Assembly (NCBI GenBank): GCA_031270325.1
Contig: JAISXW010000011.1
Span: forward strand, 1-64,000
Source: Streptococcaceae bacterium
GTDB taxonomy: Bacteria > Bacillota > Bacilli > Lactobacillales > Streptococcaceae
DNA: 64,000 nt
Direction of reading: 5' to 3'
Of this stretch, positions 1 through 64,000 are shown piece by piece; the stretch's first letter is position 1, and each line of letters begins with the position of its first letter. Position numbers and translations under genes: made by a program. Under the pieces are notes generated by a model that saw only the letters and a list, made by a program, of their open reading frames with translations, did no database searches and was not told the DNA's origin.

Positions 1-37
1 AAATAATACCAGAACAATACTAAAAACAGATTAATAA

Positions 38-76
38 AAAGAATTTCAAAACTAAATCGTCTTGAAATTCTTTTTT
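38..76 (+). terminator. Intrinsic terminator of an upstream gene outside the window
   Basis: Inverted repeat AAAGAATTTCAA...TTGAAATTCTTT followed by a T-run. Confidence 0.75.
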
Positions 77-286
77 CTTTGATTCTATTTTTAAAATGAG
101 CTACTTTTTCAGCAGGCTCTATTAAAGGACTGGCGTTTTTTTAGTTTGTCGTGAGAGACACGACAACTTGTCTTTATGCTGTTTTTAAGTGTATAATGGT
201 ATCATTAAGGCAATTTGAAGCAGGACAGGTAGTTTGATGGTGCAGCTGCTTGGCAGAGCAAGCAAGAGATAGCACGAAAGGTAGAT

Positions 287-1693
287 ATGGGAATTAAAGC
301 AGTTTTTTTTGACTTAGATGGGACACTTTTCACAAGTACGCGGCATATCGCTACGACAACAAAATGTGCCTTGGCAGAACTTCACAGGCAGAATATTATT
401 GTTGGTGTGGCGACTGGTCGTGGCCCTGCCTTTGTCTTGCCTTTGATGGAGACCTTAGGTTTGGATGTGGCAGTGACTTACAACGGTCAATATATTTTCA
501 CGCCAGATGCGATTTTATCAACGACACCAATTGACAAGAAAACCTTGAGAGAGGTTGTTTCTTTTGCTCGGGAACATGGCCGCGATACTTCTCTTGGTAT
601 GGCTGATGGTGTCCACGGTAGCAGTCTTGTGAAATTTGGCGAGACACGAACAGCCCAACTCATTGCAGGCTTTTTACCTAAGAAAATGTCTGACTTAACT
701 AAAAATAGCTTTAAACATGTGGTCCGAAAAATCAAGCCGCAATCTAACAGACTATCAATGGATACTAGAGAGCCAGTCTATCAAGTGATTATGGTCGCCA
801 CAAGTAGTGAGACGGATGGTATCGTGGCTAATTTCCCCGAGTTAGCAGCGACACGTTCAAATCCTTATTCGGTAGATTTGATTACTAAGGGAAACTCTAA
901 ACTCAAAGGTATTGAAAAAGTCGGTCAACAGCTTGGCTTTATCTTGTCGGAAGTCATGGCATTTGGGGATTCTGATAATGATTTGGAGATGCTAGCGGGT
1001 GTGGGGATAGGTGTCGGCATGGGGAATGCGACATCAGCTGTCAAAAAAGTTGCCAGTTATGTGACTGATAATAATAATTCAGATGGTATCGCTAAAGCAT
1101 TGGCGCATTTTGGATTGATTAACTTTAAGCAATTGGAGAGCTCTGTCAGTAAAGACGTGCATTTTAATCAAGTCAAAGCATTTCATCGCCTGATGGATGA
1201 GAAAACGCAGGAAGTTCCTCGGGTTTTCTTACCTGAGGAGGCGGGGCATCGCGCTGACTTCAAAGTAGAAGAAATCGTTGAATTTCTCTTTGCGGCTGCT
1301 AATGCTAATGTCTCGGTTTTTGATGGATTGACTGAAAAGTTACATCAGGCCATTGATAAGGCTGCGACTAAGGTCAAGTCGCAACCAATTCCCGAAGGAG
1401 AAAACGCCTTGACCGGCGAAGTCGATGCCCTTTTGGATTTGCTTTATTTCACTTATGGCTCTTTTGCGCTCATGGGTGTTGATCCCCATGAAATCTTTAA
1501 TATTGTCCACAGGGCCAACATGGGCAAGGTTTTCCCAGACGGTCAGGCGCACTTTGATTCAGAAACTCATAAGATTTTGAAACCAGACAATTGGGCGGCG
1601 GAATTTGCGCCCGAAGCCAAGATAGAAGCAGAATTAGCACGACAAATCCGCGTGGCGATCAGTAAATTAAGTCAAGTCAAAGCGGATAAGTGA
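287..1693 (+). CDS. Cof-type HAD-IIB phosphatase fused to a C-terminal MazG/PRA-PH-like domain
   Basis: N-term FFDLDGTLF and GDSDNDLEML HAD motifs; C-term PEEAGHRADFKVEEIVEFLFAA...GEVDALLDLLYFTYG...NIVHRANMGKVFPDG typical of MazG-like pyrophosphohydrolases. Confidence 0.85.
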   Translation: MGIKAVFFDLDGTLFTSTRHIATTTKCALAELHRQNIIVGVATGRGPAFVLPLMETLGLDVAVTYNGQYIFTPDAILSTTPIDKKTLREVVSFAREHGRDTSLGMADGVHGSSLVKFGETRTAQLIAGFLPKKMSDLTKNSFKHVVRKIKPQSNRLSMDTREPVYQVIMVATSSETDGIVANFPELAATRSNPYSVDLITKGNSKLKGIEKVGQQLGFILSEVMAFGDSDNDLEMLAGVGIGVGMGNATSAVKKVASYVTDNNNSDGIAKALAHFGLINFKQLESSVSKDVHFNQVKAFHRLMDEKTQEVPRVFLPEEAGHRADFKVEEIVEFLFAAANANVSVFDGLTEKLHQAIDKAATKVKSQPIPEGENALTGEVDALLDLLYFTYGSFALMGVDPHEIFNIVHRANMGKVFPDGQAHFDSETHKILKPDNWAAEFAPEAKIEAELARQIRVAISKLSQVKADK

Positions 1694-1791
1694 GAGGGCT
1701 AAGGCTAAAATCTAGCGGTAAAGTGCATTTGTCTAAAAGTACTTGTCTGTTTATCACAGTCTTGCTGAGTCAAACCTCTCTATGCCAGTCA

Positions 1792-1819
1792 GATAATCGT
1801 TTAACGGTTGTCTTTTTTT
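1792..1819 (+). terminator. Intrinsic terminator
   Basis: GATAATCGTT-T-AACGGTTGTC stem (with G-U pairs) followed by TTTTTTT. Confidence 0.7.
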
Positions 1820-1868
1820 GTAAAATTGTATGATGAGCTTGGTCGATGACGCTCAGAGTTTGGGAATC

Positions 1869-2141
1869 CTAGCAAATAGGTTCAAAGTTTTACCTAAAAG
1901 GTACAAATTTCTAGCAAATAGATGCAATTATCCACCTAATAAGAGGAAATTTCCTTTAAATAAGAGCAATGTTCCTCTAAATCAGAGAAAAGTTTCTCTA
2001 AATAAGAGCAATGTTCCTCTAAATCAGGGAAAAGTTTCTCTAAATAAAAGCAATGTTCCTCTAAACCAGAGAAAAGTTTCTCTAAATAAGAGTAATGTTC
2101 CTCTAAACCAGAGAAAAGTTTCTCTTCCGAAGAGGAATTTT
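1869..2141. repeat. Intergenic array A: 13 x 21-bp degenerate units
   Basis: Units such as cctctaaatcagagaaaagtt / tctctaaataagagcaatgtt repeat in exact 21-bp phase. Confidence 0.9.
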
Positions 2142-2371
2142 GTCTTTAGGAGGGCGGTCTTAAACACTTTTTTCGGTTATTTTTGGCATTTTGCGTATCT
2201 TTTTGTTTTTTTATGGGCGGCAACGGTTAATTGTTGCTTAATTTTTGACCTTTTCAAGTTCCTTTCCGAAAGTTTGATGGGTGTTGTTGGACTTGCCATG
2301 TTTGTTTTAAACATGGCAAGTTTTGTTGCTGGCGATTTGTTCCTAACGTTTGATTTTATCATGGGAATATC

Positions 2372-2400
2372 TTGAATTTTCCTTCAAACCATGTTACAAT
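2372..2400 (+). promoter_or_regulatory. Putative rpoBC promoter
   Basis: TTGAAT - 17 bp - TACAAT. Confidence 0.55.
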
Positions 2401-2455
2401 AAGTTAAATAGTTTGTCGGCAAAAGTTTAGGAAATATTGTCCCTAGGCTTTTGTG

Positions 2456-2489
2456 AGCAACGAGAATTTGAGTTTTCGTTGCTTTTTTT
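2456..2489 (+). terminator. Intrinsic terminator within the rpoB leader (possible attenuator)
   Basis: AGCAACGA...TCGTTGCT stem followed by TTTTTTT, about 55 nt after the -10. Confidence 0.7.
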
Positions 2490-2684
2490 GACGTCTGGAG
2501 CTCTCTGAACCGTCATTTGTAACTGAAAAAAAATCTTTCTGATAATTCTTTGTTTTTCAGAGTCGATAGTCGGCAAACTTAAAGATTGGTCAACTTTATC
2601 AAACTGACCACATTGCAAAGCCACTGTAAAGGCTGTCTTTCAAAGTGAGTTGAGAGATAGCCACACGTAGTAGAGGAGAAGATC

Positions 2685-5600
2685 TTGGCAGGATATGACG
2701 TAGCATACGGCAAACACCGTACTAGACGCAGCTTTTCGCGAATCAAAGAAGTACTTGATTTGCCAAATTTGATTGAAATTCAAACTGACTCTTATCAACG
2801 TTTCTTGGATCAGTCATTGGCTGATGTTTTTAAAGAGATGTTACCAATCGACAACTTTGCCGGAACGAAAGAACTGGAGTTTGTTGGTTATGAAATGAAA
2901 GAATCTAAATACACCATCGAGGAAGCGCGGGCGCATGATGCCAATTATTCTGCCCCCTTGCATGTGACTTTTCGACTGGTTGACAAGGAATCTGGTGAAT
3001 TAAAAACACAAGAAGTGTTCTTTGGTGATTTCCCGCTCATGACTGAGATGGGGACGTTCATTATTAATGGTGCTGAGCGGATTATCGTCTCACAATTGGT
3101 ACGCTCCCCTGGGACTTATTTCCATCCAAAAGTGGATAAGAATGGTCTGGAGTCTTACGGTCATACGACGATTCCCAACCGTGGGGCTTGGTTTGAGCTG
3201 GATACGGATGCTAAAGGTATCGGTTATGTCCGCATTGACCGCACACGTAAATTACCATTTACAACGATTTTGCGGGCGCTTGGTTTCGGTTCGGATGATG
3301 AAATTTTTGAAATTCTCGGTGATAGCGAGCTGACACGCACCACAATTGAAAAAGATATCCATAAATTCGCCGGCGATACGCGAACAGAAGAAGCGCTCAA
3401 AGACATCTATGATCGCCTACGTCCAGGTGAGCCCAAAACGGCGGATAGCTCTCGTAGTCTATTAACTGCACGGTTCTTTGATCCCCGCCGTTATGACTTT
3501 GCGCCTGTTGGTCGCTATAAGGTTAATAAAAAATTAGCCCTTAAAAATCGTTTGTTGGGACTTACCTTAGCAGCGCCACTTGTCAGTGCTGAAACTGGCG
3601 AAATCTTAGTTGATCAAGAGACAGAACTGACACGCGATGTCTTGGATGGCATTGAGACTGAACTTGATAGTGGCTTGAACACTGTCACGCTTTATCCATC
3701 TGATGATGCGGTTTTAACAGAACCGATTGAGCTTCAAGTCGTTAAAGTGTACTCGCCAAAAGATCCAGAGAAAGTCGTAAATGTCATTTCAAATGGTCAG
3801 ATTGCACCAGAAGTTCGTTATTTGACACCTGCTGACATCATTGCGAATATTAATTACTGGTTGACGCTTAATGATGGTATTGGTCATGTGGACGATATTG
3901 ACCACTTGGGCAATCGTCGGATTCGCTCAGTTGGCGAATTACTACAAAACCAAGTTCGGATTGGTTTGAGTCGGATGGAACGTGTCATTCGTGAACGGAT
4001 GAGTTCAGCAGATGCTGAAAATATGACACCACAGTCCTTGATTAATATCCGTCCGGTTACAGCTGCCATCAAAGAGTTCTTTGGTAGTTCACAGTTGTCA
4101 CAGTTCATGGATCAACATAATCCCTTGTCAGAGTTGTCTCACAAACGTCGGTTGTCAGCCCTCGGGCCTGGTGGTTTGACACGTGATCGTGCGGGTTATG
4201 AAGTTCGAGATGTGCATTATACTCACTATGGGCGGATGTGTCCGATTGAAACACCCGAAGGTCCGAACATTGGTTTGATCAATAACTTATCTTCATTTGG
4301 TAAAATCAACGAATATGGGTTTATTATGTCACCTTATCGCCGTATTGATCGCACGAATGGGGTTGTAACGGATGAAATCCATTATTTGACAGCTGATGAA
4401 GAAGATAATTATATCGTAGCTCAAGCTAACTCACCATTGACAGAAGAAAATCGTTTCGCTGGCGAGACGGTTATGGCGCGGACGCGTGGTAACAATATCG
4501 AGGTTGAGGCAGACAAGGCTGATTTTATGGATGTCTCTCCTAAACAGGTAGTTGCTGTTGCGACAGCTTGTATTCCTTTCTTGGAAAACGATGACTCCAA
4601 CCGTGCCCTCATGGGTGCTAACATGCAACGTCAAGCTGTGCCATTGATCGACCCACACGCACCATTTGTTGGGACAGGGATGGAATATCAAGCAGCCCAT
4701 GACTCAGGTGCAGCGATTCTTGCTAAATACGAAGGGACAGTTGAATTTGTTGACGGAAGTGAAATTCGCATCCGTCGGACAACAGGCGAATTGGATAAAT
4801 ATACGGTAACCAAATATCGTCGTTCAAACTCAGGTACTTCTTATAACCAACGCCCGCTTGTTCAAGTTGGAGATAAGGTTGATAAGGGAGAAATCATTGG
4901 TAACGGTCCGTCTATGGAAGGCGGGGAAATGGCGCTTGGCCAAAATCCACTCGTTGCTTATATGACTTGGGAAGGTTACAACTTTGAGGATGCGATTATC
5001 ATGAGTGAACGGCTCGTGAAAGACGATGTTTACACCTCAATTGCAATCGAAGAATACGAATCTGAAACACGTGATACAAAGCTTGGACCAGAAGAAATCA
5101 CACGTGAAATTCCAAACGTCGGAGAAGATGCCATGCGTCATCTTGATGAATTTGGGATTATCCGAATTGGTGCGGAAGTTAAAGAAGGCGATATTCTTGT
5201 CGGTAAAGTCACACCTAAGGGTGAGACGGATCCAACGCCAGAAGAACGTCTGCTCCGTGCGATCTTTGGTGAAAAAGCGCGTGAAGTTCGTGATACGTCA
5301 CTCCGCGTACCTCATGGTGCGGACGGTATCGTACACGATGTTAAGATTTTCCGTCGTGAAAATGGCGATGAACTCCAAACGGGTGTTAATACACTTGTCC
5401 GTGTCTTTATCGTTCAAAAACGTAAAATTCATGTCGGTGATAAGATGGCAGGGCGTCATGGTAACAAAGGGGTTGTTTCCCGTATTTTACCAGTCGAAGA
5501 TATGCCGTATATGCCTGATGGCACACCTGTTGATATTATGTTAAATCCGCTTGGTGTACCATCACGGATGAATATTGGACAAGTTATGGAGCTTCATCTA

Positions 5601-6272
5601 GGTATGGCAGCTCGCACACTTGGTATTCATATCGCAACACCAGTCTTTGATGGTGCCCGTGATGAAGATATCTGGAATACAGTTAAAGAAGCAGGTATGG
5701 CAGATGATGCCAAAACGGTTCTCTATGACGGTCGAACTGGTGAAGCCTTTGATAACCGTGTATCTGTCGGTGTCATGTATATGATCAAACTTCACCACAT
5801 GGTCGACGACAAGCTCCATGCACGTTCAGTGGGACCTTACTCACTCGTGACCCAACAACCACTCGGCGGTAAAGCGCAGTTTGGTGGTCAACGTTTTGGG
5901 GAAATGGAAGTTTGGGCATTGGAAGCTTATGGTGCAGCCAATATTCTACAAGAAATTTTAACTTATAAATCTGATGATGTCGTGGGTCGGACTAAAGCTT
6001 ATGAAGCGATCGTCAAGGGAGAAAAAATTCCAGCACCAGGTCTACCGGAGTCATTCCGAGTTTTGGTAAAAGAACTCCAATCCCTTGGATTAGATATGAA
6101 AGTCTTGGACGTTGATGATAAGGTTCTAGAATTACGTGAATTAGATGATGACACTGACTCACATAACAACGACAAAGTCGAGGTGACAGTGGAGATGTTG
6201 GAAGCCAAAGAAGCTGCTGTGGTGTCTGCTGTCGAAGCTGAAGCAACAGCGATAGAAGAAGCGGTGGACTAA
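2685..6272 (+). CDS. rpoB: DNA-directed RNA polymerase subunit beta
   Basis: Full-length 1195 aa with hallmark RpoB motifs ([32 protein letters not shown]); TTG start with AGAGGAGAA SD. Confidence 0.98.
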
Positions 6273-6422
6273 GGCACGGTCATTGTGTCATTAGCAAGAG
6301 CTCTGAACGGTTGTGATTGGTTTAAAGATTTGAATCGTTAAACTAGTCACAACATCATGTCAGAACAGAAAACCAGAACAAAAGATTTTTGATTAAAAAT
6401 CTTCTCATATACAGGAGAAAAA

Positions 6423-9400
6423 ATGGTCGATGTAAATAAATTTGAGAGTATGCAAATCGGGATTGCCTCTCCTCAAAAAATCCGTTTTTGGTCTTTTGGT
6501 GAAGTCAAAAAACCTGAGACAATTAACTATCGTACACAAAAACCGGAACGCGAAGGTCTCTTTGATGAACGTATTTTTGGTCCATCAAAAGACTGGGAAT
6601 GTAGCTGTGGTAAGCTAAAAGGTGTGTTCTATAAAAACCAAGTCTGTGAAATTTGTGGTGTCCAAGTTACCCGTGCTAAAGTCCGTCGTGAACGGATGGG
6701 TCATATTGAACTAGCTGCCCCAACTTCGCATATCTGGTATTTCAAGGGAATTCCATCTCGGATGGGATTGGCGTTGGATATGAGCCCACGCTCTCTTGAA
6801 GAAATCATTTATTTTGCAAGTTATGTGGTCATTGATCCGAAAGAAACATCTCTTGAAAAGAAACAATTGTTGACGGAGCGCGAATATCGTGAACAAATGC
6901 TCAAAAATGGTTTTGGGTCATTTGTTGCGAAAATGGGTGCGGAAGCTATCCAGGATTTGCTTAGATCAGTTGATTTGGATGCTGAAATTTCAGCACTGAA
7001 AGAAGAGTTGCAAACAGCGACAGGTCAAAAACGGGTCAAAGCGATTCGGCGATTAGATGTACTAGATGCCTTTAATAAATCTAGTAATAAATTGGAGTGG
7101 ATGGTTCTCAATGTCCTGCCAGTCATTCCACCAGATTTACGGCCGATGGTTCAACTTGACGGTGGTCGTTTTGCGACATCAGATTTGAATGATTTGTATC
7201 GTCGGGTTATTAATCGTAACAACCGCTTGAAACGCTTGCTGGAATTAAATGCACCGAATATCATTGTCCAAAATGAAAAACGGATGCTCCAAGAAGCGGT
7301 GGATGCTTTGGTCGACAACGGTCGTCGTGGTCGGCCAATCACTGGTCCTGGTAACCGCCCACTTAAATCCCTCAGTCATATGCTGAAAGGGAAGCAAGGA
7401 CGTTTCCGTCAAAACTTGCTGGGGAAACGTGTTGATTATTCAGGACGTTCGGTTATCGTTGTTGGTCCTACTTTGAAAATGTATCAATGTGGTGTGCCGC
7501 GTGAAATGGCGATTGAACTTTTTAAACCATTTGTCATGAGTGAAGTTGTCAAACGTGAGATGGCACCAAATATTCGTGCAGCCAAACGTAAAGTTGAGCG
7601 TCAAGATCCAGATGTCTGGGATGTTTTGGAAGACGTGATTAAGGAACACCCTGTCTTACTAAACCGCGCACCGACCCTCCACCGTTTGGGGATTCAAGCT
7701 TTTGAGCCTGTTCTAATCGACGGTCGCGCCATTCGCCTGCATCCATTGGTCTGTGAAGCCTACAATGCCGATTTCGATGGTGACCAAATGGCGATTCACT
7801 TACCACTTTCTGAGGAAGCGCAAGCAGAAGCACGTATTTTGATGTTAGCTGCTGAACACATTCTCAATCCAAAAGATGGTAAACCAGTCGTGACACCATC
7901 ACAGGATATGGTCTTGGGGAACTACTACATCACGATGGAAGAAGCAGGTCGCGAAGGCGAAGGCATGGTCTTTGCTAATGCTGATGAGGCTGAGATTGCG
8001 TGGCGTAATGGCTATGTTCATCTGCATACTCGTGTCGGCATTGCGACAAAATCTTTAAATAAACCGTGGACAGATGCACAAAAAGATACCATCATGGTCA
8101 CAACAGTTGGTAAAATTCTGTTTAATGCGATTATGCCAGAAGAATTTCCTTATCTGAATGAGCCGACGCAAGATAACTTGACAACGCAAACAGATGACCG
8201 TTTCTTTATGGCAGCTGGTGAGGATGTGAACGCCTTTATTGCAAATCTTGACTTGGTACCACCATTCAAGAAAAAACATCTGGGGAACATCATTGCTGAA
8301 GTCTTTAAACGATTCCGCACAACCCTGACTTCTGAAATGTTAGACCGTCTGAAAGATCTTGGTTATCATCATTCGACTAAGGCTGGTTTGACTGTGGGGA
8401 TTGCAGATATTCCTGTCGTTGAAGATAAACATCTGATTATTGATGAAGCACACAATAAAGTGGCAGAAATCACTAAGCAATTCCGTCGTGGTTTGATTAC
8501 AGATGATGAACGTTATACTGCCGTGACAGATGTCTGGCGTGGTGCAAAAGAAGAGCTGGAACATCGCTTGATTGATGCACAAGATATGTCCAATCCAATC
8601 GTCATGATGATGGACTCTGGGGCGCGTGGTAATATTTCTAACTTCTCACAACTTGCTGGTATGCGTGGTTTGATGGCAGCTCCAAATGGTAAAATCATGG
8701 AGCTTCCAATCATTTCTAACTTCCGTGAAGGCTTGTCTGTTTTGGAAATGTTCTTCTCAACGCATGGGGCGCGTAAAGGGATGACTGATACGGCTTTGAA
8801 AACTGCCGATTCTGGTTATTTGACACGTCGTTTGGTTGACGTAGCCCAAGATGTGATCATTCGTGAAGACGATTGTGGTTCTGACCGTGGTCTAGTCATC
8901 AGCGATATTGCGACCGGTAAGGAATTGGTTGAGCCATTAGCTGAGCGTCTCAATGGCCGTTATACACGTAAAGCGGTACATCATCCTGAAACGAATGAAT
9001 TAATCATTGGCGAAGATGAGTTGATTACAGAGGCGATTGCAGCGCAAATCGTTGCAGCCGGTATCACAGAAGTGACCATCCGTTCAGTCTTTACTTGTAA
9101 AACACGTCATGGTGTATGTAAACATTGTTATGGTGTCAACTTGGCAACAGGTGATGCTGTTGAAGTCGGTGAAGCAGTCGGTACGATTGCGGCTCAATCT
9201 ATCGGTGAACCTGGTACGCAGTTGACCATGCGGACATTCCATACGGGTGGTGTGGCATCATCAGAAGATATCACACAAGGTTTGCCACGGATTCAAGAAA
9301 TTTTTGAAGCACGTAATCCTAAAGGGGAAGCTGTGATTACAGAAGTAACTGGTGAAGTCATCGAGATTACAGAAGAAGCAGCGACACGTAAGAAAGAAGT

Positions 9401-10037
9401 AACGGTCAAAGGTAAAACAGATACCAGAACTTATGAAGTACCATTTACATCTCGGATGCATGTTGAAGTCGGAGACTTTGTTCACCGTGGTACCCCACTG
9501 ACAGAAGGTTCAATCCAACCTAAACATTTGCTCCAAGTTCGTGATACGCTTTCTGTTGAAACCTACCTGCTTGCGGAAGTTCAAAAAGTTTATAGAAGCC
9601 AAGGGGTTGAAATTGGCGATAAGCACATTGAGGTTATGGTTCGTCAAATGCTCCGTAAAGTTCGTGTCATGGATGCAGGTGATACAGATCTCTTACCTGG
9701 TACTTTGATGGATATTGCTGATTTTGAAGATGCCAACCAAGAAATCCTCTTTGCTGGTGGTGTCCCTGCAACGTCACGTCCTGTCCTGATGGGTATCACT
9801 AAGGCATCACTTGAGACCAACTCATTCTTATCTGCGGCATCATTCCAAGAAACAACACGTGTTCTGACGGATGCAGCCATTCGTGGTAAGAAAGATCCAT
9901 TGCTTGGTCTTAAGGAAAATGTTATTATCGGTAAAATCATCCCAGCTGGTACTGGTATGGCACGTTACCGTGATTTAGAACCATTAGCCAAACAAGCAGA
10001 AGTTTCTATTCCCGAAACGCAAGAAATAATTGAATAA
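6423..10037 (+). CDS. rpoC: DNA-directed RNA polymerase subunit beta'
   Basis: [16 protein letters not shown] catalytic motif, zinc-binding CSCGKLKG...CEICGV; AGGAG SD. Confidence 0.98.
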
Positions 10038-10046
10038 ATTCAAGAG

Positions 10047-10086
10047 ACACATTGATAATCTGCGGATTGTCGGTGTGTTTTTTTTG
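10047..10086 (+). terminator. rpoBC terminator
   Basis: ACACATTGA...TCGGTGTGT stem followed by a T-run. Confidence 0.8.
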
Positions 10087-10272
10087 CTTGAGTTACTAAT
10101 GGATAAAAAATTACAAAAAGAATGCAACATAATGAGTATTATGTGTTATAATGGAATTAGAAATCAAAGTAGTCAAGTTACCATGGTAATTTAGTAGTAG
10201 TACACAGGAATTTAATTTACCTTGTGAGAAGATTAAGACTTCGGAGCAACGGTAATATCAGAAGGTGAACTT

Positions 10273-11595
10273 ATGAGAAAAAAAAGAATTCTATTTGTCG
10301 CAAGCAGTTTGCTACTAGCACTTCTTCCCTCAATTCCGATTAATGATAGCATAATTGTCAATCAGAGTGCTGATAGTGCAGGAAAAGCTGGTTTTGTTCC
10401 GGCAGAAATGAAAGCGGTTACTCATAGTCAGGATGACACTGGGCTAGAGGAGCTTGTTGAGCCTGAGTCGCTTCCGCCAGCGACCATGAACGCGATTATT
10501 GGTCAGGATGAACGGTCGGCTGTTTCCAATACCACACAATTTCCCTATTCTGCAGTTGCCTATATTAAAGCGACGTTTCCGAATGGCACGGTAATTCGGG
10601 GCTCAGCTGCTTTAATCTCGCAGGATACTGTGTTGACCGCTGCACATATGATTTATGATTTGAGATATGGTGGGAAGGCAAAAACTGTTGAAGTCTATCC
10701 GGGTGCCTCTTATCAGTCTGCCCCCTATGGTAGTGCCTCAAGCTATGAATTATATGTGCCGAAAGAATGGGAGAAACTGAATCTCAATGGTTATAATGAA
10801 TCATACGTGACATATGATTATGGTGTCATCAAATTATCAAGTCCGATCGGCAAGCGTACCGGTTACTTGGGTTACAATAGCTTGGATTCTGTCTTTCCTT
10901 TGTTTTCAATTGGTTATCCCGGTCCAGATCCAGCTGCAACAACTTATAATCTAGGAAATCAGGTTATTTCTACAAGAACATCAGAAGGGACACCTGTACT
11001 TAATCGAGCTGGAAGTTTTCAGTATGATTTTGATACGACTTGCGGCTCAAGTGGTAGTCCGATTTTAAATCAAAGCAATGTGATTTACGGGATTGTGTCT
11101 GGTGGTATAAGTGGCATTGTGAATTTTGGCGTTCGATTGAATGCCACGAATATTAGTTTTATCAATCGGGTTCGGAATCTTCCTTTAGTTTATGACACTC
11201 TGTATCGCATGTATAATAAGAATTCTGGAGAACATTTTTACACCAAAAATTATTCAGAAGCAACGCTTCTGATTCAGAAAGGTTGGCAATATGAAGGGAT
11301 AGGTTGGTCTGCTCCAAAAACATCTAGTAGCCCAGTATATAGAATATACAATCCTAATGAAGGCGTTCATCATTATACGAAGGCAGTAGGCGAGAAAGAC
11401 ATCTTGGTCAAATTGGGTTGGCACGATGAAGGGATAGGATGGTACTCCGATACGGCGATGGAACAACGACTCTATCGCCAATATAATCCCAACAATGGGC
11501 AGCATAACTATACAGCAAATACCGGAGAAAGAGATTATCTAGTTTCACAAGGTTGGCATAGTGAAGGGACTGCTTGGTACGGTCTAGTGCCGTAA
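10273..11595 (+). CDS. Secreted trypsin-like (glutamyl endopeptidase/V8-like) serine protease with three C-terminal DUF5648-like repeats
   Basis: Signal peptide; ALISQDTVLTAAHMIY (His), TTCGSSGSPIL (Ser); three YRxYNxNxGxHxYT...GWxxEGIGW repeats. Confidence 0.85.
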   Translation: MRKKRILFVASSLLLALLPSIPINDSIIVNQSADSAGKAGFVPAEMKAVTHSQDDTGLEELVEPESLPPATMNAIIGQDERSAVSNTTQFPYSAVAYIKATFPNGTVIRGSAALISQDTVLTAAHMIYDLRYGGKAKTVEVYPGASYQSAPYGSASSYELYVPKEWEKLNLNGYNESYVTYDYGVIKLSSPIGKRTGYLGYNSLDSVFPLFSIGYPGPDPAATTYNLGNQVISTRTSEGTPVLNRAGSFQYDFDTTCGSSGSPILNQSNVIYGIVSGGISGIVNFGVRLNATNISFINRVRNLPLVYDTLYRMYNKNSGEHFYTKNYSEATLLIQKGWQYEGIGWSAPKTSSSPVYRIYNPNEGVHHYTKAVGEKDILVKLGWHDEGIGWYSDTAMEQRLYRQYNPNNGQHNYTANTGERDYLVSQGWHSEGTAWYGLVP

Positions 11596-11706
11596 GATAA
11601 AGGCGTAATCAATAATGCTCTAAAAATGATGGTGCTGTCTTGGCAGAACATCATTTTTTTTGCCCTGTTTGGCAAGGGGTGGCGGCTTTTGTGTTAAAAT
11701 AAAAAC

Positions 11707-12429
11707 ATGACCACACAAAAATATTTGACGATCGCCAACATTTTAAGAAATAAAATACTATCAGGCGAGTATCCAGCTAAAAGTAAATTACCTTATGAAA
11801 GGGAGTTGATCGAAGCATTTGACACCTCTAAGATGACGGTCAAAAAAGCGACAGATATCTTAGTAGATGAGGGATTGATTACTAAAGTCAAAGCGAAAGG
11901 GGCTTTTGTCAATGATTTTAATGGTACCTTATTAGGACAGATGCGTGAAATTAATTATTTTAGAGGTGCAACGGCACTTTATGCGGATCAAAAGATTATA
12001 TCTCATGTGTTGATTTTTGAAATCATCCCTGCGAATGCCTTGATTGAAAAAGAATTAAATTTAGCTTCGGGTGATTCGGTTTATCACTTGAAACGAGTCA
12101 GAAGCATGGCGGGAAAGCCCTTTGTGGTTGAAGAAACGTGGATGCCAGTTAATTTGATTTCGAATCTGAAATTAGAACACGTGACGCAGTCGATTTATCA
12201 ATACATTGAACAACAGCTAGGTTATATTATTGAGGCCTCACATCGTCGTATCGAAGTGCATGCGGCAGACCAAGTTGAAGCAGATTTGTTGCAGATTGCT
12301 GCTGGTCAGCCTGTGGTTTTAACCACGCAAAATGCAAGATTTTTAACAGGGCAGATCTTTGAATACTCCAAATCGACACATTTAGGAGAGACCTTTCAGT
12401 TGGAAGTTTTTTTAACACGGAAAACATAG
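11707..12429 (+). CDS. GntR/UTRA family transcriptional regulator
   Basis: N-term wHTH (YELIEAFDTSKMTVKKATDILVDEGLI-like) and UTRA C-domain; adjacent to PTS/GH1 genes. Confidence 0.9.
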   Translation: MTTQKYLTIANILRNKILSGEYPAKSKLPYERELIEAFDTSKMTVKKATDILVDEGLITKVKAKGAFVNDFNGTLLGQMREINYFRGATALYADQKIISHVLIFEIIPANALIEKELNLASGDSVYHLKRVRSMAGKPFVVEETWMPVNLISNLKLEHVTQSIYQYIEQQLGYIIEASHRRIEVHAADQVEADLLQIAAGQPVVLTTQNARFLTGQIFEYSKSTHLGETFQLEVFLTRKT

Positions 12430-12537
12430 AAGGGCAACAAAACCATAGGGCACAGACTGTTTTTTCGTGGAGTTCAGGCTATACATTGAAGGAATAAAAT
12501 ACCATAAATTCGTTCTGATAGGTCATCTATTGCTATA

Positions 12538-12583
12538 CAATAGGTATCACCCTATTGTCAAAGCATTGTGAAAACGTTATCAT
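12538..12583 (+). promoter_or_regulatory. Promoter with overlapping inverted repeat (candidate GntR operator) and cre box
   Basis: CAATAGG-N6-CCTATTG (12538-12557); TTGTCA-17-TATCAT (12555-12583); TGAAAACGTTATCA cre (12569-12582). Confidence 0.7.
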
Positions 12584-12659
12584 GGGACTATCACATAGTT
12601 ACACCATATAAGAACATAGTCACACAGGACAAGAAATCATTTTATTTTTGGAGGATTTT

Positions 12660-13940
12660 ATGAATCGTTTAATGGATGCTTTGGGCGAAAAGATTGCGCC
12701 AATTGCACAAAAAATTGGTAGTAATCTCTACCTAACCGTACTTCGTGATGCCTTCATGCTCAGTTTTCCGCTGACCATGTTCGGCTCATTTATTGTGGTT
12801 TTCAATAATTTACCATTTTGGCCAGACTCACTTAAAACACAATTCTCAACTTTATTTGGTAACGGACAAAATGCGACAATGTCTATCATGACTGTTTTTG
12901 TGACCTTGGGAATTGGCTATTATTTTTCAAAAGCCAAAAAAGTTGAGGCAATCTTTGGAGCAGTAGTATCGCTCGCATCATTTTTAATTTTGACACCATT
13001 CTTCATGACAATTGTTGATGGTAAAAAAGAAATTGAAGCCTCAGGTTTGCTATCACTTGATCGTTTGGGTGCTAAGGGCATGTTCTTAGGTATGATTGCT
13101 GCCTTTCTTGCCGCGAAACTCTATGTCTATTTGACGCAAAAAGGTTTTGTCATCACCATGCCTGATGGCGTGCCACCAGCAGTATCAAAATCTTTCTCAG
13201 CTTTGATTCCTGTTTTAGGGACTTTATTGCCGTTCCTAATTGGTAATGCGGTGATGGTTGGTGCCTTTCATACCAACTTGCATGACGTGATTTATCACAT
13301 CATTCAAAAACCATTGACAGGTCTTGGGACATCCTTGCCGGGTACGATTGTTGCTATCTTCTTTGTTCAATTTCTTTGGTTCTTCGGTCTACACGGTCAA
13401 GTTATCGTTAACTCTGTATTTGAACCGTTTTGGCAAACCAATGGTCTTGCGAATGCAGAATTGTTGAAAAAAGGAAATGATGTCTTACAAGATCACGGTC
13501 ATATTGTGACTAAATCATTTATGGATACCTTCACAGTATCACTTGGTGGTTCAGGCTCAACTTTAATTGTTTTGATTTTGATTATGGTAATCATGAAGAA
13601 AAAACAATACAAGGAAGTGGCACGTTTGGCCATTGCACCAGGGATTTTTAATGTGAATGAACCAGTCATCTTTGGACTTCCGATGGTTATGAATGCATCA
13701 TTGTTCATTCCGTGGCTTTTAGCACCGATTGTTTCTGTTGTGATTGCTTATGTCGCCTTTGCGACGGGTATCGTGCCATTGACGACTGGTGCGCAAGTCC
13801 CATGGACAATGCCAGCAGTGATTTCAGGATTCTTAGCGACCAACTCAATCATGGGTAGTCTCTTACAAATCGTTCAAATGCTTGTCGTTGGTTTGATTTA
13901 TTTACCATTCTTAATGATGGTGGATAAAGCAAAAGATTAA
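12660..13940 (+). CDS. celB: PTS cellobiose/oligo-beta-glucoside transporter subunit IIC
   Basis: CelB-like PTS_EIIC family membrane protein; GGAGG SD then ATG at 12660 (track start 12648 is upstream). Confidence 0.88.
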   Translation: MNRLMDALGEKIAPIAQKIGSNLYLTVLRDAFMLSFPLTMFGSFIVVFNNLPFWPDSLKTQFSTLFGNGQNATMSIMTVFVTLGIGYYFSKAKKVEAIFGAVVSLASFLILTPFFMTIVDGKKEIEASGLLSLDRLGAKGMFLGMIAAFLAAKLYVYLTQKGFVITMPDGVPPAVSKSFSALIPVLGTLLPFLIGNAVMVGAFHTNLHDVIYHIIQKPLTGLGTSLPGTIVAIFFVQFLWFFGLHGQVIVNSVFEPFWQTNGLANAELLKKGNDVLQDHGHIVTKSFMDTFTVSLGGSGSTLIVLILIMVIMKKKQYKEVARLAIAPGIFNVNEPVIFGLPMVMNASLFIPWLLAPIVSVVIAYVAFATGIVPLTTGAQVPWTMPAVISGFLATNSIMGSLLQIVQMLVVGLIYLPFLMMVDKAKD

Positions 13941-13986
13941 TCCAATTTAATTTAGAGATGTCTTAACTCATCTCGTCAATCAAAGT

Positions 13987-14034
13987 GAAGATAAATATCA
14001 ATTTTATGATTGAAATTGGGATTTATCTTCTTTT
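13987..14034 (+). terminator. Terminator/attenuator between the IIC and GH1 genes
   Basis: GAAGATAAATatCAATTT...AAATTGggATTTATCTTC stem then TTTT. Confidence 0.65.
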
Positions 14035-14095
14035 GAAAGATCAGCAATATCGTGTGCTTTAACATGCACGATCTCAATAAATAGAAAGAATAGCT

Positions 14096-15517
14096 ATGAC
14101 ATTACTTGAATTTCCAAATGATTTCTGGTGGGGTGCTGCGACGTCAGGACCACAAACAGAGGGTAGATTTCATAAAGCGCATGCCAATATCTGGGATTAT
14201 GACTTTGATAAGTTTCCAGAACACTTTTGGCATGGTATCGGTCCAGATACAGCTTCTAACTTTTACAATGATTTCAAGCAAGACATTGCGCTGATGAAAG
14301 CGGCAGGATTGAACTCTGTCAGGACATCGATCCAATGGACGCGCTTGATCGACGACTTGGAGACTGGGTCAGTGAATGATGAGGCGGTGCAGTTTTATAA
14401 TGCTGTCATTGATGAATTCATTGCCAATGGCATCAGACCGGTCATCAATTTACACCATTTTGATTTGCCGGTTGACTTGCTACATCGTTATGGTGGCTGG
14501 GAATCTAAACACGTGGTTGACTTATATGTCAAATTTGCAACTCGCTGTTTTGAGTTGTTTTCTGACCGTGTGACCGATTGGTTCACGCACAATGAACCAA
14601 TGGTGGTGGTCGAGGGTGGTTATCTCTATCAATTCCACTATCCAGATCTTGTAGATGGTAAGAAAGCCGTGCAAGTGGCTTATAACTTGCAACTAGCATC
14701 TGCTAAAGCCATCGCTGCTTTCCGACAACACAACCAACATCCAGATGGTAAGATTGGGATCGTCCTCAATCTGACGCCTAACTATCCAGCGACTGACTCT
14801 CCTGAAGATCAGGCTGCAGCGCATTTTGCAGACTTATGGCAAAACCAGCTGTTCATGGATGCATCGGTCAATGGTGCATTCCCAGCAGAGCTTGTCGATA
14901 TTCTGACAAGAGATGGTGTGCTGTGGCAGACTTCGGCGGAAGAACTTGTCATCATCGCCCAAAACACAGTCGATTATCTAGGGGTCAACTTTTACCATCC
15001 CAATCGTGCACAGGCACCGAAATATTCGTCTGACTCCCTTGCAGTCGATTGGTTACCCAATAAATACTTTGAAGCATACGATAAGCGTGGCGTTCGGATG
15101 AATGTCGATAAGGGCTGGGAGATTTATCCTAAAGCCTTGTATGATATTGCCAAAAATATCCAAGACAACTATGGTAATATTGCATGGTTTGTCTCTGAAA
15201 ATGGCATGGGTGTTAGCCGTGAGGATCGCTATCTAGCAGCAGATGGGACGATTCATGATGACTATCGGATTACCTTTATCAAAGAACATCTCTACTATGT
15301 GCATCAAGCAATAGCAGAAGGTGCCAACTGTTTCGGTTACCATCTCTGGACGCCGATAGATTGCTTTAGCTGGCGCAATTCTTATCGGAACCGCTATGGT
15401 CTGATTTCGGTCGATATCCATACGCAAGAAAAGACCTTGAAAAAATCGGCGCACTTTTTTAAAGCCTTAGCAGAAAGCTCAAGCTTTGAGATTCAAGACT
15501 CAGAAAAAGTCAAGTAG
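14096..15517 (+). CDS. 6-phospho-beta-glucosidase, GH1 family
   Basis: GH1 signature motifs: WGAATSGPQTEG, HHFDLP, THNEPM, VSENGMG, GYHLWTPID. Confidence 0.93.
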   Translation: MTLLEFPNDFWWGAATSGPQTEGRFHKAHANIWDYDFDKFPEHFWHGIGPDTASNFYNDFKQDIALMKAAGLNSVRTSIQWTRLIDDLETGSVNDEAVQFYNAVIDEFIANGIRPVINLHHFDLPVDLLHRYGGWESKHVVDLYVKFATRCFELFSDRVTDWFTHNEPMVVVEGGYLYQFHYPDLVDGKKAVQVAYNLQLASAKAIAAFRQHNQHPDGKIGIVLNLTPNYPATDSPEDQAAAHFADLWQNQLFMDASVNGAFPAELVDILTRDGVLWQTSAEELVIIAQNTVDYLGVNFYHPNRAQAPKYSSDSLAVDWLPNKYFEAYDKRGVRMNVDKGWEIYPKALYDIAKNIQDNYGNIAWFVSENGMGVSREDRYLAADGTIHDDYRITFIKEHLYYVHQAIAEGANCFGYHLWTPIDCFSWRNSYRNRYGLISVDIHTQEKTLKKSAHFFKALAESSSFEIQDSEKVK

Positions 15518-15542
15518 GTGAGGTTTGAAGCGCTTTGTTTAC

Positions 15543-15576
15543 CACCTGTCCCTAGAGTTAGGGCAGGTGTTTTTTG
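15543..15576 (+). terminator. Intrinsic terminator
   Basis: CACCTGTCCCTA...TAGGGCAGGTG followed by a T-run. Confidence 0.85.
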
Positions 15577-15740
15577 GTGAACAGATGATTCTGAGATCAG
15601 GCAATTACGAACAAAGCAAAGGAGTGTTTGAATTGTTTGAATATTTGCTATTTACAAGTCCCTTTTTCTATGCTAGAATAAGCAATGTTAGGTGATGTTA
15701 GAAAATCTAACATCATACTTATGTTGGAAAGTTGGATGAA

Positions 15741-16991
15741 ATGGCAAGCACACAAAAATTAACGCTTAATCAGGTGAACAAAGTAACTCAGGTGCAACCG
15801 GCACCTCTCCTAAAAAAAGCACATCAGGTTGAACGTATTTTTTCAAAGGACTTTTGTTTCTTAATGATCGTCTCTTTTTTGACGGGCATTGCTATGACGA
15901 CACAAATGGGGACATTGCCCTTATTTGTCAGCTATCTCGGCGGATCGAAAGGTCAGGCAGGGATTGTAGTCGGGATGTTGGGGATTTCATCTTTAATCTT
16001 TAGGCTACCTGTTGGGCCTTTATTGGATCGCTTTGGTCGAAAATTAGTCTTAATTATCGGCATGATCGTCATGCTGATTGACTTTGCCTGCCTGAATTAC
16101 TTTCAAACAGTCAGTTTGCTTATCATACTCAGATTTGTGCAAGGGGCTGGCCTAGCTTTTAGTAGCACGGCGATTACGACTATGGCGAGTGACTTAATTC
16201 CTAGTTCACGGATGGCGGTTGGGATGAGTTATTTCACGATTTCTTCGACGATTGCTGCGGCACTTGGGCCAATGCTAGGCTTGTTTTTGATCATGCGTTA
16301 TGGCTTTACGGCGATGTTTTTCGTGGCAGTTATCCTCACATTGCTGGCAATTGGGCTGGGGCTGATGATTCCGGATTATTATCAAGCTCAGTTGAAAGCT
16401 CAACCAAAGGCAAAAGCCGACACTGTCACTGAACGTGCAACGGTGTTAAAAGCACCGATTGTCATCCCTAGTTTGATTATTTTTATGGCTTGTTTATCGT
16501 ATTCAGGTGTGGCAACTTTCTATTCTCAATTTGCGCTTGAACGGCATGTTAATAATATTGGATATTCTTTTGCCATTGGTTCGGTTGCGATTATCTTAGC
16601 TCGGATTGTGTATTCACGATTTTTGGTCGCTGTTAAAGATAGTATCTTGTTGGCAGGTAGTATTCTCTTGATGGTGGCGTCTTTTAGTATCACTGCAGAG
16701 AGTCACACACTCTTTCAATTTTTAATCGCATCTGCCTTACTCGGCTTTGGTTTCTCCTTGATTATGCCAATCTTGACAGCGGTCGTGCTCAAACGTGTGT
16801 CACCCTATCAAAGAGGGAATGCGCTGGCTGTCTTTACAGGGGCGACAGATATTGCAGTCGGTGCAGGTGCAATGGTCTGGGGCTATGTGGCAGGACTGGT
16901 TGGTTTTTCACTCACATTCCTTGCTTGTGCCGCCTTTGTTGCCTTGGCGCTGATGATTATTTTCAAGTATCGCCAAAGCCTGTTTGAGTGA
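15741..16991 (+). CDS. MFS transporter
   Basis: 12-TM MFS protein with GPLLDRFGRK motif. Confidence 0.85.
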   Translation: MASTQKLTLNQVNKVTQVQPAPLLKKAHQVERIFSKDFCFLMIVSFLTGIAMTTQMGTLPLFVSYLGGSKGQAGIVVGMLGISSLIFRLPVGPLLDRFGRKLVLIIGMIVMLIDFACLNYFQTVSLLIILRFVQGAGLAFSSTAITTMASDLIPSSRMAVGMSYFTISSTIAAALGPMLGLFLIMRYGFTAMFFVAVILTLLAIGLGLMIPDYYQAQLKAQPKAKADTVTERATVLKAPIVIPSLIIFMACLSYSGVATFYSQFALERHVNNIGYSFAIGSVAIILARIVYSRFLVAVKDSILLAGSILLMVASFSITAESHTLFQFLIASALLGFGFSLIMPILTAVVLKRVSPYQRGNALAVFTGATDIAVGAGAMVWGYVAGLVGFSLTFLACAAFVALALMIIFKYRQSLFE

Positions 16992-17018
16992 GCGGGCAGG
17001 CTGTCGCCTGATAAACGC

Positions 17019-17047
17019 AAGCCTATAAGTCATACTTGTAGGCTTTT
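17019..17047 (+). terminator. Intrinsic terminator
   Basis: AAGCCTATAAG...ACTTGTAGGCTT then T-run. Confidence 0.75.
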
Positions 17048-17250
17048 TTAGTTTGAAGGATATTCTGTGAGCACGAGAGTAAGCTGATAGTTTTACCAAG
17101 TCTTTACATAGACTTATGCAAGTGTTACTCACATTTTTAGGTGTGTTCAGATAGATTAGGGCGTTCTTTCTTGTTTTCTGGCGTGTCGTTCTTATTGATG
17201 AGCTAGAAATTGAGTTGGAAAGGTGTTATGATAAGAGAGGAGGAGCTATC

Positions 17251-17701
17251 TTGATTAGACAATTAGAAAAAGGATCATATGTTCTCACGATAATTGCTTG
17301 TTTTACCATGCCGCTTTTTGCTATTCTTTCCTTTTTTGCCGTTTTTATTTTATTTGTTTAGCGGACACGCCATAAGCTTTTTCATCATCTCTATGCTAGT
17401 GTCTGCTTCGATGAAAGGACTTATCTGGGGAAATGGGCTGATAAGTTTAATTTTAGTAATCGCTAGTCTGAGAAACGGTAGTAATAGATGGCAGCTTATG
17501 CCTCATTTCCTTATTATTTCAGGTGCAATAATCTGGTCGATTGGTCCTTTCTTGCTCTTACACATACTTGTGTCTTGGAGCATGTATTTAATTGCCGTGG
17601 TTTTGAGGATAAATGATGCCATCATGAATAGGGCGATAAAACGCATGGCAGATAAATGGTCACAAGACCAAGAAGATAACTTTTTAAACAAGGAGGATTA
17701 A
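17251..17701 (+). pseudogene. Small membrane protein gene split by an apparent frameshift
   Basis: AGGAGGAGC SD then TTG at 17251 opens a 36-aa hydrophobic ORF ending at 17361; a hydrophobic continuation runs in another frame to 17701 (track ORF 17294-17701). Confidence 0.55.
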
Positions 17702-18166
17702 ATGTTGTACTATCAGCCTTATGATATCTCGTTAAATGCGGATGTCATGCAAATCTATGCTAATAATCTAGATTATTTGACTTTAGCAAATGAAGAATTT
17801 GATCAGGAAACTTTAATTCAGGGCTTGATGGAACGACCAAATGGTGTGCCTTTATCTCAGAAGCAAGTAAGGCTCGTTTATCGAGCTGATAAGCCAGTTG
17901 CTATCGTGGATTATATTTTAGGCTATAAAACAGCAACGTCCCTTTACATTGGTTTACTGCTGGTCAAAGATCGAGGGCAAGGAATTGGCAGTCAGATCTT
18001 GGCAGATTTGAACCACCGTTATCCTGAGTTTCAGATCTTGGAATTGGGGGTCTTGACTAATAACATCAGAGGTCTCAACTTCTGGCAAGGGCAAGGCTTT
18101 GAAATTATTGATACGGTGGCTTATCAGGGAACTTTAAAGGTGCATCGGATGCAAAAACATCTCTAA
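17702..18166 (+). CDS. GNAT family N-acetyltransferase
   Basis: LLVKDRGQGIGSQILADL acetyl-CoA binding motif. Confidence 0.8.
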   Translation: MLYYQPYDISLNADVMQIYANNLDYLTLANEEFDQETLIQGLMERPNGVPLSQKQVRLVYRADKPVAIVDYILGYKTATSLYIGLLLVKDRGQGIGSQILADLNHRYPEFQILELGVLTNNIRGLNFWQGQGFEIIDTVAYQGTLKVHRMQKHL

Positions 18167-18246
18167 TTGCCCTTTATTATCAATGCAGTCAATCGCCTAC
18201 GGTGTAGGGTGCTGTGACAGTTCACTTGCTTGAAGAAAGGAAACAG

Positions 18247-18639
18247 ATGATGACAGACAAAATTAGACAAGAAAAACGGCAACACATAATAAACGATTGG
18301 TTTCAGGCGTGGCATCAGCCAGATTGGGCGAACTTTGAGCAAATATTTGATACAGAAGTTTATTATAGTGAATGTTGGGGACCTGAGTATCAAGGCATCT
18401 CACAAGTCAAGACGTGGTTTAAACACTGGCATAGCAAGTCAAAGCTGTTAGTGTGGGAAATCACAGCTATTCATCACGTTCAGGCGCATACGTTTGTAAC
18501 ATGGCACTTTGCCTGTCAAAGCGACCATAAAACGATTGCGTTCGAGGGGCTTTCAGATATTCAATGGACAGGCTTAAAAGTCAAATTAGTCAAAGAGTAT
18601 AGCTCTCAATTACCCAAATACAATCCCGTGGCGCAATAA
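18247..18639 (+). CDS. SnoaL-like / NTF2-like protein
   Basis: MMTDKIRQEKRQHIINDWFQAWHQPDW...YYSECWGPEYQGISQVKTWF resembles the SnoaL-like fold; GGAAA SD. Confidence 0.6.
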   Translation: MMTDKIRQEKRQHIINDWFQAWHQPDWANFEQIFDTEVYYSECWGPEYQGISQVKTWFKHWHSKSKLLVWEITAIHHVQAHTFVTWHFACQSDHKTIAFEGLSDIQWTGLKVKLVKEYSSQLPKYNPVAQ

Positions 18640-18695
18640 ATAAGTCATTAGACTGACACAGGATACGACACAACTTTTTAAACAAGGAGGATTAA

Positions 18696-18833
18696 ATGAA
18701 TCAAGAAACGAAAGACAAAATGTTAGCCATTATCAAAGCCAAACAAGCGGGAGGCGGACGTTCAAAGCAAGTCACGCCGACCAAAAACGATCGGAAACAC
18801 ATGCGAAAAGGACCGAAGATTTATAATAAATAA
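18696..18833 (+). CDS. Small basic protein, 45 aa, uncharacterised
   Basis: MNQETKDKMLAIIKAKQAGGGRSKQVTPTKNDRKHMRKGPKIYNK*; AAGGAGG SD; absent from the supplied ORF track. Confidence 0.7.
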   Translation: MNQETKDKMLAIIKAKQAGGGRSKQVTPTKNDRKHMRKGPKIYNK

Positions 18834-18947
18834 GCCTGTTGAAAGACTTTGAACGCCCACAGGTCGTTCATGACCCCGCTCGGACGCAGCGCCAGCGTAG
18901 ATCGAGTTTCTAGAGATGACAAAGTCATCTCGCAGAAAGGGCGTCAA

Positions 18948-19226
18948 ATGATGAGGCTAGACAAATACAGTGGGCGTATTCAGGGGGGATTGGAAAAGCT
19001 ACTCTCACGGCTTAAAGCACTTCCCCTATGGCTTGGCGTTGACTCAGCGTTAGTGGCCGTGACGATCATCCTGATTTTGCTTCCCATTATCTTTGGTTTA
19101 ACGGTGATGTCGCTTGCCTTATATGCAGCAACCTTTGCAGTCTACCCCTTCCTGTCCCTGTTTGTATCACTAGGTGTGATGGGACTGGTTGCAGCAACGG
19201 TTACCCACTTCAAAAGAAAAAAGTAG
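18948..19226 (+). CDS. Small membrane protein, uncharacterised
   Basis: Two to three hydrophobic segments, C-term FKRKK; ATG at 18948 preferred over the track start. Confidence 0.5.
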   Translation: MMRLDKYSGRIQGGLEKLLSRLKALPLWLGVDSALVAVTIILILLPIIFGLTVMSLALYAATFAVYPFLSLFVSLGVMGLVAATVTHFKRKK

Positions 19227-19274
19227 TTAGCAGTTGCCTTATACGGCAAGATATGCGACAGAAAGAGAGAATGG

Positions 19275-19733
19275 ATGAAGATTGAAAAGACGAATAGTCC
19301 GGTAGTAATCGCCAACTTACTTGAAATAGTCCAAACCAAACACCATGAGCTGTTGCCAGATGTTTTTAAACCGTTTGACTTTGATAGCTTCAAGTCAGAA
19401 GCTGAAAAAACGCTAGAAGAGTCAGGACAAACTTTTTATGTCGCCACGATTGAGGGGCAATATGCTGGCATTATCTGGCTGCATGAGCTACCTGAAAAAG
19501 ACAATCTATCAACGTATGCTCGGCAGACACTTAAAATCGAAGCGCTGGCTGTCTTGCCAGAATTTCAAGGCATGGGCATCGGAACAGAGTTATTAAACTA
19601 TGCTGAGCAAGTTGCGAAAGCACAGCAGATCGAACGCTTGCTACTCGCCAACTGGCTTGTCAATGATGTTGCCACTTTTTATCAGGACAAAGGGTATCAG
19701 ACATTTTTAAGCTATCAAGAAAAATGGTTGTAG
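19275..19733 (+). CDS. GNAT family N-acetyltransferase
   Basis: LPEFQGMGIGTELLNYAEQVAK motif. Confidence 0.85.
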   Translation: MKIEKTNSPVVIANLLEIVQTKHHELLPDVFKPFDFDSFKSEAEKTLEESGQTFYVATIEGQYAGIIWLHELPEKDNLSTYARQTLKIEALAVLPEFQGMGIGTELLNYAEQVAKAQQIERLLLANWLVNDVATFYQDKGYQTFLSYQEKWL

Positions 19734-19787
19734 GAACGAGAGACCTCAGTAAACTTAATTTGATAAGTCGGTGGGAGCTTGAAACAA

Positions 19788-19820
19788 ACAGTTGGGTGCA
19801 ATGTCATCCAACTGTTTTTC
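19788..19820 (+). terminator. Intrinsic terminator
   Basis: ACAGTTGG...CCAACTGT followed by TTTTT. Confidence 0.8.
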
Positions 19821-19924
19821 TTGTATCTCATCATGGTGGTGTTTTGGAACTAGGTTGCGATAGTTCGGAGGTAGGATGAGTCTGTTTAGAGATAGCTCGA
19901 GGGGGTTCTGAGTAGCAAAGAGCA

Positions 19925-20764
19925 AGTTCCGAACACGGAAGTCGGAGTTAAAACTAGGAAATTCGGAGTTCAGAATAGGAAAGCCGGAGTTCAGAATAGG
20001 AAAGCCGGAGTTCAGAATAGCAAATTCGGAGTTAGGAATAGCAAATTCGGAGTTCAGAATAGCAAATTCGGGGTTCAGAATAGGAAATTCGGAGTTCGGA
20101 ATAGGAAATTCGGAGTTCAGAATAGCAAATTCGGAGTTCAGAATAGGAAATTCGGAGTTCAGAATAGCAAATTCGGGGTTCGGAATAGCAAATTCGGAGT
20201 TCAGAATAGGAAATTCGGGGTTCAGAATAGGAAATTCGGAGTTCAGAATAGCAAATTCGGGGTTAGGAATAGGAAATTCGGAGTTCAGAATAGCAAATTC
20301 GGAGTTCAGAATAGGAAATTCGAAGTTAAAACTAGCAACGAGCGAGTTCCGAACTCCAACTTTCTAGTTCCGGACTCGGACTTTCTGGTTCCGAACTCCA
20401 ACTTTCTAGTTCCGGACTCGGACTTTCTAGTTCCGAACTCCAACTTTCTAGTTCCGGACTTCGACTTTCTAGTTCTGAACTCCAACTTTCTAGTTCCGGA
20501 CTTCGACTTTCTAGTTCTGAACTCCAACTTTCTAGTTCCGGACTCGGACTTTCTGGTTCTGAACTCCAACTTTCTAGTTCCGGACTCGGACTTTCTAGTT
20601 CCGAACTCCAACTTTCTAGTTCCGGACTTCGACTTTCTAGTTCCGGACTCGAACTTTTCAGTTCCGAACTTTGACTTTTTAGTTCTGGACTAGAACTTTT
20701 CAGTTCCGAACTTCGACTTCCTAGTTCCGGACTAGAACTTTTCAGTTCCGAACTAGAAAGCGCA
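19925..20764. repeat. Intergenic array B: 40 x 21-bp units, unit orientation inverting at about 20345
   Basis: agttcagaatagcaaattcgg-type units to 20344, then agttccgaactccaactttct / agttccggactcggactttct; exact 21-bp phase confirmed at 20324, 20345, 20534, 20744. Confidence 0.95.
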
Positions 20765-20880
20765 GTGACAAAGATGAGACTGGCAGCTTACGTCATCCTG
20801 ATGGCTTGATAATTATTGGGATCATTGTTGTCTTTTGATGCTTTAAATCTGTGATCGTGCCTTTTCTTCTTTTTAAAACA

Positions 20881-20909
20881 TTGAAAAAGTGCGAAAACTA
20901 AGCTAAAAT
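20881..20909 (+). promoter_or_regulatory. Putative aro operon promoter
   Basis: TTGAAA - 17 bp - TAAAAT just upstream of aroE. Confidence 0.6.
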
Positions 20910-20915
20910 AAGGAT

Positions 20916-21734
20916 ATGGAAATTAACGGTTATACAAGATTAGCGGCGGTGGTCGCAAAGCCAATCAAGCATTCGCTCTCTCCCTTGATACATAACCTAG
21001 CTTTTGAGCAGATCGGAGAAAACGGTGCTTATCTGGCATTTGAAGTATCGGAAGCCGATCTCAAATCAGTGATTGACATGATTATCCCCCTCGACATGTA
21101 CGGTATGAACTTGTCAATGCCATATAAAGAAGCAGCTGTTGCCTATATGGCTGACTTATCCGAAGTTGCCAAACTAACGGGTGCGATTAATACCATCGTC
21201 AACCGCAATGGCAGGCTTTTTGGGACGTCAACTGATGGTGCCGGCTTTTTTAAATCACTCCCACAGTTTACCGTGGCGGGAAGTGAGATAACTGTGATTG
21301 GTGCCGGTGGTGCGGCACGTGCGATTATTGCCGAGGCGGCACTTCAGGGCGCTAGTCGGATCACGGTCTATAATCGCACCTATCGGCCAGAGCTATTTGC
21401 CCATTATCCTGGGGATATCCAGTTTAAGCCTTTGACAGCACTCAAAGCAGTGACTGGAGATTTATTGGTCAATACGACCAGTGTCGGCATGGGCGATCAA
21501 CAGCTGCCGATTGCGGCTGACCTGAAACTGCCCCCAGACATGCTAGTAGCTGATATCATCTATCAACCGCTAGAAACACCTTTCCTAAAATTTGCGCGCT
21601 CACAGGGCAATCAAACAGTCAATGGCTTAGGCATGCTTGTCTATCAAGCGGCGGAAAGCTTTAAACTCTGGACGGGACAAGAGATGCCAGTCGACATGAT
21701 TTTATCGAAATTAGCAGAAAAGGTTGAGGGGTAA
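20916..21734 (+). CDS. aroE: Shikimate dehydrogenase
   Basis: KPIKHSLSPLIHN, NLSMPYK, GAGGAARAI motifs. Confidence 0.95.
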   Translation: MEINGYTRLAAVVAKPIKHSLSPLIHNLAFEQIGENGAYLAFEVSEADLKSVIDMIIPLDMYGMNLSMPYKEAAVAYMADLSEVAKLTGAINTIVNRNGRLFGTSTDGAGFFKSLPQFTVAGSEITVIGAGGAARAIIAEAALQGASRITVYNRTYRPELFAHYPGDIQFKPLTALKAVTGDLLVNTTSVGMGDQQLPIAADLKLPPDMLVADIIYQPLETPFLKFARSQGNQTVNGLGMLVYQAAESFKLWTGQEMPVDMILSKLAEKVEG

Positions 21735-21739
21735 GACTC

Positions 21740-22285
21740 ATGAAAGATTCAGAAACACAGGGTAAAGTCACGTCAATAGTCGTACCTTATCCTGAAAATC
21801 AAGCACCCAACTGGGTCGAGCCGAGTACTTATCAGCCCTACCGTTTCGGCTTGGGTAAATTATCCAAGCATCCTCTAGTTGTCATCTGCATGAATCCTTC
21901 GGCAGCACGAGACCAAACTAGTGATCGGACGGTCAATCGTGTGATTGCGGCTAGTCAAAAATTAGGCTATGATGGCTGGGTTGTCTTTAATACCTATCCA
22001 GAACGTGCGACAGATGCGGGGAAGATGGCTGACTTTGATCCGCAATTATCCCAAGAAAATCTGGCGGTCATCAAAGCCTTTTTACTCAAAAATCACATCA
22101 AAGAAGTTTGGGGGGCTTGGGGTGATCTCAAGTATGAGGCACTGAAAACTGGTCGTGATGCTATTTTAGCCTTACTTGCCGAGCAAGAGATTAAAGTTTT
22201 TCATTTTGCTAATCCGACAAAAGCCGGTAATCCTCGCCACCCTCTCTATCTTAAAGTTGAAGCTGAAAGGAAACGCTATTTATGA
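21740..22285 (+). CDS. DUF1643 domain-containing protein
   Basis: [22 protein letters not shown]...[14 protein letters not shown] pattern. Confidence 0.8.
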
Positions 22286-23352
22286 ACACATTACAGGTCA
22301 ACCTCCCCAACCATCCCTATGAGATTAAGATTGCGCGTGATAGTTTGGCGACATCTGGTCAATGGGCAAAAACGCTCTGGCAGCCACAAAAGATCGTCAT
22401 GATTACAGATAACCATGTCGGTGAGCTCTATGCTGAAACGGTTAAATTATCCTTTGAAGCAGCGGGCTTTGAGGTTGTCGGGGTCTTTAGTTTTTTAGAG
22501 GGGGAAGCCTCTAAAACATTGGTGACGGTTGAAAAAGCCTATCAATTTTTAGCGAATCGTGGGCTGACACGTTCTGATGGGATTGTCGCGCTTGGTGGTG
22601 GTGTGGTTGGAGATTTGGCTGGTTTTGTTGCCTCGACTTATATGCGGGGCTTGCATTTCTTGCAAATTCCGACCAGTTTGACAGCCCAAGTCGACTCATC
22701 AGTCGGTGGCAAAACGGGTGTTAATACTGCCTTTGCCAAAAACATGGTTGGGACTTTTGCCCAACCAGATGGTGTCTTGATTGATCCTAATTGTCTCCAA
22801 ACCTTAGGAACTCGAGAGTTGTACGAGGGAATGGGCGAGGTTATCAAGTGTGGTCTGATTGCGGATGCAGAACTTTGGGAGATTTTGCAGGGTTTAACAG
22901 GTGATGTGACTGATTTATTGGCACACGCCGAAGCGCTCATCTATCATTCCTGTGATGTCAAAAGAAAGGTCGTAGTCGAAGACGAGCTGGATAATGGCAG
23001 CCGGCTCTACCTCAATTTTGGTCACACCATCGGTCATGCCGTTGAGGTCATCGCCGGTTATGGTCAAGTCATGCACGGCGAAGCTGTCGCCATTGGTATG
23101 ATTCAAATTACTAAGATTGCTGAGGCAAAAGGGCTGGCTGAAGCAGGCTTGACCAATCAAATTCGAGAGATGGTCAAGAAGTTTCATCTACCGACCACTT
23201 TTGAAGATTGGGACGTGGCACGTTTGACCAAGGCGATTACCTTAGATAAAAAAGCACGCGGCAGAGCGATAAAAACGGTATTAGTAGCTCAAGTCGGTCA
23301 TGCCGTCATCAATGAAGTGCCTTTAGCAGCCTTTTCGGAGTGGTTAGGATGA
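22282..23352 (+). CDS. aroB: 3-dehydroquinate synthase
   Basis: [39 protein letters not shown] motifs. Confidence 0.96.
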
Positions 23353-23894
23353 GAGAGATCACAACTCAAAAGTTTTACATGGGCTTTCCGGTCTTTATCT
23401 TGACTTTATTTGATGAATCAGAGGATATTCTGTCGACAACTCTATCCAGTGCTTATAGTTTGGGTGATCAACTCGTCATTGGCATGAGCCGAGCAGGTCA
23501 TACAGCTCAAAAAATCAAGGTTGGCACGCGCTTGGCTGCAAATTTTTTATCTGACGAAGACCAGTTGCTTTCAGATATTGCAGGTTTTATTCCTGCACGG
23601 AGGCGTTCCAGTCTGCTAGCGGAAACAGGTGTGAAGTTTGAGGTATTTGATTCGGTCCCTTACCTGCCAAATTCATTGATCACAGTCATTGCGGAGGTCA
23701 CACAGATTGTCACTGACGAGCGTTATCAGCACCTCTTTCTAACTATTGAGTCCAGATTGCTAGCCAACGAACAGACAGATTTTCAAACATTCAATCCGCT
23801 TTTATATGTTGGAGATGACAAAATCAGGTACTATAAAAAAACAACACAAGACCTTGCAAAATCAGGAAGTACGCTCCGTAAAACTAGAAAGTAA
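23349..23894 (+). CDS. Flavin reductase-like FMN-binding protein
   Basis: [22 protein letters not shown]... split-barrel flavin reductase-like architecture; overlaps the aroB stop. Confidence 0.6.
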
Positions 23895-23947
23895 GCTAGT
23901 TTTTTGGTATAATGGCAAGTAATATTTGCGGAAATTGGAGAGAAATC

Positions 23948-25114
23948 ATGAGATATTTTACTGCTGGAGAAAGTCATGGGCCACGTTTAACGGCGATTAT
24001 TGAAGGTGTCCCTGCGGGACTGCCTTTGACTGCTGAAGATATTAACAGCGAGCTCAAACGTCGTCAAGGTGGCTATGGTCGTGGCGGTCGGATGTTGATT
24101 GAAAGCGATCAGGTCGAGATTACATCTGGTGTGCGGCACGGTCTGACACTGGGCAGTCCGATTACACTCAATGTTGAAAACAAAGATTTCAAAAATTGGA
24201 CGACTATTATGAGCGCTGCCGAGGTTGATGACAAATTCAAGACACAGCGTCAATTGACCAAACCACGTCCAGGTCATGCAGATTTAGTCGGTGGGATGAA
24301 ATATCGATTTTCGGATTTGCGCAATGTCTTAGAACGGTCAAGTGCGCGTGAAACGACAATGCGTGTGGCAATTGGTGCGGTTGCAAAACGACTTTTGGCT
24401 GAGCTTGAGATTGATGTCGCTAGTCATGTGACGGTATTTGGCGGGATAGAAGTGGCTGTACCGGAAAACTTGACAGTCTCAGACATTCGTCAACTCGCCA
24501 ATCAATCCGAAGTCTCAATCGTCAATCCAGCACATGAACAAACAATCAAAGAGTTGATTGATCAAACGAAAAAAGCTGGCGATACGATTGGCGGTGTTGT
24601 CGAAGTTGTAGCGGGAGGGCTACCCGTTGGCTTGGGGTCTTACGTCCAGTGGGATAAAAAATTGGACGCTAAAATCGCACAAGCCGTGGTTTCTATCAAT
24701 GCTTTCAAAGGTGTCGAGTTTGGTCTAGGCTTTGGTGCCGCTTATCAACCGGGGAGTCAGATTATGGATGAAATCATCTGGTCAGAAACAGACGGCTATA
24801 CTCGAAAATCGAATAACCTCGGTGGCTTTGAAGGCGGCATGACTAATGGCGAATTGGTTGTTGTACGTGGCGTGATGAAGCCAATCCCGACACTCTATCA
24901 ACCGCTAATGTCTGTCGATACGGCGACCCATGCGCCATATAAAGCGCAAGTTGAGCGATCTGACCCGACCGCTGTGCCTGCAGCAGCAGTTGTTGCGGAA
25001 CATGTCGTTGCTACTGTTTTAGCAACAGAAATACTAGAGAAATTCGGCTCTGACACTCTGGCTGAGCTCAAAGAAAATTTGGCACGTCATAATGCCTATG
25101 TTAAGGGATTCTGA
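23948..25114 (+). CDS. aroC: Chorismate synthase
   Basis: [45 protein letters not shown] motifs; ATG at 23948. Confidence 0.97.
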
Positions 25115-25116
25115 CG

Positions 25117-25947
25117 ATGACTTATATTCTGACGATGATTCTTGTCGGCATCTTTGCTGGGATTGTCGGTGCGGTTCTGGGGCTTGGTGGTGGGATTGTG
25201 ATCACACCTGTCTTGACTTTAATCTTCCAAATTGAGATTAAATATGCGATTGGTGCGGCGATTATTGCGGTGTTGGCGACCTCTTCGGGTTCTGCCATTG
25301 CCTACTTAAAAGACGATATGCTCAATCTTCGTGTTGCCATGTTCCTAGAAATCTTCACAACGCTTGGGGCTTTCATTGGTGCCATGCTTTCCTTAGTTTC
25401 TGATGCTAAATTTCTTTTTATTTTATATGGGTTACTTTTGACTTTTCAAGCCTATAATATGTACCAGAAATTACGTTCTAAAACAGACAGCTATGTGGCA
25501 GCAGTACCTGATAAAATCAGTGAGAAGTTGCAGCTCAATTCGTCCTATTATGATCAATCGTCAGGGAAGACCGTTGAGTATCAAGTGACCAATGTGCCTG
25601 CTGGTTCAGCGATTATGTTTGTGGCTGGGATTCTGTCTGCCTTGCTCGGTATCGGTAGCGGCGCATTTAAAGTACTGGCAATGGATACGGTGATGAAGAT
25701 GCCACTCAAGCCTAGTTCGGCAACAGCGAATTTTATGATGGGGGTCACGGCGACCGCCTCTGCGATTTTTTATTTCTTTAGTGGCCAGATTGATCCGCTA
25801 TTGGCAGCACCGATTGCGGTCGGTGTGGTCATCGGATCAATGATTGGCTCGAAACTAATGCCGAGAATTCCCGTTCCAATCTTACGTGTGATCTTTATTG
25901 TCGTCCTACTTGTTTCTGGGATACAGATGTTTTTGAAGGGACTCTAA
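25117..25947 (+). CDS. Sulfite exporter TauE/SafE family (TSUP) protein
   Basis: GIVGAVLGLGGGIVITPVL and GILSALLGIGSGAFKVLAMD paired motifs. Confidence 0.85.
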   Translation: MTYILTMILVGIFAGIVGAVLGLGGGIVITPVLTLIFQIEIKYAIGAAIIAVLATSSGSAIAYLKDDMLNLRVAMFLEIFTTLGAFIGAMLSLVSDAKFLFILYGLLLTFQAYNMYQKLRSKTDSYVAAVPDKISEKLQLNSSYYDQSSGKTVEYQVTNVPAGSAIMFVAGILSALLGIGSGAFKVLAMDTVMKMPLKPSSATANFMMGVTATASAIFYFFSGQIDPLLAAPIAVGVVIGSMIGSKLMPRIPVPILRVIFIVVLLVSGIQMFLKGL

Positions 25948-25951
25948 TCGA

Positions 25952-26329
25952 ATGACGCAACGCGAACACAAGAACTCCATCAGTATAGAAGGCCAGTTAG
26001 CGCGAATTTTTCGATTAGGGATTATCCTATCTGTCGCCATCATCGCACTTGGGCTGGTCTTGTTTATCTTGGCAAATCCGACAGTAGCAGGCAAGCCTCC
26101 GATTCCAGAGGGTGATTTGGCGACCTACTTTGTCACGCATGAGTTATTAGACCCTGTGAATATGATGATGATTGGGATTGCAATGTTGATTTTGACACCT
26201 ATTTTTCGGGTCTTGACAACGATTGTGATTTTCATCAACTATGGCGATAAACACTATACGTTATTTACAGTGCTTGTCTTAGTCATTATTATTTTATCAA
26301 TTCTATTTGGATTTATGTTGGAGGCCTAA
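25952..26329 (+). CDS. DUF1634 family membrane protein
   Basis: Three TM segments, adjacent to TSUP as is typical of DUF1634. Confidence 0.75.
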   Translation: MTQREHKNSISIEGQLARIFRLGIILSVAIIALGLVLFILANPTVAGKPPIPEGDLATYFVTHELLDPVNMMMIGIAMLILTPIFRVLTTIVIFINYGDKHYTLFTVLVLVIIILSILFGFMLEA

Positions 26330-26332
26330 GGC

Positions 26333-27436
26333 ATGTGCCAAAAAAATATTTTAATTGCGGGACTCGGTCTTATCGGGGGTTCGTTAGCACGGACGATTAA
26401 ATCAGGTCATCCTGACTATCATCTGGCGGCCTATAATCGCAGTCAAGCACCAAGAGAGTTTGCGATTCAAGAGCAGCTTGTTGATCAAGTCTCTGATGAC
26501 TTTGCGGCCTTAGCTGTTCAAGCAGATGTGATCATCCTCAATTTCCCTGTTCAATTATCAATTCAGTTTTTGGAGATTTTGGCTCAGCTACCGCTGAAAG
26601 AAAATGTCTTAATCTCAGATTCTGGTTCGACCAAACAGGAGATTGTTGCCGCAGCAGAGCAGCTTTTTGAGGGCAAACCGATTCGTTTTGTCGGGGGTCA
26701 TCCAATGGCTGGGTCTCATAAAACGGGGATTATTGCTTCAGATGCCCTGTTATTTGAAAATGCTTATTACATTTTGACGCCGTCGGCCTTGTCAACAGCA
26801 GCAGATGTTGAGGCGCTCCAAGCACTCTTAAAGGACACACGGGCTAAATTTGTGACCTTATCTCCTGAAGCACATGATGCCATGACAGCAGTGACCAGTC
26901 ATTTTCCGCATGTGGTGGCTGCGAGTTTAGTTGATAATGCCTATGATTTCTCTCAACAGCTGCCCTTCACGGTCAATCTGGCTGCGGGTGGTTTTCGGGA
27001 TATGACACGGATTGCCGAAAGTTCTCCTGATATGTGGACAGAGATCTTGATGTCCAATCCCGCTCATATTGTTGGTCAAATCGACCACTTTAGTCAAAAG
27101 CTGGCAACTATTAAACAGTTGATACTAGGGCAGTCACGTGAGGAAATCTGGCAGTTCTTTGAACACGCTAGAGATTTTCGCACTCAGATGCCGATTCACA
27201 AAGGTGCGATGGTCAATTTCTATGACTTGTTCATCAGTGTCCCAGATCAATCTGATGTGATTCATGACGTGCTGGGTTATTTTGCTGGGCATGAGCTTAG
27301 CATTATTAATATCAAAATCAATGAAACGCGCGTGGATGTGAATGGGGTGCTGCAAATCACCTTTAAAACAGAACACGACCGAGCGACTGCCTATCGCTTG
27401 ATTAAAGAAAATGCAACCTATGAGGTTTGCAACTAA
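26333..27436 (+). CDS. tyrA: Prephenate dehydrogenase
   Basis: ILIAGLGLIGGSLARTIK, GGHPMAGSHKTG motifs; ACT-like C-term. Confidence 0.95.
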   Translation: MCQKNILIAGLGLIGGSLARTIKSGHPDYHLAAYNRSQAPREFAIQEQLVDQVSDDFAALAVQADVIILNFPVQLSIQFLEILAQLPLKENVLISDSGSTKQEIVAAAEQLFEGKPIRFVGGHPMAGSHKTGIIASDALLFENAYYILTPSALSTAADVEALQALLKDTRAKFVTLSPEAHDAMTAVTSHFPHVVAASLVDNAYDFSQQLPFTVNLAAGGFRDMTRIAESSPDMWTEILMSNPAHIVGQIDHFSQKLATIKQLILGQSREEIWQFFEHARDFRTQMPIHKGAMVNFYDLFISVPDQSDVIHDVLGYFAGHELSIINIKINETRVDVNGVLQITFKTEHDRATAYRLIKENATYEVCN

Positions 27437-27453
27437 GCCCCAACCCATTACTG

Positions 27454-27550
27454 AAAAGGACAAGTCTTTTTATCGAAAAGGACAAGTCGTTTTACTCAAA
27501 AGGACAAGTCGTTTTAGCCAAAAGGACAAGTCCTTTTATCGAAAAGGATA
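27454..27550. repeat. Intergenic array C: four full units plus one partial of a 22-bp palindromic repeat between tyrA and aroA
   Basis: AAAAGGAC-AA-GTCCTTTT-like units; GGA at 27458, 27480, 27502, 27524, 27546. Confidence 0.9.
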
Positions 27551-27551
27551 G

Positions 27552-28838
<1,287 letters not shown>

Positions 28839-29121
28839 AGTCTGAGCTGTATTGGTTTGTGAGCTTCTTTGTTGAGGATCAAAGCAGTCAGTTTGCTACT
28901 AATTTGTATGATGATGATGTGTTGGATGATTGGGATGATTATCTCTATCCGATGAAGCTGATTCGTTTCAAATCTTTGTTAAATTTGCAAGTGATTGCGC
29001 TCAGATGATATAAATACTTTGAAAAATGGGCTACTTGTAGTAAAATAAAGAACATCACATGAAGTTGTAACTGAGCAAGTCATGTGATGAAAAAAATACA
29101 ATCAAAAGGAATGTAAGAAAA

Positions 29122-29496
29122 ATGACTGAAAGACAGACTAAAATTGAAGAGTTTTTGAGACTAACTAAAGAGAAAGCTGAAGCAACACCTGTAACAAGCA
29201 AGTCTTCCAAGTGGGTGGCGGCGTATCACGATGCTTTTGTCAATGAATTTCGGATTAAATTAAGTCCTGAGGAATTAGAAAAGCAGGCGATTCGTGTTGG
29301 GACTTTTGCAGTGAAATTTAATGATGAGCCTTTTGAAGAAATTGGTGCGACCTCTAATAGTAACGCTGTCGGCAAACTTTACACAGCTATCTTGCCCAAT
29401 TATAATTTCTTCATTTGGCATTATTTAGACTCAAAAACGGAAGATGGTCAAACTGATTCGGATGTCTACGCCACGATTCAACCTAAACATGTCTAA
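29122..29496 (+). CDS. Uncharacterised 124-aa protein
   Basis: Intact ORF with upstream AAAAGGAATG RBS-like region. Confidence 0.6.
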   Translation: MTERQTKIEEFLRLTKEKAEATPVTSKSSKWVAAYHDAFVNEFRIKLSPEELEKQAIRVGTFAVKFNDEPFEEIGATSNSNAVGKLYTAILPNYNFFIWHYLDSKTEDGQTDSDVYATIQPKHV

Positions 29497-29569
29497 GCTG
29501 ATTCGGCTCAAGCAAGGACAAGCGCAGCCGAGATGGCGCTGAGCGTGAGTAAACACCTGCATTAAACCT

Positions 29570-29603
29570 AAATGGCGAGACCTTAGTTGTCTCGCCATTT
29601 TAT
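29570..29603 (+). terminator. Terminator-like hairpin
   Basis: Perfect 12-bp stem AAATGGCGAGAC/GTCTCGCCATTT then TTATTT. Confidence 0.7.
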
Positions 29604-29646
29604 TTCGTGTATGGAAGCGACTTTTCATATTAGCTAGACGTTATCC

Positions 29647-29785
29647 TTGACAATAATTTAATTAACTGATAGGATAGTAAGTATAGAAATTTGATTCAAT
29701 CAAACCTGTTATGATTAAAACAAATTTCGCTCATCAACTAGGGTGCTTGCCGAGATTGACTCCGAGCACTCTAGTTTTTTTCGTT
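29647..29785 (+). ncRNA. Candidate orphan small transcript of about 100 nt
   Basis: TTGACA-17-TAGGAT promoter (29647-29675); strong terminator AACTAGGGTGCT...AGCACTCTAGTTTTTTT (29736-29783); no convincing RBS/ORF between. Confidence 0.45.
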
Positions 29786-29805
29786 GGTAATGAAAGACGG
29801 ATAAG

Positions 29806-29845
29806 AAAAGCGGATCTGCCGGTAGCTTGGCAGTGTCCGCTTTTT
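29806..29845 (-). terminator. coaA terminator (probably bidirectional)
   Basis: AAAAGCGGAtcTGCC...GGCAgTGTCCGCTTTTT. Confidence 0.75.
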
Positions 29846-30773
29846 AATATTTCTTCAAATAGATTTGATCAATCTTATGTGATTTATTTTTGTGCAAAAT
29901 GACTTCCGCACGGCTGCGTGTCGGTTCGATAAACTCACGCAGATTGATGAGGTTGACCTGCTTCCAAGTTTCTTTTGCCATCTTCAATGTTTCCGATGAG
30001 GAAAGCTTGGTAAACTGATGGTAGTAGTTCTCTTGGTCTTTTTTTGCCAGTTCCAATAAGGTCTTGAATCGCTCCAGATACCACTGCTCGATATGACCCG
30101 CTGTCGCATCAATATAGATCGAAAAGTCAAAGAAATCATTGATATAGAGCCGTTTGTTGAGGGCACTTTGAAAGACATTAATCCCTTCAACAATCAAAAT
30201 ATCTGGCGACTTGACCACTGTTTTCTCGGGTAAAATATCATAAATTTGATGAGAGTAGACAGGAATTTCGACATCTTTACCGGATTTAATATCAGATAAA
30301 AAGTCAATCAGCGCCACCATGTCGTAGGACTCGGGAAAACCTTTGCGTTGGAGGATGTTTTTGGCAATCAAGGTTTGATTGGGATATAAAAAACCATCAG
30401 TTGTGACGAGCGCCACTTGTGAGTTTTTGAAAGTTTGTGTCAGGAGTAATTGCAGGAGTCGGGCAGTGGTCGATTTACCGACTGCAACAGACCCCGCAAT
30501 TCCAATGATAAAGGGTTGGCTTTCGGCTATTTTTTGAAGAAACAAACCCTTGGAAAAACTGAGATCACGCATCGTTTTCATATAGATGCGAATCAGCTGT
30601 ACGAGGGGGAGGTAGACATCATTGACATCTTGTAAGCTAATTTCATCATTGATTGATTTGATATTTTCAAGTTCTGTCTCAGTCAAAATCGGGATCGTCT
30701 TTTTATAAAGGTTCTGCCAGTCCCGCCGAGTGATTTTGTCATAGTGCATCAGTTCAGTCGTCATAAAAGTCAT
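29844..30773 (-). CDS. coaA: Type I pantothenate kinase
   Basis: [21 protein letters not shown]-loop, TTDGFLYPN. Confidence 0.95.
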
Positions 30774-30847
30774 TTTACCACAAACACTTCACAATTGCTA
30801 GAATACGCTTACAAAAAATAAGAGGTATGATTTGATAAGAACAAGCG

Positions 30848-31624
30848 AGTTCCGAGTACGGGCGTCTGACTTTTGGATAGCAATGATCGAGTTCCGAACT
30901 AGGACTTCGGAGTTCAAACTAGCAAAGTCCTAGTTCGGAATAGGAACTTCGGAGTTCAAACTAGCAAAGTCTGAGTTCAGAATAGGAACTTCGGAGTTCA
31001 GGATAGCAAATTCCGAGTTCAGAATAGGAACTTCGGAGTTCGGAATAGCAAGTTCGGAGTTCAAACTAGCAAATTCGGAGTTCGGAATAGCAAATTCTGA
31101 GTTCGGAATAGCAAATTCTGAGTTCAGAATAGGAAAGTCTGAGTTCGGAATAGCAAGTTCCGAGTTCAGAATAGGAAAGTCGGAGTTCAAAATAGGAAAG
31201 TCGGAGTTTAGAATAGCAAGTTCCGAGTTCGGAATAGCAAGTTCCGAATTCAGAATAGGAAAGTCGGAGTTCATAATAGCAAGTTCGGAGTTCAGAATAG
31301 GAACTTTGGAGTTCAAACTAGCAAAGTCCGAGTTCCGAACTAGAAAGTCCTAGTTCAGAATAGCAAAGTTTTAGTTCGGAACCAGAAAGTCGGAGTCCAG
31401 AACCAGAAAGTCGGAGTCCAGAACTAGAAAATCGTAGTTCAGAACCAGAAATTCCTAGTTCGGAACTAGAAAGTTGTAGTTCAGAACTAGAAAGTCGGAG
31501 TCCAGAACTAGAAAATCGGAGTTCCGAACCAGAAATTCCTAGTTTGGAACCAGAAAGTTGTAGTTCAGAACCATAAAGTCGTAGTCCGGAACTAGAAAGC
31601 TCGAATTCCGAACTACTTCATGCT
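30848..31624. repeat. Intergenic array D: 37 x 21-bp units, same family as array B
   Basis: agttcagaataggaaagtcgg / agttcagaactagaaagtcgg units; phase confirmed at 30848, 30890, 31562, 31583, 31604. Confidence 0.95.
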
Positions 31625-31843
31625 TGTTCAGAAATAGCTTGAGCTTGTGACAACTGGGCAATAGGGCGTTCAAAATTTTGGCTGTCTTAAAATATTGAAA
31701 TTCACAGCTAAAAATTAGGTCATGTGTTAAAATAAAGGTAACAACTATCTTTCAAACTGTTGGTTTGCTTGCGACGAGTAGCTACTCCGTCAGTTTTGAG
31801 AGCTATTGCGGCTTGATGATAAAGATCAGAAAGAGGTAAAAAG

Positions 31844-32422
31844 ATGAAGATTGCAATATTTGGAGATTCTATCTCAACGAATCTTGACATGAAAACTTTG
31901 ACAGAGGACTTCCTCAGTCGAATGGGCTTTCCGGGGGAAGTGACTTTGTTTGCAGTGGCAGGCGAGGATACTGCTGATGGGCTAAAACGTTTAGCTGATG
32001 TCGTGGCGGCTGAGGCGGATTATTACTATGTTTTCTTTGGTGCTAATGATGCGGCAGCGCATCATGATGTTTCAGTAGAGGACTTTGCGGCCAATCTGAC
32101 GACGATTGTCACATCTTTGGGTGCCGCACAGACAGCTATTTTGACACCTGCTTATGTCAATGAAGTAGCGATTGCAGCAACTCATCAAATGCCTGGTCGG
32201 AGTAATGCCAGCGTTGCCGAATATAAGGCAGCAGCTCAAGCAGTTGCGAGTCAAACAGGCGCAAATATCGTCGATCTGAATCACGCCATGACAGTCTATC
32301 CAGGGCCAGATGAATTTGTCGGTTCTGATGGTGTTCATTTTACAAAAGTTGGTTATGAATTAGTGACCTCGCTGATTGCAGTTGATGTGAGGTCAAGGGA
32401 GCTTGCCAAATCTCATGTCTGA
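31844..32422 (+). CDS. SGNH/GDSL hydrolase family protein
   Basis: IAIFGDSISTNL (block I), FFGANDAA (block III), DGVHFTKVGY (block V). Confidence 0.85.
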   Translation: MKIAIFGDSISTNLDMKTLTEDFLSRMGFPGEVTLFAVAGEDTADGLKRLADVVAAEADYYYVFFGANDAAAHHDVSVEDFAANLTTIVTSLGAAQTAILTPAYVNEVAIAATHQMPGRSNASVAEYKAAAQAVASQTGANIVDLNHAMTVYPGPDEFVGSDGVHFTKVGYELVTSLIAVDVRSRELAKSHV

Positions 32423-33026
32423 AAAATTTCAAAAGATGTACTATGCTGAACAGCCGGATGCGGCGCATGATTTGCACCAGTTGGAGACTGTCTTACTCGG
32501 TCAAAAGATGAGCTTTCTGACAGATGCGGGTGTCTTTAGCAAAAAGGCGATTGATTTCGGCAGTCAGTTGCTTTTAAATGCGCTGGACTTCGCTGAAAAT
32601 GCGACAGTGTTAGATGTCGGCTGTGGGTATGGCCCGCTGGGGCTGACCTTGGCAAAGGCGCAGGGTGTGGTGCCGACTTTGGTTGATGTCAATTTGCGCG
32701 CCTTAGATTTAGCCCAAAAAAATGCTGAGAGAAATGGTCTGACAGCAGAGATTTTCCAATCTAATCTGTATGCCGAGATTGTCGGGCAGTTTGACCACAT
32801 CATTTCCAACCCGCCTATTCGAGCAGGCAAAGACGTGGTGCATGGGGTCATCTCAGGTGCCCTTGCTCATCTCAATCAAGGGGGAACTTTGACCATTGTC
32901 ATTCAGAAAAAACAAGGCGCACCAAGTGCTAAAAAGAAGATGGCAGAAGTATTTGGTCATTGTGAGGTCATCAAAAAGGACAAGGGCTACTTGATTTTGC
33001 AATCGGTCAAAGAGATGACGGAATAG
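32415..33026 (+). CDS. Class I SAM-dependent methyltransferase, RsmC-like
   Basis: VLDVGCGYGPLGLTLAK, IISNPPIRAGK motifs. Confidence 0.9.
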   Translation: MSEKFQKMYYAEQPDAAHDLHQLETVLLGQKMSFLTDAGVFSKKAIDFGSQLLLNALDFAENATVLDVGCGYGPLGLTLAKAQGVVPTLVDVNLRALDLAQKNAERNGLTAEIFQSNLYAEIVGQFDHIISNPPIRAGKDVVHGVISGALAHLNQGGTLTIVIQKKQGAPSAKKKMAEVFGHCEVIKKDKGYLILQSVKEMTE

Positions 33027-33199
33027 TTCTCGGAATTGAGGAGAAGTGAAAGCCGGCACAGTGACATCTCTTTACCTTAGAGAATAGCGCTTAATAATTA
33101 AAAAAAAAAAAGCGTTTGGTTATGAAAGTTGATGGTTTTTTGATATAATCACTTATGTATTGATAGTATGCAATTTGATTGTAAACATAAGGAGAATGT

Positions 33200-34000
33200 A
33201 TGTCAAAAAAAGATGAACTAGAGAAAAATGCTAGAAAAATTGCCCTTGGCGTTGGTATAGAGACGGGAAAGTTAGTTAATAATACGGCTAAAACAATTGG
33301 AAATGTTGGAAAAAATATTATTAAAGCTAAGGACTCTACCTCTGAACTGACTCAGTCAAAAATGATGCAGACTTTGGACTGGGCTTATGATAAAACATTA
33401 AGTGGTCTACCGGGTCAAAAAGATTTGGACGAACTCGTTAAAGATTATCTCAGTAAAAATGATGTAGAAACTGCGATCAATAAACTTATTGCTCTTCAAA
33501 CAACTAAAGCAGCGACATCTGGTTTTATCACTGGTTTTGGAGGGTTTATCACAATGCCAGTAGCACTTCCAGCCAACATTACTTCTGTAATACTTTTTCA
33601 AATGAGAATGATAGCAGCAATAGCGAAAATGCGTGGGTATGATTTAAGAAGTGATCAAGTTCAAACTTTTGTCTATGCAACTTTAGCAGGGACAACTGTT
33701 GCAGACATTATGAAGAGGACGGGGATAATTGTTGGGAATAAGCTACTTATAGGAGTTGTAAAGAAAATTCCTGGAAAGCTTCTTACCAAAATTAATCAGG
33801 CGGTTGGCTTTAGGTTAGTCACAAAATTTGGAACTAAAGGTGCAATTAACTTAACGAAAGTAATTCCTGTAGCTGGTGCAGTTGTAGGTGGAACAATTGA
33901 TACGATCACTACAAAGACTATAGCCTCTTTGGCTAAGAAGACATTTACAGATGATGGAATTGCCGTAGGTGATGGCACGATTATAAAAAAGTTGAATTAA
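33200..34000 (+). CDS. EcsC family protein
   Basis: Helical protein with ATSGFITGFGGFITMPVALPANI characteristic of the EcsC family. Confidence 0.75.
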   Translation: MSKKDELEKNARKIALGVGIETGKLVNNTAKTIGNVGKNIIKAKDSTSELTQSKMMQTLDWAYDKTLSGLPGQKDLDELVKDYLSKNDVETAINKLIALQTTKAATSGFITGFGGFITMPVALPANITSVILFQMRMIAAIAKMRGYDLRSDQVQTFVYATLAGTTVADIMKRTGIIVGNKLLIGVVKKIPGKLLTKINQAVGFRLVTKFGTKGAINLTKVIPVAGAVVGGTIDTITTKTIASLAKKTFTDDGIAVGDGTIIKKLN

Positions 34001-34078
34001 GTAAACTTGAACAAAATAATTAAGTTCACAAATTTGTGGGCTTTTTAACTTGAGATCGTAATTTTATCGTGGAGTGGA

Positions 34079-34196
34079 GATGTTTGGTTCAAAACAGCTG
34101 TGGCATACAGACAAATGGCGAGACCTAAGGATCGCCATTTAGCTTGAAAATCGAAGATTGGAAAGCGGGTCGCTACGCTGTTTTGAGCCAAACATC
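34079..34196. repeat. Hairpin element, copy 1 (about 118 bp)
   Basis: 20-bp near-perfect terminal inverted repeats GATGTTTGGTTCAAAACAGC/GCTGTTTTGAGCCAAACATC and inner AAATGGCGA...TCGCCATTT; similar to revcomp of 44259-44374. Confidence 0.75.
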
Positions 34197-34258
34197 GCAA
34201 CGGAATCTTCTCTGATGATGTATCTGTGGCAATTAAACAGATATGAAACAGTCGTGTC

Positions 34259-34894
34259 TTAATCACGATTGATATTTACACCCAAGACGGTCAGATGACC
34301 GTTTGAAATTAACTTAATCACGAGTGTGGCGAATTCATCAGCTGTGATCTCGTGATTTTTTTGTTCGATCCACCAATATAAAGTGCTTGTGAAAATGCTT
34401 GTGATGTAGGAGACGACAAATTCAGTTGGAATCTTCAGATCATCATTGCGGACATCAAGGCTTTGGAAGATTTCGGAATAACGTTCGGATAAGATTGCCA
34501 GCAAACGTTTGGAGAGAAATTCTTGATTGCTATGGGTGATGATCAGTCTGGCAATGTCAGGGTTGTCTTGGATGAAGGTATAAAACCGACTGAGTGTATG
34601 CTCGATCTTCTTGACATTGACCGAGTTCTTCTCAATGAGCGTTTCTTGATCTAAAACAGCAGCGAAGTCCGCCAAAAATTTGTCGATCAGTTGTTCAAAG
34701 AGATCAAATTTGTCTTTAAAGTGACTGTAAAATGTGGCGCGATTGATCATGGCCTCATCTGAAATGTCATTGATCGTGATTTTATCAAAAGTTTTGCTGG
34801 CTAGCAATTTGATAAAGGCTTGGGTAATGAGTTTGTGAGTTCGTTTAATGCGTAAGTCTACTTTTTTCGTCATTGGCTCTTTGCTTTCTGTCAA
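34259..34894 (-). CDS. TetR family transcriptional regulator
   Basis: LASKTFDKITINDISDEAMINRATFYSHFKDKFDLFEQL HTH. Confidence 0.92.
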   Translation of the reverse strand: MTESKEPMTKKVDLRIKRTHKLITQAFIKLLASKTFDKITINDISDEAMINRATFYSHFKDKFDLFEQLIDKFLADFAAVLDQETLIEKNSVNVKKIEHTLSRFYTFIQDNPDIARLIITHSNQEFLSKRLLAILSERYSEIFQSLDVRNDDLKIPTEFVVSYITSIFTSTLYWWIEQKNHEITADEFATLVIKLISNGHLTVLGVNINRD

Positions 34895-34909
34895 TCTATC
34901 ACAAGGTTA

Positions 34910-35025
34910 AACAACAGTTTGTTGTTTTGTGTTGCTTTACCAACAGTTTAGCACATTTTAACGGTTGCGTGCAAGTCTAATTCCTTGTAAAATATGATTA
35001 TATATGATAAGCAACAGTCTGTTGC
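34910..35025. promoter_or_regulatory. Candidate TetR operators in the divergent intergenic region
   Basis: AACAACA-GTT-TGTTGTT (34910-34926), GCAACAG-T-CTGTTGC (35011-35025), and a CAACAGTT half-site near 34942. Confidence 0.7.
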
Positions 35026-35053
35026 GTTCTAAAGTTGCGAGAAGAAAGAAGAA

Positions 35054-38000
35054 GTGATGTATAAAGCAGGTATTGATGTAGGCTCGACAACCGTTAAAAT
35101 GGTTGTGTTTGATGAGGACTATGAGCTGAAGTTTTCGCGATATGAACGCCATTTTTCTGATGTTAAAACAGCAACAATTCAGGTGCTTCGAGACATGATT
35201 GAGACACTGGGCGATTGTCGCTTTACTTTTTCGATTACAGGTTCTGGCGGTATGGGTCTGTCTGATGTAATCGGGGCGACCTTTATCCAAGAAGTGATTG
35301 CTTCCACGCTGACCATTGAAAAATTTATCCCAGAAACAGATGTCATGATTGAACTTGGTGGAGAAGATGCCAAGATGACTTTCTTTGATGGGGCGATGGA
35401 GCAGCGCATGAACGGTTCATGTGCTGGTGGGACGGGTGCTTTTATTGACCAAATGGCTGAGTTACTGAAAGTTGATGCTGCTGGTGTCAATGAATTAGCC
35501 AAAAACTATCAAAATCTTTATCCGATTGCCAGTCGTTGTGGTGTCTTTGCTAAGACAGATGTGCAGCCTTTATTGAACGAGGGGCTACGTAAGGAAGATA
35601 TTGCTGCCAGTATTTTTCAGGCAGTGGTCAATCAAACGATTGCGGGTCTAGCGGCAGGGCGTAAGATTACAGGGAACATTGCCTTTTTGGGCGGACCACT
35701 TTATTTCATGAGTGAGCTTCGCAAACGGTTCATTGAGACGCTGGCAATCCCACCTGAACGGGTCATTTTCCCTGATAATCCGCAACTTTTTGTGGCCATG
35801 GGGGCAGCCCTTGATGAAGAAAATGCGACAGAATTCACAGCTTCAGAAATTATCCATAAACTTGAAACCGATCGTTCTGAGCATCTGGTGCCTCAAGATA
35901 CGATAGAGGTCTTGTTTGAAACAGAAGCAGAGTTAGCAGCCTTTCGTCAGCGTCATGCGCAAGCCTCCGCAGCGCATAAAAATTTGTTTGATCACCACGG
36001 ACCAGCTTATCTCGGGATAGATGCTGGCTCAACGACAACAAAAGTTGTTTTGATTGATGATGCGGGCGATATTTTATTTGAACATTATGGGTCAAACAAT
36101 GGTGATCCTCTGGAATCAGTGCTGTCTGTCGTGATTTTTCTCTATGGTCAACTGCCAGCAGATGTTTACATTGCGAAAGCTGCTGTGACGGGTTATGGCG
36201 AGCAGTTGATTAAGGCTGCCATGAAAATTGACATCGGCGAAGTTGAAACCATGGCGCACTATAAAGCAGCTGAATTCTTCCAACCGGGTGTCGATTTTAT
36301 CATTGATATTGGTGGGCAAGACATGAAAGCCATGAAGATTACTGATGGTGCCTTGTCTAGTATTCAGCTCAATGAAGCGTGTAGTTCAGGTTGTGGGTCT
36401 TTTATTGAAACCTTTGCCAAATCGTTGCGTTATGACGTGAAAGACTTTGCGCAGGAAGCTTTGCTAACGGCTCATCCAGTTGATTTGGGTTCAAAATGTA
36501 CGGTTTTCATGAACTCTAAAGTTAAGCAAGTCCAAAAAGAAGGGGCGACGGTTGGCGATATTTCAGCTGGCCTATCGTATTCTGTCATTAAAAATGCGCT
36601 TTATAAAGTGATCAAAGTCAAGCGGCCAGAGGACTTGGGCGAGAAGATTGTGGTGCAAGGCGGTACTTTCTATAATGAAGCAGTCTTGCGTGCTTTCGAG
36701 AAAATCTCAGGTCGGGAAGTCGTTCGTCCCTCTATCGCAGGACTGATGGGAGCGTATGGCTGTGCCTTGATTGCTATGGCGCAAGCGTTAGATGATCCTA
36801 GCCCGTCAACGATTTTAGACTTACATGCCCTTCAAAAATTTAGAACGACAAAAGAATTTACAACGTGTGGGCTATGTGAAAACATGTGTAAAATGACCCT
36901 GACTGTCTTTAATGATGGTTCTAAGTTTGTGTCAGGAAATCGCTGCGAGCGTGGGGCTGAAAAAGCCATGGCAATCAAACTTGATAAGCGAGATAAAAAA
37001 GTCAATCTTGTTGATTATAAGTACAAGAAGTTGTTTAAGTACAAATCCCTCAGCAAGAAAAAAGCAATTCATGGCGAAATTGGTCTGCCACGTGTGCTGA
37101 ATATGTATGAAAACTATCCGCTATGGCATACGCTATTGACTGATTTAGGCTTTCGAGTTGTTTTGTCTCCTAAGTCCGATAAAGTACTTTATGAAAAAGG
37201 GATTGAGACGATTCCTTCCGATACGGTGTGTTATCCCGCTAAGCTCAGTCACGGTCATATCATGTCTTTGGTCGAAAAAGAAGTGCCGACAATCTTCTAC
37301 CCATCTGTTTTATATGAACGCCAAGAAGATGCTAGTGCTCAAAATCATTACAACTGTCCGATTGTACAGTCCTATCCTGAAGTCATCAAAAACAACATTG
37401 ATGAGATTCGCAATGGTCAAGTGGGCTATATCCATCCCTTTATCAATCTGGCTAATCCAGCTAATATGGCTGATAATTTGTATCAGGCGCTGTCAGCCTT
37501 TGACATCAGCTTGAGCGATATTCAGTCTGCTGTTGCTCATGGTTTTGAGGCAATGGATGTCTTTAAAGCAGATCTTCGTCAGCAAGCTGAGGAGCTGATG
37601 ATGCGGCTTACACTCAATCATGAAAAAGCCATCGTGCTTTCTGGTCGGCCTTATCACTTGGATCCTGAGATTAACCATGGCATTGCTGATATTATCACGC
37701 AGGAAGGGTTTCATGTTTTGACTGAGGATGCAATTGCCCATTTGGCAGATGTCGGTCACTTGCGGGTCGTCAATCAATGGGTTTATCACTCACGTTTGTA
37801 TGGGGCGGCGCGTGTTGTGGCCAAAAACAAATACCTAGAGTTAGTCCAGCTCAATAGTTTTGGCTGTGGTCTGGATGCCGTCACGACTGACCAAGTCGAA
37901 GAGATCATGCAAGCACACCATAAGCTCTATACGGTGTTGAAGATTGATGAGGGCTCAAATATGGGTGCTGTTCGGATTCGGTTGCGGTCTCTCAAAGCTG

Positions 38001-39328
38001 CGGTCAATGAACGTGATAAGCGCCCCGACCTATTGGCGCTTCCTGAGACTGACTTTAAAGAAATCATTGACAGGCATCCTGTCTTTACAAAACCGATGAA
38101 GCAACGTCACACCTTGTTAATGCCGATGTTGTCACCGATTCATCAGGAAGGGTTGATTGACGAGGCGTTCAGACAGTCTGGGTACAATGTGGTCCTCTTG
38201 CCAGAAGACAAGTCATCTATCAATACGGGTCTGAAATTTGTCAATAACGATTCTTGCTATCCTGCTATCATTTCCATCGGTCAGCTGATCCATGCGCTGG
38301 CCTCTGGTGATTATGACCTTGCGCATACATCGGTCTTGATGACCCAAACCGGTGGTGGCTGTCGGGCGACAAATTATATCCCTCTGCTGCGTAAAGCGCT
38401 CAAAGATGCTGGATTTGGACAGGTACCAGTTGTTTCCTTGTCAATGGGGAATAAGGGAACTGAAAAATCAGACGGTTTCAAATTAACCGTACCGTTGATG
38501 GGACGTATCGTGTTGGGGGCGCTATATGGCGATCTATTTGAGCGGTTGGTCTATCGGACACGTCCTTATGAAATAACCAAAGGGCAAATTAACGCCCTCC
38601 ATGCCAAGTGGTTGGAGAAAGTCAAACACAATCTAAAATCTGGATCGATTTTCGAGTTTAACCGCAACATTAAACAGATGATTCGGGAATTTGATGAGAC
38701 ACCCCTGCGTGATATCAAAAAAGCGCGTGTCGGTGTTGTCGGTGAAATCCTCGTCAAGTATTCTAAAACAGCCAATAATGATATTGTCAGCATCCTAGAA
38801 GCAGAGGGAGCAGAAGCTGTCGTGCCAGATTTGATTGGCTTTATGAATTACTCGCTCTACAATCAAATCTGGAAATCAGATCATCTGGGCATGAGTAAGA
38901 AAGCAAAATATTTCGCGCGTGCTTTCATCACTATCATTCAAATGGTCGAAAAACCGATGAATAAAGCCTTGAAGGAGTCAAAACGATTTGAAGGGATTCA
39001 CGCCATTGATGCCATCGTTGCAGATACGGAGAAAATCATTTCGATCGGCAACCATACCGGCGAGGGCTGGTTCTTGACTGGTGAGATGATTACACTCTTG
39101 CAGGATGGTGTCGATAATATCGTCTGCTTGCAGCCCTTTGGCTGCCTGCCCAACCATATCGTCGGAAAAGGCATGATCAAAGAGTTGCGCCGTCAGTATC
39201 CTCGTGCCAATATCGCACCAATTGATTACGATCCTTCGGTCTCTGTCGTCAATCAGCTTAATCGGATTCGGCTGATGTTAGCAACCGCTAAGAAACAATT
39301 AAAACAAGAGGTTCTACTGGACCTTTAG
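35054..39328 (+). CDS. BadF/BadG/HgdC-type 2-hydroxyacyl-CoA dehydratase activator with DUF2229 region (1424 aa)
   Basis: Two ASKHA modules (AGIDVGSTTVKMVVFD, LGIDAGSTTTKVVLID), GSCAGGTGAFIDQM, CSSGCGSFIETF, CGLCENMCKMTL. Confidence 0.93.
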   Translation: MMYKAGIDVGSTTVKMVVFDEDYELKFSRYERHFSDVKTATIQVLRDMIETLGDCRFTFSITGSGGMGLSDVIGATFIQEVIASTLTIEKFIPETDVMIELGGEDAKMTFFDGAMEQRMNGSCAGGTGAFIDQMAELLKVDAAGVNELAKNYQNLYPIASRCGVFAKTDVQPLLNEGLRKEDIAASIFQAVVNQTIAGLAAGRKITGNIAFLGGPLYFMSELRKRFIETLAIPPERVIFPDNPQLFVAMGAALDEENATEFTASEIIHKLETDRSEHLVPQDTIEVLFETEAELAAFRQRHAQASAAHKNLFDHHGPAYLGIDAGSTTTKVVLIDDAGDILFEHYGSNNGDPLESVLSVVIFLYGQLPADVYIAKAAVTGYGEQLIKAAMKIDIGEVETMAHYKAAEFFQPGVDFIIDIGGQDMKAMKITDGALSSIQLNEACSSGCGSFIETFAKSLRYDVKDFAQEALLTAHPVDLGSKCTVFMNSKVKQVQKEGATVGDISAGLSYSVIKNALYKVIKVKRPEDLGEKIVVQGGTFYNEAVLRAFEKISGREVVRPSIAGLMGAYGCALIAMAQALDDPSPSTILDLHALQKFRTTKEFTTCGLCENMCKMTLTVFNDGSKFVSGNRCERGAEKAMAIKLDKRDKKVNLVDYKYKKLFKYKSLSKKKAIHGEIGLPRVLNMYENYPLWHTLLTDLGFRVVLSPKSDKVLYEKGIETIPSDTVCYPAKLSHGHIMSLVEKEVPTIFYPSVLYERQEDASAQNHYNCPIVQSYPEVIKNNIDEIRNGQVGYIHPFINLANPANMADNLYQALSAFDISLSDIQSAVAHGFEAMDVFKADLRQQAEELMMRLTLNHEKAIVLSGRPYHLDPEINHGIADIITQEGFHVLTEDAIAHLADVGHLRVVNQWVYHSRLYGAARVVAKNKYLELVQLNSFGCGLDAVTTDQVEEIMQAHHKLYTVLKIDEGSNMGAVRIRLRSLKAAVNERDKRPDLLALPETDFKEIIDRHPVFTKPMKQRHTLLMPMLSPIHQEGLIDEAFRQSGYNVVLLPEDKSSINTGLKFVNNDSCYPAIISIGQLIHALASGDYDLAHTSVLMTQTGGGCRATNYIPLLRKALKDAGFGQVPVVSLSMGNKGTEKSDGFKLTVPLMGRIVLGALYGDLFERLVYRTRPYEITKGQINALHAKWLEKVKHNLKSGSIFEFNRNIKQMIREFDETPLRDIKKARVGVVGEILVKYSKTANNDIVSILEAEGAEAVVPDLIGFMNYSLYNQIWKSDHLGMSKKAKYFARAFITIIQMVEKPMNKALKESKRFEGIHAIDAIVADTEKIISIGNHTGEGWFLTGEMITLLQDGVDNIVCLQPFGCLPNHIVGKGMIKELRRQYPRANIAPIDYDPSVSVVNQLNRIRLMLATAKKQLKQEVLLDL

Positions 39329-39356
39329 AGATGACTAGAGTATTGACTCGCCACCC

Positions 39357-39387
39357 AAAAAGACAAGCTGCTTGAGCTTGTCTTTTT
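39357..39387. terminator. Bidirectional terminator between the activase gene and dltD
   Basis: AAAAAGACAAGCT...AGCTTGTCTTTTT. Confidence 0.85.
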
Positions 39388-39401
39388 CAAATTCTTGTGG
39401 C

Positions 39402-40655
39402 TTATTGGGTCACTTGTTTTTTGTTGGCCCATTCGGCTGTTAAGAAGTAGTCGTTGAGCTGGTAAGTAGGCGGGGTTTGCTTGGTCGTTAAGAAAGTATT
39501 GACTTCACGATCAAAGGCTAACCATCCTGTCCAACCGAGATGAATCGTATCTTGCATGAAATAAGGCTGATCACCATTTTGAGATAAATCAGCAATGTGA
39601 TTAAACCCTTGCGAGGTCAATTGATAGCGTATTTTTTGAACGGTTTCTTCGTACATCTTTTGGTTCAATCCAGTGTAGGCTTGCCAGTTGGCATTTACAG
39701 GTGGAATGACAAAGATGACGTCCGTCTTATTTTTGGCAAATTCATTTAAGACCAGTTGGAAATCATTGTACTCGGGAGATTGGAGATAAGAAAAGTGACG
39801 CTGTGAGTTTTTAAGTTTAGGCAGTGTCGGCTTAATCCGGCTTGTATAAAAACTATTTAATATCTCAAATGGATTGTTGCTGGTATTGGCTTGTCCGAGT
39901 TCAATAGCACGTTGATACAAAGTAACCGGATTGTATGGTTGCGGAAGCTTTTTAGCACGCGGTGCAACCTTTTCCTGATAATTATCGCCAAACTGTAAGC
40001 CGGCAAAGAGATTATCCTCGTGAATGGCCCAATTTTTAAGTGTTTTAATTCGCCATTTATCAATGGTTGACAGGGCTTTGCCATTGGCAATCTTTTTCAT
40101 AAATTGACTCACTGAACTCTCAGGATTCATTTTGAGAAAGCGTTTGGCAGCGTAGCGATCGGTGGCGGTATTTTGCGCATTTTCTAAAAAACGATAGGCC
40201 TGATCGTTGGAAAAGTAAAACTTAAAAGCGTTTGGTGCTTGTCCCTCTTTGACAAACCATTGAGGTGAGATGAAAAAGACAGCTTGCTTGTTTTGCAGTT
40301 CGGGTTCGATTTGCTGCATACCGAAATAATGACTGAGGCTTTCAGCTCCTTGCACGCCGAGTAAGAAAGGTGTGTAGGAACGTTGGTAAGCTTCAGACAA
40401 AATAGACGGATGCAGCTCGTCAAAGCGCCGCCATTCACTTGAGCCAAAGAAAGGCACAAAACGATGATCGGGATCAGATAAGGCTTCTTTTTTTAGGGCA
40501 GCATTCTTGAAAATAATCGGTGTCAAGTCAGTTGCAGCGCTCTTTTCATCAGATAAGCGATGTGACGTTCTAGCCGGGGCAAGTAAGACGACACCGATCA
40601 GAATGGCAATGGCAACGAAGACCGGGCCAAAAATCATCCAAAGTCGTTTAAGCAT
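39402..40655 (-). CDS. dltD: D-alanyl-lipoteichoic acid biosynthesis protein DltD
   Basis: [17 protein letters not shown] motif; gene order. Confidence 0.95.
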
Positions 40656-40887
40656 TTTGTAAATCCTTTACACCTTGAACGATTTTATTGCCAGTGTTCC
40701 AATCATCACGCCCCATATCAGATACAGGGATTTTAATGTTGAAGGTGTTTTCGAGTTCAATCACTAACTCCACTGTCCCCATAGAGTCTAAGACACCCGC
40801 ATCAAAGAGGTCCTCATCCATCATATCAGTAATGTCTTCCATAAATAAGTTGTCAATCAGTTCGATGACTGTTGTTTGAATATCCAT
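40648..40887 (-). CDS. dltC: D-alanine--poly(phosphoribitol) ligase subunit 2 (carrier protein)
   Basis: Short ACP-like protein with [16 protein letters not shown] phosphopantetheine site. Confidence 0.95.
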
Positions 40888-41006
40888 TTTTAAGTTCTCC
40901 TATAAGTAAGATGTGTAACTGATGGTCAAAGGGTATTGGCGCAATCAGTCGTAGCTGAGGTGATTTGGCAGTGTCTGCCAAAGGCTCCTGTCAGGGTTTA
41001 ATGTTG

Positions 41007-42257
41007 TCAAGGGAGGTTGTGGAACCATAACTTGTCCAAGAAGCCTGAGAAGAGTAGCAAGCTAAACATGACGACATGGAAAGTCACGACAATCCCAAGT
41101 GCTTTTGTCCATTGATTGTCAGGTAGCGGTGGCTGTCCAGCTTTTTTGCGGAGCTGATTGCGCTTTTTCTTCCTGCGAATCCACCAGTCATTGATGACCA
41201 GACCGAAACCGTGGAAAATACCATAAGCAATGTAGTACCAAGTCACACCGTGCCAGAAGCCCATCAGGGTCATGTTGACGAGATAAGCGACACTAGACGT
41301 TGTATTGCGGTTTTTAAAGACCTTATGTTTCATCAGGGTGTAGACTAAACGCATAAAGACAAAATCTCTAAACCAGAAACTCAAAGACATATGCCAACGG
41401 TTCCAAAATTCTTTGAGGTCTCTTGATAGAAAAGGCTTGTTGAAGTTGACAGGTGTTTCAATGCCCATGAGATAAGAAATCCCGATGGCAAATAGTGAGT
41501 AACCAGCAAAATCGAAGAAGAGATTCAGGCCGTAGGTGTACATGACACCTACTGTTGACCAGTTAAAGAGACCGGCTGCATGTAAAGCATTTCGTTGAAA
41601 ATGGGGTAATAGCAGCTCACCAAAGAGATAAGATAGAATGAACTTGTAAAATGCCCCTAGCATCAGCGACCAAACTGCTTTTTCAATCATGGTTAGATAG
41701 GCATCACGATTGGGGATTGCCAAATAATTGTCGTTAAACCGGCGAAAGCGGTCAATCGGGCCTGATGAAATCGTTGGCAGGAAAATCATGAAGCGAAGGA
41801 AAGGCCAGAAGCGGACATCTTGTAATTCGCCATCTCGCATTTCCATGATCATGGCAACGGAGCGAAAAGTCAGATAGGAAATCCCTAGAAAACCAATCAA
41901 GGAATTGTGACCAATCACAGCCGGCGTGATTTTGACAATGATTAAAGGCAGGAGTGCTAAGAAGACACTGCCGTAAAAGAGCCAAGTTTGATTGCCTTTT
42001 TTTCGATAGGCTTGATAAAGAAAGACGACAACGGTTTGCCAAACCAGATAGAACAGCAGGGCAAAGAATTGTAGATAGCTTGAACCGCCAAACATGAAGC
42101 TAATGAAGTAAACGGATACTAAGCCCTCGTAAATCGCTAATCTTCGACCACAAAACATGGCAATGATAATCGGTAGGAGCGTGATGAGTAAGACAACAAA
42201 ATATTGTGGCGTGCCGTAAGGTTGCCAATTGGGTAAGGCTTGCAACAAATCGCTCAT
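41007..42257 (-). CDS. dltB: D-alanyl transfer protein DltB (MBOAT)
   Basis: MBOAT membrane protein, [19 protein letters not shown] and GFWHG motifs. Confidence 0.96.
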
Positions 42258-43795
42258 CGATTGTTCACCTCAGCAATCAAGGCTTTGATATCAATCTTGC
42301 CATTTGGTGTAATCGGGAGAGACTCTCTGTAAATGAACCGCGACGGCATCATATAGGACATCATGACGTCTTCAAGTTCGGCCTTAATCGCCTTGGTCAG
42401 CTGCAATTCTTTTTCAAATTGTTGGCGAGCCCCCGGTTTTGCGACGACATAGGCCAATAATTGTTGGACTTTGTGCTGGTCGTTATAACGTGGGACAGCG
42501 ACGGCAGCCTCGACATATTGTGACAGATTTAAGACGTGGGCAACTTCTTCTAATTCGATACGGTAGCCATTCCACTTGATTTGGAAGTCCATGCGACCGC
42601 CATAATGAAGCATTCCATCATCATCTAATGAGCCTAAATCGCCTGTATGGTAGGCTTTTTGTCCCTCAAGTTCAAAGAAGGACTGGGCGGTCTTTTCAGG
42701 GTTGTTGATATAGCCTTTGGAAACGGCTGGTCCAGTGACGACAATCTCGCCTTGCACGCCATTTTCAAGGATTTTGCCAGCGTCATCGAGGATAAAGGTT
42801 GGAGAGTCTACTTTGATATAGCCGATTGGCAAGCGTTCTGCTTTGCGAATCATTTCTTCTGTAATCGTAACTGCTGAAAAGGCAACAGTGCTTTCAGTTG
42901 GGCCGAAAGAATTGACGATTCGACCATCAGGGAAACGTTGTTGGAGTTTAGCCGCAGTCCCGACCGTTAATTCTTCGCCACAGAAATAGAAATACTTGAG
43001 TTCTGGCATCTTGTCAGCGGAGAAATCGTCTGATAACAAGACCATGTCGGCAAAAGAAGGGGTTGACACCCAGACTTGTATCGGTAAGTTTGGCAGAATG
43101 GCAAAGAGGTCTTTGAAGTTTTCGGTTTTTTCTTTCGGCAAGGCATAGAGACAACCGCCGACAGCTAAGGTTGGCGCCCAAGACATGACCGATAAGTCAA
43201 AGGAATAGGGTGGTTGAGATAAGGCTTTGGCTTGTGCGGGAAAATCAAAATCGTCAGAAGTCAGCATCCAATCGACAAAGGATAGGAGGTTGTCATGTGA
43301 AATCTGAACGCCCTTAGGCTTACCTGTTGTCCCAGAAGTAAAGATGATGTAGTAGTTGTCATCGCCAGTAACCGCATGGGTCAAGGTATAGCTGACCGGA
43401 TTTGCGATAATCTGTGTCAGATCATCTGGTGTCAGGACGGGCACATCTGACACGCTGATAGGTAAGGCATCAACGGCGATGATAGCACTAGGTTCTGCAA
43501 TCTCTAAAATTGACGTCAAGCGCTCGGTCGTTGAATGGACATCGACTGGGATATAAGCGTGTCCGGATTTGCTCAGACCGACAAAGGTCGCAATCATCTG
43601 ATAATCTTGCCCCCCAAAGACCATGACGGGACTTTTGGCGGGTAAGTTCAAACTGTCGATATAAGCAGCGATACTGTCAGAGTCTTGCTTTAATTGCGCA
43701 TAAGTATGTTGTGTGCCCAATAAATCATAAACGGGTGCATCTGGTTGTGTGTGCGCAAAGTGTTCGAGGGTCGTGATAAAATTTGAAATTGTCAT
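42254..43795 (-). CDS. dltA: D-alanine--poly(phosphoribitol) ligase subunit 1
   Basis: [31 protein letters not shown] start at 43795 preferred over 43870. Confidence 0.96.
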
Positions 43796-43820
43796 CTTGT
43801 TTCCTTTCGTCTGTTGTGGT

Positions 43821-43979
43821 TTAGAACTCATTATAAATAAAGTGTCCTTGACCATGTCCACTATAAACAAACAAATAGAACATGACCAATAAAATAAAGA
43901 AGTAAAATAGACTCTGCAAAATAAATTTAATGACAGGCCACGACTTGTGTTGTGGCAGACTTTGGAGATAGTTGATCAA
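43821..43979 (-). CDS. dltX: DltX, teichoic acid D-Ala incorporation-associated protein (52 aa)
   Basis: [52 protein letters not shown], one TM and C-term FIYNEF; immediately 5' of dltA; TTG start; not in supplied ORF track. Confidence 0.85.
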
Positions 43980-44258
43980 TTTAAAATTCCCCTACTTTCT
44001 ATTTGAATCTTTTTTTATCCATTATGGTAACCATTTTATCATATTAAGGCGTAAATTTCTAATGATACAGCAAAAAATCAGGCTTTTCAACTGATAGCAA
44101 GGACAAGTTAGAAGTAGTGAGTGAGTTGCTGCTCTCAATGGGGCTTGTTTGGGAAAAGATTGGCAATGAGAGGATCGCAAATTCGCAGGGAAGGGGGTGT
44201 TTTTTTCGGAGTTGTTTCGCCTTTTTGTTGCTTAGGTCTGTCTTGTCGGTGCCTTCTG

Positions 44259-44374
44259 CGGTTTGGTTCAAAAGTGCGTGGCGACCCGTTCTGCACTCTG
44301 CGATTTCCGAGCTAAACAGCGAGCCTCAGGTCTCGCCGCTTGGCTATCTGCCACAGCGCTTTTGAGCCCAACCG
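44259..44374. repeat. Hairpin element, copy 2 (about 116 bp, opposite orientation to copy 1)
   Basis: Matches reverse complement of 34079-34196 (GCGACCCG..., GCGATTT, AGCTAAA, AGGTCTCGCC, TGCCACAGC); imperfect terminal inverted repeats. Confidence 0.75.
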
Positions 44375-44419
44375 TGCTGCTTCACTTGGTGTGGGGAGCT
44401 TGATCTATCTTTAATCGAG

Positions 44420-45154
44420 ATCGAGGACTAAAAAAGTGAGCTCGAGTTTGTTTTGGATAAGCTCGAGCTATAAAAAAGTGAGCTCGAGTTTGTTTTGGAT
44501 AAGCTCGAGCTATAAAAAAGTGAGCTCGAGTTCGTTTTGCCTAAGCTCGAGCTATAAAAAAGTAAGCTCGAGTTTGTTTTGGATAAGCTCGAGTAGTAAA
44601 AAAGTGAGCTCGAGTTTGTTTTGCCTAAGCTCGAGCTATAAAAAAGTAAACTCGAGTTTGTTTTGACCAAGCTCGAGCTATAAAAAAGTAAACTCGAGTT
44701 TGTTTTGGATAAGCTCGAGCTATAAAAAAGTAAACTCGAGTTTGTTTTGGATAAGCTCGAGCTATAAAAAAGTGAGCTCGAGTTTGTTTTGGATAAGCTC
44801 GAGCTATAAAAAAGTGAGCTCGAGTTCGTTTTGAATAAGCTCGAGTAGTAAAAAAGTGAGCTCGAGTTTGTTTTGGATAAGCTCGAGTTATAAAAAAGTA
44901 AACTCGAGTTTGTTTTGGATAAGCTCGAGTTATAAAAAAGTAAGCTCGAGCCTGTTTTGACTAAGCTCGAGTTATAAAAAAGTAAACTCGAGTTTGTTTT
45001 GGATAAGCTCGAGCTATAAAAAAGTAAACTCGAGTTTGTTTTGACCAAGCTCGAGTTATAAAAAAGTAAGCTCGAGTTCATTTTGCCTAAGCTCGAGTTA
45101 TAAAAAAGTAAGCCCGAGCTCGTTTTGCCCAAGCCTGAGCTTGTTCTGGATAGG
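44420..45154. repeat. Intergenic array E: about 35 x 21-bp half-units (42-bp higher-order unit) centred on CTCGAG
   Basis: gtgagctcgagtttgttttgg + ataagctcgagctataaaaaa; CTCGAG at 44441, 44462, 44483 ... 45071, 45092 exactly every 21 bp. Confidence 0.95.
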
Positions 45155-45256
45155 AATGACCGAGTTCGGAAGAAGTGAGCGTCAGGAATGAAAGTCTTAA
45201 AAAACGTCATCAGTCGGGCTATTTTCAAGCTGGGAGACTGAGGACGTTTTTGGGGG

Positions 45257-45976
45257 TTATAAGGGCTTTTTATTTGGGGTGCCGGCTTTTCTGGGGAACT
45301 TTTTAGGGGTTTCTTTTTTCTTTTCGATGATGACCAGATGTCGTTCGTCGCCGTTTGGTAGAGCGTAATCGAGTGTGTCGCCTAATTTGCCGCCTAAAAT
45401 GGCAATGGCGTGCTTGGCTTCAGCAATCTCGTCTGACATTTGACTGGCTTTGAGCGAGAGCAGTTTACCGTTTTTCTTGAGAAAAGGGAGGGTTAATTCG
45501 CTTAAGACATTTAAACGGGCGACAGCACGTGCTGTGACATAATCAAACTGCCCACGGTAAGTTGGGTCTTGACCGAAATCCTCAGCACGACCATGCAGGA
45601 GGGTCAGAGAAGTCGGCTCGAAACCGAGTTGTTCAGACAAAGCCGTCAAAAATTTAATCCGTTTATTGAGCGAATCAATAATTGTGACTTGCAAGTCTGG
45701 AAAAATGATTTTCATTGGCAGGCTAGGGAAACCTGCACCAGCGCCAATATCTAATAAATGACGCGAGCTGTGATCAATCACACCATACAGAATGGGGGCG
45801 ATTGAGTCATAGAAATGTTTGAGATAAACGTCATGTTTTTCAGTAATGGCTGTTAAATTGATTTTGGCATTTTCAGCGACCAAAAAGTCAAAATAGGTCT
45901 CGAACTGTGCTTTTTGCTGATCAGATAAGTGAATGCCAGCTGTTTCAAGTGCGGCATAAAAGTTTTCTGGTGTCAT
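45257..45976 (-). CDS. rsmG: 16S rRNA (guanine(527)-N(7))-methyltransferase RsmG
   Basis: [29 protein letters not shown]. Confidence 0.96.
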
Positions 45977-46932
45977 AGGTGTCTTTCTAAGAGCTTTTCA
46001 GTCATCTGATAAATATCAGACTTGATCGGGTGAGTGGGCAGTTTATCAATGAGCTTTAAGGCTTTCAAAGTATAGGTCTGGGCGAGTTGATGGGTCTTTT
46101 CTAAGGCACCAGATTGATGAATCGCCTTAAAGACGTCATCAAATGCTTTTGTTTTTAACAGCGCTGCGACTTGAGGGTCAGCAGCCAAAGCAAATAAAAC
46201 AGGCGCCGAATAAATTCCCTGCTGGATATCGGCTAAAACAGGCTTGCCAAAGGTATGACGATCTGCTGTATAATCCAGAAAATCATCCATAATTTGAAAG
46301 GCAATCCCGACATTGAGACCAATCTCATAAGCCAGCTGTGCCAGTCGGTCTTGCTTATCAGCGAAGGGGGCAACCGCGCAGGCTTGGGCAAATAACTCAG
46401 CAGTTTTACCAGAGATGTTGTCAATGTAATCGTGAATCGTCTGATCGGTATTAAAGCGTAAATTCATCTGGCCGAGTTCGCCATCAAGTAATTTTTCCAT
46501 CGCATCAATTCGATTGCTGAGGTTGGAAAGGTCTAAAGCGTGTTGCGCCATGATTTTAAAGACGGTCACAAAAAGATAGTCCCCTGCATAAACCGCTACA
46601 TCTGTGCCGTAGAGATGGGAAATCGTTGGTACGCCTCGCCGTGTCTCAGCTTTGTCAATGATATCGTCATGGATCAAGGTGGCAGTATGGAGGAGTTCGA
46701 TTGAACTGGCTAGGGCGATCTTTTTGTTGCGTTCAAGTCTTGTAAATTCAGCAAACAAGAGGAGGTAGGCGGGTCTTAGCATCTTTCCGCCAGATGTCAG
46801 GAGGTCTAAAATTGCTTGTTGGGTTTGAGGATTTTTGACCCGAATGGCAGAGATCATGAGTTGCTGCACCTGATCGAGTTGTGTTGTCAGATAGGGGGAG
46901 GGGGTCCAGAAGATCATGGGCGTGTCATCCAA
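45973..46932 (-). CDS. Polyprenyl synthetase family protein (DmkB-like)
   Basis: [15 protein letters not shown] first and IMDDFLDYT second Asp-rich motifs. Confidence 0.92.
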
Positions 46933-47465
46933 ATTTTATTTTCTTTTTCAAATAAGGCAGTAATCGGTTTGATCCGATAGAGCAAAGCGTTGCCCGCAAC
47001 ACCGATAAAAAAGCCAGCTAAAAGGCCGAAGAAAGCTAACCACGGGAGATAGAGCAAGACAGTTGGCGTTTGAGCGACCCAAGTGGCCGTGAGCAGTTGG
47101 CCGACATTGTGAAAAAAGCCGCCGACTAATGAGATGCCAATCAAACTCACAAGGCGTGGACCGAGTGTTTTGGCTAGGTACATAGCTAAAAGGGAGAGGA
47201 CACCGCCAGCCAGACTATAAAGAAAGACTGAAAAACCAGTGAAGAGACCAGTCAGGAGGAGTTTGATCATGACCAAAAGGAGCACATCTGTTTTTTTCAA
47301 GGTAAAGATTGCCATTAGCACAATCAAATTGGCGAAGCCAAACTTAGCCCCCGGTGCAAAGGGGAAGGGGGATGGGAATAGGGACTCAACGATGCCAATA
47401 ATCGTTGCGCTTGCCGTTAATAAGGCGATATAAACAATTCTGTGTAGGGGTTGAGGTATCATCAA
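46914..47465 (-). CDS. Gx transporter family protein (EetB-like)
   Basis: ESLFPSPFPFAPGAKFGFANLIVLMAIF typical of the Gx transporter / HepS component I family. Confidence 0.88.
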   Translation of the reverse strand: MMIPQPLHRIVYIALLTASATIIGIVESLFPSPFPFAPGAKFGFANLIVLMAIFTLKKTDVLLLVMIKLLLTGLFTGFSVFLYSLAGGVLSLLAMYLAKTLGPRLVSLIGISLVGGFFHNVGQLLTATWVAQTPTVLLYLPWLAFFGLLAGFFIGVAGNALLYRIKPITALFEKENKIWMTRP

Positions 47466-47908
47466 TAATCTATTATCCTATCTTCATTCTCATCATCATC
47501 TGCCGAACTCATGACCTCAATAACTAGCCGATGAGGCAGACAGACAATTGTTTGACCAGTTTTACTAATAAAACCTTTTCTGACGCAAATCTGGTCAGGG
47601 CAATTGGCGTAGACAATCGCGATGCGACCATCACGGACTTCGATGAGATTGATATCACCGTCTTCTTCTGTATATGTATATTTTTGATTTTTAGTCAGAT
47701 CAAACGTTTTGATGACTTTGCTATTCACACGTAACTGCGCTGTGCTACCGTGGTGTTGGGTACCCTTAAATAAAAAGAAGGGTGTAAAGCTCGCCAGCAT
47801 TAAGATCAGGATAAGGGCAAAGTCCAACGGTTTCATTTGTAACGTTTTGACCTGATTGACCTGACTGATGAGGCGTTTAAAAAGACCGATGATTGTTTTC
47901 ATTACCAT
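47462..47908 (-). CDS. NusG domain II-containing protein (EetA-like)
   Basis: N-terminal TM, IEVRDGRIAIVYANCPDQICVRKGFISKTGQTIVCLPHRLVIEV. Confidence 0.88.
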   Translation of the reverse strand: MVMKTIIGLFKRLISQVNQVKTLQMKPLDFALILILMLASFTPFFLFKGTQHHGSTAQLRVNSKVIKTFDLTKNQKYTYTEEDGDINLIEVRDGRIAIVYANCPDQICVRKGFISKTGQTIVCLPHRLVIEVMSSADDDENEDRIIDY

Positions 47909-47983
47909 ATTTTAGCACGTTTTAGGCATTTTTGCTCAAAAAAATGAGCCCCTTGTTGCTCATAGAACCGCTCTCCCTGAGAC

Positions 47984-48016
47984 AATCAAAAAAGCGTTCT
48001 GGTCAACAGAACGCTT
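47984..48016 (-). terminator. galU terminator
   Basis: On minus: AAGCGTTCTG-TTGAC-CAGAACGCTTTTTTG. Confidence 0.85.
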
Positions 48017-48020
48017 GGCT

Positions 48021-48935
48021 TTATTTTTGAGCTGCTTCAGCTTTTTCGAGTGCTTTACCTTTTTTGATGATGTAATCATGCAAGGCTTGTTTGATTTGAG
48101 GATGGGTTAGCCCATATTCGATGGTTGTTTCAACAAAGCCAAACTTGTCACCGACATCAAAACGTTTTCCTTTGAACTCACGGGCAAAGACACGCTGTGT
48201 TTTGTTCAGAGTTTCAATGGCATCGGTCAGTTGGATTTCATTGCCAGCGCCTGGTTTTTGAACTTCTAAAATTTCAAAGATTTCAGGTGTCAAGAGATAA
48301 CGGCCGATGATGGCTAAATCACTTGGGGCATCGGCAACAGCTGGCTTTTCAACGAAGTTGGCAACATTGTAGAGGCCTTTTTCGACTTCGCCTTCAGGTG
48401 CGATGACACCGTATTTGTCAACCTCTTGGTGAGGAACTGCCATGACAGCAATTGTTGAGGCATGTGTTTTTTCGTAGTCATTGATCAGTTGCTGCGTTAA
48501 TGGTACTTCTGACTCCATCAAATCATCGCCTAGCATGACGACAAATGGTTCGTCACCAACAAAGGCTTTGGCTTGTAAGACAGCGTGTCCCAAACCTTTA
48601 GGGTGACTTTGTCTGATGAAGTGTAAGTTGATATCGGTTGTTTCTTCAACGAGTTTTAAGAGGTCGCTTTTCCCTTTTTCTTTGAGGGACATTTCGAGTT
48701 CGATATTTGAGTCGAAATGATCTTCAATCGGACGTTTGGCTTTACCAGTGACGATGAGGATATCTTCAATCCCAGATCTAAGCGCCTCTTCAACGATAAA
48801 TTGAATGGTGGGTTTATCTACAATTGGCAACATTTCTTTGGCAATTGCTTTGGTTGCGGGCAAGAAGCGTGTCCCAAGCCCTGCGGCCGGGATAATGGCT
48901 TTGCGAACTTTTTTGTCGTGGTTATCGTTTATCAT
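48021..48935 (-). CDS. galU: UTP--glucose-1-phosphate uridylyltransferase
   Basis: [31 protein letters not shown]. Confidence 0.96.
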
Positions 48936-48936
48936 C

Positions 48937-49974
48937 TTAATTCAATCCTTTTATTTCTACTATATATTCATTTTCAGGGCGACCTTCGCGACGCATGAGC
49001 TTCACAATGCTATCCCGAATCTCTGCACCTTCGTAAATCACTTTGTAAATCGTTTCAACGATTGGCATTTCAACATTGAGCAGCCCTGCTAATTCATAAG
49101 CAACTTTTGTGGTCGAGACACCTTCAATGACCATGCCCATATTGGCTTCGATGTCAGCCAATTTCTCGCCATGCCCTAAAGCATCACCGGCTCGCCAGTT
49201 TCGCGAGTGAACCGAAGTACCTGTTACAATCAAATCGCCAACTCCCGAGAGACCAATGTAGGTCAGGGGGTTAGCGCCCATTGCGACACCCAACCGAGTG
49301 ATTTCGGCTAGACCACGGGTGATGATGGCTGCTTTGGCATTGTCTCCAAAACCAAGTCCGTGTAAGGCGCCCGCACCGACTGCGATTACATTTTTTAAGG
49401 CGGCTGCAGTTTCTACACCAATCACATCATCATTGGTGTAAAGGCGGAAGTAGTCGTTGCTAAAGAGTTCTTGCACATATTTGGCAGCCTCAAGATTTTG
49501 AGAGGCGGCAGTGATCAGAGTCAAGTCTCGTACAATTGCTTCTTCGGCATGAGAAGGACCAGAGACAACGACGATATCAGAGCGAAGCTCGGCTGGAATT
49601 TCTTCTTCCAAAATCGTTGAAATACGTTTGTGTGTGCCTTGCTCTAGTCCTTTTGAGGCATGCATGACGACAACTTTATGATCGAGTACCTGTGCGACCT
49701 GTTTGGCAACGAGTCGAGTCACGCTAGTCGGTACCACGAATAAAACAGCATCGACATCTGCAAGCGCTAGGGACAACTCTTCGTAGGCTTTGATCCCTTC
49801 GTCCAAAATGATGTCTTTAAAATAAAGCGTATTGGTGTGCTTGTCGTTGATTTCAGAAATCTGTCTGGCATCATTGCCCCAAATTCTGACCTGATGATGA
49901 TTATCATTGAGCACCTGTGATAAGGCAGTCCCCCAAGAACCTGGCCCTAGGACTGCAATCTTTTTTTGAGTCAT
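48937..49974 (-). CDS. gpsA: NAD(P)H-dependent glycerol-3-phosphate dehydrogenase
   Basis: [29 protein letters not shown]. Confidence 0.96.
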
Positions 49975-50082
49975 ATTACCTCCAACTATTGTTTGTTAAC
50001 AGTTTATCATATTTTCAGCTAAAAAACATAGTCAGATGGCTAATCGTAAAAGAAATTGTAATAAGTGTGATATAATGGAACT

Positions 50083-50595
50083 ATGAAATTAATAATAATA
50101 TTGATGATAATAGTGGTGGGACTTGTTTTGTGGCTGATACATGATTACAAGAGACAGCAGAAACATCCAAAGTTACTCCGACAATATCGTGCGCAAGGTT
50201 TATCAGATCAGGACATTGCGGTTTTTCGTCAAACGATGAATGAGGCTAAAATACAGATTAAAAAGTGGGAAAATGTTGTTAAAACAGACGATACATTGCA
50301 ACTGATAGAGGGTGTGACTGGTGGGCTTAAAAGTGCTAAAAAGCTATTTCAATTGATTGTCAAAAATCCTCAGACCGCTTTAGGCAATCATGAGTTTCTT
50401 TACAAACAGTTGCCGACAATGGTTGAATTGATTGCAACTTATGAAGATTTAAGCAGTGTGGATAAATTGGATCAAAGTTTGCTCACGGAGAGCCAAGCGG
50501 TCATCAGGAATCTATCGGAAAAAATAGCAAAGCATTACGAACTAGAGTTGACTGATAATCTTGAAAAGATTAAAGATGAGGTGGAAAATGGCTAA
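50083..50595 (+). CDS. XpaC-like (5-bromo-4-chloroindolyl phosphate hydrolysis) family protein
   Basis: N-terminal TM and helical domain, directly upstream of telA-like gene. Confidence 0.6.
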   Translation: MKLIIILMIIVVGLVLWLIHDYKRQQKHPKLLRQYRAQGLSDQDIAVFRQTMNEAKIQIKKWENVVKTDDTLQLIEGVTGGLKSAKKLFQLIVKNPQTALGNHEFLYKQLPTMVELIATYEDLSSVDKLDQSLLTESQAVIRNLSEKIAKHYELELTDNLEKIKDEVENG

Positions 50596-51730
50596 TGAAA
50601 TTTTAGATGAGTTGATGGCAGATGCGGTCTCAGTCACAGATGAGCACCCTTTGACTGAGACACCAGAAACAGTGATTGCAACACTCTCCGAAGAGGAATT
50701 GGAGAAGGCAAAGACATTATCGCTATCTCTTGATGAAAATAATTCACAATCCGTGATTGAATACGGTGCGGTCGCCCAAAAAAAGATTGGTGATTTTTCT
50801 CAATCTGTTTTAAATAAAGTACAAGCACAAGATTTGGGAGAAGTTGGAACAGCTTTGACTGATTTGATGTATCAATTACAAGAATCTAATCCTAATGACC
50901 TCGTAGCAGAAGATCCTGGTTTTTTCAAAAAAATGTTTGGCAAGGTTAAAAAGTCTATTTTTGAAATCACTCAAAAATATCAAAAACTCGGCGCGGGCAT
51001 TGATAAAATTTCAATCAAATTAACACATGAGTACAAAGGGTTGCTAGAGGATAATAAGACCTTAGAAACACTTTATGCTGAAAACCTAGATTATTTCCAC
51101 GCTCTAAATGTTTACATCGCTGGTGCAGAGTTAAAAATCAAGGAACTTGATGAGACGATCATCCCACAAGTGCGGATTGAATCTGAGCGTATCGCAGATA
51201 ATGCGATTGCCATTCAAAAAATTTCTGATTTGGAAAGTTACAAAAATCGTTTGGACAAACGGCAATATGATTTGAAGTTGGCGCGTCAAATTACGATTCA
51301 ACAAGCGCCACAGATCCGAATGATTCAAAATACCAATCAAGAATTGGCAGAAAAAATTCAGACATCTATCAATACAGCGATTCCACTTTGGAAAAATCAA
51401 GTGGCGATTGCCTTGACGCTTTTGAAACAAAAAGATGCCCTGACCAGTCAACGAATTGTGTCTAACACAACAAATGACTTGTTGACCAAAAACTCTGAGA
51501 TGCTCAAACAATCGTCTATTGAAGCAGCACGTGAAAATGAACGTGGTGTTGTCGATATTGAAACATTGAAAACAACGCAAGCTAACCTGATTGAAACGAT
51601 TCAAGAAACGATGGCGATTCAACGTGAGGGAGCGATTAAGCGTCGTCAAGGTGAGGTAGAGTTAGGACAACTCGAAGCCGAAATCAAGGCGAAATTACTG
51701 GAGTTATCAAATAAAGAGAAAAGCGAGTAG
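50588..51730 (+). CDS. Toxic anion resistance protein, TelA family
   Basis: Long helical TelA-type protein (LDRKRYDLKLARQITIQQAPQIRMIQ-like core); start at 50588. Confidence 0.88.
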   Translation: MANEILDELMADAVSVTDEHPLTETPETVIATLSEEELEKAKTLSLSLDENNSQSVIEYGAVAQKKIGDFSQSVLNKVQAQDLGEVGTALTDLMYQLQESNPNDLVAEDPGFFKKMFGKVKKSIFEITQKYQKLGAGIDKISIKLTHEYKGLLEDNKTLETLYAENLDYFHALNVYIAGAELKIKELDETIIPQVRIESERIADNAIAIQKISDLESYKNRLDKRQYDLKLARQITIQQAPQIRMIQNTNQELAEKIQTSINTAIPLWKNQVAIALTLLKQKDALTSQRIVSNTTNDLLTKNSEMLKQSSIEAARENERGVVDIETLKTTQANLIETIQETMAIQREGAIKRRQGEVELGQLEAEIKAKLLELSNKEKSE

Positions 51731-51838
51731 CAGTTGCCTCGCTTTTTCTTATTGGGCTAGACCATTTTTGACAAATGGGGGATAAAGTAGTAAAATGAAG
51801 ATAACAACTAATATAGAAAGCGTGAGGAACTTGGCGAG

Positions 51839-52993
51839 ATGACAATTTATATCAAAGCGGATAAATTTTTTTATCCTTATGAAAGCAAACTTGGTGGCTA
51901 TCTGGAAATAACTGATGGAGGTAAGTTTGGTCATCATGTTGATCAGATACCTGAAAATGCAGAAGTCATTGATTATAGTGGTAAGGCTATCGCACCTGGA
52001 TTGGTGGACACGCATGTGCATGGTTTTGCAGGAGTTGATGTGATGGATAACGATAAAGACGGTATTGTGCATACGATGAGCGATGCGCTTTTATCGACTG
52101 GTGTGACATCATTTTTGCCAACGGCATTAACAGCAAGTTATGACCAACTACGTGATATTTGTGAGACGATTGGTCATCACTATACAGAGGCAAGCGGTGC
52201 TAAGATTCGAGGCATTTTCTTTGAGGGGCCTTATTTCACTGAAAAATACAAAGGGGCGCAAAATCCTGCTTATATGCGTAATCCTAGTTTTGAAGAATTT
52301 GAGGGTTGGCAAGCAGCAGCCAAAGGGATGTTATTAAAAATTGCTGTCGCTCCTGAACGCGATGGTGTTGAATCTTTTATTTCAAAAGTTGTGGCAACCG
52401 GAACTAAAGTAGCACTAGGACATTCTGATGCCACGTACGAAGAAGCTGTTCGAGCGGCAGAAGCCGGTGCTAACATTTGGGTACATGCTTATAATGGCAT
52501 GCGAGGCTTGACCCATCGAGAACTCGGGATGGTTGGTGCGATTTATGAAATTCCTCATACTTATGCCGAGTTAATCTGTGATGGGCATCATGTTCACCCT
52601 AAAGCGTGTGATATTTTGATGAAACAAAAAGGTCATGATCATGTTGCCCTGATTACAGATTGTATGCGGGCAGGTGGCGAACCTGATGGCAATTATACGC
52701 TAGGTGAATATGCAGTTATTGTTGAAAACGGGACTGCTCGACTTAAAGATGGTGGTAATCTGGCAGGTTCGATTTTAAAACTAAAAGACGGTTTGAAAAA
52801 TGTTGTTGAATGGGGCATTGCCTCACCTGAAGAAGCAGTTATGATGGCATCGCTGATTCCTGCCAAATCTGTGGGAATTGATGATCAATGTGGTCGGATT
52901 AAAGCAGGATTTGACGCTGATTTTATCGTTTTAGACCCTAACCTTGAACTCTCTGCGACATTCTTGAATGGCCAACTTGTTTATTCAGCTTAA
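51839..52993 (+). CDS. nagA: N-acetylglucosamine-6-phosphate deacetylase
   Basis: APGLVDTHVHGFAGVDVMD, FEGPYF, GHSDATY, HAYNGMRG, DCMRAGG. Confidence 0.95.
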   Translation: MTIYIKADKFFYPYESKLGGYLEITDGGKFGHHVDQIPENAEVIDYSGKAIAPGLVDTHVHGFAGVDVMDNDKDGIVHTMSDALLSTGVTSFLPTALTASYDQLRDICETIGHHYTEASGAKIRGIFFEGPYFTEKYKGAQNPAYMRNPSFEEFEGWQAAAKGMLLKIAVAPERDGVESFISKVVATGTKVALGHSDATYEEAVRAAEAGANIWVHAYNGMRGLTHRELGMVGAIYEIPHTYAELICDGHHVHPKACDILMKQKGHDHVALITDCMRAGGEPDGNYTLGEYAVIVENGTARLKDGGNLAGSILKLKDGLKNVVEWGIASPEEAVMMASLIPAKSVGIDDQCGRIKAGFDADFIVLDPNLELSATFLNGQLVYSA

Positions 52994-53105
52994 GCTTAGC
53001 TAGCAAGATAAGGGCAAAGTTAAAAGTTGTAGTTTAATCACTTTCTTTGATTTCCAAAGTAAATGTTTTAGCGTTTTTTCTAATAGATAAAATGTCTATC
53101 TAAGG

Positions 53106-53117
53106 GAAAACGTTTTC
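53106..53117. promoter_or_regulatory. cre-like palindrome upstream of pfkA promoter
   Basis: GAAAACGTTTTC, 13 bp upstream of CTGACA/TATAAT (53131-53160). Confidence 0.7.
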
Positions 53118-53171
53118 TTGTTACTTACCGCTGACAAAATAAACTTAAACGTGGTATAATGATTAAGATAA

Positions 53172-54203
<1,032 letters not shown>

Positions 54204-54313
54204 TTTCTTTGAACAAATGTTATTTAGCTGCATCAGCAGTTTCAGGCACCTCGTCTTGAGATGTCGATAAATATTGGTGAAAACCATTTAATTATAGAAG
54301 GAGTTCTATCAAA

Positions 54314-55816
54314 ATGAACAAACGCGTAAAAATTGTTGCAACACTTGGACCAGCTGTTGAAATCCGTGGTGGTAAAAAATTCGGCGATGATGGCTATTGG
54401 GGTGAAAAACTTGATGTAGAAGCATCAGCACAGAAGATTGCTGCACTCATCAAAGAAGGCGCAAATGTTTTCCGTTTTAATTTCTCACATGGCGATCATG
54501 CTGAACAAGGGGATCGCATGAAAGTAGTGCGTCGTGCTGAAGAAATTGCTAACCAAAAAGTTGGTTTCTTGCTCGATACTAAAGGACCTGAAATCCGTAC
54601 GGAATTGTTCGAAGATGATGCTAAAGAATACGCTTATAAGACTGGCGATAAACTTCGCGTAGCAACTAAACAAGGTTTGAAATCTACTCATGATGTGATT
54701 GCCTTGAACGTTGCAGGTGGCCTTGATATTTTTGATAACGTTGAGATTGGTCAAACAATCCTGATTGATGATGGCAAACTTGGTTTGACACTTGCAGGTA
54801 AAGATGCAGCAAAACGTGAATTTGAAGTTGAAGTTCAAAATGATGGTGTGATTGCCAAACAAAAAGGTGTGAACATTCCTAACACTAAAATTCCTTTCCC
54901 AGCGCTTGCTGAACGTGACAATGCAGACATTCGCTTTGGTTTGGAACAAGGCTTGAACTTTATCGCTATTTCATTTGTACGCTCTGCTAAAGATGTTAAT
55001 GAAGTGCGTGCGATTCTTGAAGAAACTGGCAATACACACGTTCAACTTTTCCCTAAAATCGAAAACCAACAAGGTATCGACAATATTGATGAAATCATTG
55101 CAGCTTCCGAAGGGATTATGATTGCGCGTGGAGATATGGGGATTGAAGTACCGTTTGAAATGGTACCAGTTTACCAAAAACAAATTATCCAAAAAGTCAA
55201 TGCTGCTGGTAAAGCAGTCATTACAGCGACAAACATGCTTGAAACAATGACTGACAAACCACGTGCGACACGTTCAGAAATCTCTGATGTGTTCAATGCG
55301 GTGATTGACGGTACTGATGCGACAATGCTTTCTGGTGAGTCTGCTAACGGTAAATACCCAGTAGAATCAGTTCGGACAATGGCAACTGTTGATAAAAATG
55401 CCCAAGCACTTTTGAAAGAATATGGTCGTCTGTCTTCTTCTAAGTTTGACCGTTCAACTGTTACTGAAGTTGTGGCTTCTGCAGTTAAAGACGCAACGAA
55501 CTCTATGGACATCAAATTGATTGTTGCCTTGACTGAATCTGGATCAACTGCTCGTTTGATTTCTAAATACCGTCCTGAAGCTGATATTTTAGCCGTGACA
55601 TTTGATGAAAAAGTTGAAAAATCATTGATGATTAACTGGGGCGTGATTCCAGTATTGACTGAAAAACCTGCTTCAACTGATGACATGTTTGAAATTGCTG
55701 AAAAAGCAGCGATCGACTCTGGTCTTGTTGAATCTGGCGATAACATCATCATCGTTGCTGGTGTACCAGTTGGTTCTGGCCGTACCAATACGATGCGTGT
55801 TCGTACAGTTAAATAA
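54314..55816 (+). CDS. pyk: Pyruvate kinase
   Basis: KRVKIVATLGPA, DTKGPEIRTE, MIARGDMGIEVPFE. Confidence 0.97.
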   Translation: MNKRVKIVATLGPAVEIRGGKKFGDDGYWGEKLDVEASAQKIAALIKEGANVFRFNFSHGDHAEQGDRMKVVRRAEEIANQKVGFLLDTKGPEIRTELFEDDAKEYAYKTGDKLRVATKQGLKSTHDVIALNVAGGLDIFDNVEIGQTILIDDGKLGLTLAGKDAAKREFEVEVQNDGVIAKQKGVNIPNTKIPFPALAERDNADIRFGLEQGLNFIAISFVRSAKDVNEVRAILEETGNTHVQLFPKIENQQGIDNIDEIIAASEGIMIARGDMGIEVPFEMVPVYQKQIIQKVNAAGKAVITATNMLETMTDKPRATRSEISDVFNAVIDGTDATMLSGESANGKYPVESVRTMATVDKNAQALLKEYGRLSSSKFDRSTVTEVVASAVKDATNSMDIKLIVALTESGSTARLISKYRPEADILAVTFDEKVEKSLMINWGVIPVLTEKPASTDDMFEIAEKAAIDSGLVESGDNIIIVAGVPVGSGRTNTMRVRTVK

Positions 55817-55830
55817 ATTAAGGTTAACCC

Positions 55831-55872
55831 AAAAGACTGATAGGAGTTCAAAGATTCTGTCAGTCTTTTTTT
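55831..55872 (+). terminator. pyk terminator
   Basis: AAAAGACTGA...TCAGTCTTTTTTT. Confidence 0.8.
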
Positions 55873-56103
55873 GCGGTTTGGGCTGATGACTCATTTCAGC
55901 TCGTGGCGTGGAGAAGTTTGACTCTCAACGGTTGTGGCAGGAGATAAAGAAAGGCAACTACCTTGTCAAAAGAGTTGCTGGCTTTTAAAGTAGTCTCTAT
56001 CTCGTGGTTGTTCATGCTTTTGTCGGATGATTGGCAACTCGCCCTATCATTTTCTTAAAAAAGCGTTATAATAAATAATGTTTAGAAAGGTCGCTTTGTT
56101 GAA

Positions 56104-56466
56104 ATGAAAATTTATTTTCAATTACTTTATATCCTCTTGTTTTCTCTTGCCGGAGAAATCTTGTCCACAGGATTCAACCTGCCCGTTCCGGGTTCGATTA
56201 TCGGGATGCTCTTACTTTTTCTTGCTCTCAAGTTTAAACTGATCAGACTACGTCAGATTTACGATGCTGGTCAGTTTATGATTGAAAATATGACCATTCT
56301 CTTTTTACCTGCGGGTGTTGGGATTATGAGTCATTGGGATGCGATTGCCAAGTATTGGTGGCAGATTATTTTGATTACAGTGCTCGCCCTTGTGGTCAAT
56401 CTGGCGGTGATCGCTTTCGTGACCCAGTTTGTCAAACAACGTTTTGAGGGGGAGTATAGAAAATGA
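56104..56466 (+). CDS. lrgA: CidA/LrgA family protein
   Basis: LPVPGSIIGMLLLFLALKF, FLPAGVGIMSH. Confidence 0.9.
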   Translation: MKIYFQLLYILLFSLAGEILSTGFNLPVPGSIIGMLLLFLALKFKLIRLRQIYDAGQFMIENMTILFLPAGVGIMSHWDAIAKYWWQIILITVLALVVNLAVIAFVTQFVKQRFEGEYRK

Positions 56467-57158
56467 AAGAAGTTGTTTCAAATCCTTTATTTGGGATAAC
56501 GCTCTCAATTTTGGCATACTTTCTTGCCAGTCAAATTCATCGGAAATGGTCAAATCCCGCGACGACACCTCTCTTAATCGCTGTCCTGATGCTCATCGTC
56601 TTTTTGAAAGTGACAGGGATATCCTATCAGGATTACTATATCGGTGGGTCTTATTTGAATACTTTAATCGTACCATCGACCGTGGCGCTGGGGATACCCT
56701 TGTTCCAAGCGTTCAAGCTGATGAAGTTTCATGCTCGTAGCATTATCTCAGGTGTGGTGATTGGTGCGATTGTCAACACTGCCCTGACCGCCGTACTTGC
56801 CAGATTATTTGGTATGAATTTCTTCCTCGCTATCAGTCTTTTCCCCAAGTCTGTGACTACCGCCATGGCGATTGGCATTACCAGTAAAATGGGTGGTATG
56901 GCAACGATTACCCTAGTCGTTGTCGTAGCGACAGGGATTTTAACTTCAGTGATTGGACCGGTTATGCTAGAGTTGTTTGGGATTAAGGATCGTGTCGCTA
57001 AAGGTGTCGCACTTGGTGGGACAGGTCATGCCATTGGGACGGGTGCTGCTATGCAGCTCGGACAAATCGAGGGGGCAATGGCGGGTTTGTCGATTGGTGT
57101 GACTGGTATCGTCTATGTCATTGTCAGCCCAATGATTGCGGCCATTATCTTAAAATGA
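56463..57158 (+). CDS. lrgB: LrgB family protein
   Basis: LFPKSVTTAMAIGITSKMGG, GTGHAIGTGAAMQ. Confidence 0.93.
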   Translation: MKEVVSNPLFGITLSILAYFLASQIHRKWSNPATTPLLIAVLMLIVFLKVTGISYQDYYIGGSYLNTLIVPSTVALGIPLFQAFKLMKFHARSIISGVVIGAIVNTALTAVLARLFGMNFFLAISLFPKSVTTAMAIGITSKMGGMATITLVVVVATGILTSVIGPVMLELFGIKDRVAKGVALGGTGHAIGTGAAMQLGQIEGAMAGLSIGVTGIVYVIVSPMIAAIILK

Positions 57159-57198
57159 TGGCTGTCACTGTCATTGCGCCTTAAATAAACGGTCGTTC

Positions 57199-57230
57199 GC
57201 AGTAGTTGAGCCGATCGTTTTTTGTTTAGG
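57199..57230 (+). repeat. Left direct repeat flanking the ABC island
   Basis: GCAGTAGTTGAGCCGATCGTTTTTTGTTTAGG; 30/32 identical to 61240-61271. Confidence 0.85.
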
Positions 57231-57250
57231 ATTTGGGAAGAAGTATTTAG

Positions 57251-57412
57251 GACTTCCGAAATCTTCAGGACAAACGCCTGAAGCATCAGGAGATGAAAGA
57301 TGCAGACATTGCTACACTAATGAATCTTGCGAAAAGTACCGTGCATTATCAAAAAGAAAATGCACTAGAAGAATTACGAAAATTCATGGAGGAACATACA
57401 GATGAAAAGTAA
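57251..57412 (+). pseudogene. Fragment of an ICE-type sigma-70 region 4-like HTH protein
   Basis: RNLQDKRLKHQEMKDADIATLMNLAKSTVHYQKENALEELRKFMEEHTDEK*, truncated N-term. Confidence 0.6.
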
Positions 57413-57545
57413 GCAGAACGTATTACCATTTCCAATCATTGTGTTAGCAACAGCACAAAATGCTAGAAAAATACGTTTGTCAACACGGGAAAATTGCATG
57501 ACACTCAACCTTTCTGTTTTGTATAGTATAGCTTATATTAATTGA
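57402..57545 (+). pseudogene. Truncated ICE-type small HTH ORF
   Basis: MKSKQNVLPFPIIVLATAQ... begins like conjugative-element HTH proteins (LPF.VIVAAT.GD), then unrelated sequence to a stop. Confidence 0.45.
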
Positions 57546-57680
57546 TACGACAGAGGCATGAAGCTTATTTTATTCCTTAGCGTTCCTTAAATCGACCTCT
57601 CATGCTCAAAATTTTTCCATACATTTGTCGTGATGAAAAGGAGAAAATGATCGATCTTTTAAAGAAAATTGATAAATTTA

Positions 57681-57790
57681 GGTTACCATTCGGTAACCCC
57701 AAATTTTTTAGAAAGCTTGATTTTTCAAGGAAGTTGGGCTAAAAAAGCAAAAAATAGGTTGACAGATGGTAACCTAATTAGGTAGATAAA
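57681..57790 (+). promoter_or_regulatory. Promoter region of the ABC transporter with inverted repeats
   Basis: GGTTACC-ATTC-GGTAACC near 57683-57700; TTGACA at about 57759 with ACCTAATTAGGT palindrome (57772-57783) in the spacer/-10 region. Confidence 0.55.
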
Positions 57791-57854
57791 TAATTATCAG
57801 AACAGTATAATTAAATAGTTGAAGTCAAAAATGACTAAACTCAGGAGGAATATC

Positions 57855-58772
57855 ATGAACAACATTTTTAAAGGTAAAGATATAGAATTTGCTTACAAAA
57901 AGGATCAGTTAGTCTTAAAGGGCTTATCACTTTCTATTGGAGAAGGTCAGATTTATGGGTTATTAGGTCCAAACGGTGCAGGGAAGTCTACCTTGACCCG
58001 AGTGATGTTGGGCTTGGATGATGCAAAATCTGGAAAAATTGAGTGGTTCGGTAAAAAGCCGAATAAGGATACCAATAAACAGATTGGCTATGTGCCACAG
58101 GATTTAGCGCTTATCTATGATTTGTCAGCCTATGAAAACGTTCTGTTTTTCGGCAAGCTGTATGGCTTAAAAGGGGATGAGCTAAAGGCACAGACCAAAT
58201 ACGCATTGGAATTTGTTGGTTTATGGGAGGAACGAAGCAAGACTCCCAAAAATTTCTCAGGTGGTATGAAGAGAAGGTTGAACATTGCCTGTGGCATTGT
58301 GCATGATCCGGATGTGATTATTTTGGACGAGCCTACTGTGGGAGTCGATCCTCAATCACGCAATCATATTTTGGATTCGATTGTGGCGCTGAACCAGCGT
58401 GGCAGAACGATCGTCTATATTTCACATTATATGGAAGAAGTAGAAAAAATCTGTTCTCATGTAGGGATCATTGATAAGGGACAGCTGCTTTGTGAAGGCG
58501 AACTGTCTGAAGTGATCCAATCTTATTCTAAACAAGGGCTGATTGAGCTAGAAATGGAAAACGAAGGCACCATCTATGAGGAAAAACTGACGCAATTTGA
58601 TGTCCTTTCTCTAGAAGGACACAGAGTAACGATTGCAATTGCTCAAAAGGATTTTACGATCTTCAAAACGATTCAGGATGTATTTCCACAGGAGATCAAG
58701 AGTTTCAAGTATATCATACCTAATTTGGAGCAAGTATTCTTTGAATTGACCAGAAAGAAATTGAGGGATTAA
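57855..58772 (+). CDS. ABC transporter ATP-binding protein
   Basis: GLLGPNGAGKSTLTR Walker A, NFSGGMKRRLNIACGI signature, VIILDEPTVGVDP Walker B; AGGAGG SD at ATG 57855. Confidence 0.95.
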   Translation: MNNIFKGKDIEFAYKKDQLVLKGLSLSIGEGQIYGLLGPNGAGKSTLTRVMLGLDDAKSGKIEWFGKKPNKDTNKQIGYVPQDLALIYDLSAYENVLFFGKLYGLKGDELKAQTKYALEFVGLWEERSKTPKNFSGGMKRRLNIACGIVHDPDVIILDEPTVGVDPQSRNHILDSIVALNQRGRTIVYISHYMEEVEKICSHVGIIDKGQLLCEGELSEVIQSYSKQGLIELEMENEGTIYEEKLTQFDVLSLEGHRVTIAIAQKDFTIFKTIQDVFPQEIKSFKYIIPNLEQVFFELTRKKLRD

Positions 58773-58774
58773 GA

Positions 58775-59926
58775 ATGAAAACAATTTTCTTAACCAGTTT
58801 AAAGAGAAAAATCAAATCACCCTTGATAGTGACCAACTATATTTTATTGCCATTATTGTTGATCTTCATTTTAGGGAATGCCTTGTCATCTGCTTTTGAA
58901 TCATCTGAAAAGGAAAAGATAGGGACGACCATTAAGAAGGTTGAAACGATTGTTGTCAATCAAGATACAGGTCAACTTGGCACGAGTATCGTTGGATTTT
59001 TAACAAATAAAGACAACAATCAGACACTCAATATTAAAGAGTTTTCAAATTTAGATCAGGCAAAAAAAGAATTGACAACAGGTAAATATGATCAGGTGAT
59101 TTATTTACCGGCTGATTTATCCACAAATTTTCAAGAGAAGAAAAGCAGTGACGTCTCTATTTATGGGACAGACAGCAATATTGATATCATCAATATCACT
59201 GCCCTGACCCTATCCGCTTTTGGAGATGGCTATCAGGTCATGAATGTCTTGAGTGAAAACAGTAGCAAACAGCTGCAAACCCATGTCTATAACAGCTTGT
59301 TAGTTAATGGCAGTAAGGCAGCAACAACGAAAAAGGACAGCAGCAGTATCTCGGCAATCAGTTACTACGGTGTGACGATGCTGATCTTGATTTTATTCTA
59401 CGGATTAGCGAACACGATGAACTTTATTCAGGAAGAGTATGATGGTGCTTTAGGTGATCGTTACCTGAGCTCTTCAGTGACAAAAAGCAGCTTAGTGCTG
59501 GGACAATTATTAACGGGCATCACGATCTCTGTTTTTCAGGGAGGACTGATCGTTCTTAGTTCAAAAGTATTGTTCAATGTTGATTATGGTGAGAAGCCTT
59601 GGGTCGTGTTGGTCACGATTCTCGTTGCCTCAATCTTCTTCAATGCATTAGGCTTGATTTTAGGCGTTTTGGGTAGAAGGACCGAGGCGGTGGACAGGAT
59701 CGTTACTCTGATGATACCAGCTATGACATTCATAGGCGGTGGTTTTGTGAAGCTCGATATGGGGGAGTTGTCAGAACTCAGTCTCAATGAGATTTTTCAA
59801 AAACCGCTGTTCAACTATATGCAGCAGGGGGTTGTTGACATGAAACCGGTATACACGACTCTGCTCTATTCCGCTATATTTATTGCCTTATCTATCAGGC
59901 TGTTAACGAAAAGGAGAGTCAAATGA
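58775..59926 (+). CDS. ABC-2 type transporter permease
   Basis: ABC-2 permease topology (N-term TM, large extracellular domain, C-term TMs). Confidence 0.85.
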   Translation: MKTIFLTSLKRKIKSPLIVTNYILLPLLLIFILGNALSSAFESSEKEKIGTTIKKVETIVVNQDTGQLGTSIVGFLTNKDNNQTLNIKEFSNLDQAKKELTTGKYDQVIYLPADLSTNFQEKKSSDVSIYGTDSNIDIINITALTLSAFGDGYQVMNVLSENSSKQLQTHVYNSLLVNGSKAATTKKDSSSISAISYYGVTMLILILFYGLANTMNFIQEEYDGALGDRYLSSSVTKSSLVLGQLLTGITISVFQGGLIVLSSKVLFNVDYGEKPWVVLVTILVASIFFNALGLILGVLGRRTEAVDRIVTLMIPAMTFIGGGFVKLDMGELSELSLNEIFQKPLFNYMQQGVVDMKPVYTTLLYSAIFIALSIRLLTKRRVK

Positions 59927-61020
59927 AACTATTCGAGTTATATCTCAAAAGAATTTTCAAAAGAAAGATGACCTTCTTAATGATGATTTTGTTGCCGATC
60001 ATGGCGACCTTCATGGTTGTCAGCCAATACAACGAAGCAACGAAAGTATCGCTAACGCTCTATGCAGATGATCCTAAAATGGAAAGCTACGTGTCGCGGA
60101 TGCTTAAAAATCAGAATGTTGAAGTGGTAACCGCAAAGCATCAACAGGAGGCGATGGATCATCAAACCAATCTGGGAATCGTTTTGACTCAAAAATTGAA
60201 GGACATTTATCAAAACCCCCAAGCGCTTAAAGCGAAGATGTATGAGAAGGATGTCAGCTTCAATTCTAAAACACTTGAAGTAAAAATGAACAGTATTTTG
60301 TCAACGATACAGACGTTGGCAAAAAACTCGGCTACTCAGACATTGTTTGAAGAAAATCTGGATAAAGTCGAAAAAGACAGTTCTACGATTGGTTTCAAGA
60401 CGAAAACATTGGGAAATCCGAATGCCGTGATTTTAACGAGTGCATTTAATATGGTCGTGTTTGTCATGATTTTTTGGACAATGACGAGTACTTTGCTGTT
60501 TTTAGATGATAAATTCCATTCGACAACACAGCGGTTTTTATTAACAACAAAGAGTAAATTCAGCTACTATGTTCAAACGATTGGCGTATTTGCCCTGATT
60601 GGTGTCATGCAATTCTTGCTGATGCTCGTCCTGTTGGTCACAGTTTTCAAAATTGATCTCGGCATCTCAGCTCAGCAGCTGTTGTTACTGATTGCCGCAT
60701 ATGGGTTACTGAATATTATTGCAGCAGGGCTTGGTTTATTGCTGGTAAGTGTGACGACCAAAAAATCTACGGGTCAGTTACTGGCAAAAGTGGTTGCCTT
60801 ACCACTGGCAATGCTGGGCGGTACCTTGTGGCCAGCAGCCATCATGCCGGAAGCTATGCAGAAAGTTGCGGCTTTCCTACCTACTTATTGGCTGACAGAA
60901 ATCAATAATCAGTTGTTTACGGGACTTCAAGGAGCAGTTGGAAGTTATTTCATCAAATTAATGATTTGTACTGTCGTTATTTTTGGATTACTGAGCAGAG
61001 TGAGAAGTGAAAATGTTTAA
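59923..61020 (+). CDS. ABC-2 type transporter permease
   Basis: Same architecture as the preceding gene; translationally coupled. Confidence 0.85.
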   Translation: MKLFELYLKRIFKRKMTFLMMILLPIMATFMVVSQYNEATKVSLTLYADDPKMESYVSRMLKNQNVEVVTAKHQQEAMDHQTNLGIVLTQKLKDIYQNPQALKAKMYEKDVSFNSKTLEVKMNSILSTIQTLAKNSATQTLFEENLDKVEKDSSTIGFKTKTLGNPNAVILTSAFNMVVFVMIFWTMTSTLLFLDDKFHSTTQRFLLTTKSKFSYYVQTIGVFALIGVMQFLLMLVLLVTVFKIDLGISAQQLLLLIAAYGLLNIIAAGLGLLLVSVTTKKSTGQLLAKVVALPLAMLGGTLWPAAIMPEAMQKVAAFLPTYWLTEINNQLFTGLQGAVGSYFIKLMICTVVIFGLLSRVRSENV

Positions 61021-61239
61021 GGCAGGCAGTCTACACACGTAAAAAATTATGATATCTATTTTTCAGTTAGCGAACTGGATTGGTGAGACGGTGTTAGGGC
61101 TAAAAGAGCTCATCACAGGGGCATCACTAGAAACTGATGTATTTGCATTTGCTGGTTGATATTTTTGGTTTAAAAACATTTCATATTCTATAGGATAACG
61201 AGATGTCAATTTATGATATTAAGTTTGCGAAAAAGTAGA

Positions 61240-61271
61240 GCAGTAGTTGAGCCGATTGTTCTTTGTTTAGG
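61240..61271 (+). repeat. Right direct repeat flanking the ABC island
   Basis: GCAGTAGTTGAGCCGATTGTTCTTTGTTTAGG. Confidence 0.85.
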
Positions 61272-61424
61272 GGTTCCGAAGTGGTAAATCGACCCAAAGG
61301 CGAATTTAACCATCGTAGTAATGCGTAGGTTGAATCTGGTCTGTCGATCCCCCCAGCTTTAGTGTATACGATCAACTAATTTCACACATGCGCCTTAAAT
61401 CTGCTCCACCCTTTTGTTAAGCCT

Positions 61425-61457
61425 AAACTACCGATTGTAAGTCGGTAGTTTTTGATT
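61425..61457 (+). terminator. Intrinsic terminator upstream of topA
   Basis: AAACTACCGA...TCGGTAGTTT then T-rich. Confidence 0.8.
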
Positions 61458-61570
61458 TTTAAAAAAGCGTTTCTCCTATAAGAAAACACGATGACGTTTT
61501 TCTTCCTTGACAATCCCCAAAAAAGCCGTTATCATAGGTTGACGATACTTAATAGAAAGTTGGCACCAAG

Positions 61571-63739
61571 ATGGTCGCAACAACAACTCAAGCAAAAGAA
61601 ACGGCAGAGACTTCAACAGCAAAAGCCAAGAAGCAAGCCGCAACACCTAAAAAAACACCTAAGAAGCGAGCGAGTTCAAAGATTAAAAAGAACTTGGTCA
61701 TTGTTGAGTCCCCTGCTAAGGCTAAGACAATCGAAAAATATCTGGGGCGTAACTATAAGGTTGTCGCATCAGTGGGACACATTCGGGATTTGAAAAAGTC
61801 AACCATGTCTGTTGACATCAAGAACCACTATGAACCCCAATACATCAATATTCGCGGTAAAGGTCCGCTCATCAATTCACTTAAAAAAGAAGCCAAGAAT
61901 GCCAAAGCTGTCTATCTAGCAAGTGACCCGGATAGAGAGGGAGAAGCGATTGCTTGGCACTTGGCGCATATTTTAGGCTTAGATGTCCATGATAAAAACC
62001 GTGTCGTTTTTAACGAAATCACTAAAGATGCGGTAAAGGAAGCCTTTAAAGAACCACGGTCAATTGACTTAGATTTGGTCGATGCTCAACAAGCACGCCG
62101 CATTCTCGATCGTTTGGTGGGCTATTCAATTTCGCCTATTCTATGGAAGAAAATCAAAAAAGGTTTGTCAGCTGGTCGTGTGCAATCCATCGCCCTCAAG
62201 CTGATTATTGATCGTGAAAAGGAAATCAATGCCTTTATTCCAGAGGAATACTGGTCAATCGCAGGCAATTTCAAAAAAGGCACGAAGAAATTTGCGGCTA
62301 ACTTTTACGGTCTTGATGGCAAGAAGAAAAAACTGCATCATAACTCAGATGTCTTAGAAGTCATGGAACGGCTGACATCTGCTGATTTTAGGGTCGATCA
62401 GGTCGATAAAAAAGAGCGCCGGCGCAATGCACCGCTGCCTTATACGACTTCCTCTTTGCAACAAGATTCAGCTAATAAAATCAATTTTAGGGCTAGAAAG
62501 ACGATGTCTGTTGCCCAACAACTGTATGAAGGGATCACGCTTGGCCCTAACGGTCATCAAGGGCTGATTACATATATGAGGACGGACTCAACCCGTATTT
62601 CGCCCCTTGCTCAAACCGCTGCTGCAAGCTATATCGTTGACACCTATGGCGAACCTTATAGTAAGCATGGCAGTCGTGTCAAGAATATTGCCGGTGCGCA
62701 GGATGCCCATGAGGCGATTCGCCCGTCCAATGTCTTGTATACACCCGAAAGTATTGCCAAGTATCTCGACAAAGACCAATTAAAGTTGTATCGCTTGATT
62801 TGGAATCGTTTTGTTGCTAGCCAGATGACAGCGGCGATCTTTGATACGGTCAAGGTTAATCTCTCGCAAAACGGTGTGATCTTTACAGCAAATGGTTCTC
62901 AGGTCAAGTTTGAGGGCTACATGGCTGTCTATAATGATGCCGATAAAAGTAAAATGTTACCAGAGATGGCAGTTGGCGATCTTGTCAAAAAAGAAACGAT
63001 TCAGCCCGAGCAGCATTTCACTCAGCCACCTGCACGTTACAGCGAAGCAACCTTAATCAAGACACTAGAAGAAATCGGTGTCGGTCGGCCGTCTACCTAT
63101 GCACCAACGCTGGAAACGATTCAACGGCGCTACTATGTTAAACTCTCTGCTAAGCGCTTTGAGCCGACAGAGCTAGGTGAGATTGTCAATCAAATGGTTG
63201 TGGCATTTTTCCCCAATATCGTCAATACAGCCTTTACGGTTGATATGGAGCGGTCATTGGACGATGTCGAACATGGCACCAGACAGTGGGTAGATGTGGT
63301 AGATAAGTTTTATCAACCTTTTGCGCTTGAGTTGGAAAAAGCTGAAACCGAGATTGAAAAGATTCAAATCAAAGACGAACCAGCTGGCTTTGACTGTGAC
63401 GTTTGTGGGCATCCGATGGTCATCAAACTGGGAAAATATGGTAAGTTTTATGCCTGTAGTAATTTCCCAGATTGCCGTAATACCAAAGCCATTGTTAAAG
63501 AGATTGGTGTGATTTGTCCGACCTGTCATCAAGGTCAAGTCATTGAGCGAAAATCAAAACGCAATCGGATTTTCTACGGTTGTGCCCGTTATCCTGACTG
63601 TGACTTTACCTCATGGGATAAACCAATTGGCCGTGATTGTCCAAAATGTGGGCAATTCTTGGTCGAAAAGAAAGTCCGTGGTGGCGGTAAACAAGTTGTT
63701 TGTAGCAACGGTGACTATGAGGAAGAAAAGATTAAATAG
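61571..63739 (+). CDS. topA: DNA topoisomerase I
   Basis: [43 protein letters not shown]-terminal zinc fingers. Confidence 0.97.
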
Positions 63740-63846
63740 TACGATACGATGAAGACTAAGAGTGCAACACGCTGTCACTGTATGACGGCGTGTTTTTGTT
63801 TGAACCAATCGAGGCGCTAACGTTTAAACCAAAAATATCAAGCGTG

Positions 63847-64000
63847 GTCAAAAAAGAGTGGTCGTTGGTCAAAAAAGAGTCGGCGTTGGTCAAAAAAGAG
63901 TGTCTGTCGAGTAAAAAAGATGTGCCGTCTGGAAAAAAAGAGTGATCGTCATGTAAAAAAGATGCGCCGTCGGATAAAAAATGGTCATCTTTTATCAAGC
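63847..64000. repeat. Array F: at least 7 x 21-bp units, truncated by the window end
   Basis: gtcaaaaaagagtggtcgttg-type units at 63847, 63868, 63889, 63910, 63931, 63952, 63973. Confidence 0.88.

Follow-up and report, generated by a model that had tools for sequence, protein, structure and literature searches.

Array B occupies the GNAT-aroE intergenic spacer

The window (the whole stretch of 64,000 nucleotides that was analysed) belongs to a Lactococcus (Pseudolactococcus-like) MAG of 1.47 Mb in 40 contigs that is 70.6% complete and whose aroE is 73-76% identical to those of L. chungangensis, L. laudensis, L. raffinolactis, L. reticulitermitis, L. insecticola and L. hodotermopsidis. A tandem array (array B) takes up the spacer that separates aroE from a GNAT acetyltransferase gene inside a 144-kb contig, and a second array of the same family lies further along the window:

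19275-19733, + strand: GNAT acetyltransferase gene, left neighbour (Pfam PF00583, E 8e-16)
19786-19817, + strand: terminator-like hairpin of the GNAT gene, a 13-bp stem followed by TTC-TT; such matches are no commoner than in shuffles, but the stem is long
19841-19924, no strand: four degenerate units in the phase of array B, with centres 19867, 19888 and 19909 in phase and the fourth, at 19841, placed by eye
19925-20323, + strand: left block of L-type units (consensus AGTTCAGAATAGGAAATTCGG), slots 0-18, of which slots 0 and 1 are edge units
20324-20344, no strand: junction unit AGTTAAAACTAGCAACGAGCG; similar units border the L blocks at 30889-31615
20345-20764, - strand: right block of R-type units in opposite polarity, AGTTCCGAACTCCAACTTTCT and AGTTCCGGACTCGGACTTTCT alternating to give a 42-bp order
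20916-21734, + strand: aroE (shikimate dehydrogenase; Pfam PF08501, E 2e-24), right neighbour, with which a conserved gene run begins
30889-31615, + strand: second array of the array B family in the window, with L and R blocks in the same polarity

As assembled, array B consists of 40 slots of exactly 21 bp between 19925 and 20764, and slicing at 19925+21k confirms the 840 bp without net indels that a sequence-only reading had described. Tandem Repeats Finder (TRF) reports two abutting arrays with 0% indels, the left one at 19942-20327 (period 21, 89% match, score 590) and the right one at 20345-20754, for which a 42-bp unit is the best description (93% match, against 79% at period 21). Divergent edge or junction units occupy slots 0, 1, 19 and 39; leftward of the array, degenerate units continue in the same 21-bp phase to about 19841. 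Slot 20, at 20345, is exactly where the unit type changes, and the switch brings no net indel, so the slicing also verifies that the register is kept where polarity flips, as had been proposed. The last unit of the left block is the special unit AGTTAAAACTAGCAACGAGCG, which precedes the palindromic AGTTCCGAACT, and once the right consensus is reverse-complemented and rotated, 15 of its 21 positions agree with the left consensus, a level that shuffled units do not attain (99th percentile 13, maximum 14). The head-to-head polarity and its switch at AGTTCnGAACT are borne out; the right units, previously described as reverse-complement-like, do have the opposite polarity, but the two halves are distinct subtypes (L, AGTTC[AG]GAATAG[GC]AAA; R, AGTTC[AG]GAACTAGAAAG) and not plain inverses. 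The 42-bp higher-order period noted earlier for the right half is real and confined to it, as identity at unit distance 2 gives z = 5.4 on the right versus 0.0 on the left. The observation as such is confirmed, and the interpretation first attached to it is partly supported.

In the relatives, aroE has different upstream neighbours at 58-327 bp and no array there. A promoter-like match beside the window's aroE (20881-20909) is no better than chance and was not counted as evidence, no promoter-like match lies inside array B, and the spacer appears untranscribed. Could the array instead encode a repetitive peptide, 21 bp being seven codons? Open frames of ~100 aa do run through parts of some 21-bp arrays; however, no frame spans both halves of array B, its left units are interrupted by a stop in one frame and lack a start codon in the remaining ones, and a sister class of arrays has period 22, which is not a multiple of three, so that we find a coding origin scarcely credible.

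The same blocks recur at unlinked loci in different order and polarity

The AGTTC family, to which array B belongs, occurs at at least seven further places in the MAG. Its units can be sorted into L, R and junction types, and blocks of these types reappear in an order and polarity that differ among loci: array B is L+ R-, the C14 locus read in reverse has the same order, 30889-31615 and C21 are L+ R+, and C23 is R+ L+. The C14 junction CCGAGTTCGGAACTCGG is a perfect palindrome, again of the AGTTCnGAACT kind. At all seven main loci a single 21-bp register is held throughout, across block borders, flips and decayed edges alike, with 18.5% substitutions relative to the consensus and no net phase change in the cores; a rank test of this phase overstates the p-value, as part of its slots overlap with the core and ties at a score of zero are given rank 1. 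Neighbours of the family include phosphoglucose isomerase, thioredoxin, transketolase and enolase genes (Pfam), those within the window being GNAT and aroE, a PRK-type kinase and a GDSL lipase.

These loci also bear on whether the assembler made the unit number, the order or the flip. The MAG is fragmented into 40 contigs, several of which begin or end in homogeneous 21/22-bp arrays, showing that repeats limit the assembly. Yet the units of array B differ from one another, the array is interior to its 144-kb contig, and the same block types are found at seven loci on six contigs; an artefact is therefore highly improbable.

Variation is concentrated in particular columns of the unit

Aligning 98 L units from the seven unlinked loci, we found columns 2, 6, 7, 8, 12, 16, 18 and 19, which played no part in the definition of the type, to be identical in 97-98 of the 98. 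These eight columns are never polymorphic within any locus, while columns 0, 3, 10 and 17 are polymorphic in 5-6 of the seven. Such clustering of variation by column was matched in none of 20,000 permutations, although the common descent of the units makes permutation p-values overstate independence. Assortment of the variable columns is nearly free, with 22 haplotypes among 92 units, which argues against a recent spread of few master units. Variable columns 3, 10 and 17 are spaced by 7 bp (p = 0.04 for such spacing, to which we give modest weight), and self-similarity of the family at 7 and 14 bp is 0.42-0.46 against a mean of 0.25, with no WATCACW consensus.

A second array class has a period of 22 bp, for example at 27453-27548 of the window, L035:7981-8499 and L071:1501-1844, and its main family, AA(n4)CCATGG(n4)TT, is present at about 40 places in the MAG. 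Among 196 units, the AA and TT at symmetric places are kept in 94-98%, and the spacer columns use all four bases; CCATGG served to collect the units, AA and TT did not. A dyad of this kind with hypervariable spacers is typical of operator-like sites read by a dimer. An apparent 'anti-covariation' across this dyad (columns 0/21 and 5/16) turned out to stem from mixed unit orientation and was not used.

Arrays with 21- and 22-bp periods are dispersed through the genome

A census of 406 kb in 21 stretches (28% of the MAG) yielded 62 arrays, 37 of period 21 and 25 of period 22, which together make up 13.6 kb or 3.4% of the sampled DNA, a density that is somewhat inflated since the presence of arrays was the reason for choosing five of the 21 stretches, and the 62 include a few short calls of two copies. 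The arrays fall into about 20 unit families that share only the period, and nearly all long intergenic arrays in the MAG have period 21 or 22. In the window, for instance, the arrays at 1938-2125, 44429-45127 and 63845-63981 have period 21/42 and units of the AGAGAAAAGTTTCTCT, AAAAAGTAAGCTCGAG and GGTCAAAAAAGAG types, unrelated to those of array B; a single 22-bp step in the last of them shows that not every array holds its phase absolutely. The arrays are intergenic, the orientations of flanking gene pairs are near background, and 21-bp arrays lie at least 116 bp from start codons and at least 74 bp from stop codons, with a terminator-like site between gene end and array at 15 of the 22 gene ends that face one. 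Similarity in dimer order (z > 2 at unit distance 2) is seen in 75% of 32 long arrays and identity decays with distance in several of them; array centres are homogeneous and edges decayed. That array B belongs to a genome-wide, species-specific population of 21/22-bp arrays was out of reach for the sequence-only reading and is the actual finding.

Several ends of contigs C4, C8, C15, C21 and C23 lie inside near-identical 21/22-bp arrays (e.g. TTCTATTATTTGTAGAACTCG), so that the arrays are probably more numerous and longer in reality. Neither a common A-tract curvature (AA/TT phasing at half the unit length is not in excess across 22 arrays) nor a universal palindromicity of the units (seen in some families only, with a 'core' score that overlooks even palindromes) emerged as a shared property. 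The MAG also contains perfect simple-sequence repeats, of the kind that serves phase variation: (CGTT)17 at L028:9782-9849, (CGTT)10 at L029:8994-9033, (GAAAGAAGT)6 at L038:1-55, (CAACC)17 at L038:6436-6520, (GACA)11 at L038:8292-8337, (TCTGC)12 at L042:1-60 and (GAAC)11 at L044:8339-8383, the two CGTT tracts being upstream of paralogous glycine-rich-domain or surface-type genes.

The AGTTC family is absent from all 11 congeners examined; about 247 further genomes of the taxonomic family yielded a single 31-bp match and nothing else, and the repeat forms no array in 399 other genomes of the order, where one further match reads as a coding repeat; the weak matches in G022 and G454 are this 31-bp match and the apparent coding repeat, and were rejected as family members. 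Nor did 533 kb of congeneric and 331 kb of other Lactobacillales DNA hold comparable 21/22-bp arrays, the rare period-21/22 calls having ~2 copies. An origin from phage or plasmid was discarded, with no phage match and a single plasmid match (in Ralstonia, see below), and no description of such arrays was found in the literature searched.

Dispersal by a transposase or a similar enzyme, as REP/BIME palindromes are dispersed by RAYTs, would fit the recurrence of the AGTTC family with its block and junction types at at least seven unlinked places, that of the 22-bp family at about 40, and the partly palindromic nature of many units. However, array length, order and polarity are different at every site, an unsystematic look revealed no common flanking sequence or target duplication, and the 70.6% complete MAG gave no match to a Y1 transposase (PF01797), a reverse transcriptase or an MmeI-type enzyme. 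We consider such mobility unlikely.

The predicted hairpin is not a conserved feature

The sequence-only reading had also proposed that array B could form a long imperfect hairpin, and RNA folding does predict one on both strands (MFE z = -10.9 and -14.4 versus 20 shuffles), but the structure is not conserved, as an L/R head-to-head junction exists at only two of the seven family loci (array B and C14) and the others keep one polarity. With five of seven loci lacking this arrangement, selection for a hairpin is not supported, and it is more likely a by-product of in-register inversion than its purpose. What is conserved is the two-helical-turn phase, the near-invariant columns across unlinked loci and the dyad of the 22-bp family, not the hairpin.

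The strong folds of array B, together with a mean fold z of about -1.9 across arrays, might point to transcribed arrays that work as a long hairpin or as tandem small hairpins (terminator, source of double-stranded RNA or regulatory RNA). Against this stand the scarcity of head-to-head order, the terminator-like hairpin upstream of array B with no promoter-like match inside it, and unit families that fold no better than shuffles, and we judge a role at the RNA level very unlikely. Array B has no Rfam match; the only one in the window is a 23S-methyl RNA motif (RF01065, 79 bits) at 29684-29781. A terminator function was dismissed since the arrays are mostly located beyond existing terminator-like sites. 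For the hairpin nuclease SbcC, the MAG and 11 congeneric genomes gave weak matches only, none near the family cut-off; its loss was rejected as the cause of the arrays because congeners equally without a convincing homologue leave the species restriction unexplained, though its lack may be a permissive background that tolerates long inverted repeats.

Arrays of recognition sites or a bacterial satellite

Phase, polarity blocks, dimer order, family dispersal, species restriction and column-specific constraint are direct observations, and two accounts of them have to be weighed. According to the first, which we tentatively favour at slightly less than an even chance, array B is a tandem array of sequence-specific recognition sites. 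The second, its main rival, sees non-functional minisatellites that expanded in one lineage by slippage and unequal exchange and were homogenised within and between loci, the exact phase arising as whole units are copied and misaligned copies recombine less; we hold this to be a serious possibility, if on the doubtful side.

Satellite-like multiplication is favoured by the dimer order, the decay of identity with distance, the homogeneous centres and decayed edges, the polymorphisms common to several loci, the confinement to one species, the roughly 20 unrelated unit families and the placement in spacers away from gene starts. The arrays are indeed tandem, non-coding repeats with homogenisation and higher-order periods, but site-specific constraint, which should be absent from a satellite, is present: neutral drift does not predict the very uneven column diversity with the same columns invariant at seven loci, nor the dyad-symmetric constraint with saturated spacers in the 22-bp family, nor a common 21/22 period in unrelated sequences. 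The same contrast of invariant and variable columns, with free assortment, the 22-bp-family dyad, an exact phase at the seven main loci with their substitutions and the near-exclusive 21- or 22-bp period of long intergenic arrays, suggests binding sites. Counting against them, about 20 families with only the period in common would need several putative binding proteins, variants common to several loci and homogenised centres indicate unit exchange, itself a source of invariant columns, and one array has a 22-bp step. Constrained sites and satellite-like multiplication can both hold.

If the arrays are binding sites, the putative binder would most likely be a dimeric or small modular DNA-binding protein, inferred to read the constrained columns, and the exact two-turn (21 bp) spacing would place bound proteins on one DNA face, where they could contact each other. 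Growth by duplication of single units and of unit pairs would generate the 42-bp order, and recombination between copies of the AGTTCnGAACT core could flip polarity. Because this core is self-reverse-complementary and its position within the unit does not change, inverting the segment between two cores leaves all others in register; an in-register flip requires both breakpoints at equivalent places within the unit, from which we infer, on the sequence pattern, the palindrome recombination step. Our best guess for a role, by analogy to plasmid centromere or iteron arrays, is that bound arrays may organise or mark chromosome regions.

A broader proposal, which we regard as rather unlikely as a whole, is that the genome-wide two-turn arrays of this one lineage would be chromosomal docking arrays for cognate proteins, a functional analogue of satellite DNA whose polarity blocks and 42-bp order would come from in-register palindrome recombination. 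Intergenic DNA in bacteria is usually lean, and one would not expect large arrays of diverse sequence that have just a two-turn period in common. Should proteins bind them, the arrays would be a natural model of how phased sites affect the shape of a bacterial chromosome; should none do so, the arrays would amount to a clear bacterial case of satellite-like DNA, with the congeners as empty controls.

Comparison with known repeat systems

Plasmid iteron arrays, such as the 22-bp iterons of R6K and the 22-bp repeats of lactococcal theta plasmids, are tandem sites at two helical turns. The arrays described here resemble them in this spacing, with an exact 21-bp phase in array B, but differ in adjoining no rep gene or origin, in numbering dozens per genome and in their mixed polarity; nor is an AT-rich origin seen, array GC content being 0.40-0.45 versus 0.43 for the window. 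Bacterial VNTRs or minisatellites and REP/BIME elements are, like these arrays, dispersed, partly homogenised tandem or palindromic intergenic repeats; unlike them, the MAG has many unrelated families with one exact period and in-register polarity blocks, and no RAYT-type enzyme was found. Eukaryotic satellite DNA has higher-order repeats, homogeneous centres, decayed edges and lineage-specific families, all of which are paralleled here by dimer order, array centres, edges and family distribution, whereas the shortness of the arrays (less than 1 kb), their presence in many spacers of a small bacterial genome and the strong column constraint set the present case apart.

In the pSM19035 centromere, 7-bp sites follow one another directly in either orientation, and every one of them is the target of a ribbon-helix-helix dimer (PMC9499535). 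What the AGTTC family may share with this parS, to which the RHH protein omega binds, is a row of short abutting sites, direct as well as inverted, with unbroken phase, together with a 7-bp self-similarity; its heptads differ from WATCACW and from each other, and its arrays reach a far greater length (about 120 heptads), lie on the chromosome and occur at many loci. We therefore use pSM19035 parS as an analogy for how mixed polarity may be tolerated and claim no membership.

The only PLSDB record that matches array B is the Ralstonia wenshanensis megaplasmid p56D2 (CP076412.1), which has an intergenic 42-bp array at 905016-905301; array and tail (L085:3001-3540, equal to CP076412.1 905016-905555) have the core AGTTCTGAACTCC. 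Like array B, it has a period of 2x21, a AGTTCTGAACTCCA core, 18 of the 21 bases of one unit (counted by hand), 7-bp self-similarity and a degenerate in-phase tail; unlike array B, it belongs to a different phylum and is the only long 21-bp-phase array in 49 kb. The likeness may reflect chance (among many arrays) or convergence, and the p56D2 array hints at a 21-bp phase as a recurrent solution.
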